Shown: in pieces, positions 1-64,000 of the stretch
Numbering within the stretch: position 1 is the stretch's first letter
Layout of the letters: each line of letters opens with the position of its first letter
IMG/VR virus record: IMGVR_UViG_3300018080_000129
Coordinates: 39,501-103,500 of that record
DNA length: 64,000 bases
Strand: one strand, 5' to 3'
Origin: a virus
Notes under the pieces: model-generated
Told to the model about the DNA's origin: nothing
Database searches by the model: none
What the model saw: only the letters and a program-made list of their open reading frames with translations
Translations under genes and position numbers: made by a program

Positions 1-446
1 TTCGGAACCACTGCCAGCGTTATATGAAAATCGTGGTCTCCGTGTACCAAAGGCGTCAATCCGTACTTCTTTCTCAACGCCTCAAGCTCTGGACTCTTAC
101 ACTGGACAAATACGACCTTTTCCATCTCGTCCCAACCTTCAGGGTCGCAAGACTCGATGTTGCCCAATGTGAACCCGAATTCCTGACCATCTTCCTCAAT
201 GTTCTCCTTGCCTACCTCTTCAAGCTCCTCGTCCGTCATCACTGAAATATGAGGAGCATCGTCCGGCTTCTGCATCCCATCTTCCTGAATCGCCTTGTAA
301 ATCGGCTCTACAAAGCCCTCAGGAACCTCCAGAATGGCATACGAACCACCCTTCTGGTTGCAGGTGAACTTCCCTTTCATAGGAATATTCTTATGTTCTA
401 TAATAGTATCGCCAGCTAAGCGTAGGGCAAGCTCATTGACGTTCAT
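1..446 (-). CDS. 2H phosphoesterase-like protein (3' end outside window)
   Basis: The reading frame starts at ATG 446, overlaps the stop of the upstream gene by ATGA and runs off the left edge, so the C-terminus is missing. The visible 148 residues hold two H-x-S/T motifs, HIS at about residues 66-68 and HIT at about 141-143, each inside a short hydrophobic strand. Paired HhT/Shh motifs are the signature of the 2H phosphoesterase superfamily, which includes LigT-like RNA cyclic phosphodiesterases and the phage anti-CBASS enzyme Acb1. Which cyclic phosphate it would act on is unknown. It closes an operon of small genes transcribed from the promoter near 1869-1897. The family call rests on the two motifs only. 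Confidence 0.5.
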   Translation of the reverse strand, partial: MNVNELALRLAGDTIIEHKNIPMKGKFTCNQKGGSYAILEVPEGFVEPIYKAIQEDGMQKPDDAPHISVMTDEELEEVGKENIEEDGQEFGFTLGNIESCDPEGWDEMEKVVFVQCKSPELEALRKKYGLTPLVHGDHDFHITLAVVP

Positions 447-901
447 TTCCGTCTCTCAGCATTTTCCTGAACAATGCCAATATAATCCTCAATCAGTTCT
501 TCCATATCCTTAGCAATGACCTTGGAAGTCCTGTCGGGATTCTTCATCAGCATCTTCTCGTGATAAGTATGGTCGCCATGACCCGCCGTCGAAACGGAAA
601 GGAAATACTCACCATCGTCATCCGTAATGTAGCCACCGGACGCCCGAAGCACTAACGGAATCGTCCCGCCGCCACCATAAGGATTTGGAATGTCCAAAAT
701 GAACTCGACAACACCCGTGTTCTTATCCACGCTGCCTCTGCCTCTCAATTTGGCAGGCTTGAACTTTCTGACAGCAGCAGCCAAGTCTTTGCGAAAATGA
801 GGCAAAATTTCCTTAACAAAGTAATCAGCCGTGCTCCCTGCCTCCACCTTGGCAAGAAGAACACTGGCCGCTACCCGACGAGCTATTTTTGCTTCGTTCA
901 T
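443..901 (-). CDS. Hypothetical protein with N-terminal helical leader
   Basis: 152 residues if translation starts at ATG 901, which overlaps the upstream stop as TAATG and is preferred over the longer in-frame start at 928. The N-terminus (MNEAKIARRVAASVLLAK) is an amphipathic helix of a kind that recurs on many otherwise unrelated small proteins in this window. The middle has a glycine-rich turn (PNPYGGGGT) inside strand-like segments, and the C-terminal third is helical and acidic. No enzyme motif is visible. It is translationally coupled to the genes on both sides; the family is not recognised. Confidence 0.7.
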   Translation of the reverse strand: MNEAKIARRVAASVLLAKVEAGSTADYFVKEILPHFRKDLAAAVRKFKPAKLRGRGSVDKNTGVVEFILDIPNPYGGGGTIPLVLRASGGYITDDDGEYFLSVSTAGHGDHTYHEKMLMKNPDRTSKVIAKDMEELIEDYIGIVQENAERRK

Positions 902-1281
902 TAGATGACTCCCATTACCAACATCCATGAAGGTGAACCATCAGGGCCAAAACCATCCGGCTCCGTCCTCTTGCCGGTAATCGTTTTTGCAATAGCATCG
1001 TTCGACCACTTCTCCATCGTGCGAACCGACGGCGGTTTCGTAAACCCGCGAAGCTTCTTGTAAGCTCCCGACGGATTCAATGAAAGCGTCCTGCCCAATC
1101 CTTCAATGTCCAAAGTCAAAAAGTAAGGATACTTCTCGGAAAAGTCAACCTGTACCCTCGCACCTTTCGGAATCACCGTGCCGTCCTTCAAAGTGCTTTC
1201 CTTGATGGTCGTGGTGCTCTTCCTCGCCAAAAGCCGCTTAGCCCAAACGGAAACGCACTTGGCTATTCTGGCTTCGTTCAC
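901..1281 (-). CDS. Hypothetical protein with N-terminal helical leader, GTG start
   Basis: 126 residues from GTG 1281. The GTG overlaps the stop of the upstream gene (GTGA), a common coupled arrangement here, and starting there restores the recurrent MNEAxIAK leader; the longer open frame to 1335 would begin inside the neighbour. After the leader helix the protein is basic, with short strand-like segments and a C-terminal GPDGSPSWMLVM stretch. No catalytic motif is seen. It shares its leader with the genes ending at 443 and 8046, but the bodies do not look related. Function unknown. Confidence 0.7.
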   Translation of the reverse strand: MNEARIAKCVSVWAKRLLARKSTTTIKESTLKDGTVIPKGARVQVDFSEKYPYFLTLDIEGLGRTLSLNPSGAYKKLRGFTKPPSVRTMEKWSNDAIAKTITGKRTEPDGFGPDGSPSWMLVMGVI

Positions 1282-1823
1282 TCGTACTCCCCCTTCTGTT
1301 GCTGCTGCTCTGCCCACTCGTAAAAATCTCCCCATGTCGTGAACAGAAACTTCTCATTCGCCGTGTCGTAAACAATCGTGGCATCATACGTGTCGCCCAT
1401 GTTCACAAAAGTGCCCACGGCGTCCTGCCAGAACCTGTCAACATAAGCACCCTCAAGCGTGATTGCCTCGACACCAAAACCGCCAATCAACTTGTCAATC
1501 TCGTGCATAATTCTCTCGGCCCGATTGCGACTGGCCCGACGAGACATCAACTTGAAAACCTGCTTGGCAACATCTTCATCAATTTGAAACTCGCGCATCA
1601 TCTCTTTGATGCTGACACGAGCGAAAACCACCTTCGCCCAAAGCTCGACGTTCGCAACTATGTCTCTCATGTTCTTCTTCTCTCTTTTCCGCATGGGACA
1701 CAAGCCAAGCTTCGTACAAAAATCACCAAGATAATGCCGTCTCCTTTTCGGAACTTTCGTCCCCGTCCCCGGCGTGGGAACTGGAATCACAGCAGTTGGA
1801 GCGGCTTCATCTTGAGCTTTCAT
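1278..1823 (-). CDS. Hypothetical protein, first gene of the left-end operon
   Basis: 181 residues. The N-terminal 50 residues are proline-rich then strongly basic (KVPKRRRHYLG, MRKREKK), followed by a helical segment resembling the recurrent leader (VELWAKVVFARVS). The C-terminal part has a strand-rich stretch with YDATIVYD and TTWGDFYEWAE, ending in QQQQ. It lies about 45 nt downstream of a promoter-like element at 1869-1897, which supports the distal ATG at 1823 although its Shine-Dalgarno site is weak. The gene is coupled to the next one by GTGA. No known family is recognised. Confidence 0.65.
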   Translation of the reverse strand: MKAQDEAAPTAVIPVPTPGTGTKVPKRRRHYLGDFCTKLGLCPMRKREKKNMRDIVANVELWAKVVFARVSIKEMMREFQIDEDVAKQVFKLMSRRASRNRAERIMHEIDKLIGGFGVEAITLEGAYVDRFWQDAVGTFVNMGDTYDATIVYDTANEKFLFTTWGDFYEWAEQQQQKGEYE

Positions 1824-1868
1824 TTTCAGACACTTTTAGCCACAAAATTACAGTACAATCCATCTACA

Positions 1869-1897
1869 CTATAAAGAGAATATAAAAGAATTGTGAA
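1869..1897 (-). promoter_or_regulatory. Promoter-like element, conserved-spacer class
   Basis: On the minus strand: TTCACA (1892-1897), a 17-nt AT-rich spacer containing ATTCTTTTATATTC, and TTATAG (1869-1874). The same spacer recurs ahead of the operons starting at 15283, 24129 and 50525. It precedes the gene starting at 1823. Confidence 0.6.
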
Positions 1898-1918
1898 TGC
1901 AAGGAAGGAAAGAAAATG

Positions 1919-3919
1919 CTACTTCCGAAAGACGTGAATCGGCTCGTGTTTGAAAGACTTTGAGTAAGGAGATGAAAGTTTCATAAGATGAGTACAAAAA
2001 AGCTGTAAACCTATACCTTTAATGTATTTAAGGAGGTCATCAGAGATTGGATAATGCTTTTTGTCTATTCTGATGTTTGCCACGTTGAGAACCAGATAAG
2101 CACCCTTCCTGAGCAGGTCAAAAGATTTTCTTACCAGCACGAAAAAGAACTTCTCCAACCATTCTTCGTAAGTCTCATATCGCACATCACTGAGCTTCTC
2201 ATCCGTGCCATAAATCTCTTTGCAAAAATACGGAGGAGAAGTAAATACGAGGTCAAATTCCTGCTCCTTTTTCCAGTCTTCAAAGGAGGCATAGACTATC
2301 TTTGCATCTTTCCCTTCGATGTCCCTGCTTAGGATATTCCTCATGTGCTTCAGACCAGCAACAGTATCCGCGTTGGCATCTATACCTACATACGATTTGG
2401 CTTTCTCTGATACAAAGAAGCCAAGCAATCTTCCTCCATAACCACTGCAAGGGTCAAGCACACTGCCGCCATCCGTACAATAAGTATCATAGACTGCCTT
2501 CGCAATTGCAGGACGAAAGGTATGAACTCCCCCACAAATTTGGAGTTCCGCTCTCAAGGCAGCATCCGAAACCGATTGTCTATATTTGATGCAATCTTTG
2601 ATGATGTGTTTCAATCTATTACGATTTCGAAAGACCTGATATGGACTCTGCCCACCCTTCCTCCTTGCCTTCCAAAACTCCGAAAAGTTCGAAACACAGT
2701 AACTGCTTCCCTGCGTATGACCGACTGGCACTTCATCCTCCAGTTTCAGAACTGAACTCTTCAAGGCTCCTATTTCCTTCAATCGTTTCTTTTTCTTGTA
2801 GACAGGATATGGAAAACCCGCTATCTGCCAGTAATCCACAAGGTCATCAATCTGTTTCTCCTTTTCTTCTTCACTCAAAAGAACATGCCTGCTAACGCTA
2901 AAATCCTTCAACACTGTAGCCAATGCCGGTCGAGAAAAGTGAGGAAGCCCAAAACGCAAGCTCAATGGAATTTTGTATGACATGGAAGGATGAACATGTT
3001 TTCCGATAACGGAAAAAAATCTGTCTTTGTTGTGAATCCAGAGAATCGTTATGTTATCTTCTGGTCTTGGACGACATTCAATATCCAGAGAGAAACGCTC
3101 GTTTAGCACATCGGCAATGGCTTCATAATCAGTAAAACATGTAGCCAACGTGAAAACTCCATCCAATGTTGCGTCAGCAAGATGTCCATCGTCCATATAC
3201 CAGACAGCCAAAGAAAGAGGAGTAAGTGTTTCTATCAAGCCTTCCGGTAGTTTCTTTTTGCCATCAGAGTAAAAGGAATGATAGAGTGCTACAAAGACAG
3301 GATGAAAATGGCAACGCAGAGACACACCCTTGGCTACTCGACCATCCTTCAAAATCTTTCCTTCTCTGCCAATCTTTCTTGAGAAAGGATGAAGAACCGA
3401 CTGTTTCCAGCAAAGATACTCTCTTTGCTCCGTAGAATGCGATTCTGAATATCGAGCGGAATCACCTGCCTTGTTCAAAGAAATGCACCCATCTCCCAAA
3501 AGAGAACCCATCAAAACTTCTTTCTGCGCCTGCGTCAGTTCAGAAGGCAGTGATGACCGTTGTCTTGAAGCTTTGCTTATTGGAGCAATTCCAAAATCCT
3601 GTCTCATTCGCCTAATCAGTATTTTACTGCATCCGAACAACTTCGCAAGTTTTCTTTCTCCATCCTTTCGATAAAGCTCCCCAAATTCCTCTGCTGACAC
3701 TTCTCTGATGTCTCTTAAACCCTTCAGCTTTGCTCGTCCTGCAACTCTATCCACAGACTTCATCGTCTGGATACCATACTTCTTCCTGAAATAAGCTACG
3801 CCCTCGCCAGTCAAGCCAAATCTCTTGCCAATCTCGCTGTCACTGAGGAAAAGCTCCAGATAGAGATGCCGAATGGTCTCTTCGTCCAGTCCATGTTCCT
3901 TGTGCGTCAACCTGCCCAT
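1919..3919 (-). CDS. LAGLIDADG homing endonuclease fused to DNA methyltransferase
   Basis: 666 residues with an unusual domain order. Two helix-turn-helix-like segments lie at about 14-50 and 75-110. A LAGLIDADG endonuclease core follows, with motif one near 136-144 (LMGSLLGDG) and motif two near 238-247 (AVWYMDDGHL). A class I methyltransferase forms the C-terminal half, with motif I near 488-499 (LDPCSGYGGRLL) and catalytic motif IV SPPY near 561-564, typical of amino-methyltransferases (N6-adenine or N4-cytosine). There are no intein splice blocks, so the nuclease is a fused domain and not a protein intron. It has its own TTGACT/TATAAT promoter and a GGAAAGG ribosome site before ATG 3919. 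A plausible role is a nuclease that methylates its own site; specificity is unknown. Confidence 0.85.
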   Translation of the reverse strand: MGRLTHKEHGLDEETIRHLYLELFLSDSEIGKRFGLTGEGVAYFRKKYGIQTMKSVDRVAGRAKLKGLRDIREVSAEEFGELYRKDGERKLAKLFGCSKILIRRMRQDFGIAPISKASRQRSSLPSELTQAQKEVLMGSLLGDGCISLNKAGDSARYSESHSTEQREYLCWKQSVLHPFSRKIGREGKILKDGRVAKGVSLRCHFHPVFVALYHSFYSDGKKKLPEGLIETLTPLSLAVWYMDDGHLADATLDGVFTLATCFTDYEAIADVLNERFSLDIECRPRPEDNITILWIHNKDRFFSVIGKHVHPSMSYKIPLSLRFGLPHFSRPALATVLKDFSVSRHVLLSEEEKEKQIDDLVDYWQIAGFPYPVYKKKKRLKEIGALKSSVLKLEDEVPVGHTQGSSYCVSNFSEFWKARRKGGQSPYQVFRNRNRLKHIIKDCIKYRQSVSDAALRAELQICGGVHTFRPAIAKAVYDTYCTDGGSVLDPCSGYGGRLLGFFVSEKAKSYVGIDANADTVAGLKHMRNILSRDIEGKDAKIVYASFEDWKKEQEFDLVFTSPPYFCKEIYGTDEKLSDVRYETYEEWLEKFFFVLVRKSFDLLRKGAYLVLNVANIRIDKKHYPISDDLLKYIKGIGLQLFCTHLMKLSSPYSKSFKHEPIHVFRK

Positions 3920-3952
3920 AATTGACCTTTCCTGAATATGTTACGCTATCAT

Positions 3953-3981
3953 ATTATACTCTGAAACCATAGAAAAGTCAA
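3953..3981 (-). promoter_or_regulatory. Sigma70-like promoter for the endonuclease-methyltransferase gene
   Basis: Minus strand TTGACT (3976-3981), 17-nt spacer, TATAAT (3953-3958), with the start codon about 34 nt downstream of the -10 box. It gives the fusion gene its own sigma70-type control, separate from the conserved-spacer promoter class. Confidence 0.75.
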
Positions 3982-4039
3982 GTGGTTTTTCTACAAAAAA
4001 CCAAAAATAGTATTTACCCAAAGAACTGACAAGTTAGAC

Positions 4040-4076
4040 AAAAAAAGAACTCCCCAAGATTTCTCTTGAGGAGTTC
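4040..4076 (-). terminator. Rho-independent terminator after the capsid gene
   Basis: On the minus strand a GAACTCC...GGAGTTC hairpin with an inner CAAG/CTTG extension is followed by a run of seven T. It lies about 55 nt past the stop of the major capsid gene and closes the head operon before the promoter of the fusion gene. Confidence 0.8.
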
Positions 4077-4132
4077 TAAACTGACGTGAGCTTCTGCTCT
4101 ACAAAGCTTAGTTATTACTCGTCATAAGTATC

Positions 4133-4987
4133 TTATACGCGAGTAATTACAAGTCTCTGAAGAGCGTATGGGTTGTACGCCCCAATCCCAAGATTCTCAA
4201 AGATTGAGAACCCGATGAGACGGTTTTTCGGGTCATCCGCAGACAGAACCGTAAGCTCGGTTCTGACAGGAATGCGTCCGAAGAATTCCGGCTCACCGCA
4301 GACGTACACGGTTCCCTCAGTGACGATACGCGAAACAATGAGCTTCGCGCCCCACAGAGTTGCCATCAAGCCAGTTTTCAGCAAGCTGGCCTGCGTCTCG
4401 ATGTCCAAGGTATCTCTGTCCCACTTACGCAGGTCAGCATAGTCCTTGGCATTCATAAAGACGTTGGCGACTCTCATGTCAGTGCGCTCGACGTTCGCGA
4501 AAGCGTCGGCCAGCGCATTGGCCGTGAGGTTGCCCGTTACCGGAATGTCGGGATTCGGGTTAGTGGGGTCAGCCGCCAGTGCATCCATGACGGCAAAAAC
4601 CTTGCGGTCTTCTTCAGCCTGAATTTCGCTCTTAGCAAGGTCAACGCTTCTCTCGATGAGGTCGAACCGACGAGCCTTGATTTCCGTCAACTGGATTTCA
4701 GGGTTCGAGGCAACTTCAAAGAGCGGGAACAGAACTCTCTTTGGCTTTGCGACTGCGACAATGTTTTCACCCTCTTCACCGACCACATAGGCCGTGATGT
4801 TCGGGTCTTTGTCGTAAATCGGCAGTGCGCCATCGGGAAGCTGTTCGACGTAGAACGCTTTGCGTCCTACGGAAGTGTAGTCCCTGCGCCGACGCAAAGG
4901 CTGAATCATGGAGGCCGCAAGACGCTGCCTACCAGCGGCAGTCTTGATGAACTGACTGATAATCTCCTGCTTCGTCTGATTATCCAT
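4133..4987 (-). CDS. Major capsid protein, HK97-type
   Basis: 284 residues. It builds the icosahedral head shell. Order is the strongest evidence: it follows the terminase, portal, protease-like and scaffold-like genes and ends at a strong terminator. The sequence fits an HK97-fold subunit. There is a basic N-terminal region (IQPLRRRRDYTSVGRKAF), a strand-rich E-loop-like stretch (ALPIYDKDPNITAYVV), a long helix near 105-135 (IERSVDLAKSEIQAEED) and a C-terminal domain ending in YNPYALQRLVITRV. Short HK97-type subunits of about 280-330 residues are common. A GGAGG-type site precedes ATG 4987. No separate delta domain is obvious, in keeping with separate scaffold genes upstream. Confidence 0.8.
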   Translation of the reverse strand: MDNQTKQEIISQFIKTAAGRQRLAASMIQPLRRRRDYTSVGRKAFYVEQLPDGALPIYDKDPNITAYVVGEEGENIVAVAKPKRVLFPLFEVASNPEIQLTEIKARRFDLIERSVDLAKSEIQAEEDRKVFAVMDALAADPTNPNPDIPVTGNLTANALADAFANVERTDMRVANVFMNAKDYADLRKWDRDTLDIETQASLLKTGLMATLWGAKLIVSRIVTEGTVYVCGEPEFFGRIPVRTELTVLSADDPKNRLIGFSIFENLGIGAYNPYALQRLVITRV

Positions 4988-5058
4988 TACTCTTTACCTC
5001 CTTTTTCCAGTTTGCATCTTCTTTCTTCTGTTTCACTGCATTCTTACACACACCTGAC

Positions 5059-5553
5059 TTAGATGCGCATATCCAATCCGAGGGTCGGCGACGTAACGGT
5101 CGGAGCCTTCGTGCAGATACCGATAACGACTTGGCTGGTGCTCACTTCGTTCGTCAGGAAGCCCTGAGCGGACGAGTAGAGTTTCTCACCGACTGCATAG
5201 GTGAGGTCGCCGCTATCATCGTTTTTACGGGTTTCGTACACATCGACTTCAACAGACGCATGCGCCTTCATCACAGTCACCTTGCCAGAAACCACGGCGG
5301 GAGCATTTTCAAAAGCGGCTCCAGCGGCATCATTAACAAAGAGACCGACCGGCATGAGAGTCATGTTACACGGCACGACGGTGTAGTCGTTTCCAGCCGA
5401 CACAGCCGCCACAGAGCCGCCCAACACGCCTCTCGGAGTGTTGACACTCAACGTCGTATTCGTATTGACGCCATAGTTTGCTTTGGTGTAGCAGACATCG
5501 GCCAATACCGGAATCGCGTTGAGATGTCCACGAATAAGAATCGTTAGAGCCAT
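5059..5553 (-). CDS. Putative capsid decoration protein
   Basis: 164 residues, strand-rich, glycine-, valine- and threonine-rich, with almost no long helices; no signal peptide or membrane segment. It sits immediately upstream of the major capsid gene, where decoration or head-stabilising proteins often lie. The C-terminal stretch (YAVGEKLYSSAQGFLTNE) resembles a segment of the protein encoded at 18268-18879 (GDKLYVSENGLLTSE), suggesting both share a beta-rich virion fold. It starts at ATG 5553 after an AAAGGAGG site. Decoration is inferred from position and composition; a small fibre or spike base is an alternative. Confidence 0.55.
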   Translation of the reverse strand: MALTILIRGHLNAIPVLADVCYTKANYGVNTNTTLSVNTPRGVLGGSVAAVSAGNDYTVVPCNMTLMPVGLFVNDAAGAAFENAPAVVSGKVTVMKAHASVEVDVYETRKNDDSGDLTYAVGEKLYSSAQGFLTNEVSTSQVVIGICTKAPTVTSPTLGLDMRI

Positions 5554-5588
5554 CTCAAAACCTCCTTTGTTCGAGAAAACCGTTCACC

Positions 5589-6710
5589 TTACTTGAAGAC
5601 CGAACTCACGTCAGGAGCATCATCCCAAATCTTGCTAATGTCATTGGTGGACATATCGCTGGCAACCTTGACCTGCCCGCCGAGTGACTTAACGCCTTGT
5701 TTCTTTGCAGCCTTTTTGGACTTCTTGGAAGACATTTTGGTATTCTGGTTTTCGTCCTGCGCCTTTTCTTCTTCCTCATCCTGCGCCTTTTCTTCTTCCT
5801 CGTCCTGAGCCGTTTCTTCCTCTTCATCCTGCGAGAAGAGCTTGCCCAAGAGTTTTTCGGATTCGCTGCTGATTTCCTCGCTGCCTTCGGTGATGGAGTT
5901 AAGCTCGATGTCCATATCTACGCTGCTTTTCTTTTCTTCCTCTTCCTGAGCTTCTTCCCCAACATCCTCGTCCTTTTCAACAGCTTCGTCTTCGTCCTGA
6001 GACTTCTTCTTGGACGCTTCCTTCTTCTCTTCTTCGTCCTGAGCAGTCTCTTCTTCCTTCTTCTCTTCTTCATCCTGCGCGGTTTCTTCCTTCTTCTCTT
6101 CTTCGTCCTGAGCAGTCTCTTCTTCCTTCTTCTCTTCTTCGTCCTGAGACTTCTTGGACTTCACGCAGGCTTCTTCATCCTTATCTTCTTCATCTTGAGC
6201 GGTCTCTTCCTTCTTTTCCTCTTCGTCCTGCGCGGTTTCTTCCTTCTTCTCTTCTTCGTCCTGAGCAGTCTCTTCTTCCTTCTTCTCTTCTTCGTCCTGA
6301 GCCGTCTCTTCCTCTTCATCCTGCGAGTAGACGGTTTCGGTTTCAGAGAAGCGTTCCAGCGACTCATTCAGGCCTTTGTTGCCAAGCTTCATAAAGGTAC
6401 GGGCTTGGGCTTCGATAACGTCCTCATCCACCTTATCGCCAAGCAGCAGCACAGCCAGACGTACAGCCTTGGAAGCCGCAGCGCGAATGCTGGCGACGGT
6501 CGGAATACCAAAGCCGATTTCGTCGCGCTTTTCATTCTTCCACTCGTGACGCATGTCGGGGAGCGGATGATTCACGACTTCTTCCCAATTGTCATATTGG
6601 TCACGTTTTTTGAATTTGCGACCGGGCTGATTAACAGTGCCGGGATAAGGAGTGTCGTCTTCGACGGCTCTTCTACGCCGTCTCTGTGTCAGTCTGACTC
6701 TTCTTCCCAT
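5589..6710 (-). CDS. Acidic repeat protein, probable capsid scaffold or assembly protein
   Basis: 373 residues from ATG 6710, chosen over the upstream ATG at 6728 because GAAAGGAG lies directly before it. The N-terminal 25 residues are very basic (RRVRLTQRRRRR), residues about 70-130 are helical, and the middle is a tandem array of near-identical AQDEEEKKEE units. The C-terminus holds a second acidic patch and ends in a basic then ordered segment (DISKIWDDAPDVSSVF). Its place directly before the decoration and capsid genes fits a scaffold that fills the prohead and is removed by the protease. The repeats make length variation between related phages likely. Scaffold assignment is inference. 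Confidence 0.55.
   Translation of the reverse strand: MGRRVRLTQRRRRRAVEDDTPYPGTVNQPGRKFKKRDQYDNWEEVVNHPLPDMRHEWKNEKRDEIGFGIPTVASIRAAASKAVRLAVLLLGDKVDEDVIEAQARTFMKLGNKGLNESLERFSETETVYSQDEEEETAQDEEEKKEEETAQDEEEKKEETAQDEEEKKEETAQDEEDKDEEACVKSKKSQDEEEKKEEETAQDEEEKKEETAQDEEEKKEEETAQDEEEKKEASKKKSQDEDEAVEKDEDVGEEAQEEEEKKSSVDMDIELNSITEGSEEISSESEKLLGKLFSQDEEEETAQDEEEEKAQDEEEEKAQDENQNTKMSSKKSKKAAKKQGVKSLGGQVKVASDMSTNDISKIWDDAPDVSSVFK
5750..6325 (-). repeat. In-frame tandem repeats encoding AQDEEEKKEE units
   Basis: Imperfect 30-36-nt units (on the plus strand TCTTCGTCCTGAGCAGTCTC with TTCTTCC spacers) recur about ten times in two blocks, roughly 5755-5835 and 6000-6320, always in frame. They encode the acidic repeat of the scaffold-like protein and create spurious long frames on the plus strand. 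Confidence 0.85.
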
Positions 6711-6742
6711 TATCCAATCTCCTTTCACAAGAAACGAGTGTC

Positions 6743-7387
6743 CTACTTCCTCAGGCCGATACTCTTATCCAGAGCATCCGACAGTCTATCAATACGCAAA
6801 GCCAGCCGCTTGTCGCCTTTCTTCTCAAGATAGTCGGCAACTCTGTCCAGCCGTTGCGTGGCAACTTTGACACGGGCCACGAAAGCGTTTTTCGGCTCAA
6901 CGGTTTTCACCTTGGAGCCTGCCGCTTCTTCAACCTCATCGAGATAATCTTGAGTGATTTGGTCTTCAACACCGGGGGATTTTTCGCTGCTGCGCGTCTT
7001 GCGACGTTTTGCGGCTCTGTTCCGTGCGCTACTGATGATGTCTTCAGCTTCTTCCTCATCCTCGACTTCTTCAAGCTCTTGGCTAAGCTCTTCAATCTGA
7101 GAAACCAAGTCTTCGTCCTGACCGACTTCAATCTCTTCCTCTTCTTCGAATTCTTCGTCCTGCGCCTTGATTTCTTCCTCTTCGTCTTGGCCTAATTCGA
7201 TTTCGTCTTCCTCTTCTTCAAGTTCTTCGTCCTGTGCCGTGATTTCTTCCTCTTCTTCTTCTTGAGCCTCAAGTTCTTCTTCTTCGTCGTCTTGTGAGAG
7301 CCTTTTTTCCATTGCCTTGATTTCATGCAGCAGGGAGTCACGCTCATCTTCGTAACTCTCGGTGCTTCTCCGTCTTCTCGGTCTCAT
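6743..7387 (-). CDS. Second acidic scaffold-like protein
   Basis: 214 residues. A short basic start (MRPRRRRST) is followed by about 90 residues of almost pure Glu/Asp/Gln with the same AQDEE or GQDEE phrase seen in the next gene. A basic linker (RNRAAKRRKTRSSEK) comes next, then a helical C-terminal domain (VATQRLDRVADYLEKKGDKRLALRIDRL). The shared QDEE phrase suggests the two genes derive from a common scaffold module or are cut at related sites. Position between the protease-like and capsid genes supports a prohead-core role. No enzymatic motif. It begins after a promoter-like element at 7466-7494. Confidence 0.6.
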   Translation of the reverse strand: MRPRRRRSTESYEDERDSLLHEIKAMEKRLSQDDEEEELEAQEEEEEEITAQDEELEEEEDEIELGQDEEEEIKAQDEEFEEEEEIEVGQDEDLVSQIEELSQELEEVEDEEEAEDIISSARNRAAKRRKTRSSEKSPGVEDQITQDYLDEVEEAAGSKVKTVEPKNAFVARVKVATQRLDRVADYLEKKGDKRLALRIDRLSDALDKSIGLRK

Positions 7388-7465
7388 TAAACTACCTCCT
7401 TTTGAACTGCGACAAACAAGAAAGAGACGAATATATTCCGTGTGGAGAAACTACGCTACCCAATA

Positions 7466-7494
7466 TAATAATGAAATGATAAAAAAATTGTTCA
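7466..7494 (-). promoter_or_regulatory. Promoter-like element ahead of the scaffold-capsid genes
   Basis: Minus strand TGAACA (7489-7494), 17-nt AT-rich spacer, TTATTA (7466-7471). It is a weaker member of the conserved-spacer class. It lies in the 200-nt gap between the nuclease-like gene and the scaffold and would give the scaffold-decoration-capsid block its own transcript ending at 4040. Confidence 0.45.
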
Positions 7495-7587
7495 AAATAA
7501 ATCACAGTGTAAAATACAATGTAAGTTGGTGTGAATAAACACTTTAATGTGTGGAAACCTGCCAAAAATTATCGGTGGCTGGTTTTT

Positions 7588-8046
7588 TTATTTGCAAATT
7601 TTCCTACGGCATCTTCGGCCTGTAAGTTCGTGCAGTTTCACGCCTTCCTGTGCTTCGTTCCACAGGAAGGCACGGTATCCCTCCTCAAGAATCAGCCGCA
7701 GGCCGCTACGAGTGTAGCCTTTTGCAATGGCGACACCTTCCACGTTGTTCCAATGTTTGGTTTGCTTTCCAACTGTCTTCAAAACCTCCACTGCTTTCTT
7801 GATTTGTCCGAGAACGATATGGTCAGCTTCCTCATGGCTCTTGAGTTCGAGAACATAGAGAGTCGTATCCTTCTCAGGACAGGCAAGATTCATCTTATCT
7901 TGGAAGACCAAATCCACACGGTCATCGGAGACAGGACAGACGGGATATTCTGTGCCGCGAATAAATATAGAATTCAACTTAAGAGCGTTTTGAAGAATGT
8001 GAGGATTGCGCCACAGGAGTGTGAGCATTCGCTCATGCTCGGTCAT
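7588..8046 (-). CDS. PD-(D/E)xK nuclease-like protein (NucS/RecB-type)
   Basis: 152 residues. The pattern D45 (RVDLVF), then E67-x-K69 on a hydrophobic strand (LYVLELKS), then a helix with Q81 (LGQIKKAVEVL) matches the PD-(D/E)xK core with the QxxxY-like helix seen in NucS and RecB-type enzymes. The C-terminus is basic with a CRRKIC end. These nucleases cut branched or mismatched DNA in known cases; here a packaging, repair or host-DNA role is equally possible. Its start overlaps the stop of the upstream small gene, so it belongs to the head operon. Substrate unknown. Confidence 0.6.
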   Translation of the reverse strand: MTEHERMLTLLWRNPHILQNALKLNSIFIRGTEYPVCPVSDDRVDLVFQDKMNLACPEKDTTLYVLELKSHEEADHIVLGQIKKAVEVLKTVGKQTKHWNNVEGVAIAKGYTRSGLRLILEEGYRAFLWNEAQEGVKLHELTGRRCRRKICK

Positions 8047-8279
8047 TACAAACCAATCTCCTTAGGGTTAATTTTGAAACGAGCCATCGACTTCTTGATT
8101 GATTTCATCATGTCCGCATAAACATCCGGCATCGTCTTATGAATGTTGTATTTTTTGGCATCTTCCAACCATTTCTTTATGCCGCGAACATGCCCTTCTT
8201 TCGTGTCATAAGGGTCTGACACTGCTATCAATTCCTTTGCAATCCTCAATAATTCTCTTGCTACTTGCTTATTATTCAT
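8046..8279 (-). CDS. Small helical protein with recurrent N-terminal leader
   Basis: 77 residues. The first 20 residues (MNNKQVARELLRIAKELIAV) are the clearest copy of the amphipathic leader shared by at least seven proteins here. The rest is helical and basic (MKSIKKSMARFKINPKE). It lies between an unknown head gene and the nuclease-like gene, overlapping the latter's start. No family is recognised; an internal head protein or a small adaptor are guesses. Confidence 0.65.
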   Translation of the reverse strand: MNNKQVARELLRIAKELIAVSDPYDTKEGHVRGIKKWLEDAKKYNIHKTMPDVYADMMKSIKKSMARFKINPKEIGL

Positions 8280-8290
8280 TGTTTTCTCCT

Positions 8291-8602
8291 CTATACATCC
8301 TCCGCACCATCGAACTCATCCAGCTTCTTCAATTCGGTATAGACAAAGTTCCGGTAATGCACATCCGTCTCGTCAATGGCATAAGAGAAATCGCCAAATG
8401 CGATGAACTCGTTCTGCCCGAACTGGTAATTCTTTACCGTTAGCGGCCTCTTACCGTTCTGCCGAGCGGCTGCATTGTGGTAAACCGCCACCATTATCAT
8501 TCCCTTGGCGTCTGTGTAAATCTGATTGGTTCCAATTATACGCCAGTAAGCTTCGGAATGAGTCACACCAAAATCGTCATCGTAAGAAAGCTGCAAAGCC
8601 AT
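8291..8602 (-). CDS. Hypothetical virion-operon protein
   Basis: 103 residues, strand-rich, with segments such as AYWRIIGTNQIYTDAKGMIMVAV and a C-terminal FGDFSYAIDETDVHYRNFVY. It starts at ATG 8602 after GAGGAGACAAGG, 13 nt downstream of the protease-like gene's TAG stop. A compact beta-rich protein directly after the protease would fit a head-completion or neck component, but this is position only and no family is recognised. Confidence 0.6.
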   Translation of the reverse strand: MALQLSYDDDFGVTHSEAYWRIIGTNQIYTDAKGMIMVAVYHNAAARQNGKRPLTVKNYQFGQNEFIAFGDFSYAIDETDVHYRNFVYTELKKLDEFDGAEDV

Positions 8603-8615
8603 GTCCTTGTCTCCT

Positions 8616-10904
8616 CTAATAATGTCCGTAAAAGTCTGCGGCTACCCGTTTCGCCATTGCCTGCCTGCGAAGCCGTTTCATTTCCTTCAACGTCACGCGC
8701 AACGCAAGCATTCCACTTTTATCCGCTACTCTCATGTGCTCCAGATTCTCGAATATTTCCTCAATCGTCCTATTTGGAATTGCAAGAATGCTGGCAGCCT
8801 TTTTCTCGTCCTCAAGCTGGCTCACAAAATGATTCAGCACCGCTCCCTTGAAAGCTGGTTTGGCTACCCAGGAAGCTTCAATGAATCTGAGAGACTCAGG
8901 GTCGCCTACCAGTTTGCCAGTCGAATCCTTATACGTCCTGCCGCAAAGCTCCGCAACAATGCGCTTCTTGCCGTCCTTGTCCGTGTAATAAGAAAGAAGC
9001 TCCGTCTTCAAATGGATACAGGTATCATCGTTGTCGGTAAACTCTTTGCCACACTTCGAGCACGTCACAATATGGGCAAGGCAGTTTTCGGCTCCAATAC
9101 CGCCACCAACTGTCAGACTGTGTTCTTCTTCTACTTCAAGACAATACACATACATCTTCTCGTTTACATCACTTATAGGTCGAACCTGTTCCACCTTTTT
9201 GATTCGACACATTACAAAATCATCCGATAATTGTTTGTGGAAACGTTTGTGTATTTTCCTTGGGTCGCCATCTGCCCAACGAGTCGTATATGGCGTTACT
9301 TTGCAAACAACCGAAGAAGGCACCGTGATATAATGTGCGGCTCTGTGCGCAACAATTATATCGCCCTGTTTTGTTTCGTGTGCTTCGTTGACCTTCCAAG
9401 AATGATACACACCTATCCGAGTAAGCATTAAACTCAATTGGCTGGCAAGTTTTGGACTTACAGTGGCACCAACAAGCCGTCCACGATTCTTCTTATCCAA
9501 ACAACCATCGCCATCAAACCAAGCACCTACAAGCGCACGAATAGCTGGAAGAGGCCACGAAACTACATCTTCAGTAACTTCTTTACCCCAAGAATAATGA
9601 CCACCATGATTCTTAAACCAATTCACAACATCTTCATTCCAGGCCGTTCGAATTTGACATTGTTTTGATTTTTTCCGCACATACAAAGAAGCGTTGACGT
9701 TAAATTCCTCCTTCAACAATTTTTGCGTTTCTCTTGCAAGCGTTTCTCTTTCGTCAATACTATAAGAAAATTCAACACAACGATATTTTCCCTTCTGTTT
9801 TACAAGATTTCCTTCGGCAAGATATAATCCCAAAAGCCTTGCTTTACCTGTCGAAATACTCTCCGAAGAAATCTCGTACTTACAAGGCATTGTAAGAAAA
9901 TCGCCTTTTTCAAGTTTACATGCTTCTTTCCAACTGAATTTTGGTTTTAATGCTTCTTTTAATGCTGCTTGACGTTGTTGCTTTTTCTCTGGACTATATG
10001 TAATCATAGGATTAAGAATACGAAGTTGATGTCCAGAAAGAAATGCCGCTTGAATAGTTCTACGAGATTTTTCTGCATTGTCCTCTAAGGGCAAGCCACA
10101 ACCACAACTACATTCATCTCGTCTTGTCAACGCCCAAAACTTATGATTTCCAGTACAAATAATTGGGTCAGGCCTTCCATCTATCCAAATCTTATAAATA
10201 TCACCGAACCAATGCGTTTTAATAGGACGTGTTACTTCACGAGCAAAACCACGATGCGTAATGACCTTCTCGCCCTTTTCAACCGTCTCAATAGACTTTT
10301 GAGTTCCATCAGACATTGTAACTAATGTGCCTCTTTGAAAACAACCCATCGAAAGCGTGTCCATCTCGCTGGACTCTATCCTTCTTATGAGGTCAGAATG
10401 CCTGCGATTCGTAGCGACAAGAATGTCTACATACTTGACATTCGCCTTCTTGCCATTCTTACCGACATAGATAACAGGCCGGACAACGGCATCCAGAATT
10501 TTTCCCTTGGAAAGTTCTGGAACCTGAATATGTTCTTCATAGTTTTCCGCACCAATGAAAGAGCGAAAAGTGGCAAGAAGAACAGGCTCCGTCCAGCCAT
10601 TGCCATTGTTATTGATAAGCTCATCACAGGGAGGAATAATGCGATAGCCGTCATCTTCGACGTTGACCGAACTGATAATCGAACAATGAGTGAAAAGATA
10701 ATCGCTAAGATTATACTTGCTCCAGTCAACTTCTATCTTCCTATCGCTGGCAATGCGCATATTGCCTCTGGTGAGCGCAAGCCAGTCTCTTTCAGGATGC
10801 CGAAGAACCTGAACCACGGGCGCATTGATGTCAAAGGCCCGCGATTTCTGACTGGCAATCAGAAGACATTGGTTGGAAGTGCAGCGTCTTTGCATGTTAT
10901 TCAT
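8616..10904 (-). CDS. Prohead-protease-like protein interrupted by an intein
   Basis: 762 residues. The intein runs from Cys188 (block A CFQRGTLV) to Asn607 (ending GIGAEN), followed by Cys608 as +1 nucleophile. It carries two LAGLIDADG-type motifs (LLGLYLAEG and LVGAWFDGDG), so it is a homing intein of about 420 residues. After splicing a protein of about 342 residues remains. It has an N-terminal domain, the phrase SMG|CLAH, a zinc-binding-like CSKC...CIH segment and a basic helical tail. That SMGC...CxxC...CxH pattern and the gene position between portal and scaffold fit the capsid maturation protease family. Catalytic residues were not assigned. The start overlaps the upstream stop. Confidence 0.6.
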   Translation of the reverse strand: MNNMQRRCTSNQCLLIASQKSRAFDINAPVVQVLRHPERDWLALTRGNMRIASDRKIEVDWSKYNLSDYLFTHCSIISSVNVEDDGYRIIPPCDELINNNGNGWTEPVLLATFRSFIGAENYEEHIQVPELSKGKILDAVVRPVIYVGKNGKKANVKYVDILVATNRRHSDLIRRIESSEMDTLSMGCFQRGTLVTMSDGTQKSIETVEKGEKVITHRGFAREVTRPIKTHWFGDIYKIWIDGRPDPIICTGNHKFWALTRRDECSCGCGLPLEDNAEKSRRTIQAAFLSGHQLRILNPMITYSPEKKQQRQAALKEALKPKFSWKEACKLEKGDFLTMPCKYEISSESISTGKARLLGLYLAEGNLVKQKGKYRCVEFSYSIDERETLARETQKLLKEEFNVNASLYVRKKSKQCQIRTAWNEDVVNWFKNHGGHYSWGKEVTEDVVSWPLPAIRALVGAWFDGDGCLDKKNRGRLVGATVSPKLASQLSLMLTRIGVYHSWKVNEAHETKQGDIIVAHRAAHYITVPSSVVCKVTPYTTRWADGDPRKIHKRFHKQLSDDFVMCRIKKVEQVRPISDVNEKMYVYCLEVEEEHSLTVGGGIGAENCLAHIVTCSKCGKEFTDNDDTCIHLKTELLSYYTDKDGKKRIVAELCGRTYKDSTGKLVGDPESLRFIEASWVAKPAFKGAVLNHFVSQLEDEKKAASILAIPNRTIEEIFENLEHMRVADKSGMLALRVTLKEMKRLRRQAMAKRVAADFYGHY
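9084..10343 (-). mobile_element. LAGLIDADG intein in the protease-like gene
   Basis: DNA encoding residues 188-607. Splice blocks are visible: N-terminal CFQRGTLVTMSDG, a block B-like TGNHKFWAL segment, two dodecapeptide motifs, and C-terminal VEEEHSLTVGGGIGAEN before Cys. The insertion point is a conserved SMG|C phrase, typical of inteins that sit in invariant residues. Confidence 0.85.
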
Positions 10905-11629
10905 CCCACATAAGCCACTACGTCATAACGAGATAGAGGCTCATCTATCGAACCCGCTCCTCCCGCCACGACCGTTCCATAAAGCTTGTTCTCCCTACCT
11001 CTATTATTCAGAAAGGGAATCTCGAATGTCCAGACCTTTCCGTTCGGCACACCTTGGTCATTGTGTCGGTACTCCGCGCTGGTTACGTAGGAAGGAATGT
11101 CGGCCTTCTCAAGAGCCTTCCAGACTCTTTGGATGCCTTGCCACGACTCATCACTGAAAATACCTCTGGAAACGCTACCAATGAGCCTGTTGACGATGCG
11201 TTTCGCCGTCTGCTTGCTTTTCCCATCAAGAGGATTCGGATTTTCTGCTGCTTTTTTCTGATACTTCTTGGGCAGAAGATGCTCGTACTTTCCTTCTTCC
11301 GCTTCCTCTTCAAATCTGCTTACGAGGTCTTTGGCAAGTTCTGTTCGCGTAGCCTTATCTGCCAATTCATGCCATTTCTGGCCTCTGATTTTGTTCTCTT
11401 CGACGTATTGTTTCGCAGCACGTTCGGTCAGATACATCATCAACTGGACGGCTCTTCTGGAGTCATAAACACCACGGGCCATCTTCGTGATGAGATTCTT
11501 GGCATACTCTTCCCACACCCTCTTGGGCATCTTTCCCCGAATGAAAGCATCGAGTTCGCCTACCATCGGCTTATCAACAGCCAAGATTTCTCGCGCTATC
11601 CTCAGCAGTTCACGCACGTGAAAATTCAT
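10901..11629 (-). CDS. Hypothetical protein with recurrent leader, upstream of the protease
   Basis: 242 residues from ATG 11629 after GGGAG; the longer frame to 11671 has no better site. It begins with the shared leader (MNFHVRELLRIAREILAV). Residues 45-150 are helical and charged, and a strand-rich C-terminal domain includes TFEIPFLNNRGRENKLYGTVV and ends RYDVVAYVG. It overlaps the protease start as ATGA. The leader plus position next to the prohead genes suggests a head-associated protein. No catalytic motif seen. Confidence 0.6.
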   Translation of the reverse strand: MNFHVRELLRIAREILAVDKPMVGELDAFIRGKMPKRVWEEYAKNLITKMARGVYDSRRAVQLMMYLTERAAKQYVEENKIRGQKWHELADKATRTELAKDLVSRFEEEAEEGKYEHLLPKKYQKKAAENPNPLDGKSKQTAKRIVNRLIGSVSRGIFSDESWQGIQRVWKALEKADIPSYVTSAEYRHNDQGVPNGKVWTFEIPFLNNRGRENKLYGTVVAGGAGSIDEPLSRYDVVAYVG

Positions 11630-11645
11630 GTTCGAACTCCCGCTT

Positions 11646-12002
11646 TTAGGGCTGAAAAACATTGGCGGCAACCATATTGCTCATGTTGCCGTATTTTCTG
11701 TTGCCCGTGGCTGTAAAGAGCGTATCACAATAGCCTTTTTCGCAGGCATCTTGAACTGGAATCTTCATCAGGTCGCGTCCGATAATCGAAATCTGTTCCC
11801 CGATGAGTTCGACATTGTTCAGGGTGCCATTGTTCTGGCTGTTACGGGTAAGCGGTTCCTGCAACCAAGTGCGGCTGGTAAGCATGTTCGTCTTGAACGT
11901 GTTTGCCGCTGTCAGTTCAGCACCTGTTGCGGGATTGTAGCGCAGGGAACGGCCAACCGCATACACCCATCTGGCGTATTCCCAATTATCAATGCCCGTC
12001 AT
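11646..12002 (-). CDS. Hypothetical virion-operon protein
   Basis: 118 residues, asparagine- and threonine-rich with few charges (NPATGAELTAANTFKTNMLTS, NSQNNGTLNNVEL), the composition of a structural protein. Two cysteines close together (CEKGYC) lie near the C-terminus. It overlaps the stop of the holin-like gene's frame by ATGA and is followed 16 nt later by the next gene's start. No family recognised. Confidence 0.6.
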   Translation of the reverse strand: MTGIDNWEYARWVYAVGRSLRYNPATGAELTAANTFKTNMLTSRTWLQEPLTRNSQNNGTLNNVELIGEQISIIGRDLMKIPVQDACEKGYCDTLFTATGNRKYGNMSNMVAANVFQP

Positions 12003-12214
12003 TGAGACTCCTCCTTGTGATTTCCATTCGTTGCTTCAATCTTCTTTTCAAGCTTTTTCACACCCGAACGCAGTGACATTGCCGTGCCGCCGCCGAGAAT
12101 GACCAGCAGCGTTTGAAAAGTCGCATCGTCGATAATCCCGAAATGTTTCAAAACCGCCGCGACTATTACCAGCAATGCCAGAATGTAGGTTCGATAGCCT
12201 GAGAGCTTGTCCAT
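11999..12214 (-). CDS. Small holin-like membrane protein
   Basis: 71 residues from ATG 12214 after GGGGAG; the longer frame to 12232 has no site. A transmembrane helix covers about residues 9-25 (YILALLVIVAAVLKHFG), a second weaker hydrophobic segment lies near 33-47 (TLLVILGGGTAMSL), and the tail is charged (KKLEKKIEATNGNHKEE). One or two membrane passes with a charged C-terminus is the holin layout. Its place inside the head block is unusual, so a virion membrane component is the alternative. Confidence 0.55.
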   Translation of the reverse strand: MDKLSGYRTYILALLVIVAAVLKHFGIIDDATFQTLLVILGGGTAMSLRSGVKKLEKKIEATNGNHKEESQ

Positions 12215-12250
12215 GTTACACTCTCCCCACATCTTCGTGAGATGTGATTA

Positions 12251-12502
12251 CTAAGAACCAATCTTCGAGTTGTTGGAACCCGGATTGAACGCGCCGAGAA
12301 CGGGAACATTCCGGTTCGTGTTCTTGCCGACGTTTTCTGTTCCGAGATAGTCCTTGTCAATCGTCGGCTGCTTTCTGGCGGCTGCCGGATAAGTCGTAAA
12401 GACATTAGGCGGCAGTGCCACTGCGTTGTTTTTGAAGAATGCCAGTTCGTCTTCACGAACGCGACCGGCAATCACTTGCTGATACCTTCTGCTGTAAGCC
12501 AT
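12251..12502 (-). CDS. Hypothetical small virion-operon protein
   Basis: 83 residues from ATG 12502 after GAAAGGAG, preferred over the ATG two codons upstream. A short helical start (RRYQQVIAGRVREDELAFFKN) is followed by a proline-, asparagine- and glycine-rich tail without regular structure (VPVLGAFNPGSNNSKIGS). No family recognised; composition and position suggest a structural accessory protein. Confidence 0.55.
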   Translation of the reverse strand: MAYSRRYQQVIAGRVREDELAFFKNNAVALPPNVFTTYPAAARKQPTIDKDYLGTENVGKNTNRNVPVLGAFNPGSNNSKIGS

Positions 12503-12567
12503 TTTCAAGCTCCTTTCACGTAATCAGAGAAAGAACAATATCACGCTTCATATTGTCCCAACTTACT

Positions 12568-12828
12568 TTAGTTAGGAACACCTTCCTTACGTTTCTTGAT
12601 ATAACCACACATCCGATGCGCGTTTTCCTGAGGAAAACCTTTTTCCTTCATAAAGTAGTTCACGCAGCCACCGAACTTGCTTGGCTTGCCTACGCCCGGA
12701 GCATTCTGGCTCTTGAACTCTTCGGGGCTTTTCATGTATCGCTTGTCAAACGCACCCTTGAGTTCTCTGGCTACGAGCAAATCCTTCGCGATAGCCAGAA
12801 GTGCTCTCGCCACTTTCACCCTGTCCAT
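12568..12828 (-). CDS. Small basic protein with recurrent leader
   Basis: 86 residues from ATG 12828 after GGAGGAAG. The leader helix (MDRVKVARALLAIAKDLLVAR) is followed by a basic domain with conserved-looking glycines and two cysteines (GKPSKFGGCVNYFMKEKG, HRMCGYIKKRKEG). The PGVGKPSKFGGCVNYF phrase resembles small phage proteins of unknown function; I cannot name the family. It sits in the late operon between genes of the head block. Confidence 0.6.
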   Translation of the reverse strand: MDRVKVARALLAIAKDLLVARELKGAFDKRYMKSPEEFKSQNAPGVGKPSKFGGCVNYFMKEKGFPQENAHRMCGYIKKRKEGVPN

Positions 12829-12839
12829 TGTGCTTCCTC

Positions 12840-13148
12840 CTAATCTATTGAATCTACAGAACCTCTTCGGGTTTTGCACTCTGCTGTTACAACCAGCAGC
12901 TTATCTGTCGTTATCTTCCAGCCGCATTTGGGACAGATGTAGATTTTGTTCTTGCGCGTATAGGGCTGCAAATCCATTTCTTTCTTGCATCGGGGACAGT
13001 TCATAACACCAAGCTCATTCTCCGAGCGAGTTGTCCTGTAGATTCTGTCCCGCTCCGCATGATAAACAGCCCTGCGAGTGCGGAGACTGGCAAAACGGCC
13101 ACCAGAAAGCCTGTTGGTAAGTCTCTGAATTATTTCTCTCTCGTTCAT
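12840..13148 (-). CDS. Small zinc-ribbon protein
   Basis: 102 residues from ATG 13148. Residues about 48-85 contain two CxxC knuckles (CPRCKKEM and CPKCGWKI) about 22 residues apart, a classical zinc ribbon. The N-terminal part is basic and helical and the C-terminus ends DSID. Zinc ribbons of this size bind nucleic acid or a polymerase in many systems. It starts just before the stop of the upstream gene, so translation is coupled. Role in the phage unknown. Confidence 0.65.
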   Translation of the reverse strand: MNEREIIQRLTNRLSGGRFASLRTRRAVYHAERDRIYRTTRSENELGVMNCPRCKKEMDLQPYTRKNKIYICPKCGWKITTDKLLVVTAECKTRRGSVDSID

Positions 13149-13155
13149 AAAGTCA

Positions 13156-14238
13156 TCAGCCAATATCTTCTGGCGGGTAGTCAAGAGCCTGCTTCACAGT
13201 AGAAAAGAACTCACTTACTTGGCTTACCGGCCCTTTTTTACTTTCGAATTGACCGAATTCTCCCTTGAATTCACCTGACTTCATTTTATCCATAAAACCT
13301 TTTATCTTCGATGTCCAAGGTGCCTTAACGTTCTTGAGGGCCTCGCCAAATTTCTCGAAATTCTTCTTTGTGGGAGACATCTTGGAAATACTCAAAAGCT
13401 TCTTGACATTCGGGTCTTTGTCTACTGTCGCATGTTCTTTCTTACGATGACCAAGAATGCTATCAAAGAAATCATCAGAAGCATCACTGAATTTTTCCTT
13501 CTTTTCAGGAGCCTTCTTTTCTTTTACCTTTTCCTTGACCTTCTCTTTCACCTTCTCCTTGGTCTCTCCCTCTCCTTTTGCGGGAGCTTCTGTCTTCCTG
13601 AACTTCGGCTTTATCTGAGTGCCAGGATGTTCCTTCTTGTATTTCTTCCACTCCTCTTGAGACCACTCATAATCAGGACTGTGCTCCTTCTGAGCATCCC
13701 TTCGGCTCTTCAAAGTTGCGAAACAAGAGCCTGTCTTGGGTTCCTGAACTCCAGCCTCTTCATAACTCTCATCATGCAGGTCATCTGCTAAATCCTGCAT
13801 GATGGAAAAGCCGCCGCCTCTCGGCTCATCCATTCCATGTGTCTCAGGGTCTCCCACATACTCATCCGTTGGAGCACCTTCTTCTTTTTCCTCCGTAGCC
13901 GCCAAAAACTTGCGTCCTCGGCCTGCCATGCGACGATTTCTGTAACCGTAAGTATCTTCAGTTCCGGCAGTCAATCTCTCTTGCAATTCCTTTCTAATTT
14001 CATCTTCGATGTCCAAGGCCAAAAGAACTTCTTCGGGGTCATGTTGTACGACAGGCCCGCCTCCCCACGCAACATAAACCTTGTTCTCTTTCGGTTCGAT
14101 TCTCCTGACGATTCCGTAGAAACTCGAATCGCCTTTGGAGGAAGCGACGAAAGGCTTTACTATATCATCTACTCTAAACGAGTAAATGATGCCAGAAGCC
14201 TCAGAACGAGAGTAACTGCTTCCTCGACGTATTCTCAT
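13156..14238 (-). CDS. KOW/SH3-like N-terminal protein with charged repeats
   Basis: 360 residues from ATG 14238, directly after AAGGAGAAGG; the longer frame starting with TTG at 14256 would overlap that site. Residues about 20-75 look like a small SH3/KOW-type barrel (DIVKPFV...GIVRRIEPKENKVYVAWGGGPVVQHDPEEVL). The middle is low-complexity, with a KEKV repeat near 230-250 (KEKVKEKVKEKVKEKK). The C-terminus is basic and helical (MKSGEFKGEFGQFESK). It lies upstream of the small late genes. Binding to DNA or another virion protein is plausible but unproven. Confidence 0.55.
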   Translation of the reverse strand: MRIRRGSSYSRSEASGIIYSFRVDDIVKPFVASSKGDSSFYGIVRRIEPKENKVYVAWGGGPVVQHDPEEVLLALDIEDEIRKELQERLTAGTEDTYGYRNRRMAGRGRKFLAATEEKEEGAPTDEYVGDPETHGMDEPRGGGFSIMQDLADDLHDESYEEAGVQEPKTGSCFATLKSRRDAQKEHSPDYEWSQEEWKKYKKEHPGTQIKPKFRKTEAPAKGEGETKEKVKEKVKEKVKEKKAPEKKEKFSDASDDFFDSILGHRKKEHATVDKDPNVKKLLSISKMSPTKKNFEKFGEALKNVKAPWTSKIKGFMDKMKSGEFKGEFGQFESKKGPVSQVSEFFSTVKQALDYPPEDIG

Positions 14239-14269
14239 TTTCCTTCTCCTTGACAAATGCTTTCATACC

Positions 14270-14298
14270 ATATAAGGCATTTATCAAAAAATTATCAC
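14270..14298 (-). promoter_or_regulatory. Promoter-like element
   Basis: Minus strand GTGATA (14293-14298), 17-nt spacer with TTTTTTGATAAA, TTATAT (14270-14275), about 32 nt before ATG 14238. A diverged member of the conserved-spacer class. Confidence 0.45.
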
Positions 14299-14301
14299 TC
14301 C

Positions 14302-14712
14302 TCAGGTAATTTCAACCGGATACTTCAGAACAGGATATTTCCTGTCTGTAATAGCTACATTCCTGATATTCCTCAATGCAAAACTCTTCACATGACGAGC
14401 CTTAACATCCTGAGCGTACAGCATTTTTCTCCTGCCAACCTTGAGCTTCCGATACCTCCAACTCATCGGAGCCACAATGTACTTTTTCAACTCTCCCGTG
14501 GTTGTCTTAACGTACTTGATGATAATCTGTCTTTCCCTGAGAGCCGCTTCGCGTATCGCCAGACGCTTATTGCGCATGGCATAAAGAGTGCCACGAACCT
14601 TTACTGGCCTCGTTCTGACTGGCTTTCTTCGAGCAGCTTTTGCTTCCTGTTGCTTGATGAAATCTGCCCGACTAATTCCTGTCTTGATGAATTCCTTGAT
14701 GTCGCGAGGCAT
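14302..14712 (-). CDS. WYL-like small protein
   Basis: 136 residues. The basic N-terminal half is helical. The C-terminal half reads as a WYL-like SH3-type barrel: IIIKYVKTTTGELKKYIVAP, then GRRKMLYAQDVKARHVKSF, then RNIRNVAITDRKYP. Free-standing WYL domains bind ligands or nucleic acids and often occur in phage and defence contexts. No helix-turn-helix is attached, so it is probably not a classical regulator. It is the last gene before a promoter-like element that starts the next unit. Confidence 0.5.
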   Translation of the reverse strand: MPRDIKEFIKTGISRADFIKQQEAKAARRKPVRTRPVKVRGTLYAMRNKRLAIREAALRERQIIIKYVKTTTGELKKYIVAPMSWRYRKLKVGRRKMLYAQDVKARHVKSFALRNIRNVAITDRKYPVLKYPVEIT

Positions 14713-14732
14713 CTAAAACCCCATCTCATATT

Positions 14733-15035
14733 CTACGAGTCGTGACGATTTGCGTAAGCAGAAGCCATTGGCATTCCAACCTCCACCAGAATCTCCTCTT
14801 CGTTCATCCGCGTGTTTTCCTGATAATCATTCGCGTTCGGATTGGGAATCATGTCGGCAGTATTGGTAGACCATGATGCGCATTGCGTTCCGACATTCGT
14901 GTTCGGCCAATTATTATCCCAACGCATGAACCAGTAAAGTGCTCGGCAGTAACCTTTGTGAACGCAAGTGGTGCAGCCTTGCCCTTGCGGACGTTTCGTT
15001 GTTCCCGTCTCAGGGTAGGGAAATTCGAAGGTCAT
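14733..15035 (-). CDS. Cysteine-containing small virion-operon protein
   Basis: 100 residues with four cysteines arranged GCTTCVHKGYCRAL and GTQCASW, spacing compatible with a metal or disulphide knot. The rest is asparagine- and proline-rich (MIPNPNANDYQENTRM). It overlaps the start of the gene on its 5' side by ATGA. Small cysteine proteins of this shape occur beside phage portal genes, but no named family is recognised. Confidence 0.6.
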   Translation of the reverse strand: MTFEFPYPETGTTKRPQGQGCTTCVHKGYCRALYWFMRWDNNWPNTNVGTQCASWSTNTADMIPNPNANDYQENTRMNEEEILVEVGMPMASAYANRHDS

Positions 15036-15283
15036 TCCTCAAACGCCTCCAAAGCCTTGGCTACGTCTGCGATGTAAGGAGCAATTGCTGTCTCCATCAA
15101 ATCCTTGACTTTTTCCAAGGCCTGCTTCTCCAATTCGTTTTCCGGCTTGACAAGAGACAGAGACTCATCAATCGCCAAAACAGATGCGATGATGTTATCG
15201 ACCGCTTCATCGACAATCACAAGCGGTTCTTTCTCCTCCTGCGCCAGTTCCGTCGCAATTTTCTCGGCATTATCTGCATCCAT
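15032..15283 (-). CDS. Small acidic helical protein
   Basis: 83 residues, strongly acidic and helical throughout (EKIATELAQEEKEPLVIVDEAV, ENELEKQALEKVKDLMETAI). It starts at ATG 15283 after GAAAGGGAA, about 35 nt downstream of a promoter-like element. First gene of a short operon with 14733 and possibly 14302. An adaptor or chaperone-like helper is conceivable; no family recognised. Confidence 0.6.
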   Translation of the reverse strand: MDADNAEKIATELAQEEKEPLVIVDEAVDNIIASVLAIDESLSLVKPENELEKQALEKVKDLMETAIAPYIADVAKALEAFEE

Positions 15284-15317
15284 AATATTCCCTTTCGTAG
15301 ACTTTCAAGAGCCTACA

Positions 15318-15346
15318 ATATAATGGGAATATAAAAGAATTATCAC
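15318..15346 (-). promoter_or_regulatory. Promoter-like element, conserved-spacer class
   Basis: Minus strand GTGATA (15341-15346), spacer ATTCTTTTATATTCCCA (17 nt), TTATAT (15318-15323). The spacer is identical over 14 nt to the elements at 1869 and 50601. It abuts the upstream terminator, so one transcript ends and another begins within about 60 nt. Confidence 0.65.
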
Positions 15347-15374
15347 AAAAAAAGCCCTTGCAAAAGCAAGGGCT
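15346..15374 (-). terminator. Rho-independent terminator after the portal operon
   Basis: Minus strand hairpin AGCCCTTGC-TTTT-GCAAGGGCT (9 perfect pairs) followed by seven T. It ends the transcript carrying terminase, portal and the small gene at 15408. Confidence 0.9.
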
Positions 15375-15407
15375 ACCGACAAACGACTACACCCGCAACA
15401 CGAGGGG

Positions 15408-15647
15408 CTAATCAGGCCTGTCGTCGGGGTCTTTCTCTGTATCTAAATCCCTATCTTTTGGGGTTTTACGCTTTGTCCTGTACCGTTCCTTGACATCATC
15501 TCTTGGAGGTTTGAATTCAGGTTCGCGGTCTCTGCCTTTGGAAGCTCCTCCCGTGTCGGACATCAGGTCTTTGTCCTTGCGCTTGACCTGAAGCCCTCTG
15601 ACTGCCCAACGGAGAACTTTCGCTACTATCCTTTTTTCATCTACCAT
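15408..15647 (-). CDS. Small charged protein with recurrent leader
   Basis: 79 residues. A leader-like helix (VDEKRIVAKVLRWAVRGLQV) is followed by a disordered, extremely charged tail (KDRDLDTEKDPDDRPD). It lies directly downstream of the portal gene and upstream of the terminator at 15346. The leader links it to the other small head-region proteins. Function unknown. Confidence 0.6.
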   Translation of the reverse strand: MVDEKRIVAKVLRWAVRGLQVKRKDKDLMSDTGGASKGRDREPEFKPPRDDVKERYRTKRKTPKDRDLDTEKDPDDRPD

Positions 15648-15656
15648 GACATGTCC

Positions 15657-17780
15657 TTAGCTGAATGCAACGTCTTCTGTTTCCTCATCCACTTCTTCTT
15701 CTGCTGGCTTTTCTTCTTCGGCGGCTGATTCTTCCTCCTCTTCTGGAGGCGTCTCTTCCTTACTTTCTTCTTCGGCGGCTGCTTCTTCGCCTTCTCCTTC
15801 AGCCGGAGCCTGCTCACTCATTTTCTCTTCAATAGCTTGGTCAATTTGTTCATCTGTGGCATCTTCAGGAAGTTCCTCGGCGACTTCTTCGGCTATTTGT
15901 TCCTCATCTGCTGCCGGTTCTTCACCAAAGCCTCCACCGAAACCGCCTCCCATACCTTCTTCTCCCTCAGCAGCTTTGAGTTCCAGCTTGAGATACTTGG
16001 CTGTCTTCTCAACAAGATTACTGCGTTCGCCAAGCTGTGCGCCAACCGCGTCATTCATGGTTTCAACGGCACGATTGAAAGTCGGGTCTTTGACGGTGAA
16101 CAAGTCGTCATAAATCTGGTCATGGATGGCTTCGGTATTGAGATTGAACAACTCATAGATGATGTCGATGGGCAAACTGCCCTTCTGGTAAAGCTGGAAG
16201 AGACTGTCAAAGACTTCCTGATTGTCCCTGATGGTGAGCCTGTTGAACCCAAGCTTCGGATACCAATACTGCTTGATTCCATTGGCGTCTTCCTCATACC
16301 AACCCTTCTTCTCGGCAACAGGCTCGAAGAGATATTTCTCCACAAATCGCTGTAACTGTTCGCGGGTAATCAGGAACATCGTGTTCAGGATTTCCACGGT
16401 AATCTTGTTGCCGCTAAACGTTCCTTCTCCCGTCAGCAATTCCCGCGTTACCCCCAAAGCGGCAAAAACCTGATTCTCGATATTCTCGTATTCGGCAGAA
16501 AGGTCGAGCAGTCTTCCTTCCGCGCCGATTTGTTCCCAATCCCACTCATAGTTCGTAACAATGGAATAATCAGGGTCAAGATAGGAGAGGTCAAGCTGTG
16601 CTCTCAAATCATCAAGCTGGTCGTTCGTCAGCAGCGGAGCCTGCACCTTGTTTTTTGGCGTCATGTTTCGACTCGCCAAGCTCAACTGCGTATAACGATA
16701 ATGCTCCTTCTGAAGCATCGGAACCAGAATTCTTTCAAGAACAGAAGCTCCTAAATCAAGATAAGGAGAACGTCTACGGCCCATGTGATAGACATACGAA
16801 CCAGTAGAAGGGTCGCTGTCCATGACAATACAGCCATGCTTTCTGACCATATCCTTAATCTCTTTTGGGATATGCTCCACAATCTCCGAATAAATGCTGT
16901 TATCGCTGCAAAGGTCTGGATAGCCCTGTCCATTGAAATAATTCTGAATAAGCTGAATAAGTCGTTCCGGTCTGTATTCCACTCTTGCAATTTCAGAGAA
17001 CGGGTACTGAAAAATATCGACTTCTTCAGGCGGCAAAATGGTAATCTTCGACCACATTTCCATCTTGTCGTCCCACTCAATAAAAGCAAATACGTTTCCA
17101 ATCATGTTGTGTTCCCACAACATTTCCTGCAAGCGCGAAAAAAGGTCAATCCGGTCAACCATGTACCGATAGAAATCGTAAATCTGTTGCTTCTTTTTCT
17201 TGCCAATCTTTTCAAGCTTGGGCATATTGAGTGTAATTCTGCTCATCGGCAGGTCAGTCAAAAGCTCCAATGCTCTTCCCACATAAGCGTCAGAACGTGC
17301 CCAATAACGATACCATGAATACTTCTCTTTCAGCGTGACAGGCCAGTACAACACGCCTCCATTTTGCTGATTCATCATCACAAAATAGGGAGGAATATCA
17401 GCCGTGCCTGAAGTCTGATTCAAACCATCTGCATAAGAGGTTCTGTAAGAAGACAAGTAGCCGGTCTGATTATAGCTGGAAAGAGGAGCATTCTGCAACA
17501 TCATGCCTGCGCTTCTCTGCCTGAATCCGAAGCCGCCTGCTCCAGTAGTGATAAACTCTTGCTTCCTCGCCATTATTGTTTTTGTTGTATCCACTTTTCC
17601 CGTAGTGACGCGAGGCCTCTTGACGCCGCCCTTTATAATATCGTTTTGCGTAACAGGCATACGTTGAATAGAAGCCGTTCTCTGACGTTGAACAGGAGCC
17701 GTTTTCTGCCGTTGAACGGAAGCCGTTTTCCGACGGCCTTTCGCAGAAGACTTCTTTTGAGCCGCTTTCTTCTTAGCCAT
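15657..17780 (-). CDS. Portal protein
   Basis: 707 residues from ATG 17780, where the MAKKKAAQ start overlaps the upstream gene's end; the frame extends to 17804 but without a site. The portal forms the dodecameric ring through which DNA is packaged. Support: position directly after the terminase block, size, and a typical core. Visible phrases are YWPVTLKEKYSWYRYWARSD, the clip/wing-like VFAFIEWDDKMEMW, the phrase LLTGEGTFSGNKITVEIL that resembles known portals, and a long C-terminal helix. Both ends are low-complexity: basic KTASVQRQ-type repeats at the start and Glu/Ala-rich repeats over the last 100 residues. Those tails are likely disordered inside the prohead. Confidence 0.85.
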   Translation of the reverse strand: MAKKKAAQKKSSAKGRRKTASVQRQKTAPVQRQRTASIQRMPVTQNDIIKGGVKRPRVTTGKVDTTKTIMARKQEFITTGAGGFGFRQRSAGMMLQNAPLSSYNQTGYLSSYRTSYADGLNQTSGTADIPPYFVMMNQQNGGVLYWPVTLKEKYSWYRYWARSDAYVGRALELLTDLPMSRITLNMPKLEKIGKKKKQQIYDFYRYMVDRIDLFSRLQEMLWEHNMIGNVFAFIEWDDKMEMWSKITILPPEEVDIFQYPFSEIARVEYRPERLIQLIQNYFNGQGYPDLCSDNSIYSEIVEHIPKEIKDMVRKHGCIVMDSDPSTGSYVYHMGRRRSPYLDLGASVLERILVPMLQKEHYRYTQLSLASRNMTPKNKVQAPLLTNDQLDDLRAQLDLSYLDPDYSIVTNYEWDWEQIGAEGRLLDLSAEYENIENQVFAALGVTRELLTGEGTFSGNKITVEILNTMFLITREQLQRFVEKYLFEPVAEKKGWYEEDANGIKQYWYPKLGFNRLTIRDNQEVFDSLFQLYQKGSLPIDIIYELFNLNTEAIHDQIYDDLFTVKDPTFNRAVETMNDAVGAQLGERSNLVEKTAKYLKLELKAAEGEEGMGGGFGGGFGEEPAADEEQIAEEVAEELPEDATDEQIDQAIEEKMSEQAPAEGEGEEAAAEEESKEETPPEEEEESAAEEEKPAEEEVDEETEDVAFS

Positions 17781-18246
17781 TATCAAATCCTTCGTATTGT
17801 TCAACGTGTCTGCTGTTCAGCTTCGTTTCCAGAAGACCCCTATGAAAGGCCATCATCATGCGTTCAAGCCGCCCTATTCGCGTTCTGACATAGGGATGCT
17901 CTTTGAACTCCGTTTTTATCTTCTCGGTCTCCTGAGCCAACTTGACAACGCCTTGCGCCATTTCGTCCAGACGCTTATTGAGAGAAAGGGCCAGTTCCAT
18001 TTTCTTTTTTAGCTCTTCTTCTTTTTGTTGCTCTTCCGCAGCCTTTTTCCTACTTTTCTTTTTTGACTTCTTTTTGGTTTTTTGTTTTTCTTGTAGTTGT
18101 TTGGCAAGTTCCATCCTTCTTTTGGCTTGCTCGTTGGCAATCAAAATAGGATGACCAGGAGGCAAATCAGGCTCTTTCTTCTCGTTCTCGGCCAGCATTT
18201 CCTCCGCTTGCTTGATGCTCTTGAGCAAATTAACGTCTACTTTCAT
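17773..18246 (-). CDS. Coiled-coil protein upstream of the portal
   Basis: 157 residues, nearly all helical, with heptad-like Leu/Ile spacing and lysine-rich runs (KQKTKKKSKKKSRKK). The C-terminal part (RTRIGRLERMMMAFHRGLLETKL) is a predicted amphipathic helix. It overlaps the portal start by eight bases, so the two are translated together. It could be a scaffold helper or portal adaptor. No family recognised. Confidence 0.6.
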   Translation of the reverse strand: MKVDVNLLKSIKQAEEMLAENEKKEPDLPPGHPILIANEQAKRRMELAKQLQEKQKTKKKSKKKSRKKAAEEQQKEEELKKKMELALSLNKRLDEMAQGVVKLAQETEKIKTEFKEHPYVRTRIGRLERMMMAFHRGLLETKLNSRHVEQYEGFDNG

Positions 18247-18267
18247 TCGACTATTCCCTTCATATTA

Positions 18268-18879
18268 TCATGTCACTGCCGCACAGCAAATGATGTAGTT
18301 TCCTTCGTCATCCGAGGAATATCGAGCGACAACGTAATTTGTCCATGTATGGCTCACGGTTTCCTTTTCTGAAGTCAAAAGACCATTCTCGCTTACGTAG
18401 AGTTTATCTCCCGGATTATAGACTAATGCGGCTCCAGTCCCAGGATTATGTCTCTCTTGCTTATTATACACTTCAAAGACATAAAACTTGAAAAAACCTG
18501 TAGGAGGCACACACATCGTACAGACGCGACTGCCTATCTTTTGAACAAGACCCTGCTGGTCAAACTCCAAAGACAAGCCCGCGTCCATACCTGTCCAATC
18601 AAAATGAAAATCTCCTCCCGCCCTTTGAAGCTTATCCAACCTCCACATATCGCTCTGAAGTTCTATAGCCTGCTTATGTTGCGGGCCATAAAGCAAGAAA
18701 CCCGCAATCACACCCGTTCCATCGCTTCTTTCGACAGATGCAATGACACCTGTAAAAGTGGGAGCAGTAGAGGAATATTTCACCCATGTTCCTGCAAGCC
18801 ATCCTTGCGCAAAATCGCTTCCGACAGGCTCAACGGGTATATCCTCACCGGACTTGAGAAGATAAACTTGGTCGCCCAT
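18268..18879 (-). CDS. Beta-rich virion protein between terminase and portal
   Basis: 203 residues, starting one base after the terminase gene's last codons on the other side (tight packing). Mostly strand-like, with a short phrase GDKLYVSENGLLTSE near residue 160 that resembles the decoration-like protein at 5059-5553. A CTMC pair lies near residue 120. The resemblance suggests a shared fold for head-surface proteins. No enzymatic motif. Function inferred only from context. Confidence 0.55.
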   Translation of the reverse strand: MGDQVYLLKSGEDIPVEPVGSDFAQGWLAGTWVKYSSTAPTFTGVIASVERSDGTGVIAGFLLYGPQHKQAIELQSDMWRLDKLQRAGGDFHFDWTGMDAGLSLEFDQQGLVQKIGSRVCTMCVPPTGFFKFYVFEVYNKQERHNPGTGAALVYNPGDKLYVSENGLLTSEKETVSHTWTNYVVARYSSDDEGNYIICCAAVT

Positions 18880-21800
18880 TTATCTGCTAATCCTAACTCT
18901 GCTTCTTGCCAAATGTTTGATTTTATCGGGAATCTTTCTCTTCTCGATTTCTCCATGTTTTCTCATCCTGTCCATTCGGAAAGTGCTCATGGTCGCGTTT
19001 TTAGCCGTCGCACCCATGCCACCATACGTCGAGCCATCCCTGCTGATTCCCAAGCTGACGTACTCAGGCCTTTCTCTTGTGGTGTTGTAGACTTCATAGA
19101 CGGCTCTGACAAAAGCATCCGATATATCGTCATGTGCTCCCCGCTTGTTGGGAGCGCGAACGAGAATTTTGTTTCGACTTTTTTTCTCTGCTTCCAGAGA
19201 GAGCAATTCTGGAACCAGAACAGGATGGTCAAATAGTTCAACCAGACCATCCATGTAAAGCATTTTGACAATCTGGTACATGTCATTGTTCAGCTTGTCC
19301 GTCACGCTCTCCATGCGGAATTGCTTCAAATTCATATTGTGAAGAATCTCAAGCAAACTGTAGCCGTTCCACTGGTCGAACCAACCGCTCTTGCAGGGCC
19401 ACCATTTGCAAAGCTCTTGAATCTCTTTGGCAACTTCCTCGACGCTCAGAATGTCCCTGTTGGACATCCTGCCACAATCTTTGTAGAGAGTTCTTTCGCT
19501 GTCCCAAACATCCGAAGAGGCCGAGTAAAAAACCTCCGCATAGTCTAAAATGACTTTCTTGCTTTTCCTGTCTCGATGAACGATGGTGATTGCCGTGCCG
19601 TCATTCTTCAATCCCATGTCAATGCCCATGAAATATTCTGTACCCGGCACTCCTCTGGTGGGAGGGTTCTTGATAGTGATGCACTTCCTGAAAGCATCCT
19701 CGTCCTCAATCCAAGCAACAATGTTATCGCTGAATTCGCCGCCATACTCGCACATGAACTGATGATTATTTCGCCTTCTCTCGGTCTTCAACAATACGGA
19801 ATCGACCTCTGGATTCATCAGAGCCGAGTAAAATTTCATCATCAGTGTGACATCTGTCTCTTCATAGCTTTGAACGTATCTATCCCAAAACGCGCCATAT
19901 TTCGCGTAAGGAGAAGAAATGCAGATAACCTTGCCGTCCTGCCTGAAAGTAGCCGTAGAAGGCGTCAAAGCCTTGTAAATCTCCTGCCCCGAAAACCGCC
20001 CCGCGTTGCTAATGAAGAACGCCATCTCGTCCATGATAACACAAATGGCGTTATGACCACGTAAACCATTGGAAGCGCAGCCTCCAGCAATGGCAACAAG
20101 GCTGGCTGGCTTCTTAGCTTTAGTTGATTTCAGGTCGGCATCTGTTTGCAGATTGAAATACTGCTGCGTAGCGTTTTTGATACGCCCTCTAAAAAAGCTG
20201 CAAGATGTAGCTGCATTTTGAGCCATACCAAAAAGAATCTGCGCCTGCTCATCCGTAGGAGCGACATTCATCACGGCAATTTTGCTTTCAGGCTGGAAAC
20301 CATAGTATTTTGAAGGGTCTCCACGCTTGAGCAGCTTATAAAGCTCATAATCACTAATCCATGAGCAAAGCGAACTATTATGAGACAACAAATCTCCACC
20401 AATAATATGCGTTCCTTTCACGTTCAAATCAATAGTTGGCAGTTCACCCACGTCTTCTATCTTTTTAACCTTGTCCCAATATACATCGGAAGTTCCAAAT
20501 GAGTAAACAAACTTGTCTCCTAAATTCTGTCCGTACATCGCCACTTTTCTTCTACTCGGTGAATATCCAAGTCTCAACTTTTCCTGCTGATAATGTCCAT
20601 GAAAACCATGCACATCGGCATTCGTTAAGCCTTTTCTTTTTTGAACTTTCTTGATATATTTCCATATTCCTCTTGGCACTGAAAAAAACTCATTCTTAGA
20701 TAACACACGCTTGGAAACAACAGAAAGAACCTTCTGCAAAGCCTTCTCTTTCGTGTAAATACCAATCTCTCGCGCAAAGGTGATTATTGAATCAGAAGAT
20801 TGAATCTCCAAAAAATAACTGTCGAAACTCTTACCATTGCACTTGGTCTTTTTCGGTCTGAGTATAGAATGAATTCCAAATTTCAAAAGCAAATGCCTGA
20901 CATCATCTATGAGCCGGTATGAAGATGAACAATAACCTACACTGACTTTTGAAAGAGAATGACTCTTCCGAGCAACTTTTTCCACGGTAGCCCATCCATC
21001 ACAAGCAAATAAACGCGAAAGAAATGCAGAAATCTCTCCACGACTACCTCTCAAAATACATTTAGGAACTCTTTTCTCCACAGCTTTATGACCATGACAA
21101 TCATGCCTTTTAAGCCATTTTACAAAAAGGTTATCTCTGCTGCCGTCCTGAGCTTTCTTACCTGAATCTTTCACTACCTGATAATGATTGCAGTAGTTTT
21201 TTCTATTGTAAATCTTCAGATGATATTTCGGGAAATTAACAGTAATGAGCTTACCAAATTCCGCAGCCTGTCTCTTACTCGCGCTAACAAATGTTGCCGA
21301 TTCAGTAGTAGCTCCATCTCCCTGTAAATATCCAAGTAATTTTGCTTTGTCGATACCAACATTGCCTTCTCCGAACAAGGAGTTTTCCTTTGCAACCGCT
21401 ATTTTATCGCCAATTTTGACATCAGACAGCTTAACAAATTGAGGTTCTTCCCAATCATCACGCCAAACAAGATAAGGATGATTCAGAGAAGATATTTCCG
21501 CAATGCCTCTCTTTGTTTGAATGCGTCGGCAGGCTCTAATTCCATTGTGCCATATTGAGAAGTCATAGGTAATATTTCGTTTCAGATAACGAGGGTCATA
21601 GGTAATTATTCCAACTCTCTCATTCTTTTGTTTCCTACACAGAAGTTCTCCAAACTCCATAGAACCTTTAGTTGTGGCAACAATATCTTTCTCGTATCGG
21701 CACTTCCCACCGCGCCTGCCCGCTACGAGAATAAGCTGTCTGAAGTTCTTTCCCGACAATTCCGTTGTATTGATTCTGCCTTCATTCCAAAGCCAGTCCA

Positions 21801-22053
21801 AAAACTCGGTTTCAGTGAAACGATAGAGAACCTTGTCATTGACAACATTGGGTACGACAATCGTTTTGTTTTTGTCATCTAACTCCAGACCATAGAATGC
21901 CTTCACAACGAATCCCTGGACTGGACGAGGAGTGACATTCAACCCCCAAGGAGAAGTAATAAAAGTCATCGCATCGACAACATCTTCCGTATTGCCGGAG
22001 AGAAACGACTCGGCAAGCTGTTTCAAGGAATCGTCTTTTTTGGCCGTTACCAT
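18880..22053 (-). CDS. terL: Terminase large subunit with an intein in Walker A
   Basis: 1057 residues. The packaging ATPase-nuclease is recognised by its Walker A (GRRGGK at 112-117 plus SS at 560-561 after splicing), a Walker B-type VIMDEMAFF near residue 675, and an RNase H-like nuclease start FMGIDMGLKNDGTAI near residue 810. The intein occupies Cys118 to Asn559, ending in LSHN before Ser560. It holds LAGLIDADG motifs LLGYLQGDG and LSRLFACDG. Inserting into the P-loop disables the ATPase until splicing restores it. Spliced length is about 615 residues, normal for terminases. Start overlaps the upstream stop as TAATG. Confidence 0.93.
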   Translation of the reverse strand: MVTAKKDDSLKQLAESFLSGNTEDVVDAMTFITSPWGLNVTPRPVQGFVVKAFYGLELDDKNKTIVVPNVVNDKVLYRFTETEFLDWLWNEGRINTTELSGKNFRQLILVAGRRGGKCRYEKDIVATTKGSMEFGELLCRKQKNERVGIITYDPRYLKRNITYDFSIWHNGIRACRRIQTKRGIAEISSLNHPYLVWRDDWEEPQFVKLSDVKIGDKIAVAKENSLFGEGNVGIDKAKLLGYLQGDGATTESATFVSASKRQAAEFGKLITVNFPKYHLKIYNRKNYCNHYQVVKDSGKKAQDGSRDNLFVKWLKRHDCHGHKAVEKRVPKCILRGSRGEISAFLSRLFACDGWATVEKVARKSHSLSKVSVGYCSSSYRLIDDVRHLLLKFGIHSILRPKKTKCNGKSFDSYFLEIQSSDSIITFAREIGIYTKEKALQKVLSVVSKRVLSKNEFFSVPRGIWKYIKKVQKRKGLTNADVHGFHGHYQQEKLRLGYSPSRRKVAMYGQNLGDKFVYSFGTSDVYWDKVKKIEDVGELPTIDLNVKGTHIIGGDLLSHNSSLCSWISDYELYKLLKRGDPSKYYGFQPESKIAVMNVAPTDEQAQILFGMAQNAATSCSFFRGRIKNATQQYFNLQTDADLKSTKAKKPASLVAIAGGCASNGLRGHNAICVIMDEMAFFISNAGRFSGQEIYKALTPSTATFRQDGKVICISSPYAKYGAFWDRYVQSYEETDVTLMMKFYSALMNPEVDSVLLKTERRRNNHQFMCEYGGEFSDNIVAWIEDEDAFRKCITIKNPPTRGVPGTEYFMGIDMGLKNDGTAITIVHRDRKSKKVILDYAEVFYSASSDVWDSERTLYKDCGRMSNRDILSVEEVAKEIQELCKWWPCKSGWFDQWNGYSLLEILHNMNLKQFRMESVTDKLNNDMYQIVKMLYMDGLVELFDHPVLVPELLSLEAEKKSRNKILVRAPNKRGAHDDISDAFVRAVYEVYNTTRERPEYVSLGISRDGSTYGGMGATAKNATMSTFRMDRMRKHGEIEKRKIPDKIKHLARSRVRISR
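20377..21702 (-). mobile_element. LAGLIDADG intein in the terminase P-loop
   Basis: Encodes residues 118-559 of the terminase frame. N-terminal block starts CRYEKDIVATTKGSMEF, the C-terminal block reads KGTHIIGGDLLSHN before Ser. Two dodecapeptide motifs mark a homing endonuclease. Insertion lies between Lys and Ser of the Walker A motif, one of the most conserved points of the gene. Confidence 0.9.
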
Positions 22054-22634
22054 TAGCTGCCTACTTTCAAGGCATGTTCAATTTCTTCCTTGACCTCGCG
22101 CTTCCAATCAATCAGTTCATCCCCAAGCATTCGAAAAAACACATCACGCTGCTCGTCTGAATACTTCAAGTGAAAAAGAACTTTTTGCGCTTTTTCCATG
22201 AAGTATTTGAAAATGACAAGCATCGAAGGAGACTCAACATTGACACCGCTCTGGTGCTCTTCCGTTTGTTTCGATTGAACGGTCTTGAAGACCCTCTCAA
22301 GAACCTCGGCTCTTTTGGACGAGATGATAGTCGCATCCCTGAGTGCGCCATTTCTCGTGGCAATAAGCTCATTGCCAAGAAGATTATCTGTCTCCTTAAT
22401 AACCTCTTCGATAATTACTCGGAGGAGACTATTATAATCCTCTTTTCCCTGTTTGTGGAGCCGCTCGATGAGACCTTCGGCTCCCTCATGGTAGTCTCTG
22501 ATGAGCTTTCTTCGATGCTCCAGCATGTTTTCAACAGGGGCGGGCACATTATTGCTCGGCCCTTCTGCCGTAGCGTCCACCTTGACCACATCGAACGTCT
22601 CGTCTGCGTCTACAAATTCATCTTCTTCGGGCAT
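22053..22634 (-). CDS. Protein upstream of terL, possible small terminase
   Basis: 193 residues from ATG 22634 after GAGGAA; the longer frame would begin with TTG inside the upstream gene. The first 35 residues are acidic and disordered and the rest is helical (EHRRKLIRDYHEGAEGLIERL, ETDNLLGNELIATRNGALRD, IFKYFMEKAQKVLFHL). A helical protein translationally coupled to the large terminase is the usual place for the small subunit, which recognises packaging sites. No helix-turn-helix is obvious, so this rests on position. Confidence 0.45.
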   Translation of the reverse strand: MPEEDEFVDADETFDVVKVDATAEGPSNNVPAPVENMLEHRRKLIRDYHEGAEGLIERLHKQGKEDYNSLLRVIIEEVIKETDNLLGNELIATRNGALRDATIISSKRAEVLERVFKTVQSKQTEEHQSGVNVESPSMLVIFKYFMEKAQKVLFHLKYSDEQRDVFFRMLGDELIDWKREVKEEIEHALKVGS

Positions 22635-22644
22635 GGGAGATTCC

Positions 22645-23865
22645 TCATTCAAAATCAAAGCTTGAGGTTATATCCACGTCAACCTCTTTCTGCTTCGCTT
22701 TTTTCTCTTCAAGCCTGAGTTGGTCACTGCCTTCGAATTCTTTTTCCACGAAGACATGAGGTTCAATATCCAAATATTTGCTCGTTTTGGCTGTTTCGTT
22801 CATCTCCTCGTTCGGAATAGTACCAGGCTCGAAGTCCTCGAAATCAAGGTCTTCTTGCGAACCAAAAGTAATGTTTTCATCAGCTACTTGTGGAGCACCC
22901 TCAAACGAATCGAAACCAGATTCTTGCTTGGCTGGAAGCTTGTCCACGTCTTTCAACTGCGATTCCATATCAGCATCCGAAAGCGCAACTTTCACTTCCT
23001 CTTTCTTCTTCCTTGGTGCGTCCAAATCGACACTCATCTCGGACTTGATATGGAATTTCGACGAATCCACCTGTTGCACAACAGGCTTCACTTCAAACTG
23101 TTTCTTATGTATCAACCGAAAAGCTTGGCGCACTTTTTCATAAGCATTCTTGTTTCGTAGAGAACGAACCACCTTCGCTTCTTCTTCCGTAAGCTTGCCG
23201 GTTGTCACCAAGTCCACAAGCGTCTCGTCCATTTCATCATCATGCAAATCTTGCTGGCCGGAAAGCAAGGGTCTTCCAAGCCGGACACAGAACGGACGAA
23301 ACTCTTTCTTCGGGCCTTCATCTGCGAAGAACCCATCAATAGAGGCCGTTTTCATCTCGGACTCGGTATTGATAGCCGTTTTCCCAAGAAAGCTGCAATC
23401 CGCACATCGAGTGTGCATCAGAACAAACTTCAGAAAACGCTTATTCTCCGAAGAAGCGACAACCTTTTTAACCTCACGGCAATCCTTCAAATCGCGACAA
23501 TCCAACGCAACGCAGCCCGTAATGCCTTCCTCGTCAAGCAAGGGCTTCAGTTTGGAAACGGCAGCCTTAATGCTTTGCCTGTCAAATTGTTGAAAGAGCC
23601 GTTTGACAAGTTGCCTCCCCATGTGTCCTTGATTCATCAAGAAACGCGCTGCGACAACAATCGCTGTCGAGGGGTCTTCCTTGGCTTCTTTGAGTATTTC
23701 CTCGTTGTATTTTGGCTCGATGTCTCCATAGCCAAATTCCAATTCGAGGTCATCCTTCTTGTTCCAGTCCTTGCCTGTTGGCTCAAACGTTTCTATGTCA
23801 TCCAGCCAAGTATGGTTGGACACAGAGCCATCTCTCAGCATATCCGTGAGGTTCATGCCGTCCAT
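22645..23865 (-). CDS. Hypothetical late protein with cysteine motif
   Basis: 406 residues. A helical N-terminal part (ARFLMNQGHMGRQLVKRLFQQF) is followed by a cysteine region CVALDCRDLKDC and later CADC. The second half is charged and disordered, with paralog-like acidic phrases (EEVKVALSDADMESQLKDVDKL). It lies between a small gene and the putative small terminase. A metal-binding structural or packaging-accessory role is possible. No family named. Confidence 0.55.
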   Translation of the reverse strand: MDGMNLTDMLRDGSVSNHTWLDDIETFEPTGKDWNKKDDLELEFGYGDIEPKYNEEILKEAKEDPSTAIVVAARFLMNQGHMGRQLVKRLFQQFDRQSIKAAVSKLKPLLDEEGITGCVALDCRDLKDCREVKKVVASSENKRFLKFVLMHTRCADCSFLGKTAINTESEMKTASIDGFFADEGPKKEFRPFCVRLGRPLLSGQQDLHDDEMDETLVDLVTTGKLTEEEAKVVRSLRNKNAYEKVRQAFRLIHKKQFEVKPVVQQVDSSKFHIKSEMSVDLDAPRKKKEEVKVALSDADMESQLKDVDKLPAKQESGFDSFEGAPQVADENITFGSQEDLDFEDFEPGTIPNEEMNETAKTSKYLDIEPHVFVEKEFEGSDQLRLEEKKAKQKEVDVDITSSFDFE

Positions 23866-23874
23866 TTTACTCTC

Positions 23875-24129
23875 CTATTCTTCCAAGTCTTCCTCGGTCA
23901 AAATGTCGCTTCCAAACACCGGCTCGATGGATTTTTCATCCTCCGATATTTTCCAGAGAGCTTGAGTCGCTTTATGAACAAGAAGGTTCTCGCCTGCGGT
24001 AATGAACATGGTTCTGGCCTTCTTGTTATTTGGAAGGCGAGTGACGAATCGTTTGTGATGCTTAATCGTCTCGTCAATTCCAATAGAGCTATGCCACTGA
24101 ATATCATTGAGATTGAAGCCATCAGCCAT
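23875..24129 (-). CDS. Small unknown protein, first gene of the packaging operon
   Basis: 84 residues beginning MADGFNLNDIQWHSSIGID. A helical middle (FITAGENLLVHKATQALWKI) and an acidic end (DILTEEDLEE). It starts about 52 nt downstream of a promoter-like element (24181-24209) after AGGGAGAA, and so heads the operon that runs through the terminase to the terminator at 15346. No motif. Confidence 0.6.
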   Translation of the reverse strand: MADGFNLNDIQWHSSIGIDETIKHHKRFVTRLPNNKKARTMFITAGENLLVHKATQALWKISEDEKSIEPVFGSDILTEEDLEE

Positions 24130-24180
24130 GAGTATTCTCCCTGTTTCTATGTTCTCGATATAGTATCTATGCTTCTACAT

Positions 24181-24209
24181 AATAATGGCAAATATAAAAG
24201 AATTGTTGA
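24181..24209 (-). promoter_or_regulatory. Promoter-like element, conserved-spacer class
   Basis: Minus strand TCAACA (24204-24209), spacer containing ATTCTTTTATATTTGCC, ATTATT (24181-24186). It stands ahead of the packaging and head genes, matching 14 of 15 spacer bases of the other members. Confidence 0.6.
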
Positions 24210-24225
24210 AAAAGAAGAGGGAGGC

Positions 24226-24804
24226 TCAGGCCTCATAGATGCGCCTGACAATATTGAGATTTTTTCGAATCGCTCTGAATATTTCATAGACATCCCAATG
24301 CCCCAAGGTTTCCATGCGCTTCAAAATCTTCTCAAACCTATATCTGACACGGAGTTGTGGACATTTCAACACGATGGCAGTTTGCGTAAGCGACGTTGTG
24401 TAGAACATGGCCGTCATAATCTCAAGACTATGGGCGTCGTAGTGCTCCGATTTCGTAAGAAGAAAATCCAAGAAAATGTCCGAGACGGAGTGCAGGTAAT
24501 AGATGAATTCCAGCCTGCGCCGAATGCGTTTGATGTCATAACACAGCGATGGCTGGCTGCGCTGGAGAATCTGCTGAACCGCTCGTTGCTTTTTCTTGGC
24601 AACGAATATCAGGTAAAGGATGTCCCTGTCTTTGTCATTCAAGAAACGAAAAATACTGTCGAAATCACTTAACTCATCGGGTTCGAAGACGGGAATGCTT
24701 ACCTTTTCTCGTAACGGTTCTTCTTTTCCAGCGTTTAGCGTCTCTATGTTTTGACCGATGTACTTTATCTTCAGCTTCACGTTCAAGCATCCTGATATAA
24801 GCAT
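24226..24804 (-). CDS. Sigma-like helix-turn-helix protein
   Basis: 192 residues from ATG 24804; a GTG at 24780 after AGGATGC is an alternative. Either start overlaps the NusG-like gene by more than 100 nt. The central stretch FLNDKDRDILYLIFVAKKKQ with QQILQRSQPSLCYDIKRIRRR looks like a sigma-70 region-4 or recombinase-type helix-turn-helix: two helices and a recognition helix rich in Arg and Lys. The remainder is helical. It lies next to a NusG-like gene, suggesting both act on host RNA polymerase. Small phage regulators with this SQPSxxYDIxRIR phrase are known to me, but I cannot name the family with certainty. Confidence 0.5.
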   Translation of the reverse strand: MLISGCLNVKLKIKYIGQNIETLNAGKEEPLREKVSIPVFEPDELSDFDSIFRFLNDKDRDILYLIFVAKKKQRAVQQILQRSQPSLCYDIKRIRRRLEFIYYLHSVSDIFLDFLLTKSEHYDAHSLEIMTAMFYTTSLTQTAIVLKCPQLRVRYRFEKILKRMETLGHWDVYEIFRAIRKNLNIVRRIYEA

Positions 24805-25396
24805 GAACCGCCACCATTGAGAGTGTATCTACCATCACAGGTGTGCGGCCTGTCTTACCCGGCTTTTGAAACTCCAAAACTACAGGCACCCTCAAGTCGG
24901 CGAACAAGCTCTTCTCGAAAACCAAATCATTGCGATGAATAATCTCGGTGAAACATCTGGTATAGAAGCGAAAAAAAACCTTGTATTTGTCATGCTGACG
25001 TTCGCTAACGACAATCCCCCTTAAGCCTTGCAAATAGCCCGACCGGACAATCACAATGTCACAGAAGTGAAGCCTCTGAAAGAATGAACCATCCACAGAA
25101 ACCTGAAATCGCTTGATTTCCTGAGATGGAACAAAATGAGGCTTATCGAAGGATTGAACGACGTTGGCTATGATAGGACTTTGCTTGAGGTCTCTGACAT
25201 GAGAAAAATAGTTCTGGCACTTCAGAAAAACACACAAGGTATGCGAGAATTCTTCTCCCGTATCCTCACCGACAACAATGAGGTCAAGGAAGTCGGAGCC
25301 GAAAATCCTTTCAGCTTCTTTTCCTATCTTCTCTTGAAGACCTGTATATTTCGTTTGCTGTAGATTGACATCTACGCAAATCCACTGTGCTGTCAT
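24674..25396 (-). CDS. NusG-like protein (NGN plus KOW)
   Basis: 240 residues. The N-terminal 110 residues fit an NGN fold (AQWICVDVNLQQTKY, TLCVFLKCQNYFSHV, SPIIANVV, VPSQEIKRFQ). Residues 112-150 fit a KOW motif (CDIVIVRSGYLQGLRGIVV). NusG-family proteins bind the RNA polymerase clamp and control elongation or antitermination; the same fold serves phage antiterminators. The C-terminal 60 residues are extremely basic (KHRDAKRWKRRTVTRKGKHS), possibly RNA binding. It overlaps the next gene's start by about 130 nt. Confidence 0.6.
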   Translation of the reverse strand: MTAQWICVDVNLQQTKYTGLQEKIGKEAERIFGSDFLDLIVVGEDTGEEFSHTLCVFLKCQNYFSHVRDLKQSPIIANVVQSFDKPHFVPSQEIKRFQVSVDGSFFQRLHFCDIVIVRSGYLQGLRGIVVSERQHDKYKVFFRFYTRCFTEIIHRNDLVFEKSLFADLRVPVVLEFQKPGKTGRTPVMVDTLSMVAVHAYIRMLEREAEDKVHRSKHRDAKRWKRRTVTRKGKHSRLRTR

Positions 25397-25402
25397 TCGG
25401 TT

Positions 25403-25864
25403 TTACCACCATCCGAAAGCGATAAGGCTTCTGAGACTTCTCAAGCAATTTTGACAGGCTTCCTTTAATCTTTTCAGGCGTTTCTTTTTCTCTGACAATT
25501 GCTTGCCGTCTGCCTGTAGTACCCAAAGCAATACTGCCAGCTTCGGATATTCACTTCCACAGCGGGATGGTTCCCGAATCACTTGCTCAAACTCTCTCCG
25601 AACGGACTCCTCCGTGTTTGCACACTGAAAATGAACGCAATTCTTTGCTGCCTTCTCGTCATTGCAGACGAATACAAACTGCCTGCTTTGTTTTCTGACC
25701 TCTTCATTGTGGCAAAAACCAATATTGCCGCTGCCCTTTACTCGATGCCTTTTGTTATGAATGCAATTCAGATAATTTTTACAGAGATACTTCGCCCTTC
25801 GCTCCCGAAGCCTTCGCTGACACAATTCTTTGAATCGCTCCAGAATTTCCTGATTATTTCGCAT
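25403..25864 (-). CDS. Cysteine-rich basic protein next to the NusG-like gene
   Basis: 153 residues with nine cysteines, including CKNYLNCIHN, GFCHN, VCND, NCVHFQC and CQNC, spaced like one or two metal sites. The phrase CGSEYPKLAVLLWVLQ is followed by a basic tail. It is separated by six bases from the NusG-like gene. A nucleic-acid-binding regulator is plausible. No family recognised. Confidence 0.55.
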   Translation of the reverse strand: MRNNQEILERFKELCQRRLRERRAKYLCKNYLNCIHNKRHRVKGSGNIGFCHNEEVRKQSRQFVFVCNDEKAAKNCVHFQCANTEESVRREFEQVIREPSRCGSEYPKLAVLLWVLQADGKQLSEKKKRLKRLKEACQNCLRSLRSLIAFGWW

Positions 25865-26516
25865 CTTGTTCCAACTTCTCTATCATCTCCTCAACGTGCC
25901 GGTTGAGGTATCGCTTTCCTCCGAGCCAGTACACAGCGACATCAATGTGAATGCCACGTTTTTTGCATTGCCCGACAGTCAAATGCCTGCCTTCTTTCAG
26001 TACGGCCTCAATATAGTCTTCAAGCTGCCTTCTGATGTAGAACCTTTTGATAAACTGTCTGATAGGTTTCCAACCGCCAAAATGCTTATGGATTTGCCAA
26101 AAAGATGGGAAAATGTCAGGTCTTTCCTTGTAATGCCTTATGTATTCCTTCTTGCTCTTGATACGCGCTTCGATACACAACCTCGCCAGATATTCCGGCG
26201 TAATACTGCGCATCCTCTTCATAACTTCGTCTGCTGGATTGCCTTCACAAAATGCTATAGCGGTAGCCCTGCCCCACGAACCAAAATGCTTTTGATAGTC
26301 ATAGACTTTTGGTTCTGTGTACTTTGCCCTAAGAACCTTGGAACTCCTGACATTGTTCTCACGAAGAAATTCAATTAGTTCCGCTTTCGTCCATGTCCTT
26401 TCGCGTTGTCGGGAGTGCTTCTTCTTGTTTTTCTTTTGTTTCCTCTTAAGGTACTCCCGTCGCTGCTCAGGAATCATGCCGAGAAGCTTCTCATAATTGA
26501 ACTTAGGCCTCGACAA
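25854..26516 (-). CDS. Protein with homing-endonuclease-associated repeats
   Basis: 220 residues. Two copies of a DNA-binding repeat are visible, each ending in HFGSWGRAT (near 82-90) and HFGGWKPIR (near 143-151). The repeat type, a tri-helix unit ending FGxW, is known from homing-endonuclease-associated and regulatory proteins. No nuclease motif accompanies it here. The N-terminus is lysine- and arginine-rich. It overlaps its neighbours on both sides, so it belongs to the regulator cluster. A site-specific DNA binder is likely. Confidence 0.6.
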   Translation of the reverse strand: MSRPKFNYEKLLGMIPEQRREYLKRKQKKNKKKHSRQRERTWTKAELIEFLRENNVRSSKVLRAKYTEPKVYDYQKHFGSWGRATAIAFCEGNPADEVMKRMRSITPEYLARLCIEARIKSKKEYIRHYKERPDIFPSFWQIHKHFGGWKPIRQFIKRFYIRRQLEDYIEAVLKEGRHLTVGQCKKRGIHIDVAVYWLGGKRYLNRHVEEMIEKLEQDAK

Positions 26517-27042
26517 GCTCCTTCTCCTTCACTTCGACATTCTCAATGGACTCCTTTGTTACTGCGCTCCGAGGATGATTCTTTTCACTTTGTTTCTTAG
26601 CCTTCTTTTTCTTGCCCTCAAAAACGTCCTTGGCATCGTCGTTCTCCATCCAATTGGGAACACCCCCCGTGATGGCGAACTCCTCTGCAAAGAGTTCATA
26701 ATCAGGCTTGCGCTTCTTGCCGTATTGCTTCGAGCCTTCGTCAAAACCGCCTTCAGGAATAGAGCACATGACGTGAAAAACAGCCAAGTTTTTCTTCTTC
26801 TGAGAGAGAGCACCCCAAAGCTTCTCAAAAACTTCCACGACATACGTCTTGTCACAGTAAACATCCCTTGGATAGCCCACGGGCACCAGCCGAATTGGTT
26901 TCTTGCTTTTCTTTTTCTTGGTAACGACACAGCCCAATCGGTTCAAATCAAAGCCTGGGAAAATATTCGGGTAAGCCTCAAGAATAGCCTCCATAATGTC
27001 CACAATCTCTGGAGAAACGGTGTAATCCACAAACCTTGCCAT
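26503..27042 (-). CDS. Degenerate metallopeptidase-like protein
   Basis: 179 residues. The layout (early strands, then LAVFHVMCSIPEGGFDE, then PDYELFAEEFAITGGVPNW) resembles phage metallopeptidase-like proteins whose HExxH helix is followed by a conserved glutamate and a G-W ending. Here the helix reads FHVMC, so the usual zinc ligands and base are absent and catalysis is unlikely. The C-terminus is lysine-rich and probably disordered. A regulatory or binding role is inferred. It is coupled to the upstream and downstream genes. Confidence 0.45.
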   Translation of the reverse strand: MARFVDYTVSPEIVDIMEAILEAYPNIFPGFDLNRLGCVVTKKKKSKKPIRLVPVGYPRDVYCDKTYVVEVFEKLWGALSQKKKNLAVFHVMCSIPEGGFDEGSKQYGKKRKPDYELFAEEFAITGGVPNWMENDDAKDVFEGKKKKAKKQSEKNHPRSAVTKESIENVEVKEKELVEA

Positions 27043-27044
27043 TG

Positions 27045-27413
27045 CTATCTCCTTTTCAATTCGCTCCTTCTCTGAGCTTCCTTGACCATCCCGTCAAAAT
27101 CTTCTTCCTTCCTATTATCCTTGAGCTTCTCCGCATAGGGAAGCTCAACAGTTATCCCCTCTTCAGGCAACATTCTGATTTGGAAGTTTGCCAGCATGGT
27201 ATGGAAAGCAATAGCTGCATCAAGCCACACTTTCACAAGCTTGTTTTCGCCACTGTCCTGATTCCAGAGCCGCCGTATCGCATCCTTGATTCGAACGCTC
27301 CACTCGCCTATGTTCTCCGTCGTGACTTCGACTGGCACTTCCAGTATCTCGTCATACTCCTCGCCCACGTGCTTGTCTCTTGTCATGTCGTTCATAATGA
27401 GAAGCGATTTCAT
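27045..27413 (-). CDS. Small unknown protein, first gene of a regulator operon
   Basis: 122 residues beginning MKSLLIMNDMTRDKHVGEEYDE, with a helical centre (VKVWLDAAIAFHTMLANFQIRM) and a basic C-terminus. It starts at ATG 27413 after AAGGAGGG and about 35 nt downstream of a sigma70-like promoter. No motif beyond that. It opens the operon with the peptidase-like and NusG-like genes. Confidence 0.6.
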   Translation of the reverse strand: MKSLLIMNDMTRDKHVGEEYDEILEVPVEVTTENIGEWSVRIKDAIRRLWNQDSGENKLVKVWLDAAIAFHTMLANFQIRMLPEEGITVELPYAEKLKDNRKEEDFDGMVKEAQRRSELKRR

Positions 27414-27447
27414 AGTACCCTCCTTGTAGGTATATGCTTTTCAACCT

Positions 27448-27476
27448 ATTATATCACGCAGACAAGCTTTTTTCAA
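27448..27476 (-). promoter_or_regulatory. Sigma70-like promoter for the regulator operon
   Basis: Minus strand TTGAAA (27471-27476), 17-nt spacer, TATAAT (27448-27453). Start codon of the first gene lies about 35 nt downstream, consistent with a short leader. Confidence 0.75.
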
Positions 27477-27667
27477 GCTTTTTTGGATTTTTTTGAGGAG
27501 TGTTCTTTTCGCCACCGCTTCAGGAGCCGAGGCTTATAGGCTCCAGCAGCAATGACATCCTGCGGCCTGAAAACGGCATGACATCGAACACAACGCCACA
27601 AACCATGAAACAAAGGCACAGCGAAATGATTGCATTTCTTAGGCTGGAACTGCGGTATTGTCTTCAA
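27473..27667 (-). CDS. Small zinc-ribbon protein with TTG start
   Basis: 64 residues. Cysteines in CNHFA and WRCVRCHAVF make a small zinc ribbon, then a basic tail (RWRKEHSSKKSKK). The only plausible start is TTG 27667, inside the end of the upstream gene, with GGGGGAGAC about 9 nt before it; no ATG or GTG is in frame earlier. Overlap with the upstream gene is 29 bases. A nucleic-acid binder is likely. The stop is close to the promoter at 27448. Confidence 0.5.
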   Translation of the reverse strand: MKTIPQFQPKKCNHFAVPLFHGLWRCVRCHAVFRPQDVIAAGAYKPRLLKRWRKEHSSKKSKKA

Positions 27668-28856
27668 TTTTGATATGTCTCCCCCAGGGATACGGAAATT
27701 CGTGACGACTCAATTCAGTCGTCAAAACCCACAGGATAGGAATACGATACTTTGTCTCGATTTTCGGCGCATAGAAGTCCGTGAAGTAAATCAGGGCATC
27801 ATAGTGGCCCTCTACTTCTTTCAGGACAGGCTCCAAATCGGTGCCGCCACGCCCTGTCACTTCACCCGTAAACTTGCCCTTGAACTTGTAGACCTTGTGA
27901 ATGGCACAATCGCACTCGTAAATCGTTACAAATGCGCCGTTCTTGTGAATCCAACGAATCTCATTGAAGAAAAGAACAAGCTGAGAATCGCTGATGCTGC
28001 CAGAAGTATCCACCCCAACCGCCAGATTCAGAACATCCTCCTTTCGAGTACCCGGTCTCGTCCCGAACCGCTTGCTCTGCCGCTTCATAGTGTAATCCAG
28101 ATTGCTTTCCGTGGCCGTGGCACAGAACATCCGAAGCACCTTCTGCCACGGAACAATTTGTTTGCGCCTCCTGAGAATGTCGTCAATCTGTTCGATGACT
28201 TCTGCGGGAATGTTGCCATATTCCTTGTTGCAAAGCTCCTTGGCCTGCCTCACAATATCCTTCACGAGTTCCTTCAGAATCGGGTCTTTCGCGGCCTCTT
28301 CCCAAATACTGTGCGACTTCATGGCGTCAGAGAACAAACCGCCCAAACCAAAAGCACCCTTGCTGCAATCGTCCTGAAACTGTTTGTTGTCTCTCAAATG
28401 AGAGTAATACCAGTACGCGGATTCGTGCTTCGGAAAGCCATAACGCTGCGGTAGACACGGGCCAGAGTCTTTCATTGACGGCAGATTTTCCTCGCGAATG
28501 CAGGAATTGACCACCAAATCGACCGCAACCGAACCACGAAGATGGTCACTGAAATGTAAGGCCAGATGGTCAAACACGAGATGCAAGACTTCATGCTCCA
28601 ATAGGCCCAAGCTCCAATTCCAAGCCTGCTCCTTGCTGTTGGCTTCCTTGAACATCTTCTGGACATAATCCTCATTCACGAAAAGCTTGACCAGAAGCTC
28701 ATCCCGATTCTTACCTACAGCCATTGTCGGAATCTTCGGGTTCTCGCCTTTGATATAGACCTTGCTAAGTTGCGAGAGAATATGGCCGTAGAAAATCTTG
28801 TGCCGAATCAAATCGACAATGGCATTGACAATAACTTTCTTCACTTCGATTGACAT
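27639..28856 (-). CDS. vWA-like protein with peptidase-like motif (DUF2201 type)
   Basis: 405 residues. A helix with HEVLH at 88-92 and a following FDHLALH gives a metallopeptidase-like zinc site. A vWA-type MIDAS DTSGS lies at 283-287 with a later TGRGGTD and FTDF. This pair of domains is the DUF2201-type architecture usually found next to MoxR-type AAA ATPases, which are not present here. Such proteins act as chaperone-like or RNA/protein maturation factors. Together with the TROVE protein it is the second vWA protein of the window. Confidence 0.65.
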   Translation of the reverse strand: MSIEVKKVIVNAIVDLIRHKIFYGHILSQLSKVYIKGENPKIPTMAVGKNRDELLVKLFVNEDYVQKMFKEANSKEQAWNWSLGLLEHEVLHLVFDHLALHFSDHLRGSVAVDLVVNSCIREENLPSMKDSGPCLPQRYGFPKHESAYWYYSHLRDNKQFQDDCSKGAFGLGGLFSDAMKSHSIWEEAAKDPILKELVKDIVRQAKELCNKEYGNIPAEVIEQIDDILRRRKQIVPWQKVLRMFCATATESNLDYTMKRQSKRFGTRPGTRKEDVLNLAVGVDTSGSISDSQLVLFFNEIRWIHKNGAFVTIYECDCAIHKVYKFKGKFTGEVTGRGGTDLEPVLKEVEGHYDALIYFTDFYAPKIETKYRIPILWVLTTELSRHEFPYPWGRHIKIEDNTAVPA

Positions 28857-29257
28857 CTTGTTTCTCCTAAAGGCAGAATAATGGAACCTCCGCGTTCTTC
28901 CTTAGGCTCCGGCAGCAGTAAAGAGTTCGGTTCCTCACAACGAGCCTTTGCCACTTTGATAACTCTCTCATCCTTGCAACCCATGAGAATCTTGCCCAAA
29001 TCCTCAATAGGTGCCTTCTCAGCCACCACCAGATGATGGCCGGTACGAGCACTCTCTGGTAAAAAATCCTTGTAGTGCTCTGGCGGCAGATGATAATCTT
29101 GTATCATGTCCCAAAAGTCAGCGGCTTCACGAGCCTCTTCTGGAGAAAACTCCTGTCCTCTTACTTCCTTCCAAGCACCCGCGCCTGTAAGATTCTGCAA
29201 TCTCTTTTTGACCTCTTCCTCGATTTGCTGTTGCCGAGAAGGTTGAGACTGGCTCAT
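28841..29257 (-). CDS. Hypothetical protein
   Basis: 138 residues. An N-terminal helical charged part (RQQQIEEEVKKRLQNLTG) and an EEAREAADFWDMIQDY segment. The C-terminus has a CKDERVIKVAKARCEEP stretch with two cysteines and a proline-rich tail. Overlaps the upstream gene's end by 17 bases and the vWA gene's start by ATGA-like coupling. Not recognised. Confidence 0.55.
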   Translation of the reverse strand: MSQSQPSRQQQIEEEVKKRLQNLTGAGAWKEVRGQEFSPEEAREAADFWDMIQDYHLPPEHYKDFLPESARTGHHLVVAEKAPIEDLGKILMGCKDERVIKVAKARCEEPNSLLLPEPKEERGGSIILPLGETRCQSK

Positions 29258-29730
29258 GCTTTCTCCTTGAAAAACATCCGGCTCATAATCCGATTCTCGC
29301 CAAACCTGTCCTCAACGAGATATTTGTCATTGAAATGGGGCTGGCCCAAGTATTCACAGTCCACGTCAAAATACTCTTCAAGACCTTGGTTACAAACACA
29401 GATAAGTGCTCTCTGAAGGTTGTTGCGTCCGCGTTTCACAGGCACATGCAGCGACTCGAATGTCTTGCCTTTCTCCTTGCAGAGCCATTCGTATGCCTTA
29501 TCTTTGGCCTTCCATCTGAGTTTGCAAAAGACGCGCTTCCGCACCTTCCATCTCTTACCCCAAAGAGATAAAATGAAAGCTACATATTTTCCATTGCTGC
29601 ATTTCTCAGTTGTGTAGCAGTAATGTTTCTTGCCACTATAGGAGTGCCAGTAACGCCACGCTGGAAGAAAGCCAACATCACAAAAGCCTTCCCGAACTGC
29701 CTGATTCGTTGTATTAAATGCGTCTTTCAT
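29254..29730 (-). CDS. Hypothetical basic protein with cysteines
   Basis: 158 residues, tryptophan- and tyrosine-rich in its first half (PAWRYWHSYSGKKHYCYTTEKC). Eight or so cysteines are spread through it without a clear zinc motif. It ends the operon headed somewhere above and lies 40 nt after the terminator at 29774. No family recognised. Possibly a small nuclease-like or adaptor protein; no motif supports either. Confidence 0.5.
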   Translation of the reverse strand: MKDAFNTTNQAVREGFCDVGFLPAWRYWHSYSGKKHYCYTTEKCSNGKYVAFILSLWGKRWKVRKRVFCKLRWKAKDKAYEWLCKEKGKTFESLHVPVKRGRNNLQRALICVCNQGLEEYFDVDCEYLGQPHFNDKYLVEDRFGENRIMSRMFFKEKA

Positions 29731-29773
29731 ACCCCTTTATACGTCATCCGCGAAGATTTTCAGCGGAAAAAAT

Positions 29774-29802
29774 AAAAAAAAGCCGTCTCGAAGGACGGCT
29801 TT
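29774..29802 (-). terminator. Rho-independent terminator after the receiver gene
   Basis: Minus strand hairpin AAAGCCGTC-CTTCGA-GACGGCTTT with a run of T after it (TTTTTTTATTTTTT). Strong, and it closes the two-component operon. Confidence 0.9.
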
Positions 29803-29823
29803 AATTTCTTGAAATATAGATAC

Positions 29824-30363
29824 TTACAGCATAGAACTATCCTGAGGGATGATTTCCTTGTTGCTCTCTATCCTCGGTAATCCAAGCGCATCGGCAAATT
29901 CTTCAACCGGAGTCTGCCCCTTGATGAAAACCTCCGCTCCAGGGATTCTTCGCGGAAGTTCCCGCGCCTTATTGATGTGACCTGTCGAAACGATGAATGG
30001 AACCTCCCGACAGTTTGTTCTTATCCAGTCAATCAAGTTCTCGCCACTCTCCCCGTTCTCCAAGCTCAAGTCTATGATAATGACACGAATGTCATCTTTG
30101 CCGCGCCTTTCAATTTCCTTCTTGGCCTCTTCGATAGTGTCAACCGCAACGACAGGAATGTCGGCATGTCTCGATTTCAGCAGATACTCCAATATTGTGA
30201 CCTGCTTTGGTTCGTCATCAACAAACAGTATGATACCTTTTCGTTTTAGTATCTTGTACCGCCTTGACTTTCTGAAGTAATTTTGAAGCTGCCGATTGGC
30301 CTCGACCATCATCTCTCCAGCCCTAAAAAGATTTGTATCTTCCGCTTTCATTTTCGGATTCAT
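29824..30363 (-). CDS. Receiver-domain protein
   Basis: 179 residues from ATG 30363, directly after AAAAGGAG; an upstream start at 30405 would remove that site. A receiver domain spans about 43-165: acidic pocket VDDE at 49-51, phospho-acceptor D98 (VIIIDLSLENGESG), and a conserved Thr-type switch TGH, and Lys in FIKGQ. No output domain is attached. It lies in the same transcript direction as the hybrid kinase and the other receiver, making a phage phosphorelay likely. The N-terminal 40 residues are basic and helical. Confidence 0.75.
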   Translation of the reverse strand: MNPKMKAEDTNLFRAGEMMVEANRQLQNYFRKSRRYKILKRKGIILFVDDEPKQVTILEYLLKSRHADIPVVAVDTIEEAKKEIERRGKDDIRVIIIDLSLENGESGENLIDWIRTNCREVPFIVSTGHINKARELPRRIPGAEVFIKGQTPVEEFADALGLPRIESNKEIIPQDSSML

Positions 30364-30367
30364 TTTC

Positions 30368-30736
30368 TCACTCCTTTTCAGGAAGACGTGCATATTTACA
30401 TGCAAGAATCGTCTTATCCATTTCCCTCATTATCCTCTGAGCGTCCTCAAAGACCTTCTGAGCCTCCACACTGGTCTTCGTCATCTCTTCAATCACTTCT
30501 CCGTTATCGCGAAAGAGAGCAATAAACTGCTCGTGTCTCTCTTCCAGCAGTTTTCCGTAAGATGCGCTCTGTGTCCTCAACTCCGTTGTGAATTTCTCCA
30601 CAAGCTTGTCATACTTTCTCGACGAATGAATGTAAAGGGCTACCAGCAATACAAAGAGTATGCCGCAAACACCATACATTCCATAAACTTCGAGAAGTTT
30701 TGAAACAGGAATCACGGCCTCTGTTATGTCAGGCAT
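30368..30736 (-). CDS. Single-pass membrane protein with coiled coil
   Basis: 122 residues. One transmembrane segment near 17-37 (GMYGVCGILFVLLVALYIHS) is followed by a long charged coiled coil (YDKLVEKFTTELRTQSASYGKLLEERHEQ) and a C-terminal helix. It sits between two receiver genes. It may tether the signalling proteins or serve as a lysis spanin-like element; the context favours the former. No lipobox. Confidence 0.55.
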   Translation of the reverse strand: MPDITEAVIPVSKLLEVYGMYGVCGILFVLLVALYIHSSRKYDKLVEKFTTELRTQSASYGKLLEERHEQFIALFRDNGEVIEEMTKTSVEAQKVFEDAQRIMREMDKTILACKYARLPEKE

Positions 30737-30737
30737 T

Positions 30738-31097
30738 TTATTTTCCTTTCTCGCTCAACAGTTGCTTAATTCTCTCAATGAGGTCAAAGAGGTCAAAAGG
30801 TTTCACAATCCTTTCTTCGTGTCGAATATCTTCCGGCACTGTATCGACTGCCGTAAGAAAAATCTTAACAGGAACCGAAGGCAACCTGTCCAATTCCCTT
30901 GCAAAATCATTTCCCAACATCTTCGGCATGAGCAAATCAATGAGAGCCAAATCAAATGGCTCTTTCTGATGCTCTGTAAGAGCTTTATATCCATCATCCG
31001 TGTCAAAAACATCGTAGCCTTTGAGCCTCAACGCTCTGGCTACAATTGCACGATACTTATCTTCGTCGTCAACAAATACGATGCGTGGCTGTTTCAT
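30738..31097 (-). CDS. Receiver-domain protein, paralogue of the kinase receiver
   Basis: 119 residues, a receiver domain alone: VDDE at 9-12, phospho-acceptor D54 in ALIDLLMPKM, switch Thr near 82 (FLTAVD), Lys near 98 (IVKPFDLFDL). It is closely similar to the receiver at the end of the hybrid kinase (shared PFDL, DLxMPKM and KPFDLFDL phrases), so it probably arose by duplication. It overlaps the kinase stop by ATGA. Like the others it has no output domain, so a phospho-sink or adaptor role is possible. Confidence 0.8.
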   Translation of the reverse strand: MKQPRIVFVDDEDKYRAIVARALRLKGYDVFDTDDGYKALTEHQKEPFDLALIDLLMPKMLGNDFARELDRLPSVPVKIFLTAVDTVPEDIRHEERIVKPFDLFDLIERIKQLLSEKGK

Positions 31098-32800
31098 TGC
31101 TGTTTCTGCTTGAGAAGAGATACAATTTTCTCGAACAAATCAAAGAGGTCAAATGGCTTATACATCTTTTCATCACAAGGAAGACCAATCAATTCTTTGC
31201 TTTCCAAGGCTCCCGTGATGACTATTTTTGCGGGAGGATTTGGCAAATTGTTCAGCCTCTTTATGACTTCTTGCCCTGACATTTTGGGCATTGCCAAATC
31301 GACTATTACCAAATCAAACGGCCTCTTGCCGTGCTCTACCAAAGCCTTTTGACCATCATCCGTGACGAAAACATCAAAACCCTTCTGCTCCAACACCATA
31401 GCAATGAGATGCCGAACATCCTCTTCATCATCAGCAATGAGTATCCGCTGCCCATGCCCTTTGAACCTCGCATCATTCAAAAGCCTCTCTCTAAAAACAG
31501 CCTCGGACATCTCAGTTTTCGGAAGCCATATCGTGAAGGATGTTCCTTTGCCCACTTCGCTTACTACTTCTATTTGCCCGTCGTGATGCTTTGTCACAAT
31601 CGTATGAATGACCGCCAGACCCAAGCCTGCTCCGCTTACCTTCGCCTGTTCCTTGTTTCGGGCATAAACTCCTTTTGTCGAGAAAAAGGGTGTGAAAAGA
31701 TGCGGAATATCTTCCTTGGGAATTCCACAACCTGTATCCGTAATTCTGATAAATGCCTTGTCCTCTGTCTCGCCTGTCTCAATAGTAACAAGCTTCTCTT
31801 CTGAATTTATCATAGCATGTTTGGCATTGATAATCAAGTTCACTATCACATGAGAAATCTTCGACGTATTCGCCTTCGCACATGCTTGCTTCATCCGGTA
31901 ATCGACATTGATGTGATTCAGAGAAAGTTCCTTCTTCATCATGTTCATCACTTCAAGCACAAGGTCTGAAAGCATGACTGCCCGCAAGTCATTCTTCGCT
32001 TCACTCGTGAACGTCAGCAAATCCTTCGTGATATTCGCTCCCCTCTCGATAGCCTTCTGAACAATTCTCAATTGCTCTGCAACCTGTGCATCCACTAAAC
32101 CCGGTGTTGCCAGAATGATGTCAATATGACCTTTCGTAATAGCATTGATATTGTTGAACTCGTGAGCTACACCGGCAGAAAGAATGCCCACAGCCGCAAG
32201 CCGCTCGTTTCTTATCATTGTCTCTTCTGCTTCTTTCCTCTGTGTAATGTCTACCATCGTTTCTATCAAGGAAGTCCTGCCTTCTTCGAGTTCGACTCTC
32301 ACTGCGCTTTTCAAGAGACAGACAACGCTGCCGTCAGCCCGAACAATTTGCTGCTCGAAGGCTTCCATCTCTCCATGATTGCCATTTTGATAGTAAGGAC
32401 AAGAATCCTCACTTTTGCAGAATTCACTGCATTGAGAGTGCAACAGTTCGTCTTCCGACACTCCCAACATCTTGCAGGCTGCCGGATTTGCAAAAAGAAC
32501 CGTTTTGTTCCTATCGTCAATAATCATAATGCCCGCCGACAAAGAGTCAAGCGTAAGATGGATTCTCCTATCCTTACTGGAAATCAGATTCTTTATGAAA
32601 CGGGAAAGAATCAAAGTATCGGAATCCCTTTTGGCAGAGACAGAACGTATTCTTGTGAAAAGCCAGAAACTGATGGCACTCCAGAAAACAAAACAAAGCA
32701 ACGCATAGGAAGGATGACAGGTATGAATAGCCAAACCTCCCAAGAAGAGCGTAAACAGTGCAAAATAAGCGAGATAAAGTCGTTTCATAATACATACCAT
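31094..32800 (-). CDS. Hybrid sensor histidine kinase
   Basis: About 568 residues. Two transmembrane segments near 8-26 and 33-50 with a short loop, then a PAS domain (about 82-190, cysteine-rich CSEFCKSEDSC). HisKA has catalytic His about 213 (GVAHEFNN), the ATPase has N-box NLIINAKHAM and G-boxes DTGCGIP and GAGLGLA, and a C-terminal receiver has acceptor Asp about 500 (VIVDLAMPKMSG). This is a complete hybrid kinase. The CxxC-like PAS cysteines could sense a metal or redox. Phage-borne kinases of this completeness are rare. Start is ambiguous (ATG 32788, 32800 or TTG 32806); GGGAAG lies upstream. Confidence 0.85.
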   Translation of the reverse strand: MVCIMKRLYLAYFALFTLFLGGLAIHTCHPSYALLCFVFWSAISFWLFTRIRSVSAKRDSDTLILSRFIKNLISSKDRRIHLTLDSLSAGIMIIDDRNKTVLFANPAACKMLGVSEDELLHSQCSEFCKSEDSCPYYQNGNHGEMEAFEQQIVRADGSVVCLLKSAVRVELEEGRTSLIETMVDITQRKEAEETMIRNERLAAVGILSAGVAHEFNNINAITKGHIDIILATPGLVDAQVAEQLRIVQKAIERGANITKDLLTFTSEAKNDLRAVMLSDLVLEVMNMMKKELSLNHINVDYRMKQACAKANTSKISHVIVNLIINAKHAMINSEEKLVTIETGETEDKAFIRITDTGCGIPKEDIPHLFTPFFSTKGVYARNKEQAKVSGAGLGLAVIHTIVTKHHDGQIEVVSEVGKGTSFTIWLPKTEMSEAVFRERLLNDARFKGHGQRILIADDEEDVRHLIAMVLEQKGFDVFVTDDGQKALVEHGKRPFDLVIVDLAMPKMSGQEVIKRLNNLPNPPAKIVITGALESKELIGLPCDEKMYKPFDLFDLFEKIVSLLKQKQQ

Positions 32801-32820
32801 TGTCAATATATCTTCCCACT

Positions 32821-32849
32821 TTATAAGGGAATTATCAAGAAAATGTAAA
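32821..32849 (-). promoter_or_regulatory. Promoter-like element for the signalling operon
   Basis: Minus strand TTTACA (32844-32849), 17-nt spacer TTTTCTTGATAATTCCC, TTATAA (32821-32826), 20 nt or so before the kinase start. It would transcribe the kinase, receiver, membrane protein and second receiver to the terminator at 29774. Confidence 0.5.
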
Positions 32850-32853
32850 TGTA

Positions 32854-32886
32854 AAGGCCCTCTCCAGCATAGCCAGAAAGGGCCTT
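32854..32886 (-). terminator. Terminator-like hairpin after the zinc-ribbon gene
   Basis: Minus strand AAGGCCCT...AGGGCCTT (8 pairs) with a long inner stretch containing CTGGCTATGC, then TTTACATTT. The T-run is weak, so it may be partial. Confidence 0.6.
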
Positions 32887-32914
32887 AACTTGTTGAACGA
32901 AAATGATTTGGTTC

Positions 32915-34033
32915 CTACCCTGTCGGAAGTCCTTTCAAGAAGCCGTCAGCATCACTCTCCAAAAGCTTCACGCCGCCTTCCTTGACAATCCTCTTAAACT
33001 GTTTCCTGAAGACGAAATAGAGCCTGATAACCGCCGATTCTTTCTCTTGCCATCCGTCCAGACCAAGACTATCGGTCTCCAATTCCTGCCTGATTTCAGC
33101 ACCGGCTCCAACAGAAACCGTTTCGCTCTTCGTTTCCTCTGCTGGCTCTTCCATAGAAGAAAGGTCAGCATTGGAGGCATAGACCTGTACTGAATCCTCA
33201 GGAACGCCACCTGCTGACATGCCTCGAATGCCGCTAAGCGAAGAACAGAATATCTGACCCGGTTCCATAGTCGAATTCCACAAGGGAACTTCTCCAGCCG
33301 ATGTACTATCTGTAAGAGAAGCTCCTTTCTTCCAACCAATTTTCTTTGAAACTCCTGCAATCAAATCGCTCCCATAACTACTCTTATAAGTTGCGTAACC
33401 TCTGAGAATAGTCTTCGGTGGAGTGCGCGGGTTCTTCGGCCTGAAAAAAGCAAAACCAAAAGCAGGCACCGTATTCTCTTTGCCGATAACCAGACTGGCA
33501 ATGTCTCTCTCATCTTCATCAGTAAAGAAAAACTGCCTTACCTTGCCATCTGGCTGCCTGAATCCGTCCCACCAGAGCGTATTCGGGTGGCAGACATAGT
33601 TCTGTGGAGGCCATTCGTAGCCACACTCTTCACAAAGACGAGCATGAGAAAAAGGTTTGCCGTGAACAGGGCACTTATCCGCGAACTGCTGAAGCTGCAT
33701 TCCTTCCAACTTCATTCCCGTAATAGGGTTCATGCCTTTGCAGGAAGGCACTACAGCCACATTGTAAGCGTCATTCATTGTCCAGTCAAACCAAAGACCT
33801 TGATTCACTGCTGCTGGTACAACATAAGTTCCCGCCTCTCGAATCCAATCCTTTGGTGCCGCTGGCAAAGCAGCAATCGGAAAAACAGGAATGGGCATAC
33901 CGGGAGGTAGCACATGAGCATTACCTGTGTCCTTAAGCCGTTCTGCGCACATCAATCGAGCTTTGAAACCCGCATGTTCCATTACTTCTACAAATCCTTT
34001 ATCCTTCGTGATTTCTCTTGCATACGAAATCAT
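32915..34033 (-). CDS. Zinc-ribbon protein A near the TROVE gene
   Basis: 372 residues. A zinc site is seen at C121-x-x-H124 and C134-x-x-C137 (CPVHGKPF, CEECGYEW), the same C-x2-H...C-x2-C layout as in protein B (34636-35610). Later strands (FFFTDEDERDIASLVIGKEN, FGFAFFRPKNP) suggest a beta domain, then a disordered acidic linker and a helical end. It is downstream of the TROVE gene and may work with it. No catalytic motif. Family not recognised. Confidence 0.6.
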   Translation of the reverse strand: MISYAREITKDKGFVEVMEHAGFKARLMCAERLKDTGNAHVLPPGMPIPVFPIAALPAAPKDWIREAGTYVVPAAVNQGLWFDWTMNDAYNVAVVPSCKGMNPITGMKLEGMQLQQFADKCPVHGKPFSHARLCEECGYEWPPQNYVCHPNTLWWDGFRQPDGKVRQFFFTDEDERDIASLVIGKENTVPAFGFAFFRPKNPRTPPKTILRGYATYKSSYGSDLIAGVSKKIGWKKGASLTDSTSAGEVPLWNSTMEPGQIFCSSLSGIRGMSAGGVPEDSVQVYASNADLSSMEEPAEETKSETVSVGAGAEIRQELETDSLGLDGWQEKESAVIRLYFVFRKQFKRIVKEGGVKLLESDADGFLKGLPTG

Positions 34034-34572
34034 AATTTATTCCTTTCGTTATGAAAAACAATTAGTCTGCAAAATTCAACTAATTGTTCATCTGTGTAAA
34101 TATTCTTAGCCTGATTCACAAAATGCCAAACCAATCTAACATTACCAAGATGATAACCTTTCAAACTATCTATCCTATCAATGGACGGTTTATTGTAAGC
34201 CCTTGAATTGGCAGTATAGTCCATTGGCTGTCCTGTCATTGCACACAAACCCTTTTGCTTGTTCCATAGGCTTATAACATCCTCTTTCGTCAAATTACAC
34301 TCGTATCTCTTTCTACAACCTATCAGAATAACGCTTAACCATCCCTTGAATGTCTTTGTCCATTTCTTATTCCACTTTCGATGATTTTCGTATTCTTTAC
34401 TACCTTTCGGTCTTTTAATGGGTCTGGAAGGATATAATTCTCTTTGTCTCACATTATAACAACTTCTACATTTTGCTCCAAGACCATCCCTATTTCGAGG
34501 GTCTTTTGTAAATAAATCTGCGGACTTTGCAATTCCACATTTCTTGCATATCTTGGTAATGATAGGTGCCAT
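34030..34572 (-). CDS. HNH homing endonuclease with zinc finger
   Basis: 180 residues from ATG 34572 (MAPIITKIC). A zinc finger at the N-terminus (CKKCGIAKSADLF...CRSC) is followed by basic helices and an HNH core: LCAMTGQPM, PSIDRIDSLKGYHLGNVRLV, WHFVNQAKN. Free-standing HNH genes move by cutting alleles that lack them. It is inserted between zinc-ribbon protein genes A and B, overlapping A's start by ATGA, so it splits a conserved pair. No effect on either frame is visible. Confidence 0.7.
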   Translation of the reverse strand: MAPIITKICKKCGIAKSADLFTKDPRNRDGLGAKCRSCYNVRQRELYPSRPIKRPKGSKEYENHRKWNKKWTKTFKGWLSVILIGCRKRYECNLTKEDVISLWNKQKGLCAMTGQPMDYTANSRAYNKPSIDRIDSLKGYHLGNVRLVWHFVNQAKNIYTDEQLVEFCRLIVFHNERNKL

Positions 34573-34590
34573 CTTTCCTGACCTTTTTTC

Positions 34591-34622
34591 AAAAAGGAGG
34601 GAGAAGTTTTGAGGCTCCTCCC
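34591..34622 (-). terminator. Terminator-like hairpin between gene B and the HNH gene
   Basis: Minus strand GGGAGGAG...CTTCTCCC (8 pairs, one G-T) with loop CCTCAAAA, then TTTTT and a further A-rich stretch. It would limit read-through into the HNH gene. Confidence 0.55.
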
Positions 34623-34635
34623 CCAATCTCATCTC

Positions 34636-35610
34636 TTAGTACCGTCTGCTGCCAGGACGCATCGGGTCGGAAGAACCCGATTCATCCACAGACGTGCGAA
34701 GCTTGAGGCTCGGAAGATTATCTTCCGATTTCAATTCCTCGAAGCGCAAAGCCACCTTTGGATAATCCTCTTTGAGTCCCTGAATCCCATACTGCCTTGC
34801 GTCGTTGATGAATTGGCGCAGATAGGCACCATTGGGAACTTCTCCAGCCTGCTCAACCAAACGAGCGAACTGGAGCACTTCATAGTTGGATATATCCCAA
34901 ACATGACCGCACTCATCGCAATAGCCGTCAATCAGAATGACATCTGGATGAAAAGGACAGCGGAACAGAACCAAAGAAGGAAAGTGACCAGCCTTGTAGA
35001 GTCTTTTCAGGCAGTCACCCACCTTGTAATGAACAGGAGGTTTCCCACGACGAGCATACTTCAACATGCTCAAACTGGCACCCACATCAACGATGCCTTC
35101 TTGCTCGTTCTGGAAAATGATGAACGCAGCACCTTTAGCCCGTTTGTCCAGAGCATCTACAATGCTGGTATCACATACAGGATTGTAAGCTTCAAGCAGT
35201 TCCTTGTCACTCCATTGACCGATAGGACGCTGTGCCTGAATCGCCTCAGCCACCTTGTCCATCGCTGTCTTTGGAGTTTCTTCCCTGCCTTCCTTGCCTT
35301 TGAGAATCGCCCAAATCGCCGCAAAACGGGCTTCGGGAATCTTCGGGTCGCCATCTTCGCAAAAATACTTTCTGGCTGTTCCTTCCTTCGTCGAGTCAGA
35401 AACCAGAAGCTCATGGCTCACATCATCCTGATAAATGCCGAGTTGTGAAAGCCTGTCCCAAATGAGTGTCACGGAATATGCCTCAACGGTCATTACCTTT
35501 TCACCTGACAATCCAGCAGCACATTCTTGCACTTGCGGCACGGCTTCAAGAAGTTTTGCGGCTTCAATGACTTTGGAAACGAGAGCTTCAGAAGTGAGAT
35601 TCGTAGACAT
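34636..35610 (-). CDS. Zinc-ribbon protein B near the TROVE gene
   Basis: 324 residues from ATG 35610 after GAAAGGAG (the frame extends to 35667 but that part covers the leader). A helical N-terminal part, then a zinc site C218-x-x-H221 and C231-x-x-C234 (CPFHPDV, CDECGHVW), the same C-x2-H/C-x2-C arrangement as in protein A. The tail is acidic and ends DPMRPGSRRY. It is transcribed from its own strong promoter directly after the TROVE terminator. Related in its zinc site to protein A, but the overall sequences differ. Function unknown. Confidence 0.6.
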   Translation of the reverse strand: MSTNLTSEALVSKVIEAAKLLEAVPQVQECAAGLSGEKVMTVEAYSVTLIWDRLSQLGIYQDDVSHELLVSDSTKEGTARKYFCEDGDPKIPEARFAAIWAILKGKEGREETPKTAMDKVAEAIQAQRPIGQWSDKELLEAYNPVCDTSIVDALDKRAKGAAFIIFQNEQEGIVDVGASLSMLKYARRGKPPVHYKVGDCLKRLYKAGHFPSLVLFRCPFHPDVILIDGYCDECGHVWDISNYEVLQFARLVEQAGEVPNGAYLRQFINDARQYGIQGLKEDYPKVALRFEELKSEDNLPSLKLRTSVDESGSSDPMRPGSRRY

Positions 35611-35785
35611 GATACATACTCCTTTCACGCACTGTTTGTTTTGGCCTCCCCATTCTCCGACCCACAATGGTCAGGAAGGTTCAGCCAAACAGTTTTGCCA
35701 CGTCAAGGCTGTGGCTACGCCTGCATACAAATCTTGTCCAACGGTTTCTCGATAAGCAGCCTCCTTTCTATTAAAGTTCAAACTC

Positions 35786-35813
35786 ATTATACCCTGCAAA
35801 CGACAAATGTCAA
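35786..35813 (-). promoter_or_regulatory. Consensus sigma70 promoter for the zinc-ribbon operon
   Basis: Minus strand TTGACA (35808-35813), 16-nt spacer, TATAAT (35786-35791), a perfect match to both hexamers. A 170-nt leader follows, with an SD-like AAAGGAGG at its start but no in-frame start codon, and a hairpin GCCAC...GTGGC near 35700. Confidence 0.85.
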
Positions 35814-35834
35814 GAACTTTGTTGACAAAATTCC

Positions 35835-35866
35835 AAAAAAATTCCCGCCCATTTCTGAGCGGGAAT
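35835..35866 (-). terminator. Rho-independent terminator of the TROVE gene
   Basis: Minus strand ATTCCCGC-TCAGAAATGG-GCGGGAAT with T-run. It ends the TROVE transcript 20 nt past its stop. Confidence 0.9.
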
Positions 35867-35885
35867 CACCGGCAACAGCGTATTT

Positions 35886-37685
35886 TTAGAACTTCTGGCG
35901 AATCTGCTCGATGGTGGGAATCTCTTCCTCAGCCATCACGCCTTCGGTCTGCAACAGCATTTGGATGATTTTCTCGCTGAAACCTCCAACGAGATTGACC
36001 TTCTCCTTCTTTTCATCTACAATACTGTCACCATAACCATGCAGATTGACAGAGTGCAGCCACGTATTGGCAGACTGCTTGCTTCTTTTGTAACGCTGCC
36101 ATGCGTCTGCCACATTGCTGCTGCTGCCACCATACCCATAACCATAACCGTCCGTCCAGCACTGCATATCGCTGAGCAGAATAATTCGGTCAGGATGCGC
36201 ATTCTTCCTAATCAAATACTCAAAGCAAAGATGTCCATTCGTGCTGCATCCATTCGTATTGGCATTCGCCAGCTTCTTTACCATCTCCATCACGCTCGTG
36301 CGCTTCGTGTAGGAAACAGGCGCAACAGCCGTGGCGAATGCGGCCACAATGGACTTCTCCGAACGCTTCGCACAAATTGCCGCCAGTGTGTTCGCAGCGT
36401 TCTTGCAGGACATCTTGCTTCTGTCTGACACAGCAGACTCCATCGAGCCACTGTTATCCGCGAAGACTGCGGTCTCGCCAGTCAGAAAAGGCACGTTCTC
36501 GCAAGCCGCCTCAGCCGCATCCTCGATGGCTTCCAGCACAGTCTTCAGCTTGGAGTCATCAATCGTTTCCCGCTCATCCTCATAGCCGTAACCGTAGCCA
36601 TGCTGAGAGCCAAAACCCTGAAGCATCTCGTAAGCCATCGTGAAACGGAAAGGCAATTGCTTGCTCCGCAGCACTTCTTCCTTGTCCGACAACTTCTTCG
36701 CCACAGCGTCGATGACTTTGGAACTTACATCTGTTTTCATCAAGTTCCGCAGATTCCGCAAAAGGGCCATATACCCGACCAGATTCTTCTCAATCAGGTA
36801 TTCCCATACTTCGCGCTTGGTTTTGTCATCGCGGCCAAACTGAGAAAGCACAACTTCCCAATTCGCCAATGACTTCGCAACAAGCTCCTTGGCCTTTTTG
36901 TCGAATTTCTCCTGCTTCGTCATTTCCCTACGAGCGAAAGCGACAGGAGTTCCCTCTTCGTCCACTTCGCCTTTGATGAAATACTTGCAAACCGCATCAG
37001 GAAGAGGATAATCCTTCTTTCTCTTCCTCACAAGCCGGAGTACATCCTTGAAAGTAGGATAGCCAGGGCTATCATACTTCATCAGGCCGCGCTCATTGAA
37101 CTTGTGAAGAGCGTCTCCAATTCCACGGCTCAAGCAGTTCTTGAGGCTCTTGCTGCCAAAGAAATACTTGTGCAGGGCCACGACCGTCTTGACCTCATCA
37201 GGACGCCGGATAATTTTCGTAGCATACTGGCGCACATACTCCTGACAATTCTCATGGGCCGAAGCCAGCACGAGAAGAACTTGAGGAGTGAGACGAATGT
37301 TCATCTCATTGCGCAGCCAGTTCGCGATTGCCAGCGCGTCACGGGGATTCTCCGTACCCATGATGTCTACCGCCGTAGCGATAACTTCCTGAGCCACGTC
37401 GTCCAAATCACCAGCATCGACAAACTTGGCCTTTTCCCTGACAATGCGCAGCCTCTCAGCCAACTTGGAGTATTTTCCAGCCGCCCCCCTCTTCGCCACA
37501 ACGGAATCACCATTGTAGTATCGAGGTTCGGAAAAAAAGGAGCCTCCCGTCATGGTAATCAGCTTCGTAGCAGGGCACTGAATCTCAAAAGCCACACCGC
37601 CTGCCCTGTTGACTGTGGCATTCGCAGCCTTCGAAGCTTTGTTCTTACCAACTCTCGACTTTAGTTTCTTCTTCATTGTTCCCAT
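35886..37685 (-). CDS. Ro60-like TROVE/vWA RNA-binding protein
   Basis: 599 residues from ATG 37685 after GAAAGGAGG. An N-terminal helical repeat region (about 60-390) has the TROVE-type composition of paired helices with basic inner faces (RDALAIANWLRNEMNIRL, LLVLASAHENCQEYVRQYATK). A vWA domain with MIDAS DNSGS at 410-414 follows. Ro60-type proteins form a ring that holds misfolded RNA 3' ends in its centre and Y RNA on its outside, and bacterial and mycobacteriophage versions work with Y RNAs. Two glycine-tyrosine-rich insertions (GYGYGY) lie in the linker and the vWA domain. Its promoter-proximal small RNA fits a Y RNA. RNA partners are inferred. Confidence 0.88.
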   Translation of the reverse strand: MGTMKKKLKSRVGKNKASKAANATVNRAGGVAFEIQCPATKLITMTGGSFFSEPRYYNGDSVVAKRGAAGKYSKLAERLRIVREKAKFVDAGDLDDVAQEVIATAVDIMGTENPRDALAIANWLRNEMNIRLTPQVLLVLASAHENCQEYVRQYATKIIRRPDEVKTVVALHKYFFGSKSLKNCLSRGIGDALHKFNERGLMKYDSPGYPTFKDVLRLVRKRKKDYPLPDAVCKYFIKGEVDEEGTPVAFARREMTKQEKFDKKAKELVAKSLANWEVVLSQFGRDDKTKREVWEYLIEKNLVGYMALLRNLRNLMKTDVSSKVIDAVAKKLSDKEEVLRSKQLPFRFTMAYEMLQGFGSQHGYGYGYEDERETIDDSKLKTVLEAIEDAAEAACENVPFLTGETAVFADNSGSMESAVSDRSKMSCKNAANTLAAICAKRSEKSIVAAFATAVAPVSYTKRTSVMEMVKKLANANTNGCSTNGHLCFEYLIRKNAHPDRIILLSDMQCWTDGYGYGYGGSSSNVADAWQRYKRSKQSANTWLHSVNLHGYGDSIVDEKKEKVNLVGGFSEKIIQMLLQTEGVMAEEEIPTIEQIRQKF

Positions 37686-37727
37686 GACTGTCCTCCTTTC
37701 ATCTCATCTCTGGCTATAGTGCCTTCC

Positions 37728-37763
37728 AAAAAAAAATGGGAAACACTCAGAGAATGCTTCCCA
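37728..37763 (-). terminator. Terminator of the TROVE-linked small RNA
   Basis: Minus strand TGGGAAGCA...TGTTTCCCA (9 pairs, one G-T) with a run of nine T. It separates the small RNA from the TROVE gene, though some read-through would reach it. Confidence 0.88.
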
Positions 37764-37922
37764 CTGCGTCCCGCCAGCAGACAGAATCTAATGGCGGCAA
37801 TGAAAAGAAATCTGAGTACCAATAAGCGCAGTAGCGGTTTCTTTCTCTATGATAGAAGTATGCCACTGCTGGAGCGTACTCTTTTCAATCCACACACTTT
37901 TATAAGTGCGACTCTATATTAA
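37764..37922 (-). ncRNA. Y-RNA-like small RNA (element a), upstream of the TROVE gene
   Basis: Transcript from about 37922 to the terminator, about 160 nt plus terminator. The Y-like module spans 37814-37881: outer stem GAGTAC/GTACTC, then an internal loop (GCTCCA on the 5' side, GCTTATTG on the 3' side), then an 8-bp stem GCAGTGGC/GCTACTGC, then ATACTTC. Outside it are hairpins GCACTT/AAGTGT near the 5' end and CCGCCA/TGGCGG before the terminator. The same geometry recurs in three RNAs near 52 kb. The 3' strand (CTACTGCGCTTATTGG) resembles the Ro-binding strand of animal Y RNAs. It has its own promoter and terminator. Confidence 0.7.
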
Positions 37923-37928
37923 CGTAAT

Positions 37929-37956
37929 ATTATACAGCAGAGTTCGAACTTTTCAA
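37929..37956 (-). promoter_or_regulatory. Sigma70-like promoter of the small RNA and TROVE gene
   Basis: Minus strand TTGAAA (37951-37956), 16-nt spacer, TATAAT (37929-37934). Only promoter seen between the glycosyltransferase gene and the TROVE gene; it drives the small RNA and, by read-through of the terminator, possibly the protein. Confidence 0.8.
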
Positions 37957-37976
37957 CAGAAAAAAATCTCTTTTTA

Positions 37977-38867
37977 TCAAATAAACTTCAGCATGTGTTC
38001 TAACCTGTGTGTGTATAGATGCTTATGAATCACATCTTCGTAGCTCTTTTCTGCTAATTTTTCACGCTGCGCTTCGTTCTCAAGATAGAAACGAATTTTT
38101 TCTGCCCATTCCAAAATCACCTGCTCGATGTTTGAACTACTCGGAAGAGTCGTCTCGGCAATGAAATTCGCACCATGAATGTCCTTCAGCCCCTCACGAT
38201 ACGCCTGTATTTGAAAAGCTCCCGTTGCAGGAACATCGAACGTGCGGCACGGACAACCAAAAACCAACGAAGGGTTATATTGGTCTCCATCCTGCATTGG
38301 CGCAATCATTACTCGCGTCTGGTTGTAGAGAAGATTTATCTCGCGGTCGCTCATGCTCATTGAAAAACTGAATCTGCAATTCGGAAAAAAGCGACTGATT
38401 TCCTGAGCAAACCGAACCCTCCAAGGATGTGCGGCTCCAATCATTGCAATGTCATATCGTTTTTTGCATCTCGAAATCTGAAAGTAAGTCATCGGGTCGG
38501 CAGCAAGCGGAAGATACTCAACATGGTCTCCGTAGCCATGCGTTTTTGTATAAGAGAAATGCCTGTCCACCAGTTTCGTAATCCTACCTATTCTCTCTTG
38601 CCAGTGAGGAATCTCGTCATTATGCGTCCAGACAAAGAATTTGCATCGCTTTCTGAACCGTTCGACAAGAGAAGGTGTCAAGCCAAAACCCGCTGAACTG
38701 ATAACTACGTCCAGACCCAAAGGCATTTCTTGCGCTTGAACACCGCCCATAGAACCAATATAAGTCAATTCGTGCCCTTCTACCAGCACCGCATTGCCAA
38801 GAAATTCGGCAACGTAATCGGCACCATTGTTCTCCGTGACACCCGAATACATCACGCCAATTTTCAT
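37977..38867 (-). CDS. Glycosyltransferase-like protein (CgeB type)
   Basis: 296 residues from ATG 38867, where the start overlaps the radical SAM stop as ATGA; the frame runs to 38999 but within the neighbour. Rossmann-like N-half (KIGVMYSGVTENNGADYVAEFLG, DVVISSAGFGL) and a C-half phrase set (NPSLVFGCPCRTFDVPATGAFQIQAYREGL) that matches the CgeB/GT4-like group: a nucleotide-sugar pocket then a conserved E/R-rich helix. Such enzymes glycosylate surface polymers or proteins. It works in a cluster with the radical SAM and four-domain glycosyltransferase. Acceptor unknown. Confidence 0.65.
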   Translation of the reverse strand: MKIGVMYSGVTENNGADYVAEFLGNAVLVEGHELTYIGSMGGVQAQEMPLGLDVVISSAGFGLTPSLVERFRKRCKFFVWTHNDEIPHWQERIGRITKLVDRHFSYTKTHGYGDHVEYLPLAADPMTYFQISRCKKRYDIAMIGAAHPWRVRFAQEISRFFPNCRFSFSMSMSDREINLLYNQTRVMIAPMQDGDQYNPSLVFGCPCRTFDVPATGAFQIQAYREGLKDIHGANFIAETTLPSSSNIEQVILEWAEKIRFYLENEAQREKLAEKSYEDVIHKHLYTHRLEHMLKFI

Positions 38868-39859
38868 AGCAACTCCGAAAGAATCTTGTCTTCCACAAAC
38901 ACATGTTCCATTATCTCGTTCGGCTTGTTCATCACACAGCGGGGGCAATCTTCTATGTCTATCTCCGCAATTGCTCTTTTGTGCTCTTCGCTTCCCCAAA
39001 TGTCCTCCAATGCAAGATGATACAGGTCTCCGAAACGAAGGAACACATCTTGACAGACAATCAGTTCACCTGTTGCTGTCACTACACCATGCAAAGGAGA
39101 AGCTAAGCATTCCCTGTATTGCCTTTCACTCCAGTAACCATCAAACTTCTCTGAAATTGAGAAGAGCTTTACCTTCGTCAGCTTTTTTGCCGCCTCACAA
39201 AGATGATAAGCTGGCTCGATAATAGCCCGTACTTTCTCGTCCTGTCCCTTATCTCGAAAGTAAGCAGGGCGAATGTGAACGAAATCCGCTCCAAGCTCAT
39301 CAGCCAGCTTGCAGAACGAAAAAACATCCTGCCAATTATCATAACTCAAAACAAAGCCGAGTCCAAATGCAAGTCCCTTGCACCACATTCTCACATTGCG
39401 AATGTTTTCGACAATCTTGTGGAAACTATGAGTCCCTGTAATCAACTCGTGTGTTTCGGCGGTTCCGGCATTCAAACTCACACGCACTCGATTGAACATT
39501 GAAGCAATTTCCGGCGTCAATGCAATCCCATTCGTCGATAGCACCTTGAATCCATCAAAATACTTTACGTGAGATAGATAAGGATATAGAGTCGGTTCTC
39601 CTCCCCCGCTGACATGAATCGACTTGATGCCCATTGAATTTGCAGAAGCTATCAATCCCTGAAATACACTATCGCTGAGAGAAAATTCCTTCTTCTGCTC
39701 CTCTTTCATAATACAGAAATTGCAGTTCGAATTGCACCTGTTCGTAGGATAGATATGAAGAACTACAGGCGACTTGAAACGACCTTCCAAAATTGCTCTG
39801 CATTTATCAGCATAGAGCAACGTCTTCCATGAATTGAATTCATCAAACGTGTTGCTCAT
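38864..39859 (-). CDS. Radical SAM protein with SPASM-like tail
   Basis: 331 residues. The [4Fe-4S] motif is C42-x3-C46-x2-C49 (CNSNCNFC), with GGGEPT-type SAM-binding phrase SGGGEPTLYPYL, and downstream cysteines (CLASPLHG, CQDV, CPRC) suggesting a SPASM-like auxiliary cluster. Such enzymes modify peptides or sugars. It overlaps the glycosyltransferase genes at both ends, so it probably acts on the same surface component. The exact reaction cannot be told. Confidence 0.75.
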   Translation of the reverse strand: MSNTFDEFNSWKTLLYADKCRAILEGRFKSPVVLHIYPTNRCNSNCNFCIMKEEQKKEFSLSDSVFQGLIASANSMGIKSIHVSGGGEPTLYPYLSHVKYFDGFKVLSTNGIALTPEIASMFNRVRVSLNAGTAETHELITGTHSFHKIVENIRNVRMWCKGLAFGLGFVLSYDNWQDVFSFCKLADELGADFVHIRPAYFRDKGQDEKVRAIIEPAYHLCEAAKKLTKVKLFSISEKFDGYWSERQYRECLASPLHGVVTATGELIVCQDVFLRFGDLYHLALEDIWGSEEHKRAIAEIDIEDCPRCVMNKPNEIMEHVFVEDKILSELL

Positions 39860-42800
39860 TTATCATCCTCTCAAGAAATTCCTTCTGCCCTGAAGTTTCC
39901 GCATTGTAAATCACAGTTGGCAAATGAGTCACAGCCCATCTGACACCAGCATCCAGCCAACGTTTCACGAATTCCCAATCGTGACAATAACCTCCCTCAT
40001 TTCTGTCTTTCCACCAACCGAACCTTTGAATCAGGCTTTTCCTGTGCAGAAGACAAGACGTATCCACTTTGCCAAAAGCTGGCTGCTCAAAAATCAATGG
40101 CTTCCCATCTACTGACATGGAAGAAACAACAAATTCCACATCGTTTGCCTGAGCTATTTGCATAAGGCTTGACAAATGATTCGGCTGCCATTCATTGTCG
40201 TCATCCAGATAAGCTATCCATTGTCCAGCAGCCAGCATGATAGCATAGTTCCTCGGAACTGCGCCACCTGCTCCATGATTCTTTGGCAGATTGAATCGTC
40301 GCTCCGCAGACTCCAATGTTGGACAGTTATCGCCCACCACAACAGTATCAATCGCCAGATAATCCTGTTTTTCGATGGATGCCAGAGCCTTTTCGAGCAG
40401 TTCCTTCCTATTGTATGTCGGCACCACAACGGAAATGAGCGGCCCCAAATAGACCTTCTTGATTCTTTCGTCGTCTCGATGCTCATAGTTCAGGACAGGA
40501 AATCCCTTAGCGTCAGGATGATTCAAAGGAGCATCTTTATCTCCATACTCTCTTGCCTTCTGGTGCCGTCTTTCTTTAGAGTGCAGTTCCAAGATATGCG
40601 TATTCCGAGCATTCATAATAAGGGCCTGAGCATGAGAACCTATCAACTTCTCATGGACTGGAAATACCCATCGTATTTCAGGCTTGCTGCGGAACAAAAA
40701 TGGTTTTGCTACCCACTCCGTTTCCGAGCCGTCATAATTCCTTGACCACAACGGAGCATAATAAATGTCATACGGGGCCTGAAACATTTCCCAAAAATGC
40801 CTGAGCGTGTTCGTGTCAAGACGCTCATCAGGGTCTATCATAACAATCCAGCCAACAGAATCATCACGAAAAATATCAAGTGCCATGTTTCTTCGTTGGC
40901 TATACGATTCAATCTTTCCCTCTTCAACAATTACAGATACACTTAACCCATTGCCGTTCTGCTGCCTCAGCCACTCAACAGTTCCGTCATCCGAACCATT
41001 GTCAAGAAAACAGAAATCATTTGTAATACTCTTGAACTGCTCGATGAACTCCGGCAACGCTTTCTTCTCGTTGTATGTCAAAGCAATCACTCGAACATGA
41101 GAACGCTTTTCACGGTACTTCCTCTTGTTCTCTTTCATAACTTCGAAAACATCCAGTTGATTCTCCTTGAACGAGCTATGTCCTTCGTGATATAGCCAAG
41201 CTCCTCCTATTACACGACATTTCAAGCCAAGATAATGCCGCATCTTGAAACAGAAATCGTCATCCTCAAACGTTGTCAGCCGCGTATCGAAGCCGCCAAT
41301 TTCCTCGAAAGATTGCTTGCGCATCAGCATACAAAAGCCAGAAAGCGTCTCCAAATCGTGCGTTGGTCTGATAACATGCTTTTCAATATTACCTTGCGGA
41401 TATTTGGCCTCATTCGAATAAGGCCCGACCACACCTACATAGGGGTTCTCGACAAGCTCTTTTTCAAGCTTCTCCAGCAACCCTTCTTCCACCACTGTGT
41501 CGCTATTCAGAAGCAACAACAATTCATTACTCGTCTCCATTACGCCACGATTTACACCAGCAGAAAAACCAATGTTCATCTCAAGCTGAATCACCTTATC
41601 AGCTTTCAAGCAGTCAAAATGCTTGCCATTCTGGACAAGTACAACCTCGACATCGGGATAACATTTCTTGAGAGAATCAATGCACTTCTGTGTGTGCTCC
41701 TCTGTATTCCAGTCCAGAATCACAGCAGAAATGCCCTTCTTGAAGGATTCCGTCACAGACTTCTTCTGCGACTGATTCATGCGCTTCGTGTTGAAGTCGA
41801 TAAACTCCTTCTCGTAATTTCTTCTGCCCAATGCCAGATGGTCTTGAATTGACTTATTGCGAGTGAACGTTGTGTTCGACCAACTATCAAGAAAGCGATA
41901 GAGATAGAGCATCCTGTCCAGATGCAGACACTTCGAGTAGAGAAAGAATCTCGCATACACGTCCCAATCATCGGCAATCGGCAAGTTGCGGTTGTAGCCT
42001 CCAAGCCGCTTCAACTCGCTGGCTCGGTAAGCCCGCAAATGATTCGGCCCCACAGTCAGGAACCAGCCGAATTGCTGGAAGTGGTTCGGGCCAAAACGGT
42101 CATAGATGTCTGGATTCATACACTCCAGATACGTCTTTCCCCGATAAACTGTCTCCCGATACCGTGTCTTCCAAAAATCATCCGTGAATTGATGAGGCTT
42201 GCCATCTTGAAAAAATGAGGCGCAGTTCGAATAGACGAAACCGACTTCAGGATTCTCATCAAATGCCTTCCTGACTTCAGCAAGACAATTATCCGTCAGC
42301 ATGTCGTCATGGTCAAGCTCAACAAGATAGACGCCATTCGCAAGGCGCGTAGCAATATCCTTGACGGCTCCTATTTTGCCGCTGTGTTTGATTCTGACAG
42401 GATGCACCCGATGGTCTTCACTGGCAATCTCCATCAATTTTTCCCAAGTGCCATCCGTGCTCTCGTCATCGACAACACTCCACTCCCAATTCGTATAGGA
42501 TTGTTCTTTCAAAGAAACATAAGTATCCCGCAGGAAATCACCCGTATTGTAGCTTCCCGTGTAGACTGTGACAAGCGGATTGGTCTTCTGGTTTGGATGC
42601 TCAGCCCAAAGCAAGGAAGCATAGCAAGATTCTACGGCATTGATTACTTCTTCATCGGTCGCGCCACTCTTGACATGAATCCATCTTTTGCGCAACTCGA
42701 AATCAGCGACGTTGAGCGCACCGGGTATAAAGTCCGAGGAGACAATGACATCCGGCACAAATTGCGCAACATCTGACATGAGACTTGCGATACGATTACA

Positions 42801-42869
42801 GACCCTGACCTCGTAAGGCACATTCCAAGCTTTACCAATGAAATAAACTTTGATTCCCGCTGTAGGCAT
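39843..42869 (-). CDS. Four-domain GT2-type glycosyltransferase
   Basis: 1008 residues with four GT-A domains in a row: about 99-340 (VTVYTGSYN...ELDHDDM), 378-590 (SAVILDWN...LLLNSDTVV), 592-790 (VRVIALTYN...VMIDPDER), and 811-1005 (ISVVVPTYN...AYLDDDNEW). Each has the nucleotide-binding start and a metal-binding DXD-like motif. Such chained enzymes build a repeating glycan without intermediates leaving. An N-terminal 95 residues are unassigned. It starts just behind a hairpin that holds its Shine-Dalgarno site. Role in modifying virion or host surface is inferred. Confidence 0.8.
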   Translation of the reverse strand: MPTAGIKVYFIGKAWNVPYEVRVCNRIASLMSDVAQFVPDVIVSSDFIPGALNVADFELRKRWIHVKSGATDEEVINAVESCYASLLWAEHPNQKTNPLVTVYTGSYNTGDFLRDTYVSLKEQSYTNWEWSVVDDESTDGTWEKLMEIASEDHRVHPVRIKHSGKIGAVKDIATRLANGVYLVELDHDDMLTDNCLAEVRKAFDENPEVGFVYSNCASFFQDGKPHQFTDDFWKTRYRETVYRGKTYLECMNPDIYDRFGPNHFQQFGWFLTVGPNHLRAYRASELKRLGGYNRNLPIADDWDVYARFFLYSKCLHLDRMLYLYRFLDSWSNTTFTRNKSIQDHLALGRRNYEKEFIDFNTKRMNQSQKKSVTESFKKGISAVILDWNTEEHTQKCIDSLKKCYPDVEVVLVQNGKHFDCLKADKVIQLEMNIGFSAGVNRGVMETSNELLLLLNSDTVVEEGLLEKLEKELVENPYVGVVGPYSNEAKYPQGNIEKHVIRPTHDLETLSGFCMLMRKQSFEEIGGFDTRLTTFEDDDFCFKMRHYLGLKCRVIGGAWLYHEGHSSFKENQLDVFEVMKENKRKYREKRSHVRVIALTYNEKKALPEFIEQFKSITNDFCFLDNGSDDGTVEWLRQQNGNGLSVSVIVEEGKIESYSQRRNMALDIFRDDSVGWIVMIDPDERLDTNTLRHFWEMFQAPYDIYYAPLWSRNYDGSETEWVAKPFLFRSKPEIRWVFPVHEKLIGSHAQALIMNARNTHILELHSKERRHQKAREYGDKDAPLNHPDAKGFPVLNYEHRDDERIKKVYLGPLISVVVPTYNRKELLEKALASIEKQDYLAIDTVVVGDNCPTLESAERRFNLPKNHGAGGAVPRNYAIMLAAGQWIAYLDDDNEWQPNHLSSLMQIAQANDVEFVVSSMSVDGKPLIFEQPAFGKVDTSCLLHRKSLIQRFGWWKDRNEGGYCHDWEFVKRWLDAGVRWAVTHLPTVIYNAETSGQKEFLERMINEQHV

Positions 42870-42906
42870 AACAAAGGCACCTTTCCTCTCAGGTGCCTTA
42901 TTATAC
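42867..42906 (-). promoter_or_regulatory. Leader hairpin over the glycosyltransferase ribosome site
   Basis: Minus strand AAGGCACCT-GAGAGGAA-AGGTGCCTT (9 pairs) ends 4 nt before ATG 42869; the purine-rich SD-like GAGAGGAAAGG lies in its loop and 3' side. A TATAAT-like box lies just upstream (42901-42906) but no -35 box is clear. It may regulate translation or be a terminator remnant. Confidence 0.4.
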
Positions 42907-42938
42907 CCTGCTTGGCATGATTTTTTGGAAGAAATCTC

Positions 42939-43130
42939 TCAACGCATCATTCCATCAACGGTGCCCTTAACGGCTTTCAGCTTTCCTCCTTCAACTTTCC
43001 ACATAAAGCCAGCAGGAGGCGTAGGCACAACTGCTCCTGAAGGAAGCTTGATTGAAACTGCAATTACATTGCCCTCAAAATTGCTAATCATGTCGATGTC
43101 GGCTTGTTCAGTCGGCACGAACTCAGTCAT
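42939..43130 (-). CDS. Small unknown protein after the membrane gene
   Basis: 63 residues, strand-rich, beginning MTEFVPTEQADIDMISNFEGN and ending KGTVDGMMR. It overlaps the membrane-protein gene by eight bases (start at 43130). Short coding length lowers certainty, but the tight overlap and start favour a real gene. No motif. Confidence 0.5.
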   Translation of the reverse strand: MTEFVPTEQADIDMISNFEGNVIAVSIKLPSGAVVPTPPAGFMWKVEGGKLKAVKGTVDGMMR

Positions 43131-43533
43131 TGTCCACCTTTGTTTCTTTCAGTTGACCCCAAAGAAAATGTCCGCAAACCACTCCCACTAACAAAGGGAC
43201 AACGGGATGCGTTTCCAGCCAAGCCCTGAAGATATTTTCGCCTGTCTTCAAGACCGTTACAATATCCCACACGAGCCAACACGCAGTAACAGCAAGGAGG
43301 ATTGGAATTGTCAGCCATCGCGAAGATTTCTTTTCCAATGTCCAAAAGATATGACCCATCAAACCACCAGCAGCAAATGGAACAACACAGAAACGCCCTG
43401 CCCATGAAAGCACTATTTCACTTATTGTGTCTCCAGAAGCATCATTAACAGCCACTACAATATCCCAAGCGATAAGACCAAACAGAAATGCCAGAAAGAT
43501 GTATGCAGTGAGCTTTCTTTTTCCTTCAGCCAT
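43123..43533 (-). CDS. Multi-pass membrane protein, holin-like
   Basis: 136 residues with four hydrophobic segments near 9-27 (AYIFLAFLFGLIAWDIVVAV), 43-65 (AGRFCVVPFAAGGLMGHIFW), 73-93 (WLTIPILLAVTACWLVWDIV) and 108-127 (HPVVPLLVGVVCGHFLW). Ends in a charged tail. It lies in the fibre region, where phages often keep lysis genes; holin is a fair but unproven guess. It is coupled to the fibre gene by a shared base at TGATG. Confidence 0.55.
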   Translation of the reverse strand: MAEGKRKLTAYIFLAFLFGLIAWDIVVAVNDASGDTISEIVLSWAGRFCVVPFAAGGLMGHIFWTLEKKSSRWLTIPILLAVTACWLVWDIVTVLKTGENIFRAWLETHPVVPLLVGVVCGHFLWGQLKETKVDND

Positions 43534-44294
43534 CAGTAGTAATACTCCATAATTACACCTATCTCTTTCCCCTCGCCGCTATTGTTGTTCTTGTACTTCA
43601 CCTGCAAAATCGTATTTGCGGGCCAATAGAATCCTTTGATGGCATTTTCCCCCAACTCAATGATACTATTGTTCACGATTTTGATGAGATGCACAAAGCA
43701 TACCGTCATTTGGACATACGTTGGACTGCTTGCCGAAAACGAATGTGTTGTGGCTGTTTGAACTGTGATTTTGTTTGTGTCAGCATCTACATCCAATACC
43801 ATGCCGCAATTATCCTGATTCACGCCGTCATAGAGTTTAACTTCAGCACCAGTGAAGATGTTATTGATGACAGTTTCCGAAACGCTTATCTCCGTCTCCT
43901 CCGCTGTAACGTCGGAAGTAATGATTCCAATAATCGTGTCCGGCGACATGTGGCAGGACATTTCGTCACCCACACAAGCGTCCTGTAAATACACAGTTCC
44001 TTTTTTGACAGTTACATCCTTTGGCATACTAAAGTTGAATATTTGCCAATCCGCGCCCGTCGTTGGAGTAATGAGAAACTGCTTAGCCTGATACCGTTCC
44101 CCTGTTGGATTGTTTTCTTCAATCACGTTTGCCTTGACAATCTCCTCATCAACATAATCAATGATAGTGACTGAATCAAGGTCGATTTCGTGCTCTGTAT
44201 TATGATAACACGCCGTTGGAGCAATTGTTCCCCAACCCGTGACATTCGTCTCTTCGGTGTAGCAGTAAAGCCGGTATTCGTTGACTCGTGTCAT
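43533..44294 (-). CDS. Fibre-associated protein with CYxHxxEH-type start
   Basis: 253 residues. The N-terminus (YRLYCYTEE, PTACYHNTEHEIDLDSVTIID) matches the opening module of the neighbouring gene (44482-44967: YRIYCETE, PTECPVNPAHEVD), so both share a conserved 50-residue entry domain. The rest is strand-rich and aromatic, ending EIGVIMEYYY. Probably a virion-surface or fibre protein with repeating beta structure. No signal peptide. Confidence 0.6.
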   Translation of the reverse strand: MTRVNEYRLYCYTEETNVTGWGTIAPTACYHNTEHEIDLDSVTIIDYVDEEIVKANVIEENNPTGERYQAKQFLITPTTGADWQIFNFSMPKDVTVKKGTVYLQDACVGDEMSCHMSPDTIIGIITSDVTAEETEISVSETVINNIFTGAEVKLYDGVNQDNCGMVLDVDADTNKITVQTATTHSFSASSPTYVQMTVCFVHLIKIVNNSIIELGENAIKGFYWPANTILQVKYKNNNSGEGKEIGVIMEYYY

Positions 44295-44306
44295 CTCTCT
44301 ATTTCC

Positions 44307-44519
44307 TTATGCAAATCCTATAAGAATATCGGTGACATAAGCGGTCTGACCTTCCTGCGCAACCGCCATTTGAACCTCAAGAATCGCTTCCGAGGCAGGC
44401 CAATTGCTTGTCGTTCCATCTGTGTAAATACCCTGAGAAGTAATGTTTGTCTTCGAGGCTATCGTATTGTTGTTTGTCACGTCACGAATACGAATTGCCA
44501 TCGCCCTGACTCGGCCCAC
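44307..44519 (-). pseudogene. Frame-shifted C-terminal half of a fibre-domain gene
   Basis: 70 codons, open from inside the upstream frame to a TAA stop. It reads MAIRIRDVTNNNTIAS and ILEVQMAVAQEGQ, which corresponds closely to the end of the collagen-like protein (TLRVYDVTNNNEIAS, IFEIQVMKDAGG). The upstream gene (44482-44967) covers the preceding part of the same domain in another frame. Either the gene is broken by a one-base shift, or a +1 programmed shift joins them. An independent start at the internal ATG is also possible but has a weak site. Confidence 0.6.
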
Positions 44520-44967
44520 AATGAAACTTCACTCCAATGGGCGTTCCTACTCTGTTTGTTCCACAAAAAACTATTGAGCGAATCACAGTGTATGTAGTGG
44601 CATCAGCGACCTTCGAATATTCCTTATCCAATGACCCGCATGGAATGTGAAGTGCTTGTTGAACCTGTAATACCCACCTTGCAGCACCCGACGCATTATC
44701 TGTGCAAATGAACTCCTTGTCATTACTTGTATTCAACCATCTTGAACCAACGCCATAACCGTCATTGATGTCATCATTTACAGTCGGGTCAGTCGTTGCT
44801 TCAAGATTGTCGAGGCATAATTCTTCGAGCACAACTTTGCTATTCGCATCAACTTCATGTGCTGGATTCACAGGACACTCGGTTGGTGGAGTATCGAGAA
44901 TCGTGTAGCCTTCTCGTTGACCAACTTCAGTCTCGCAATAGATTCGATATTTCTTTTTGCAAGCCAT
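44482..44967 (-). CDS. Fibre-associated protein, possibly frame-shifted
   Basis: 161 residues. Opens with the same module as the 43533 gene (YRIYCETEVGQREG, TPPTECPVNPAHEVD) and continues with a beta-rich region. The last 14 residues (GPSQGDGNSYS) leave the homologous frame: in the +1 frame the domain continues as RIRDVTNNN. The gene overlaps the shifted segment at 44482-44519. Functional only if the shift is programmed or if the truncated form is used. Confidence 0.55.
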   Translation of the reverse strand: MACKKKYRIYCETEVGQREGYTILDTPPTECPVNPAHEVDANSKVVLEELCLDNLEATTDPTVNDDINDGYGVGSRWLNTSNDKEFICTDNASGAARWVLQVQQALHIPCGSLDKEYSKVADATTYTVIRSIVFCGTNRVGTPIGVKFHCGPSQGDGNSYS

Positions 44968-44969
44968 GA

Positions 44970-47900
44970 TTAGAAGAACCTAAATGAATGGAGTCTTGCT
45001 TTTGAAGAACCACCAGCATCCTTCATCACCTGAATTTCAAAAATTGCTGCATCTGCTGGCAGGTTCGTCAACGTTGTGTCTTCATAAATTGCCATTACAT
45101 CTGATGTCCAAGAAATACTGGCAATCTCATTGTTATTTGTCACGTCATAAACTCGAAGCGTTACTGTTCCACTTGTTCCATTTCTTGAAGCAATAATGTT
45201 CATCGTAGTTGCTGTAACTTCGTTTGTCCCATTATACCAAAATTCTGCCGCTGCTTGCCATGTTGTAGAATTATACTCAACATAAGCTGTTGATGAAGTA
45301 TAGAACGACGTGCAAAACAAAGCACGTGAGTAAGACAAATCAGTGCCTTGATAACCCTGATTGCCTTGGTTGCCCTGCCAACCCTGATTACCTTGAAATC
45401 CTCTAAAACCTTGCCAACCTTGGAATCCTCTAAAACCTTGCCAACCCTGATTTCCTTGAGGGCCAACAATTCCTTGCCAACCTTGATTCCCCTGATAACC
45501 AATATCACCCTGCCAACCTTGCGCTCCCTGATTTCCAGTCTCACCTACTTCGCCTTGGAAACCTTGCCAACCTTGATTTCCTTGAGAACCCGTATCGCCT
45601 ATATTACCTTGCGGCCCTTGCCAGCCCTGATTACCCTGTACGCCATCAGAGCCTATGTCACCTTGTGGCCCCTGTACGCCATCGGCTCCCACGTCACCCT
45701 GCCAACCCTGATTTCCTTGGACACCAGTGTCACCGATGTCACCCTGATTTCCCTGATAACCAATGTCACCCTGATTTCCTTGAACGCCAGTATCACCAAT
45801 GTCACCTTGCGGCCCTTGTACTCCTATTTCTCCTTGTAAACCTTGCCAGCCTTGATTTCCTTGATTACCCTGAACACCATCAGAACCTATGTCACCCTGT
45901 GGCCCTTGAACACCGTCAACCCCAATGTCGCCTTGTGCGCCTTGATAACCAATATCTCCTTGATTACCTTGATTGCCTTGGACACCGATTTCGCCTACAT
46001 CTCCTTGGAATCCTTGGTCGCCTTGATAACCTATGTCACCCTGCCAACCCTGATTGCCTTGAACCCCCGTATTACCAGTGTCACCCTGAAGTCCTTGCCA
46101 ACCTTGTGGCCCCTGAACACCATCAACACCGATGTCACCTTGCCAACCCTGAACACCTTGTACGCCTGTTTCACCTACATCGCCCTGATTTCCTTGGCGT
46201 CCCTGATTCCCTTGCGTTCCATCAATACCTTGGTCGCCCTGCCAACCCTGATTACCCTGAAAACCAACATCTCCCTGATTTCCTTGGACACCAGTTTCGC
46301 CTATGTCACCTTGCGGCCCTTGAACGCCGTCAACACCAATGTCACCCTGTGGCCCTTGGACGCCAGTATCACCTATATCACCTTGTGGCCCTTGTGTGCC
46401 CGTGTCACCAGTGTCACCCTGAAGCCCTTGCCAACCCTGTGCGCCTTGCAAACCAGTATCGCCAACATTACCCTGATTGCCTTGCGCACCCTGAACACCT
46501 GTATCGCCAGTGTTTCCTACATTTCCTTGTGGGCCTTGAACACCCGTATCACCAGTATTTCCTACTTCACCTTGTGGGCCTTGTACTCCCTGAACACCAT
46601 CAGAACCAATATTGCCTTGCCAACCTTGACTGCCTTGATTTCCTTGTACGCCGTCAGAGCCGATGTCACCTTGTGGGCCTTGAACACCGTCAACACCGAT
46701 GTCTCCCTGCCAGCCCTGATTGCCTTGTACGCCGTCAGCACCAACGTCTCCTTGGAATCCTTGGTCGCCTTGATAACCTATATCACCTTGCCAACCCTGA
46801 TTTCCTTGAACACCCGTATCACCAGTATCACCCTGTAAACCTTGTGGGCCTTGGAAACCAATATCGCCCTGATTGCCTTGGACACCATCTTGTCCTACAT
46901 CACCCTGCCAACCTTGAACACCTTGGAAACCAGTATCGCCCACATCGCCCTGATTTCCCTGTACGCCTTGAACACCGTCAAGACCAATCGCACCTTGAAA
47001 TCCTTGACGACCTTGATTTCCTTGTGGGCCTATATCTCCTATGTCACCCTGATTGCCCTGAACACCGTCATTACCCTGCGGCCCCTGAACACCGTCAGCA
47101 CCGATGTCACCTTGGAATCCTTGTTCGCCTTGCCATCCTTGTGGGCCTTGCCATCCTTGCGGTGAGTAACCCTGTGGCCCCAAGTAACCCTGATTGCCCT
47201 GATAACCTTGAGAGCCAACATCACCCTGAAAACCTTGCGTTCCATCAATACCGGCAGGCCCTTGAGAACCCTGATTTCCCGTCCCTTCAATACCTTGTGG
47301 GCCTATGTCACCCTGCCAGCCCTGATTGCCTTGGACACCCGTATCACCAGTATCACCCTGTAAACCTTGTGGGCCTTGGAAACCAGTATCACCAACATCC
47401 CCCTGATTACCTTGGACACCCTGAATCCCTGTGTCCCCTACCGCACCTTGACTTCCTTGGCGTCCTTGATTTCCTTGAACTCCATCTTGTCCTACATCAC
47501 CCTGCCAACCTTGAACACCTTGTACGCCGTCAGCACCAATATTTCCTTGTGGCCCTTGAACTCCATCAGCACCAACATCACCCTGTGGCCCTTGAACACC
47601 GTCAATACCGATGTCTCCCTGTGGCCCTTGAACCCCGTCAATACCGATGTCACCTTGAGGCCCTTGAACTCCATCGGCACCGATGTCTCCCTGTGGCCCC
47701 TGAACACCGTCAATACCGATGTCTCCCTGTGGCCCCTGAACACCGTCAATACCGATGTCACCTTGATTTCCCTGTGCGCCCTGAACGCCAATTCCAATTG
47801 CGCCTTGCCAACCTTGCCAACCCTGATTACCCTGAACACCATCCTGTCCTACGTCTCCCTGCCAACCTTGAGCACCTTGAAGACCAGCAGAGCCTACATC

Positions 47901-50036
47901 GCCCTGATTTCCTTGGCGTCCCTGATTCCCTTGCGTTCCATCAATACCTTGGTCGCCCTGCCAACCTTGAACACCCTGTACGCCATCAGAGCCTATGTCA
48001 CCTTGTGGCCCCTGTACGCCATCGGCTCCCACGTCACCCTGTGGCCCTTGAACACCGTCAGAACCCGTGTTTCCTTGAAATCCTTGGTCGCCCTGCCAAC
48101 CTTGAACACCCTGTACGCCATCAGAGCCTATGTCACCTTGATTTCCTTGGAAACCAGTCTCTCCTTGCACACCCTGAACACCAGTATCGCCAATGCTACC
48201 TTGAAAACCTTGACGGCCTTGCGCACCTTGGTTTCCAGTAACACCTACAGCACCTTGATTACCTTGCGCCCCTTGTACGCCATCAAAGCCAATGTCACCT
48301 TGGAATCCTTGTGCCCCTTGTACGCCGTCAAAACCTATATCTCCCTGATTGCCTTGGTTGCCCTGAACACCATCAATGCCTTGGTCGCCCTGCCAGCCCT
48401 GTGCGCCCTGAACACCTGTTCCCTGATAGCCCTGTGCTCCTTGGAAACCAATATCACCCGCGACACCCTGATTTCCTTGAACACCATCGACGCCAATATC
48501 TCCCTGCCAACCTTGAACTCCTTGCGCTCCAGTATCGCCAATGGCTCCCTGATTACCCTGACGACCTTGAAAACCATCGGCACCATCTGCACCAATATCT
48601 CCCTGATTACCCTGATTTCCCTGAACACCATCGACACCAATGTCTCCTTGTGGGCCTTGAACACCATCAGAACCGATGTCTCCCTGTACGCCCTGAACAC
48701 CATCGGCTCCGATGTTTCCTTGTGGGCCTTGAACACCATCGGCTCCGATGTCTCCTTGTGGGCCTTGCCTTCCTTGCGCTCCTGTGTCACCCGCGTTACC
48801 CTGAAATCCCTGACGACCCTGATTGCCTTGAACTCCGTCGGCTCCGATATTCCCCTGCGGGCCTTGCCAACCTTGAGGAGAGTATCCTTGTGGCCCTAAG
48901 TAACCCTGATTGCCCTGATAACCTTGTGAACCAACATCGCCCTGAGCACCCTGCGTTCCATCAATACCGGCAGGCCCTTGAGAACCTTGCTGTCCTATGC
49001 CAACATTACCCTGATTTCCCTGTGGGCCAAGGTCGCCAACATCTCCTTGATTTCCCTGTACCCCATCATTACCTTGCGGGCCGACATCTCCAAGACCCTG
49101 CCAACCTTGAGCACCTTGAACTCCATCAACGCCTATATCTCCTTGCGGGCCTTGAACACCGTCAACACCGATGATTCCTTGATTGCCCTGCCAACCTTGA
49201 TTTCCTTGAGCACCTGTCTGCCCGACGTTTCCTTGGCTCCCCTGCCATCCCTGAACACCCGTGTCGCCAATGGCTCCCTGATTGCCTTGCCGTCCCTGAT
49301 TTCCCTGAACACCATCCGCTCCAGTGTTTCCTTGCGGGCCTTGAACGCCATCGACGCCAACCGGCCCCTGCCAACCCTGATTTCCCTGCGCTCCGAGAGT
49401 GCCCGCCCCATAATCGTACCAGATAACATCCAGAAAATGATTCCAATCGAGGTTTTTGAACATCCTCGATACAGCAACAAAAGCAAGGTCGATGTCGGCA
49501 GTCGAAGTGAAATTGTAAGCGGATTCAACACCGCCATTCCACGTGTACCAGCCTATCGTGTAAGTGCCAGCAGCGAAACTCAAACGACCGTAAACCGCAT
49601 TACCGCTGCCGTCGGTTATCGGGTCGCCGGAATCATGGTCTCGAATGAAAATACGATAAGCTCTGGTCGAGTCAACGATGACGCCTTCAACCGTCGAGGA
49701 ACCTTGACCATTGTTATGATTCGTGATGCCTTTAATCGCACCATCAAACACGGTCGTGCTGGTTCCCGCTCCTATCGTGACGTTCTCAAAAGCGGCTTGA
49801 TGCAACGCCTCCATCAGGAACTTGTCAGCCAGTTCCTTCATGGAAAGTTCGGCAGGGTCATACCAATCGGGTTCTCCAATGAGATTTTTCAGGAGTGTGC
49901 GCAAGACATTCAAGTCGCCTTCAATATTGACTTGGCCTTCCGCGACAGCCACAGTATGAACGGCTGCAATCGTGTCATCGTAAGTTGCCGAAGCCGCAAC
50001 CTGAATTGCCTGTCTGAGAATGCTCGTATCACCCAT
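44970..50036 (-). CDS. Giant collagen-like fibre protein
   Basis: 1688 residues. Three parts: an N-terminal 210-residue domain (GDTSILRQAIQVAASATYDD..., AGTYTIGWYTWNGG), about 1350 residues of Gly-X-Y repeats with Gln at most Y positions (GPQGDIGADGVQG, GNQGWQGDQG), and a C-terminal 120-residue beta domain ending ARLHSFRFF. Collagen-like stalks form trimeric triple helices in phage fibres. Proline is scarce and Gln very frequent in the repeats, unlike animal collagen. The repeats are only mildly diverged, suggesting recent expansion. It starts three bases after the previous gene. Confidence 0.9.
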   Translation of the reverse strand: MGDTSILRQAIQVAASATYDDTIAAVHTVAVAEGQVNIEGDLNVLRTLLKNLIGEPDWYDPAELSMKELADKFLMEALHQAAFENVTIGAGTSTTVFDGAIKGITNHNNGQGSSTVEGVIVDSTRAYRIFIRDHDSGDPITDGSGNAVYGRLSFAAGTYTIGWYTWNGGVESAYNFTSTADIDLAFVAVSRMFKNLDWNHFLDVIWYDYGAGTLGAQGNQGWQGPVGVDGVQGPQGNTGADGVQGNQGRQGNQGAIGDTGVQGWQGSQGNVGQTGAQGNQGWQGNQGIIGVDGVQGPQGDIGVDGVQGAQGWQGLGDVGPQGNDGVQGNQGDVGDLGPQGNQGNVGIGQQGSQGPAGIDGTQGAQGDVGSQGYQGNQGYLGPQGYSPQGWQGPQGNIGADGVQGNQGRQGFQGNAGDTGAQGRQGPQGDIGADGVQGPQGNIGADGVQGVQGDIGSDGVQGPQGDIGVDGVQGNQGNQGDIGADGADGFQGRQGNQGAIGDTGAQGVQGWQGDIGVDGVQGNQGVAGDIGFQGAQGYQGTGVQGAQGWQGDQGIDGVQGNQGNQGDIGFDGVQGAQGFQGDIGFDGVQGAQGNQGAVGVTGNQGAQGRQGFQGSIGDTGVQGVQGETGFQGNQGDIGSDGVQGVQGWQGDQGFQGNTGSDGVQGPQGDVGADGVQGPQGDIGSDGVQGVQGWQGDQGIDGTQGNQGRQGNQGDVGSAGLQGAQGWQGDVGQDGVQGNQGWQGWQGAIGIGVQGAQGNQGDIGIDGVQGPQGDIGIDGVQGPQGDIGADGVQGPQGDIGIDGVQGPQGDIGIDGVQGPQGDVGADGVQGPQGNIGADGVQGVQGWQGDVGQDGVQGNQGRQGSQGAVGDTGIQGVQGNQGDVGDTGFQGPQGLQGDTGDTGVQGNQGWQGDIGPQGIEGTGNQGSQGPAGIDGTQGFQGDVGSQGYQGNQGYLGPQGYSPQGWQGPQGWQGEQGFQGDIGADGVQGPQGNDGVQGNQGDIGDIGPQGNQGRQGFQGAIGLDGVQGVQGNQGDVGDTGFQGVQGWQGDVGQDGVQGNQGDIGFQGPQGLQGDTGDTGVQGNQGWQGDIGYQGDQGFQGDVGADGVQGNQGWQGDIGVDGVQGPQGDIGSDGVQGNQGSQGWQGNIGSDGVQGVQGPQGEVGNTGDTGVQGPQGNVGNTGDTGVQGAQGNQGNVGDTGLQGAQGWQGLQGDTGDTGTQGPQGDIGDTGVQGPQGDIGVDGVQGPQGDIGETGVQGNQGDVGFQGNQGWQGDQGIDGTQGNQGRQGNQGDVGETGVQGVQGWQGDIGVDGVQGPQGWQGLQGDTGNTGVQGNQGWQGDIGYQGDQGFQGDVGEIGVQGNQGNQGDIGYQGAQGDIGVDGVQGPQGDIGSDGVQGNQGNQGWQGLQGEIGVQGPQGDIGDTGVQGNQGDIGYQGNQGDIGDTGVQGNQGWQGDVGADGVQGPQGDIGSDGVQGNQGWQGPQGNIGDTGSQGNQGWQGFQGEVGETGNQGAQGWQGDIGYQGNQGWQGIVGPQGNQGWQGFRGFQGWQGFRGFQGNQGWQGNQGNQGYQGTDLSYSRALFCTSFYTSSTAYVEYNSTTWQAAAEFWYNGTNEVTATTMNIIASRNGTSGTVTLRVYDVTNNNEIASISWTSDVMAIYEDTTLTNLPADAAIFEIQVMKDAGGSSKARLHSFRFF
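45340..49410 (-). repeat. Collagen-like coding repeats (Gly-X-Gln)
   Basis: Roughly 4 kb of degenerate 9-18-nt repeats such as CCTTGTGGGCC and CAACCCTGATTACC on the plus strand, in frame with the collagen-like gene. They also create long, meaningless open frames on the plus strand, which should not be annotated as genes. Confidence 0.9.
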
Positions 50037-50039
50037 AGC

Positions 50040-50525
50040 TTATTTCTTCATATAGCCGCACATGACCCAATCACCAGGGCTTGTGTAAGCTTGCTTGAGT
50101 TCAAATGTCTGGTCGTCGAGAATGATAAACCCGTCGTCGTTGTCTTGAGAAAGTGTCAATCCGCGCAAAGCCACCGTCAACGAATCCACGTAGAACTTAT
50201 CGGGAGTCTGGAATCGTTTTCCGGCAATGATAGTCGTCAGTTCGCTCGGCCCAACCCAAACAAGATTGGCTCCAGTAAATCCACCCGGCATCGTATCACC
50301 GCTGACCGACTCAGGAATCGTCTCTTCCAACACACAAAAGCGAGTGAAGACTGTGCCGATTCTGAAATGATAGACTTTGCCGTTAATGATGACTCTATCC
50401 GTATTCTCGGCTTCGTAGATGATTGCTCCCTCGTAGAGCATGAAATTATCTTCATTCGGGTTAATCGCTTTTATCCGTATCGACTCACCGAGATAAAAGT
50501 CCTGAATCACTCGCCATTTTCTCAT
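50040..50525 (-). CDS. Fibre-region protein, first gene after the RNA operon
   Basis: 161 residues. Strand-rich with an early YLGESIRIKAINPNEDNF and a middle AENTDRVIINGKVYHFRIG. It precedes the collagen gene and likely encodes a fibre-attachment or base protein. It starts at ATG 50525 about 75 nt downstream of a promoter-like element. No known family. Confidence 0.6.
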   Translation of the reverse strand: MRKWRVIQDFYLGESIRIKAINPNEDNFMLYEGAIIYEAENTDRVIINGKVYHFRIGTVFTRFCVLEETIPESVSGDTMPGGFTGANLVWVGPSELTTIIAGKRFQTPDKFYVDSLTVALRGLTLSQDNDDGFIILDDQTFELKQAYTSPGDWVMCGYMKK

Positions 50526-50600
50526 AGTTTGGCCGCTCTTTTCCTTCCAAGAGTCTGCCGGTACGGAGACACAGTTTCCCTACACACTATCTCCTTACAA

Positions 50601-50629
50601 TATAAGGTGGAATATAAAAGAATTGTGAA
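50601..50629 (-). promoter_or_regulatory. Promoter-like element for the fibre operon
   Basis: Minus strand TTCACA (50624-50629), spacer ATTCTTTTATATTC..., CTTATA or, one base on, TTATAT near 50600-50606. Shares the 14-base spacer core with the elements at 1869 and 15318. It heads the fibre genes from 50525 to about 42.9 kb. Confidence 0.65.
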
Positions 50630-50694
50630 AATGGCAGACGGGGAATAGCAAAAATCCCCGTTGCCTAATTGGATGCCTATAGGCGTGTTAGAAC

Positions 50695-50721
50695 AAAAAA
50701 AATCAGGCCGAAGCCTGATTT
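50695..50721 (-). terminator. Terminator of the RNA operon
   Basis: Minus strand AAATCAGGC-TTCG-GCCTGATTT (9 pairs) with T-run. It ends the RNA operon after the second tRNA. A second palindrome ACGCCTATAGGCATCC lies just downstream. Confidence 0.9.
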
Positions 50722-50794
50722 AGTTTGGACGAGCAGCCCCAACCATTCGCTCACGTCCTCTCCCGACATTGAACATCGGGTCTTACCACGAAAC

Positions 50795-50887
50795 TGGTAG
50801 CGGAGACAGGAGTCGAACCTGCTATCTTCGGCTTATGAGACCGACATGGTTAGAGGAAATTTCCTCGTTCCGTTCCACTCCTCCGCA
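50795..50887 (-). tRNA. tRNA-fMet-like (CAT), hairpin in the D loop
   Basis: 93 nt including an encoded CCA. The anticodon loop CTCATAA gives CAT. The T arm is GCAGG-TTCGACT-CCTGT, the acceptor pairs GCGGAG/CTCCGC with a T1/T72 mismatch, a hallmark of initiator tRNAs. The D loop contains an inserted palindrome GAGGAAATTTCCTC, making an extra hairpin. The mismatch and CAT support initiator identity; the inserted hairpin is unusual and may disturb folding or recognition. It is the last gene of the RNA operon. Confidence 0.8.
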
Positions 50888-50893
50888 TCATTG

Positions 50894-51262
50894 TCATTCT
50901 TCCACAACCTTGCAGACTAACTTTTGCACTTTCACTTTGGGAGTCCCTTCCTCACCAAGATACTTCTCTCTCAGTCCTTCCATTTTCGTGCGATACTTAT
51001 AGGCAGGGGCACCGTAGCCTGCATACCTTTCCAATCCCTGCCTGTGTGCGCTTCCTCGAATCTCATGGTAGAAATTGATGAGAGCCGTAATCTCAGCCGC
51101 CATCTCCCAAGGCTGTTGAAACCGATAGCCTTCAATCTTATGCTCTGACTTCTTCGGCTTTACCACAACCACCATGTTATGGAAGCGTATCTTGTTCTCT
51201 TTCTGAAAGAGGGCTGCCTGCTTGATTTCTTCCTTGACCTTCCGAATCGTTTCTCTATCCAT
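50894..51262 (-). CDS. Small protein in the RNA operon
   Basis: 122 residues from ATG 51262 after AAGGAGAC; the longer open frame to 51457 lies over the PTH2 end and minigene and is not supported. Basic helical start (MDRETIRKVKEEIKQAALF), then a strand (FHNMVVVVKPKKSEHKIEGYRF), then helices, ending VQKLVCKVVEE. It lies between the PTH2 frame and the second tRNA in the RNA operon. An RNA-binding role would fit but has no motif support. Confidence 0.6.
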   Translation of the reverse strand: MDRETIRKVKEEIKQAALFQKENKIRFHNMVVVVKPKKSEHKIEGYRFQQPWEMAAEITALINFYHEIRGSAHRQGLERYAGYGAPAYKYRTKMEGLREKYLGEEGTPKVKVQKLVCKVVEE

Positions 51263-51341
51263 GACTTGTCTCCTTATGGAAATTGATTTTGTTCTGACCA
51301 TTACCGCAAGAAACAAATCATGGAGGCGAACGTGTGCATAG

Positions 51342-51350
51342 CTACAACAT
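51342..51350 (-). promoter_or_regulatory. Two-codon minigene ATG-TTG-TAG
   Basis: Minus strand AAGGAGGG then ATG TTG TAG. A strong Shine-Dalgarno site opens a reading frame of only two sense codons. Phage l bar minigenes of this size make ribosomes release peptidyl-tRNA. It overlaps no other gene and lies next to the PTH2 frame. Confidence 0.4.
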
Positions 51351-51353
51351 AGC

Positions 51354-51680
51354 TCAGCCCTCCTTCCATACTTTGAATTTTGAAAGAACATTACGCCTGT
51401 CCGAGTCGATAGGTTCGGTGGCAAGCGCAGTCGCCTGACAATCCAAGTCAGGCTCACAAAACATCACCGTCCTGATGTCTTGATGGCGTAGGTAGTATTC
51501 AATTCTCTTGAGATGTTCTTCGGCCTTTGCCTCGCAGATAACGACCGAAGAGATTGGGTCTGTCTCCTTGCAGAACTTCTTGCCCGATTCGTGCGCTGCA
51601 TGTACCGCTTGGCAAAGCTGAACGGCGACCGGCAGGTCTTTTCGGACAAAGACGAAAAAGTGTTTCTGTACCTACGACAT
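51354..51680 (-). CDS. Peptidyl-tRNA hydrolase PTH2-like protein, amber codon 3
   Basis: Reads as a 106-residue PTH2 domain (KHFFVFVRKDLPVAVQLCQ, VHAAHESG, DPISSVVICEAKAEEH, FCEPDLDCQATALATEPI). PTH2 enzymes cleave peptidyl-tRNA released from stalled ribosomes. The only start with a good Shine-Dalgarno site is ATG 51680, but its third codon is TAG, so standard translation would stop after two residues (a minigene). No other start lies in frame before the conserved part except a CTG. Either the amber is suppressed or an uncommon start is used. The gene follows the fMet-like tRNA. Confidence 0.6.
51672..51680 (-). promoter_or_regulatory. Two-codon minigene ATG-TCG-TAG at the PTH2 start
   Basis: Minus strand AAAGGAGAGAAAA then ATG TCG TAG. 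It overlaps the expected PTH2 start. If it works as a minigene it would produce fMet-Ser-tRNA drop-off, a substrate of the adjacent hydrolase, suggesting feedback control. Confidence 0.4.
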
Positions 51681-51697
51681 TTTTCTCTCCTTTCAAA

Positions 51698-51774
51698 TGG
51701 TAGCGGGAGTCGGATTCGAACCGACGACCTTGAGGTTATGGGCCTCACGAGCTACCAGACTGCTCCATCCCGCA
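51698..51774 (-). tRNA. tRNA-fMet (CAT)
   Basis: 77 nt with encoded CCA. Anticodon loop CCCATAA (CAT), anticodon stem TGAGG/CCTCA, T arm GTCGG-TTCGAAT-CCGAC, D loop with GG, acceptor GCGGGA/TCCCGC with a T1/T72 mismatch. The mismatch and CAT identify an initiator. Note the anticodon stem lacks the three consecutive G-C pairs of typical initiators. It is the first tRNA of the RNA operon, downstream of the Y-like RNAs. Confidence 0.9.
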
Positions 51775-51789
51775 CCATTCCAATCAAAT

Positions 51790-51861
51790 CTCTCACTGGC
51801 CGAAGATAACCATCTCAGGCGTGTGAGGAGGACGAAAGAGAGGAGTATCAACCAGTGAGAG
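51790..51861 (-). ncRNA. Structured spacer between tRNA-fMet and Y-like RNA b
   Basis: Minus strand CTCTCACTGG (51852-51861) and CCAGTGAGAG (51790-51799) pair perfectly over 10 bp around a loop. It may be a processing signal or another small RNA. It contains a GATACTCC stretch loosely like the Y-like GATACGCTCC. Confidence 0.4.
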
Positions 51862-51876
51862 AAAGTAAAAGAAGAT

Positions 51877-51966
51877 TCAGTACCGATGGTCGAAGAGAGA
51901 ACATACGTGGTAAACCACGTCTCAATATAGATTGAATTGAAGTAACTCTCTTCTGGAGCGTACTGA
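51877..51966 (-). ncRNA. Y-RNA-like element b
   Basis: 90 nt. Outer stem TCAGTAC/GTACTGA, internal loop GCTCC(A) against GACCATCG, 8-bp stem GAAGAGAG/CTCTCTTC, then TTACTTC. Two inner hairpins: CAAT/ATTG and ACGTGG-TTTA-CCACGT. It shares the geometry of elements a, c and d but has a simpler inner part without tRNA-like arms. It lies in the RNA operon just before tRNA-fMet. Confidence 0.7.
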
Positions 51967-52044
51967 CTCCTTTCTTTTCGCTTCACCACACTTTCACTTT
52001 TCTTTCTTTCAACCCACACTTTCGCAAGGAAAGTGAAAAGAAAG

Positions 52045-52179
52045 CCGATACCAATAGTCGCAAAGAGAAATTTTACGTGTGCTATCTTTTACACTACTCC
52101 CCATCAAAGTTGGGGAGGCAGGAGTTGCACCTGCACCACGTCCGTATGATGGAAGTAACTCTTCGCTGGAGCGTATCGG
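52045..52179 (-). ncRNA. Y-RNA-like element c with circularly permuted tRNA domain
   Basis: 135 nt. Outer stem CCGATAC/GTATCGG, internal loop GCTCCA against GACTATTG, 8-bp stem GCGAAGAG/CTCTTTGC, then TTACTTC. The inner part is a permuted tRNA: T arm GCAGG-TGCAACT-CCTGC (52118-52134), directly a 7-bp acceptor-like hairpin CTCCCCA/TGGGGAG (52097-52117), then TA as positions 8 and 9, then a 4-bp D arm GTGT/GCAC (52079-52094). Bacterial YrlA RNAs have such a tRNA-like effector domain. The D loop lacks the usual GG. The T loop has G at the second position, as in the tmRNA here. Confidence 0.75.
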
Positions 52180-52201
52180 TTTCCTGTGCTATAAAAGAAC
52201 T

Positions 52202-52439
52202 TTCGATACCTAAGGTCGAATAGAGGATTACGCTACACAGCGTAGTGCCGTCTCTCCAGCAATGTCACCGTTCTTTCACGGTCTGTCGTCGGATACTTTG
52301 ACCCGCAGTCAGCGAAACTTTCCTCGCAGCCATCATGGGTTTTAGCCCATGAGCAAAGCCCGTCTTTCCGAGCATGTCAGGAGTTCCACTCCTTTTCACA
52401 TAATCAATGTGAAGTATCTCTACTCTGGAGCGTATCGAA
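52202..52439 (-). ncRNA. Y-RNA-like element d, large effector domain
   Basis: 238 nt. Outer stem TTCGATAC/GTATCGAA, internal loop GCTCCA against GACCTTAG, 8-bp stem GAGTAGAG/CTCTATTC, then ATACTTC. Inside lie several hairpins: CACAT/ATGTG, GGAGT/ACTCC, GCTCG-GAAAGA-CGGGC, CATGGG/CCCATG, GCGA/TCGC and ACCGT-GAAAGA-ACGGT. The repeated GAAAGA hexaloop also occurs in the tmRNA and the RNA near 57.7 kb. It is the first RNA of the operon. Confidence 0.65.
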
Positions 52440-52489
52440 GCGTTCTTTGTTTTCAAAGAGCGTTTATCCCTCTATCTCTTGTACGTCAT

Positions 52490-52518
52490 ATTATACCATT
52501 TTCGACAGACTTTTTCAA
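52490..52518 (-). promoter_or_regulatory. Sigma70-like promoter of the RNA operon
   Basis: Minus strand TTGAAA (52513-52518), 17-nt spacer, TATAAT (52490-52495). It would drive elements d, c and b, tRNA-fMet, PTH2, the small protein and the second tRNA to the terminator at 50695, about 1.8 kb. Confidence 0.85.
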
Positions 52519-52527
52519 GTTTTTTTC

Positions 52528-52555
52528 AAAAAAAACCCCGACTGTGTGTCGGGGT
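52528..52555 (-). terminator. Rho-independent terminator after the zinc-finger endonuclease gene
   Basis: Minus strand ACCCCGAC-ACACA-GTCGGGGT with T-run. It closes the endonuclease transcript just before the RNA-operon promoter, overlapping its region. Confidence 0.9.
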
Positions 52556-52641
52556 CATGCTCGGCTTTAGGGGTGGGAACCGAGCAATTGAGAAGGGAGA
52601 AGAGGGTAAAACGCTTTGCTAAAACATGTTATGATTCCTTT

Positions 52642-53706
52642 TCAAGATACAAAACTGACAACTTTAAGCAAGGAAGAACAATCTGCCTTGCCACTAACCC
52701 TGCCACTCTCCCATTGAATAGCATCTGGAAACATCTTCTTCAAACCAAGAAAAACCTTCTTGTTTATCTCGAAGAAGCTCTCATCAGGATACTGCTCATG
52801 GAAAAGTTTCAACTTGGCCGTCTTCTTTGGATGTCTCCAGCCGGTAATCTCGACGTATAGTTCAAAGTCAGGCAAGTAAAGGTCGGGCAAGTATGAATCT
52901 ACTGTTTCCCCCGCTTGCCGCAAATAGAACTTTCTCGGTTCGTAGAGATACTTGATGCCAAAATATTTCAGAAGGCGACAAACATCGGCCTCCCAAGTGG
53001 AGCGAACGAAATGACCAATGTCTAAACGATAGCCTGACTTTCCAACTCCAGAACCCTTAGCTGGCTTGTGACCAACTATCTTTTTCGCTTGCGCTGCTAC
53101 CTTCTTGCTTGTCTCCTTCGTTAAACCTTTATTCCAAGGGCCACCATGCTTTTCAGCATTAACTTTGCCACCTTGAGAAGACCAACGCTTTCGCTGCTCC
53201 TTAGTATATCTCCTGTTAATTGTTTTTCTTGCTTTTCGAGCAGACTCCTTTGTAGTTTTCGGCAAAGAAAGAGCCTGCTGTTTCAACCGTCCAGCATATT
53301 CAGAGTCGTTCTTGATTCTTTCACGTTTTGCCTTGGATATTCTCTCAGCCCAATCCTTGCTCTCTTTCGGGCACTTCTTGTGCCACAACGAGATTTTCTT
53401 ACCTCGCTGCTTTTTCTCCTTCGCGGAGAGTCCAGCATGATACTCCGTCATATACTGGCATCGAATTTCCGCAAGACCCTTATTCATACACTCCGAGGAA
53501 CAATATGTCCTTCCTTTTCTTACCTCACAAGGACGAACCTGAACCATCTTGCCACAATATTTGCAAGTGAATGTCGCTCTCTTAATCTTCGCCAAGCCAG
53601 TGCATTTGAAAGAACAATACTTGCCAAGACCCTTCGCAACTTTGTAACGCAGGGCCTCAAATTCTTTACCGCAATAATGACAGTTGACTTTGACAAGACC
53701 TGACAT
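52642..53706 (-). CDS. Zinc-finger PD-(D/E)xK homing endonuclease
   Basis: 354 residues. Two CxxC-x(n)-CxxxC zinc fingers (CHYCGKEF...CSFKC and CKYCGKMV...CSSEC), a basic middle with repeats of the NUMOD type (KKISLWHKKCPKESKDWAERISKAK and GGKVNAEKHGGPWNKGL), then a nuclease domain: STWEADVCRLLKYFGI, DSYLPDLYLPDFELYVEITG. This combination is known from free-standing homing endonucleases. It lies directly upstream of the RNA operon, suggesting RNA loci as insertion sites. Confidence 0.75.
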   Translation of the reverse strand: MSGLVKVNCHYCGKEFEALRYKVAKGLGKYCSFKCTGLAKIKRATFTCKYCGKMVQVRPCEVRKGRTYCSSECMNKGLAEIRCQYMTEYHAGLSAKEKKQRGKKISLWHKKCPKESKDWAERISKAKRERIKNDSEYAGRLKQQALSLPKTTKESARKARKTINRRYTKEQRKRWSSQGGKVNAEKHGGPWNKGLTKETSKKVAAQAKKIVGHKPAKGSGVGKSGYRLDIGHFVRSTWEADVCRLLKYFGIKYLYEPRKFYLRQAGETVDSYLPDLYLPDFELYVEITGWRHPKKTAKLKLFHEQYPDESFFEINKKVFLGLKKMFPDAIQWESGRVSGKADCSSLLKVVSFVS

Positions 53707-53721
53707 ATTTTTATCCTGAAA

Positions 53722-54159
53722 CTACTCCTTAATTTTAGGAGTATGAGTCTCAAGCCACTTCTTTGACCTCCACATTGTCGTCATGTAAATTCTGTCGGCC
53801 AGCGACCCGCACACGGCTCCAACATCGTCAAAATGAGGTTTAAGTTTCTTCATACACTCCGTAACCTTATGTTCCGCATTTCCTGTCAGTGTTTTCCAGA
53901 ATTTCACCAGACTTTTCCTCGTCCAGCCCTTCGGCAATTTGCTCCAAGGCTTCTTCGCAGTCCTCACTATCTCATCAATCAACGCATCCTCCTGAGCTTG
54001 AATGATGATGGAAGCTCTCAATCCCTTCCATTTCTTCTGCCGAATTTTCTCAGCGCAGTCAGGGCAGAAAAGCTCAACCTCGTCAGCCGTCAAAAGTCTG
54101 TCAGGGTCGGCCAGAATCAAGTCCTTGGCAATGTCTACGAGTTCCTCAGTTACATTCAT
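53722..54159 (-). CDS. Protein with leader-like helix and CxxC motif
   Basis: 145 residues from ATG 54159 after AGGAGAC. A leader-like helix (MNVTEELVDIAKDLILA), then FCPDCAEKIRQKKW with one CxxC, and a basic helical body (KGWTRKSLVKFWKTLTG, HKVTECMKKLKPHFDDVG). A short spacing to the endonuclease gene suggests co-transcription. No family recognised. Confidence 0.6.
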   Translation of the reverse strand: MNVTEELVDIAKDLILADPDRLLTADEVELFCPDCAEKIRQKKWKGLRASIIIQAQEDALIDEIVRTAKKPWSKLPKGWTRKSLVKFWKTLTGNAEHKVTECMKKLKPHFDDVGAVCGSLADRIYMTTMWRSKKWLETHTPKIKE

Positions 54160-54160
54160 C

Positions 54161-54502
54161 TCATGTCTCCTGACCATTTTTCAATATCAGAAATGGCGTA
54201 TCGTTCAAGGCCACTTCCAATGTTTCCTTGATGGCCTCTTTCAGATTCCAAGCGACCTCTATCGTAACTTCTGCTTTGAAGTTTACGCTATTATCTCTCT
54301 CGTCATAGCCAGCATTCCGAATTCCGTTGACCGTGACTTGAATGCTGTCCATCTCAAGAAGCAGGTCAAAATTAGTGTTGACATAAAGTTGAGCCTGATT
54401 CTTGACCAGCCTGTGAACCAACATCTTCAACATGTTGTCGGGAAGTTCGCCACCCGTTTCAGGAATAGTACCGTTCACTTCCCTCTTCAGTTTTACGTTC
54501 AT
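54161..54502 (-). CDS. Hypothetical protein
   Basis: 113 residues. Starts with MNVKLKREVNGTIPETG, followed by strands and helices (VHRLVKNQAQLYVNTNFDLLL, SVNFKAEVTIEVAWNLKEA). It overlaps the HigA-like gene by about 40 bases and ends at TGA just before the next start. No motif seen. Probably a small binding protein. Confidence 0.55.
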   Translation of the reverse strand: MNVKLKREVNGTIPETGGELPDNMLKMLVHRLVKNQAQLYVNTNFDLLLEMDSIQVTVNGIRNAGYDERDNSVNFKAEVTIEVAWNLKEAIKETLEVALNDTPFLILKNGQET

Positions 54503-54788
54503 TTGCTAATTTCCTAATCTCTTTCATAGGATTGTATTTTCCTTCGAGTTCAAGGTGGTACTTCTCATCGCGAATAAGCCAGAAATCCTCAGCAATGTAA
54601 GCAAATACCTTGCTGAGCTTCTCGGCTATGTGCTTTGTTATTCTCTCCCTGCCCGTCATAATGGCGCGAAGCTTGCTTGGTTTCATGCCAAGTCTTTTTG
54701 CCAGCATTCTTCCTGAAATCCTCTTGGCTTTCATCTCCTCCTGAATGGTTTCGCCCGGAGGAGATACGTATGTCGGCCTCGCTGCCAT
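54459..54788 (-). CDS. HigA-type helix-turn-helix protein
   Basis: 109 residues. The start VSPPGETIQEEMKAKRISGRMLAKRLGMKPSKL is typical of HigA antitoxins: PGE-type entry, helix-turn-helix at 17-60 (LAKRLGMKPSKLRAIMTGRERITK). No toxin gene is next to it, so it probably acts as a free-standing regulator, possibly of its own operon or host genes. It follows a promoter-like element at 54807-54835. Confidence 0.7.
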   Translation of the reverse strand: MAARPTYVSPPGETIQEEMKAKRISGRMLAKRLGMKPSKLRAIMTGRERITKHIAEKLSKVFAYIAEDFWLIRDEKYHLELEGKYNPMKEIRKLANERKTEEGSERYYS

Positions 54789-54806
54789 TGTTTGATTCTC
54801 CTATAC

Positions 54807-54835
54807 TAATATAAGCTTTATAAAAGATTTGTCAA
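54807..54835 (-). promoter_or_regulatory. Promoter-like element ahead of the HigA-like gene
   Basis: Minus strand TTGACA (54830-54835), spacer AATCTTTTATAAAGCTT, then ATATTA or TATATT near 54807-54813. It overlaps the end of the receiver gene and starts the HigA-like transcript. Confidence 0.5.
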
Positions 54836-55180
54836 TACTTTTTCCATTCGATTCCAATCGCAAGGCTTGGGTACAACGGATAGAACATTCTTAATCACCT
54901 TTATCCTGCTCTTGTTCCTTTCGTTGACAAATGCAGTAACAAAAACGATGGGAGTCTGATTGCCCTGCCGCCTCAGGTCTTCAGCAAAAGTAATCCCGTC
55001 CTTACCCGGCATATTGATGTCCAGAGAAATCAAGTCAAAACTCGAATCCTCAAGCTTCTTTTCCGCTTCGCTCACAGAATTGACCTCGACTGCCTCCATG
55101 CCAAGAGTTCCAAACTGGTAAGATAATACCTCCGTAATCGAAGGCTCATCATCCACAACAAGAACTTTCTTTGCATCCAT
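54818..55180 (-). CDS. Receiver-domain protein, fourth of the window
   Basis: 120 residues, receiver domain alone: VDDE at 9-12, phospho-acceptor D54 (DLISLDINMPGKDG), switch T near 82 (FVTAFV), Lys near 104 (VPKP). It is apart from the kinase cluster (about 23 kb), so it could receive phosphate from host or phage kinase. Preceded by a promoter-like element near 55223-55252. No output domain. Confidence 0.8.
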   Translation of the reverse strand: MDAKKVLVVDDEPSITEVLSYQFGTLGMEAVEVNSVSEAEKKLEDSSFDLISLDINMPGKDGITFAEDLRRQGNQTPIVFVTAFVNERNKSRIKVIKNVLSVVPKPCDWNRMEKVLTNLL

Positions 55181-55222
55181 GAAAAGCCCCTAACAGTGAA
55201 AGGAAGGGCCTCTCCCTCTACT

Positions 55223-55252
55223 ATTATACACAGACGATAAAGGAAATGTGAA
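55223..55252 (-). promoter_or_regulatory. Promoter-like element of the receiver gene
   Basis: Minus strand TTCACA (55247-55252), 18-nt spacer, TATAAT (55223-55228), close to the radical SAM terminator. It starts the receiver transcript about 45 nt upstream of ATG 55180. Confidence 0.6.
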
Positions 55253-55282
55253 AAGAAAAAGGGAAGCCATTCAAAGCTTCCC
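55251..55282 (-). terminator. Terminator after the radical SAM gene
   Basis: Minus strand GGGAAGC-TTTGAATG-GCTTCCC with TTTTTCTTTT. Ends the radical SAM transcript and overlaps the receiver promoter. Confidence 0.85.
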
Positions 55283-55308
55283 AAGGTATGCTTTTAGAAA
55301 AGTAGTGC

Positions 55309-56184
55309 TTAAAAAATTAGAGCACCACTCTTCTGCCAGTCATAGCGCAAGTGATTATCAGGGCAGAAAATCAACTGCCGAATCTCTCCATCCTTGCTCG
55401 GATAGGTCAGGCAATTGTTCAGGCAGACATTCTGGTCGTTCAAGTCATAGACGACGGCTCCATGCGGCAATCGAAGCAACTCCGTCCCTTTCTTGCACAG
55501 AAACTCCTCCAGTCCGGCTTCCGCAGAACAAACCTTATGCTTGTCCACCCATTGTTTGACATGCTGACCTTTCCATGTTTCTTCCGGCTCCCCAAGTTCG
55601 CGCACTGTCAACTGGTCAACCTTCAAATCCCTACAAACCTCAACAAGCTTCTTCAGGCGGTCAACATTGTCCACATGGCCCTTGCAAATGACACAGGAAA
55701 CGCGAACCATGAAACTATGCTGCTTGAGAATTCTGCATGATTCGTTCCAGTTGAATTTCGGTTTGTTGTCCGTCATCAAACGAGCATTGTTCTCAGGCTC
55801 GATGTCTCCTATCGAGAGACACACAGAAGTCAGACCAAAATATTTCCAAGTCTCCAGATAACGATTCTGGAAATCATCATCCTCGAAAACAATGCCATTG
55901 GTCTGCAACTCGATAAGAGGAAACTCATGCTGGCGCAAGACAGAAAGAAATGTCGTAATCTGCTGTGGAAAAAGAGTAGGCTCACCTTTGCCGGTGAAAA
56001 GGGCGGTTGTGATACCATGTGCTCTTGAATACCTACAAGCCGCTTCGAATGCTCTCCAATCGACAACTGGAAGCTCTTTCTCCATGCCAAAGCTTGGCGT
56101 CATCTTCGAGACGCAATAAGGGCATCTGGCGTTACAAGCGCGTGAACCTGTCACAATGGAAAGAGTTGTCGCCTCAATTTTCAT
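55309..56184 (-). CDS. Radical SAM protein
   Basis: 291 residues. [4Fe-4S] motif C17-x3-C21-x2-C24 (CNARCPYC), a GKGEPTLFPQ phrase for SAM, and a C-terminal cysteine region (CLNNCLTYPSKDG, FCPDN). Typical of MoaA-like and peptide-modifying enzymes. Partner unknown; a receiver gene lies downstream and a small unknown gene upstream. It starts at ATG 56184. Confidence 0.7.
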   Translation of the reverse strand: MKIEATTLSIVTGSRACNARCPYCVSKMTPSFGMEKELPVVDWRAFEAACRYSRAHGITTALFTGKGEPTLFPQQITTFLSVLRQHEFPLIELQTNGIVFEDDDFQNRYLETWKYFGLTSVCLSIGDIEPENNARLMTDNKPKFNWNESCRILKQHSFMVRVSCVICKGHVDNVDRLKKLVEVCRDLKVDQLTVRELGEPEETWKGQHVKQWVDKHKVCSAEAGLEEFLCKKGTELLRLPHGAVVYDLNDQNVCLNNCLTYPSKDGEIRQLIFCPDNHLRYDWQKSGALIF

Positions 56185-56196
56185 TTGCTTCTGCCT

Positions 56197-56484
56197 TTAC
56201 TTCACAAAGCCAATTTTGCCTTTTGGTGCCTCTGGAGTATTCCAAACTCGATGCTCATCCAATTGTGCCTTCATCGGTTTGCGAAGGTCATAAACCTCCA
56301 TGACCCGCTGCATATTCTTGCCATTATATTCTTTTACTTTCTGAAGGCATTCCGCATCGGTAGCCACGTAAGTAGGATAGTCTTCGTGGTCAAAACCATC
56401 ACAGACCACAATCAGGTATGCCTGTTTCTCTTCCTTGCCTCTTTCAAACCAGCCTTGAATATCTTCTCTTGTTGTAGCCATCAT
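56197..56484 (-). CDS. Hypothetical small protein
   Basis: 95 residues beginning MMATTREDIQGWFERGKEEK. A strand AYLIVVCDGFDHEDYPTYVA and a helix MQRVMEVYDLRKPMK. The YLIVVCDxFDxExYP phrase is common in phage proteins of unknown function. It is 12 nt upstream of the radical SAM gene. Confidence 0.6.
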   Translation of the reverse strand: MMATTREDIQGWFERGKEEKQAYLIVVCDGFDHEDYPTYVATDAECLQKVKEYNGKNMQRVMEVYDLRKPMKAQLDEHRVWNTPEAPKGKIGFVK

Positions 56485-56505
56485 ATTGTCCTTGTAAGGA
56501 AAACT

Positions 56506-57141
56506 CTAAATCGCAGCCAACAATTTAGCCACTGAGAACCTTGTATTCTTGTTCACCCTGATTCTTACAACCTTCCAGCCTTTTGATTCTGCAAATTCAT
56601 CCTTCTCTGCATCTTTCTGTGCCATAACAGTCCACTCATGGTCTTTGCCGTCAAACTCCAAAAACAATTTCCTATCTGGCAAAGCTAAATCAAAGACATA
56701 TCGACCAAGAGGATACTCTGGCTCGAATCTTTCTCCTCTTGATAGAAAAAATTTCTTCAACTCTTCATACTTCCAAGACTCCCTTGTTCTTAAACCCTTC
56801 GCAATGACAGCTATATCGTTAATTGCTCCAACATTCTGAGAACCCATCTCACGAGCTTTCTCCCTGCGATATTTGGTCACACTACCCGCAGAAGCACACC
56901 CTCTCGAACAAAACGTAGCCTCTGTTTTGCCCGTTCTTGTCTTAAAAGATTTGTCGCAGTAAGGACATGTCTTCTCTATCTCTCTTGTCCTGTTCTCGCG
57001 ATTATCATTACCGTACTTAGCAGAGCAAGAACGAGAACAGAAAAATCTTTCCCTACCTTTTCTTACTTGCCGGTTATATTCTGCCTTGGAAAGAAGAAAA
57101 GGCTTAGAACAATAGCTGCATTCAAGAGGAACACTACTCAT
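56506..57141 (-). CDS. Zinc-finger Vsr-like homing endonuclease next to the tmRNA
   Basis: 211 residues from ATG 57141 (MSSVPLEC) after TTGGAG. Two CxxC-type zinc fingers (CSYCSKPF...CSRSC and CPYCDKSF...CSRGC), a linker, then a Vsr/EDxHD-like nuclease: VFDLALPDRKLFLEFDGKDHEW, WKVVRIRV. It starts 18 nt beyond the tmRNA 3' end and so could be expressed from the tmRNA transcript. Homing next to tRNA-like genes is known for other mobile elements. Confidence 0.75.
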   Translation of the reverse strand: MSSVPLECSYCSKPFLLSKAEYNRQVRKGRERFFCSRSCSAKYGNDNRENRTREIEKTCPYCDKSFKTRTGKTEATFCSRGCASAGSVTKYRREKAREMGSQNVGAINDIAVIAKGLRTRESWKYEELKKFFLSRGERFEPEYPLGRYVFDLALPDRKLFLEFDGKDHEWTVMAQKDAEKDEFAESKGWKVVRIRVNKNTRFSVAKLLAAI

Positions 57142-57159
57142 CAATTTCTCCAAAGAAAA

Positions 57160-57515
57160 TGGTGGAGGCGGCGAGGAGTCGCACCTCGCGTCCAGTGGTG
57201 CTCTCGATAGGGCGTCTACACGCTTATCCAGTTGATTCTATATCTCGGCTCATCTGGCAAGCCTCAGGCGGCTGTTTACCCGCCACGTCAGGCCGTCTTT
57301 CCAGCCTGCCAACCTGTCTTTCCAAGCTGCCAGCCCTTGTGTCGTACCCTATTCCCGCTTACTAAGGACGAATCTCAACGGTTTTGGGGCTGCCTAAGCA
57401 GCGATTCTGTAGGAGTTGCCAAGTAAATGGCATAGTCGGCTTTTTACGAGGCCAACCGACCAACCTCGACGTGCAGCCATTCTCGATACGCATCCTGTCG
57501 ATACTACGCGCCCCC
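57160..57515 (-). ncRNA. ssrA: tmRNA
   Basis: 356 nt with encoded CCA. Acceptor GGGGGCG/CGCCTCC pairs fully. The conserved stretch GGTTGGCCTCGTAAAAAGCC of pseudoknot 1 matches known tmRNAs. The tag frame (57394-57420) reads GNSYRIAA followed by TAG in the loop of GCTGC/GCAGC. The T arm is GCGAGG-TGCGACT-CCTCGC, 6 bp with G at loop position 2, unlike standard TTC. The tail half has two copies of a GAAAGA hexaloop hairpin (57291-57306 and 57312-57327). tmRNA rescues stalled ribosomes and tags proteins for proteolysis. Confidence 0.93.
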
Positions 57516-57522
57516 AATTGTC

Positions 57523-57551
57523 GTTTCAATCCACGCCCTCACACGGGCGAC
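57523..57551 (-). promoter_or_regulatory. Solitary CRISPR-repeat-like element (type I-C-like)
   Basis: A single 29-nt repeat-like unit. On the minus strand it starts GTCGCCC, has a GCCC/GGGC-type stem, and ends GCGTGGATTGAAAC, the 3' end of type I-C repeats. The stem is about three bases shorter than usual 32-nt forms. There is no second copy, spacer or cas gene. It lies 7 nt upstream of the tmRNA 5' end and in the same direction. Solitary repeat units like this in phages are reported as RNA-based anti-CRISPRs. Confidence 0.7.
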
Positions 57552-57559
57552 TAACGTTT

Positions 57560-57851
57560 ACTCTCACGCGCCTTAAAAAGGAAAAGAAAAGTAAGGAAGA
57601 TAGTGGTGTTTCATCATCGACGCATCCGTTGGAGGATTTTCAACCTCTTTTGCTCCATTGCTTTTTTTACTAAATCAATGCCGTCTTTCCGGCTGTCAGC
57701 GAGACTAAATATCTCGCTTACCAATAATTTTTTTAGAGCAATGGAGCTTATTTCACGGATAAGCAAAAGCCCTTCGCTAACTGCTCGAAGCGTCTCCCAC
57801 CTACCCTACACTCTCCCAACCCACGCTTGCAATCATGGGCTGTCCTTTTCT
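57560..57851 (-). ncRNA. Unknown structured RNA upstream of the CRISPR-like repeat
   Basis: From the promoter at 57858 to the repeat. An 11-bp stem GCTCCATTGCT/AGCAATGGAGC encloses A-rich linkers, hairpin AGCGAGA-TATTTAG-TCTCGCT and hairpin GCCG-GAAAGA-CGGC (57680-57693). The phrase TCTCGCTGACAGCC resembles TTTCGCTGACTGC of element d near 52.3 kb, suggesting a shared module. No open frame of note. It may be a separate small RNA or a leader of the tmRNA transcript. Confidence 0.55.
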
Positions 57852-57857
57852 TACCCC

Positions 57858-57885
57858 TCTATACGGATTTCTCGACAAATTTCAA
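57858..57885 (-). promoter_or_regulatory. Sigma70-like promoter of the tmRNA island
   Basis: Minus strand TTGAAA (57880-57885), 16-nt spacer, TATAGA (57858-57863), overlapping the end of the cysteine-rich gene. It would transcribe the structured RNA, repeat, tmRNA and perhaps the endonuclease. Confidence 0.75.
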
Positions 57886-58202
57886 CATCTTTTTTTGATT
57901 TTTTCGAAATCGAACGCTTCAATTTTAGCCTTCAGCCTATGACAGAGCTTCGGGTTCATCTTCCCTTGAAATGCCAGAAGAACCGTTGTCCAAAAGTAAG
58001 TACATTCGTCAAGGGCAAATCCCGAAACATGACAGGTCGCATGAGCCGCCACTTTGTTCCTTTTGCAGAATTGGGAAAGAACTCCCTCCACATGCTTTTC
58101 AATAGCAGCCGTCACCACATGCCTGCAATACGGGCCATTGAGAATACCCGCTATGGTCTCATAAGTTCTGCAAGCTTCGCAGTTTTCGTATTCATTGTTC
58201 AT
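57882..58202 (-). CDS. Cysteine- and histidine-containing small protein
   Basis: 106 residues with CEACRTY, YCRHVV, FCKRN, ATCHVSG and ECTYFW. Cysteine and histidine spacing suggests one or two metal sites. The C-terminus is basic. Its stop overlaps the tmRNA-island promoter. No family recognised. Confidence 0.6.
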   Translation of the reverse strand: MNNEYENCEACRTYETIAGILNGPYCRHVVTAAIEKHVEGVLSQFCKRNKVAAHATCHVSGFALDECTYFWTTVLLAFQGKMNPKLCHRLKAKIEAFDFEKIKKRC

Positions 58203-58422
58203 TCAACTTGTGCTCCAAGTAAAAAGGACAGTAGTCAGGCGGCTCATTCCGCACCTTCCGCATCTTCTCTCTGATGCTCAACGTTCCATCCCACGGAGGA
58301 CACAGCACAAAACCAAAATTGATTCGACCATGCTTGCCGCTCCACCATCTTTCTTTGTAGCTGTCCCACTGCGCTCGATTCGATTGAGCGAAACAACGAA
58401 CACAAAATTCCTTCGTCAGCAT
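58192..58422 (-). CDS. Small cysteine protein, paralogue pair member 1
   Basis: 76 residues: CVRCFAQSN at the start, CPPWDG in the middle, CPFYLEHKLNEQ at the end. The adjacent gene 58416-58673 has CRCCARN and CPFYLEQELKRQ in the same places, so the two are tandem duplicates. Likely zinc-binding. Coupled by overlap to both neighbours. Confidence 0.65.
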   Translation of the reverse strand: MLTKEFCVRCFAQSNRAQWDSYKERWWSGKHGRINFGFVLCPPWDGTLSIREKMRKVRNEPPDYCPFYLEHKLNEQ

Positions 58423-58673
58423 TGCCTTTTAAGCTCCTGCTCCAAGTAAAAGGGGCAATCCAATGGTGTCTCCATGCTGACAGGAATCTCGTCACCTTTG
58501 TCGGGACAGTAAGGGCAATAAACCGCCCCATGCTGTTCATAAAGCATCTCGAAAATCTGTTCATGGTCTTCGTTGGAAATGCCGAATTTTTCTGCAATCT
58601 CGGAATCATCATTGAAGAAATTCCGAGCACAGCAACGGCATATTTCCTTGTCCAGAGCTAATCGACATCCCAT
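58416..58673 (-). CDS. Small cysteine protein, paralogue pair member 2
   Basis: 85 residues: CRCCARNFFNDD, then CPYCPDKGDEI, and the ending CPFYLEQELKRQC. Shares ends with member 1, but its middle is longer (DHEQIFEMLYEQHGAVY). Two CxxC pairs support a zinc ribbon. Overlaps the next gene. Confidence 0.65.
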   Translation of the reverse strand: MGCRLALDKEICRCCARNFFNDDSEIAEKFGISNEDHEQIFEMLYEQHGAVYCPYCPDKGDEIPVSMETPLDCPFYLEQELKRQC

Positions 58674-59254
58674 GTGGAAGGCTCTTTCCTTTTCTCGGAA
58701 TCATAAATTGCATAGAGGTCGTCTTCGCTGCCGCTGACAGGCTTGACCATAACGGATTTGCCCTGCCGATTCAGACGCACCACTTCGAAGTAAATCCAAT
58801 CCTCAGGAAGCTCCTCTCTGCAAAAGCAGGTCATGCCCTTGGTTCCTTCTTCGATAGGTGTGGCGACAGGAAAAGAACTGCCGTTCTCGAATACAGCCTT
58901 GAAAACAAGGTCGCCGGAATCTGTTTCATCGAATACGGAATCGACCAACTTGGAAGGATAGCCGGAAGTATCTACTTCTCTGAGAATCTTCGTGCCGACC
59001 TCAAAACGACTCGGTGGAAATGACCTTCTTTGCTCCCCTCTATCGTCTCTCTGGAATCTTTTCTTGAATCCTGCCTTCAATTCCTCGCTGAAATTCCTGC
59101 ACATAGTTTGAAGCTCTTTTTCCTCCATTGATTCAAACACCATTGCCATGCCATCAAGCTCCGAAGCACGTCGCGCCCGAAATTTACCATATTGCTCTTT
59201 ACCTGCGCGGTACACTCCACTCACCAATTCTCTCAGTTTCTCTTTCTCGCTCAT
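58658..59254 (-). CDS. Hypothetical protein
   Basis: 198 residues from ATG 59254 (MSEKEKLRELV) after AAAGGAAA. A helical basic first half (YRAGKEQYGKFRARRASEL) and a strand-rich second half (DLVFKAVFENGSSFPVATP, DWIYFEVVRLNRQGKSVMV). It overlaps the small cysteine gene. No motif. Might be a binding protein. Confidence 0.55.
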   Translation of the reverse strand: MSEKEKLRELVSGVYRAGKEQYGKFRARRASELDGMAMVFESMEEKELQTMCRNFSEELKAGFKKRFQRDDRGEQRRSFPPSRFEVGTKILREVDTSGYPSKLVDSVFDETDSGDLVFKAVFENGSSFPVATPIEEGTKGMTCFCREELPEDWIYFEVVRLNRQGKSVMVKPVSGSEDDLYAIYDSEKRKEPSTWDVD

Positions 59255-59343
59255 CTGTTTTTCCTTTCCAATAGAACTGTCCAATAGGCTCCCTTCCTAT
59301 TATCCGAGCCATTCACAAAAATAGTAAATGTCAAAGAGCGAAA

Positions 59344-59676
59344 TCAATCCAAGGAATAATACGCCATCATGTCATGCGTCTCAGAAATCTCCTCCCGATT
59401 CCACTGGATGTTTATTGCATCCTCATACGGCCTGAAATTCTCTGGAGTCTGCGTTTGAAACACCCATGTCTTCAGTTCTCTGTCAAAAACCCTGAGCGGA
59501 TGCTCATGGACGCCCTTAGGATGGGTCTTACATATCTCCAGAACGGCCAAAGCCGTCTTTTTTGGGCTTCTAAACTCGCATTGATAACCATAATGTGGCA
59601 ACACACTAAGAGGTTGCCAAGGCAGTCGCCCTCTCAGGCTCACCTGCAACTCGTATCTCGGTTGTTTCTTTGCCAT
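59344..59676 (-). CDS. Hypothetical protein
   Basis: 110 residues from ATG 59676 after AAGGAAG; the open frame is longer but lies over the HNH gene. Strand-like RYELQVSLRGRLPWQPLS, then TALAVLEICKTHPK, and an acidic end. It overlaps the HNH gene's C-terminal codons by about 70 nt. No family recognised. Confidence 0.5.
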   Translation of the reverse strand: MAKKQPRYELQVSLRGRLPWQPLSVLPHYGYQCEFRSPKKTALAVLEICKTHPKGVHEHPLRVFDRELKTWVFQTQTPENFRPYEDAINIQWNREEISETHDMMAYYSLD

Positions 59677-60454
59677 CTTCCTTATTATACCTTTCTTTGG
59701 CTCTTCTTTTCCAGATTTTCTTGAAATGTTTCTTGAGCGACTTATACTCGGCCACGCTGCCACATAACCAGAGATTGTCAGGAGAATCATTAGCTACGTT
59801 TCCATCTTTATGAAAAATGCGTTCCTGTGTCTTGAGCTTCCGCTTTATCATCTGTTCCATGACTTTTCTCGACCGTGACCGATAGCCTTTCTTTCGTTTG
59901 TCAAAAACGAGGACATGCCCTGTCTCTGTCTTGATTGTTCCTCTGGCAAACACCTTTCTGACCTCCAAATTGTCAGACGAATCATCCGTATTGTCGCCGT
60001 TTTTGTGGAACACTCTCTCTTCTTCTATGAGTTTACGACCGAGCTTCTGCTCCATTATCCAGCGGGATTTCATTACCCATTTTCTCCCGACCTTGACATA
60101 CCGATAGCCATGCGACCCAACACGTTCAGAAAGTTCTTCCTTACACTTGACGTGCGGAATGTCGATTTTTAACCGATATGCCAGATTGTAAATAGTCGAA
60201 ACACTATGGCCCATCGCTTCGGCAACTTCCTTAGCTGTCAATCCTTTTGCAATATAGCCCTCGATGAGTTCACGCTTTTGAAGAAGCCTCATTGCCATCA
60301 GCTTCTTCCCATCATAGCCATACTGCGTTGTTATTTGACGCACCCATTCTCTTGTGACGCCAAAATTCCTTGCCGTCTGCGAGTGGCTACAAGTTTCCAT
60401 AAGGTCTTCTATGACAGCTTGATGATACTTTCTCTGCTCCTCACGACTCTTCAT
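59606..60454 (-). CDS. Tandem HNH endonuclease with helix-turn-helix
   Basis: 282 residues. Two helix-turn-helix-like segments (about 20-45, SQTARNFGVTREWVRQI, and 70-95, TAKEVAEAMGHSVSTIYNLA) are followed by two HNH_3-like cores (RVFHKNGDNTDDSSDNLEV near 147-165 and RIFHKDGNVANDSPDNLWL near 213-231). Such proteins are typical homing nucleases with doubled catalytic domains. The basic tail (KKIWKRRAKERYNKE) may bind DNA. Confidence 0.75.
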   Translation of the reverse strand: MKSREEQRKYHQAVIEDLMETCSHSQTARNFGVTREWVRQITTQYGYDGKKLMAMRLLQKRELIEGYIAKGLTAKEVAEAMGHSVSTIYNLAYRLKIDIPHVKCKEELSERVGSHGYRYVKVGRKWVMKSRWIMEQKLGRKLIEEERVFHKNGDNTDDSSDNLEVRKVFARGTIKTETGHVLVFDKRKKGYRSRSRKVMEQMIKRKLKTQERIFHKDGNVANDSPDNLWLCGSVAEYKSLKKHFKKIWKRRAKERYNKEDGKETTEIRVAGEPERATALATS

Positions 60455-60524
60455 TCCGCAGGCTCCAAAGATACTATGCTGCCATCCAGCCCTATGAAAA
60501 ACAGACAGTCAAAACCGCTGGTGC

Positions 60525-60689
60525 TCAGTTTACCTGCTGGTCGAGAACATTCACGAGAGCCTCAATAGCGCGGCTCACGCTCCTATTTCTCCGAACCTTG
60601 TTCAACTGAGCCTGCTCCAGAATAATGCCTTTGAATCTCGCATACTTGTCTACAGGCACTGGAGACCTTTTCACCTTATTTCTTTTCAT
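60525..60689 (-). CDS. Small basic helical protein
   Basis: 54 residues from ATG 60689 after AGAAGGGGG. Starts MKRNKVKRSPVPVDKY, then a long helix to VLDQQVN. Below usual ORF length cut-offs, but the ribosome site, spacing and composition support it. It is 36 nt downstream of the upstream gene's stop. No family recognised. Confidence 0.6.
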   Translation of the reverse strand: MKRNKVKRSPVPVDKYARFKGIILEQAQLNKVRRNRSVSRAIEALVNVLDQQVN

Positions 60690-60731
60690 ATTTTCCCCCT
60701 TCTCATTAAGGCCCCTCTTCGTTTCCCCCTT

Positions 60732-61088
60732 TCATAGCTCAATCTGGTTAGACACGTCAAACACGAAATATATGTGAATGCCAAAGCTGGCTTCGGCTTC
60801 GTACATGACCTGCCTGCCGCACTTCGATTCATACCATGTCTCGTAGACAAAAGTACCCTTCTTGCCCTCCAACTCATCCATTTCTTCAGAGAACAGAAGT
60901 TCTTTGTCTTCGGCCCATACTACTGTTCCGTTGCCTGAGTTCTGAAGCCAGCGAAACATAGTCAGGTCAAGTACCGCGCTGCTCCCAATATGCTCATCTG
61001 ACAAACCAAAACGTTTGAAGATTTCTCCCTTTACATCATCCGAGAAACGAATCAGAGAAGCATCATCCTTAGTCTTGAAACTACTCAT
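60732..61088 (-). CDS. Hypothetical protein
   Basis: 118 residues from ATG 61088 (MSSFKTKDD) after GGAAGGGAAAG, about 33 nt downstream of a consensus promoter. A helical start and a strand-rich middle (GNGTVVWAEDKELLFSEEMDEL, QVMYEAEASFGIHIYFVFDV). No motif. First gene of an operon with the HNH gene. Confidence 0.6.
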   Translation of the reverse strand: MSSFKTKDDASLIRFSDDVKGEIFKRFGLSDEHIGSSAVLDLTMFRWLQNSGNGTVVWAEDKELLFSEEMDELEGKKGTFVYETWYESKCGRQVMYEAEASFGIHIYFVFDVSNQIEL

Positions 61089-61120
61089 GGTGTCTTTCCC
61101 TTCCAAGCCCTCTTGCTGTT

Positions 61121-61148
61121 ATTATACCACTCCCTTCACAATTGTCAA
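61121..61148 (-). promoter_or_regulatory. Consensus sigma70 promoter
   Basis: Minus strand TTGACA (61143-61148), 16-nt spacer, TATAAT (61121-61126), perfect hexamers as at 35786. It likely drives early expression of the genes from 61088 down to the HNH gene and beyond. Confidence 0.85.
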
Positions 61149-61183
61149 GTCCTTTCTCAACATTTTCCACACTTTTTCCACAG

Positions 61184-61639
61184 TTATTCAACAGCGATTT
61201 TCAGCCCTCGAAATACCGCCGCGAAACCAGCAAAATTGCCTCCATCTGCCTTGTGCTTGCGTAAAAAGGCCGCAATCATCATTCCTCCGTCCGTCATCTT
61301 CACAAACCCATTGATGGTGCTCAGAATCTCCACAAGACCCGCTTCTTCGAGGTCTTCGAGACAATCCCAATCATCATGTTGAGGAAGTCTTCGTGTCTTG
61401 TCGGTTGTATCGTTTTCTTTCCAGTAACCGCCCAGTCTTGTACCATAATCCTCTTCCCAAGCCCCTACGTGACTACGAGCACCGACCGGAAGAGGACAAT
61501 GACTCTCAGACTGCCTGTTGATTCTCATCTTGGCGAAATCAATCTCGCCCACTCCCTTCTTACCATCCACACAAATGCACTCGATGTAGGCCAGTAAGCT
61601 CCAGTGGTCTTTGCCAAAATCCTCAATCTTGACTGCCAT
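61184..61639 (-). CDS. Hypothetical protein
   Basis: 151 residues. Opens MAVKIEDFGKDHWSLLAYIECICVDG and has a tail resembling a winged-helix (EDLEEAGLVEILSTINGFVKMTDGGMMIAAFLRKHK). The HWSLLAYIE phrase is common in phage proteins of unknown function and may be a DNA-binding fold. It lies 12 nt downstream of the membrane gene. Confidence 0.6.
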   Translation of the reverse strand: MAVKIEDFGKDHWSLLAYIECICVDGKKGVGEIDFAKMRINRQSESHCPLPVGARSHVGAWEEDYGTRLGGYWKENDTTDKTRRLPQHDDWDCLEDLEEAGLVEILSTINGFVKMTDGGMMIAAFLRKHKADGGNFAGFAAVFRGLKIAVE

Positions 61640-61650
61640 GATACGCTCCT

Positions 61651-62787
61651 TTAATAGTAAAGCCCAATTCTGCCATATTTTTTTCTCTTTTCCTTGCTTG
61701 GCTCATTATGATGTGCCCACCACCAGAATCCCGTCTGGCTTGCCACCATGACGACAATAAGCACGATATAAGACCAGAGAGGCGGTTCAATGGAAATGTA
61801 ATTGAACTTATCCCATTCCTTGATGATGTAATTCTCGTAAACTTCCTTTTCGATTTTCGGAATAAGCTCCGTATTGACGTTGTTTTGAAGTAGAATTGTT
61901 TCGAGATTCCGCTTGACGATTTCCTGTTCTGTCCAACCAAAGACGTAACTCCATGTGGTTTTGTCGCCATCCGAGCCAAAGCAAAGCACAAGGTCGTTCT
62001 TCTTGCCACCAAACCACGCTGCTTCCTGCCAGAAGCCCATCTGCTTATCCTGATTGCCAAACCCAACCAGTATGACATTGACTTTTTTGGTCGGGCCGAG
62101 CCGTGAATTCATCCTATCCCATTCGAGAAGATTCACACGGCTGGCTGTTCCTAAGAGTCGATTCGAGGCCCTCCAGTCCTTGTTCGCAGGATACCCGTAA
62201 ACCTTGACATCCTTGGGAACCTTGGCAAAGGTAAAGACAGACGGAGCCGCCTTGACTCGATTGTGCCACGTGTAGGTTTCGATAGTAGGATAGACATAGC
62301 CCGTATTGTTGTGGGCAACATAATCGTTTCTATCGCCGCCATCAAAACCAGGGCGGTATCCTTGTACTGTTTCAATCTTATCCCCAAAATTCTTAACTAT
62401 TTCGTCAAAGAAACTCTCAGTTATTTCCTTGACGGCTTCTTTTGTGCCATAGCTAATGTCACACGTCCAGTGTTTCCGATGAGTCCTGTGCTCCGTCGTG
62501 TAGTAAATCTCCGTCCGCTGATTTTTTCCACTACCGACCGTGCGCATGTGCATCTCCTGATATTCCTCAATCCATTTCGGATGATGAGTCGTTTTCACAA
62601 TCTGGCCCGACCATGTTTCCACGTCGGTCGTCAAACCATGAAAGGCAATCAGATGGCAGATGCCCGACACCGCAAAACCGACAACACTGCCAGCCACCCA
62701 TTCCCACCAGACAACTTCCTTGCTGCGTATCCAGCAGAACGCTCCGACCGCAAGAGGAATACAAGCGAACAGGTAAAAGAAAAGCAT
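61651..62787 (-). CDS. Membrane protein with N- and C-terminal transmembrane segments
   Basis: 378 residues from ATG 62787 (MLFFYLFACIP) after AAAGGACAG. Two hydrophobic segments near 3-20 and 30-50, a long soluble part, and a third near 350-370 (YIVLIVVMVASQTGFWWWA). The soluble part holds strands and His/Asp-rich stretches without a clear catalytic motif. Likely a membrane-anchored envelope protein. The gene next to it encodes a LemA-like protein, suggesting shared membrane function. Confidence 0.65.
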   Translation of the reverse strand: MLFFYLFACIPLAVGAFCWIRSKEVVWWEWVAGSVVGFAVSGICHLIAFHGLTTDVETWSGQIVKTTHHPKWIEEYQEMHMRTVGSGKNQRTEIYYTTEHRTHRKHWTCDISYGTKEAVKEITESFFDEIVKNFGDKIETVQGYRPGFDGGDRNDYVAHNNTGYVYPTIETYTWHNRVKAAPSVFTFAKVPKDVKVYGYPANKDWRASNRLLGTASRVNLLEWDRMNSRLGPTKKVNVILVGFGNQDKQMGFWQEAAWFGGKKNDLVLCFGSDGDKTTWSYVFGWTEQEIVKRNLETILLQNNVNTELIPKIEKEVYENYIIKEWDKFNYISIEPPLWSYIVLIVVMVASQTGFWWWAHHNEPSKEKRKKYGRIGLYY

Positions 62788-62788
62788 C

Positions 62789-63115
62789 CTACTGTCCTTT
62801 CTCGAACCCTGTTTTCTTGCCTTCAGCATCAACAGGGTCGCCACTATCGCTCAAACGACATTCGTTTGGATTATGACCCTTCACGATGAAAAGACTTCTC
62901 AGCACCCTCAACAGATGAAAGCGAGGGTCATTTGACTTCAAATCCGTATTTGTCATTATGTAGTAAATGACCGCACAAAAATCATCCATCGTGAAAGAAA
63001 CTTCCACCTGACTGTCTGGAATGTTCAGAGTAATATCGGGCATTCCTACAATCCCTCCCCAACTCTTGAATTCCATGCCGTCAGGCTTGCTTCCCATCAC
63101 CAGAGTCAGACTCAT
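62789..63115 (-). CDS. Hypothetical protein between LemA-like and membrane genes
   Basis: 108 residues: strand-rich first half (LTLVMGSKPDGMEFKSWGGIVG, QVEVSFTMDDFCAVIYYIMT), and a charged tail ending KKTGFEKGQ. It overlaps the LemA stop as ATGA and is one base from the membrane gene. No family recognised. Confidence 0.55.
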   Translation of the reverse strand: MSLTLVMGSKPDGMEFKSWGGIVGMPDITLNIPDSQVEVSFTMDDFCAVIYYIMTNTDLKSNDPRFHLLRVLRSLFIVKGHNPNECRLSDSGDPVDAEGKKTGFEKGQ

Positions 63116-63681
63116 TTCTTTTCGTCCTTTTTCTGAAATACCTCTGTGTCATCGTCTACGCCCGTCTGCATAGCTGCCTTAGCACGGGTCGAAGTAACAA
63201 TGGTAATCGAAATCTTCTGCCTTCCGAGGATGCCGCAAACCATGCTCGAAGGAAACTTGTCCAGCAGATTGTCGTGCTCTCGTTTCAAATCGACAAGTTC
63301 CTTCTGACGCATTGTCCAACGGTCGCGAGAGCCGGTAATGATGTTCTGGAGATTGTTGAACGTGCTCGTGTCCACGTTCGGCACGGACTCCTTAATCCAA
63401 AGAGCCAAAGAGCCTCCAGACTGGCTACCGCCACGGGCCTTTGCGTGTTCATTGAAGATTTCCTTGAGCGATTCGACCTGTTTGTCCGTCACCTGAGCCG
63501 ATTGCCCAATTTTCTTGACCATGTTGTCGAACTCACTCTCGTTGTCCGTGTGCTTCGCGCTGATGGTATTGCGAAGCCCCACTTCCCTGTTGTGGACACT
63601 GACACCATAGATGCCACAAATGAGAACCGTAATTACCAGCACAACCACAACACCGGCTGCTACCATACATCCTTTGCTCAT
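63112..63681 (-). CDS. LemA-like membrane protein
   Basis: 189 residues from ATG 63681 after GAAAGGAG. A transmembrane helix near 7-27 (VAAGVVVVLVITVLICGIYG), then a long helical domain (NREVGLRNTISAKHTDNESEFDNMVKKIGQ). The helix bundle with the SARTKYN-like core is the LemA fold, whose function is unclear. Coupled by overlap to the following gene. Unusual in phages but seen in some large ones. Confidence 0.65.
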   Translation of the reverse strand: MSKGCMVAAGVVVVLVITVLICGIYGVSVHNREVGLRNTISAKHTDNESEFDNMVKKIGQSAQVTDKQVESLKEIFNEHAKARGGSQSGGSLALWIKESVPNVDTSTFNNLQNIITGSRDRWTMRQKELVDLKREHDNLLDKFPSSMVCGILGRQKISITIVTSTRAKAAMQTGVDDDTEVFQKKDEKK

Positions 63682-63704
63682 TTTCTTGCTCCTTTCTAAT
63701 AGTT

Positions 63705-64000
63705 TCATTCTTCTGAATACACTTCGTCAAGATACTCCTGCCAACATCTTTCTTCTTCCTCGGACAACTTGAACCCAAGAGCTTCAATGTCCTTTTTCAT
63801 TTGCAACATGCCTTCCTTCGCTTGCTGCTCATAATCCCTGACTTCGAAAGGACTCATGTCCAGCACAAGATAGCCAATGCCACGAAAGCTTTCTGTTAGC
63901 TGGAGAATGTCCTTCCATGACTTGGGAGCAGGCATCTCGACCATTTTGTCTTTCTTCGGGTCATACGAAGAGACACAGCTTATCTTTCCCGCATCGTAGA
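63705..64000 (-). CDS. Hypothetical protein (5' end outside window)
   Basis: The frame is open to the right edge, so the N-terminus is probably missing. Visible 98 residues: SSYDPKKDKMVEMPAPKSWKD-like start and a helical acidic end (EEERCWQEYLDEVYSEE). An internal ATG 63944 exists, but the text around it reads like the middle of a protein. It is followed 24 nt later by the LemA-like gene. No motif. Confidence 0.5.
   Translation of the reverse strand, partial: YDAGKISCVSSYDPKKDKMVEMPAPKSWKDILQLTESFRGIGYLVLDMSPFEVRDYEQQAKEGMLQMKKDIEALGFKLSEEEERCWQEYLDEVYSEE

What the first reader, a model, noticed from the sequence alone, without database searches (positions are those of the whole stretch)
57523..57551. 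Solitary type I-C-like CRISPR repeat directly upstream of the tmRNA
Seen: a 29-nt unit with a GCCC/GGGC stem and the GTGGATTGAAAC end of type I-C repeats, no second copy, no cas genes, 7 nt before the tmRNA. Known: solitary repeat units in phages have been reported as RNA-based anti-CRISPRs (Racr) that misassemble Cas complexes. The unusual feature is the fusion to the tmRNA 5' leader, so that an abundant processed RNA would release the decoy.
Basis: partly seen in the sequence, partly recalled or inferred. Interest (0 to 1): 0.87.

Follow-up and report, generated by a model that had tools for sequence, protein, structure and literature searches.

The report
CRISPR-repeat decoy fused to phage tmRNA
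A large uncultured bacterial virus carries two lone copies of the repeat used by type I-C CRISPR immune systems, one of them built into the front end of its own tmRNA gene, most likely as RNA decoys that jam the host's CRISPR machinery; such decoys are already known, but riding on a tmRNA has not been described in the work I could find.

Summary
On the minus strand, 57551-57523 is GTCGCCCGTGTGAGGGCGTGGATTGAAAC: a 5-bp stem plus the exact 11-nt type I-C 5' handle. It lies 7 nt before, and on the same strand as, an intact tmRNA (57515-57160, Rfam 88 bits). A loose I-C pattern has zero expected matches in the window and gives two. No Cas1 or Cas5d was found in the 103.5-kb viral record. Five relatives (terminase about 50% identical) have the tmRNA without the repeat, so the fusion is a lineage-specific gain. 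The sequence occurs exactly in none of about 85,000 species genomes, but 29-nt I-C repeats of the same form exist in true arrays. About 180 solitary I-C-type viral units have covarying stems; three other phages have one 16-25 nt before a tRNA. Best reading: an RNA anti-CRISPR (Racr-type) candidate against type I-C, co-transcribed with and probably trimmed off the tmRNA. Host, its CRISPR system and any inhibitory activity are untested. A new variant of a known kind.

The parts
57523..57551 (-). SRU1: solitary type I-C-like repeat GTCGCCCGTGTGAGGGCGTGGATTGAAAC. Stem 57549-57545 / 57538-57534, loop 57544-57539, 11-nt handle UGGAUUGAAAC 57533-57523. Predicted Cas5d cut between 57534 and 57533.
   Evidence: 11-nt Cas5d handle from PMC5965380
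57516..57522 (-). 7-nt linker GACAATT between SRU1 and the tmRNA. Resembles the leader end GATAAT(T) directly before the tmRNA of relatives L190 and L194, so probably the ancestral leader end; can pair weakly with the handle.
57160..57515 (-). tmRNA (ssrA), acceptor GGGGGCG...CCUCCACCA, 3' CCA encoded
   Evidence: RF00023, 88.4 bits, model 1-374; alignment. ARAGORN misses it.
57394..57420 (-). Predicted tag-coding stretch GGC AAC TCC TAC AGA ATC GCT GCT TAG (G-NSYRIAA-stop); the resume codon is inferred by comparison
   Evidence: inference from the ...AA-stop ending shared with relatives
57614..57766 (-). Small ORF (50 aa) upstream; 62 nt separate it from SRU1. No promoter-like site above chance lies between them, so SRU1-tmRNA is probably read from an upstream promoter.
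37882..37912 (-). SRU2: second solitary type I-C-like repeat GTCGCACTTATAAAAGTGTGTGGATTGAAAA. Stem 37910-37904 / 37899-37893, handle 37892-37882.
   Evidence: -6.8 kcal/mol, 7 bp
37929..37956 (-). Sigma-70-like promoter of the SRU2 small RNA: TTGAAA-16-TATAAT (11/12), ending 16 nt before SRU2
37735..37765 (-). Intrinsic terminator of the SRU2 small RNA: 13-14-bp stem followed by a T run
   Evidence: -17.8 kcal/mol, z -6.3

Best explanation
[quoted passage not shown] Each RNA shows Cas5d (the repeat-processing nuclease of I-C) a correct hairpin and 11-nt handle, but no phage-targeting spacer follows. Cas5d, and Cas7 loaded behind it, are tied up in unproductive complexes. SRU2 is made as its own small RNA. 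SRU1 is made as part of the pre-tmRNA transcript: RNase P, which matures tmRNA 5' ends, would cut after the linker and release a leader that ends with the repeat; or Cas5d cuts first, leaving its handle on the tmRNA. Shown here: the sequences, folds, orientation, distance, second unit with promoter and terminator, absence in relatives. From the literature: Racr inhibition of I-C, the 11-nt Cas5d handle, RNase P cleavage of pre-tmRNA. Inferred: that this phage's units bind Cas proteins, that the host has I-C, and that the leader is released and stable.
For: Two independent units with exact I-C architecture against zero expected; different stem sequences, both able to pair. No Cas5d or Cas1 in the record. 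SRU2 has the promoter-repeat layout described for Racrs (for PMC10651486). About 180 other solitary viral units keep the handle, and their stem pairs covary: 123 of 134 unforced positions pair, shuffled mean 77, maximum 92. RacrIC1 inhibits I-C experimentally. Bona fide I-C arrays use repeats with the same stem base and handle, down to 29 nt, and three of the four such genomes checked encode Cas5d. RNase P processes pre-tmRNA in bacteria (PMC4919922). Cas5d leaves an 11-nt handle (PMC5965380).
Against: The host is unknown, and no exact match occurs in 84,980 species genomes. SRU1 has no promoter of its own above chance, so its level depends on the operon. In the 36-nt leader the handle can pair with the linker (about 1 kcal/mol), which might hinder Cas5d. 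The near-identical contigs are the same phage (99.98%), so there is no independent conservation of SRU1. No expression or binding data. Solitary I-C-like units also occur as part of dispersed chromosomal elements in some bacteria, so the sequence shape alone does not prove an anti-CRISPR role.
Confidence: 0.62

Rival explanations
1. SRU1 is a Racr-type unit that landed before the tmRNA by chance; the tmRNA merely supplies transcription and its processing plays no part. The working decoy is SRU2.
For: Solitary units occur in many kinds of intergenic position. Being within 10 nt 5' of any of this phage's 33 tRNA/tmRNA genes has a chance of about 0.011, of the tmRNA about 0.001. Over 185 viral units, 2 lie within 30 nt 5' of a tRNA against 0.55 expected, 9.6% of simulations reaching that: not significant.
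Against: Three other phages (L016, L437, L500) have a unit 16-25 nt before a tRNA, so the leader of an RNase P substrate is a recurrent site.
Confidence: 0.22
2. SRU1 is a handle by which the phage uses host Cas5d to trim, or mark, the tmRNA: Cas5d cuts 18 nt before the tmRNA and helps maturation, or stays bound and poisons Cascade with a structured RNA.
For: The predicted Cas5d cut (57534/57533) lies 18 nt before the tmRNA on the same strand; there is no nearby promoter or terminator, so the tmRNA must be cut out of a longer RNA.
Against: RNase P already matures tmRNA, and five relatives manage without a repeat. It would work only in I-C hosts.
Confidence: 0.06
3. SRU1 is a remnant of a CRISPR array, or part of a dispersed repeat family that resembles I-C repeats, with no present function.
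For: A dispersed element ending in an I-C-like 29-nt unit exists in termite-gut betaproteobacterial genomes, up to 33 copies each.
Against: The conserved upstream stem-loop of that element is not before SRU1. SRU1 has an intact stem and handle. A second unit of different sequence with its own promoter and terminator is in the same phage. No array remnants lie nearby.
Confidence: 0.08
4. The hairpin is a chance or tmRNA-related processing signal that only looks like a CRISPR repeat.
For: Hairpins before tRNAs and tmRNAs are common (general knowledge).
Against: Zero expected matches, two found; five relatives' tmRNA leaders have no such hairpin.
Confidence: 0.02

Closest known systems
Racr / solitary repeat units (Camara-Wilpert et al. 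2023, PMC10651486), in particular RacrIC1
   Same: Solitary CRISPR-repeat unit in a phage, no adjacent cas genes, I-C subtype, hairpin and handle kept; SRU2 also has promoter and terminator.
   Different: SRU1 is transcribed as the 5' leader of a tmRNA rather than as its own small RNA or behind an acr gene. The words tmRNA and tRNA do not occur in the main text of that paper. Two different I-C units sit in one phage. Inhibition is not tested here.
Type I-C CRISPR repeats (Cas5d substrates)
   Same: GTCGC start, stem from position 3, 11-nt UGGAUUGAAAC handle; some true arrays have 29-nt repeats of this form (L326).
   Different: Single copies, no spacer, no array, stem of 5 bp; most I-C repeats are 32-33 nt.
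Phage-encoded tmRNA (ssrA)
   Same: Full-length RF00023 match, encoded CCA, short tag ending ...AA
   Different: Leader carries SRU1; the tmRNAs of five relatives do not.

Membership tests
RNA anti-CRISPR (Racr), type I-C | Unit resembles the CRISPR repeat of a known subtype in sequence and fold | tested here: met
   same stem base and handle as I-C arrays
RNA anti-CRISPR (Racr), type I-C | Solitary: no second or partial repeat nearby, no cas genes | tested here: met
   nearest other unit 19.6 kb away; Cas5d, Cas1 absent
RNA anti-CRISPR (Racr), type I-C | Match to a known repeat of at least 90% identity and bit score at least 41.1 (SRUFinder rule) | not tested
   The SRUFinder repeat database is not on hand; SRU1 has no exact match in GTDB genomes. 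Rule read.
RNA anti-CRISPR (Racr), type I-C | Transcribed, promoter upstream | tested here: inconclusive
   SRU2: promoter 11/12 and terminator. SRU1: none above chance, presumably co-transcribed with the tmRNA.
RNA anti-CRISPR (Racr), type I-C | Host has the cognate CRISPR-Cas subtype | not testable with these tools
   Host unknown; nearest named phage terminases are about 30% identical.
RNA anti-CRISPR (Racr), type I-C | Inhibits interference / binds Cas proteins | not testable with these tools
   needs an experiment
tmRNA | tRNA-like ends, pseudoknots, tag reading frame | tested here: met
   (88.4 bits, gathering 47); tag inferred

The most novel reading that the evidence does not exclude
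Some phages hide CRISPR-repeat decoys in the 5' leaders of RNase P substrates (tmRNA here, tRNAs in L016, L437 and L500), so that maturation of a stable RNA during infection releases the decoy; this would be a production route for RNA anti-CRISPRs not described so far.
Probability: 0.3. Interest if true: 0.75.

Novelty: new variant of a known kind. Interest (0 to 1): 0.52.

Why it matters
If the leader is released as a decoy, it links two unrelated phage functions, ribosome rescue and escape from CRISPR immunity, in one transcript, and shows how a repeat mimic can be produced without a promoter of its own. SRUFinder scores matches to known repeats at 90% identity or more, so short or diverged units in RNA leaders could be missed. 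The locus is small and directly testable with existing type I-C laboratory systems.

Tried and rejected
(1) Related phages in GenBank by DNA around the tmRNA: none. (2) Host by exact repeat match in GTDB genomes: none; the looser scan found true 29-30-nt arrays but also many dispersed solitary units in termite-gut betaproteobacteria, which I considered as an origin of SRU1 and set aside because their conserved upstream stem-loop is missing here. (3) Other repeat-tmRNA fusions: a pattern scan of viral contigs for GATTGAAAC 10-40 nt before TCGACRGG gave 115 stretches; only the sister contig L019 is a real tmRNA fusion. (4) tmRNA next to other solitary units: of 50 virus records, two (G022, G057) have a full tmRNA, neither at a unit. 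(5) Enrichment of solitary units near tRNAs: 2 observed, 0.55 expected, not significant. (6) Upstream -10 boxes over all units: 19% against 14% in the downstream control, weak. (7) An IS200/IS605 transposase (PF01797) as mover of the dispersed element: transposases exist in some of these genomes but none has the element's ends.

Full report
What is there. The window is part of a 103,500-base viral record of an uncultured large phage with terminase, portal and head-protease genes, about 30 tRNAs mostly outside the window and a tmRNA. On the minus strand 57551-57523 reads GTCGCCCGTGTGAGGGCGTGGATTGAAAC. Seven bases later, same strand, the tmRNA begins: Rfam RF00023 matches 57515-57160 over the whole model with 88.4 bits; ARAGORN misses it. 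The encoded CCA, the acceptor pairs and a tag frame ending ...NSYRIAA-stop (57420-57394) suggest that the tmRNA is intact (the resume codon is inferred).

Not chance. The pattern GTCGC, 8-20 bases, GTGGATTGAAA is expected 0.00 times in the shuffled window and is found twice. The first is the reported unit. It stands between two genes with TTGAAA-16-TATAAT (11 of 12) ending 16 nt upstream and a strong intrinsic terminator about 120 nt downstream, the anatomy of a stand-alone small-RNA gene. The rest of the record (L176, L177) has no further unit. Cas5d and Cas1 models find nothing in it.

Architecture. In both units the helix starts at position 3 and is followed by exactly 11 unpaired bases, UGGAUUGAAAC or UGGAUUGAAAA. 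Cas5d, the processing nuclease of type I-C, leaves an 11-nt 5' handle (PMC5965380). SRU1 has a 5-bp stem and 29 nt in all, SRU2 a 7-bp stem and 31 nt. True arrays with 29-nt repeats of the same form exist (L326, GTCGCCCCGCATGGGGCGTGGATTGAAAC, 18 copies); three of the four genomes checked with such repeats encode Cas5d, and the L326 genome itself gave no hit.

Wider family. Scans of IMG/VR gave about 180 distinct solitary units of this kind. In those collected with a pattern that does not fix the inner stem, pairs 4 and 5 form in 123 of 134 cases against 77 (maximum 92) when the 3' arms are shuffled, so the hairpin is kept while its sequence changes. This agrees with the published view of solitary repeat units as RNA anti-CRISPRs: 2,103 on viral sequences, nine candidates tested, including RacrIC1 against type I-C (PMC10651486).

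The fusion. A scan for such a repeat tail shortly before a tmRNA start found only this phage and its near-identical contig L019 (99.98% over 8.2 kb, so not independent). Five relatives found through the terminase (about 48-52% identity) have the tmRNA but no repeat before it. Two of them end their leader in TTTGATAAT(T) directly before GGG; here the linker is GACAATT, so the repeat probably came to sit just upstream of the old leader end (inference). A random intergenic position on the same strand lies within 10 nt 5' of the tmRNA with a chance of about 0.001, and of any of the phage's tRNA/tmRNA genes about 0.011. Other phages have a unit 16 nt before a tRNA-Leu (L016), about 17 nt before a degenerate tRNA-Arg (L437) and 25 nt before a tRNA-Gln (L500). 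Over all units this is not statistically enriched (2 against 0.55), so I treat it as precedent, not proof.

Mechanism. Most likely both RNAs are decoys for a type I-C host. SRU2 is produced alone. SRU1 has no promoter above chance nearby and must be read with the tmRNA. RNase P matures pre-tmRNA in bacteria (PMC4919922) and would free a leader ending in SRU1 plus GACAAUU; Cas5d could instead cut at 57534/57533 and leave its handle on the tmRNA. In the isolated leader the handle can pair weakly with the linker, which may or may not matter. In the studied I-F case the decoy ties up Cas6f and Cas7f in an aberrant complex; for I-C the corresponding proteins would be Cas5d and Cas7. None of this was measured here.

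What remains open. The host is unknown: the best named terminase relatives are about 30% identical (an uncultured huge phage and a Tunturiibacter phage). No exact copy of SRU1 exists in 84,980 species genomes, which is expected for a mimic but also leaves the cognate repeat unidentified. I rate the decoy reading at 0.62 and the RNase-P-coupled production route at about 0.3.

Noticed in passing
   Followed up: yes
genome loci L325-L435 (for example L328, L340, L355, L346): Termite-gut betaproteobacterial genomes (Azoarcus-, Accumulibacter-like) carry up to 33 dispersed copies of a 113-118-bp element: left flank TTCAT, a conserved stem-loop, then a 29-nt unit identical in form to a type I-C CRISPR repeat, ending GATTGAAAC-AT. 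Cas5d was found in 4 of 13 such genomes; no mobilising transposase was found.
   Followed up: partly
viral loci L307, L035, L012, L269, L281, L268, L286, L486, L500, L526, L531: In 11 of 180 solitary viral units the sequence directly after the 3' end (offset 0-1) is an exact 8-34-bp copy of sequence a little upstream of the unit. Seen in a first set (8 of 123 at 10 bp or more, against 0.3 for mismatched pairs and 1.6 for random sites) and repeated in an independent set (4 of 57 at 8 bp or more and offset 0-1, against about 0.2). Looks like insertion with flank duplication; mechanism unknown.
   Followed up: partly
L016 4687-4564 (-), L437, L500 9993-9867 (-): Solitary I-C-type units 16-25 nt before tRNA genes on the same strand in three other phages.
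   Followed up: partly
L190, L192, L194 directly before the tmRNA: tmRNA leaders of relatives end in TTCTTTGA / CTCTTTGATAATT, which resembles rRNA boxA antitermination signals.
   Followed up: no
window 44970-50036 (-): 1688-aa protein made largely of collagen-like triple-helix repeats (PF01391, 14 stretches).
   Followed up: no
window 38864-39859 and 55309-56184 (-): Two proteins with weak matches to prokaryotic viperin models (E 1e-9 and 4e-8), the second also a Pfam radical-SAM match, in a phage.
   Followed up: no
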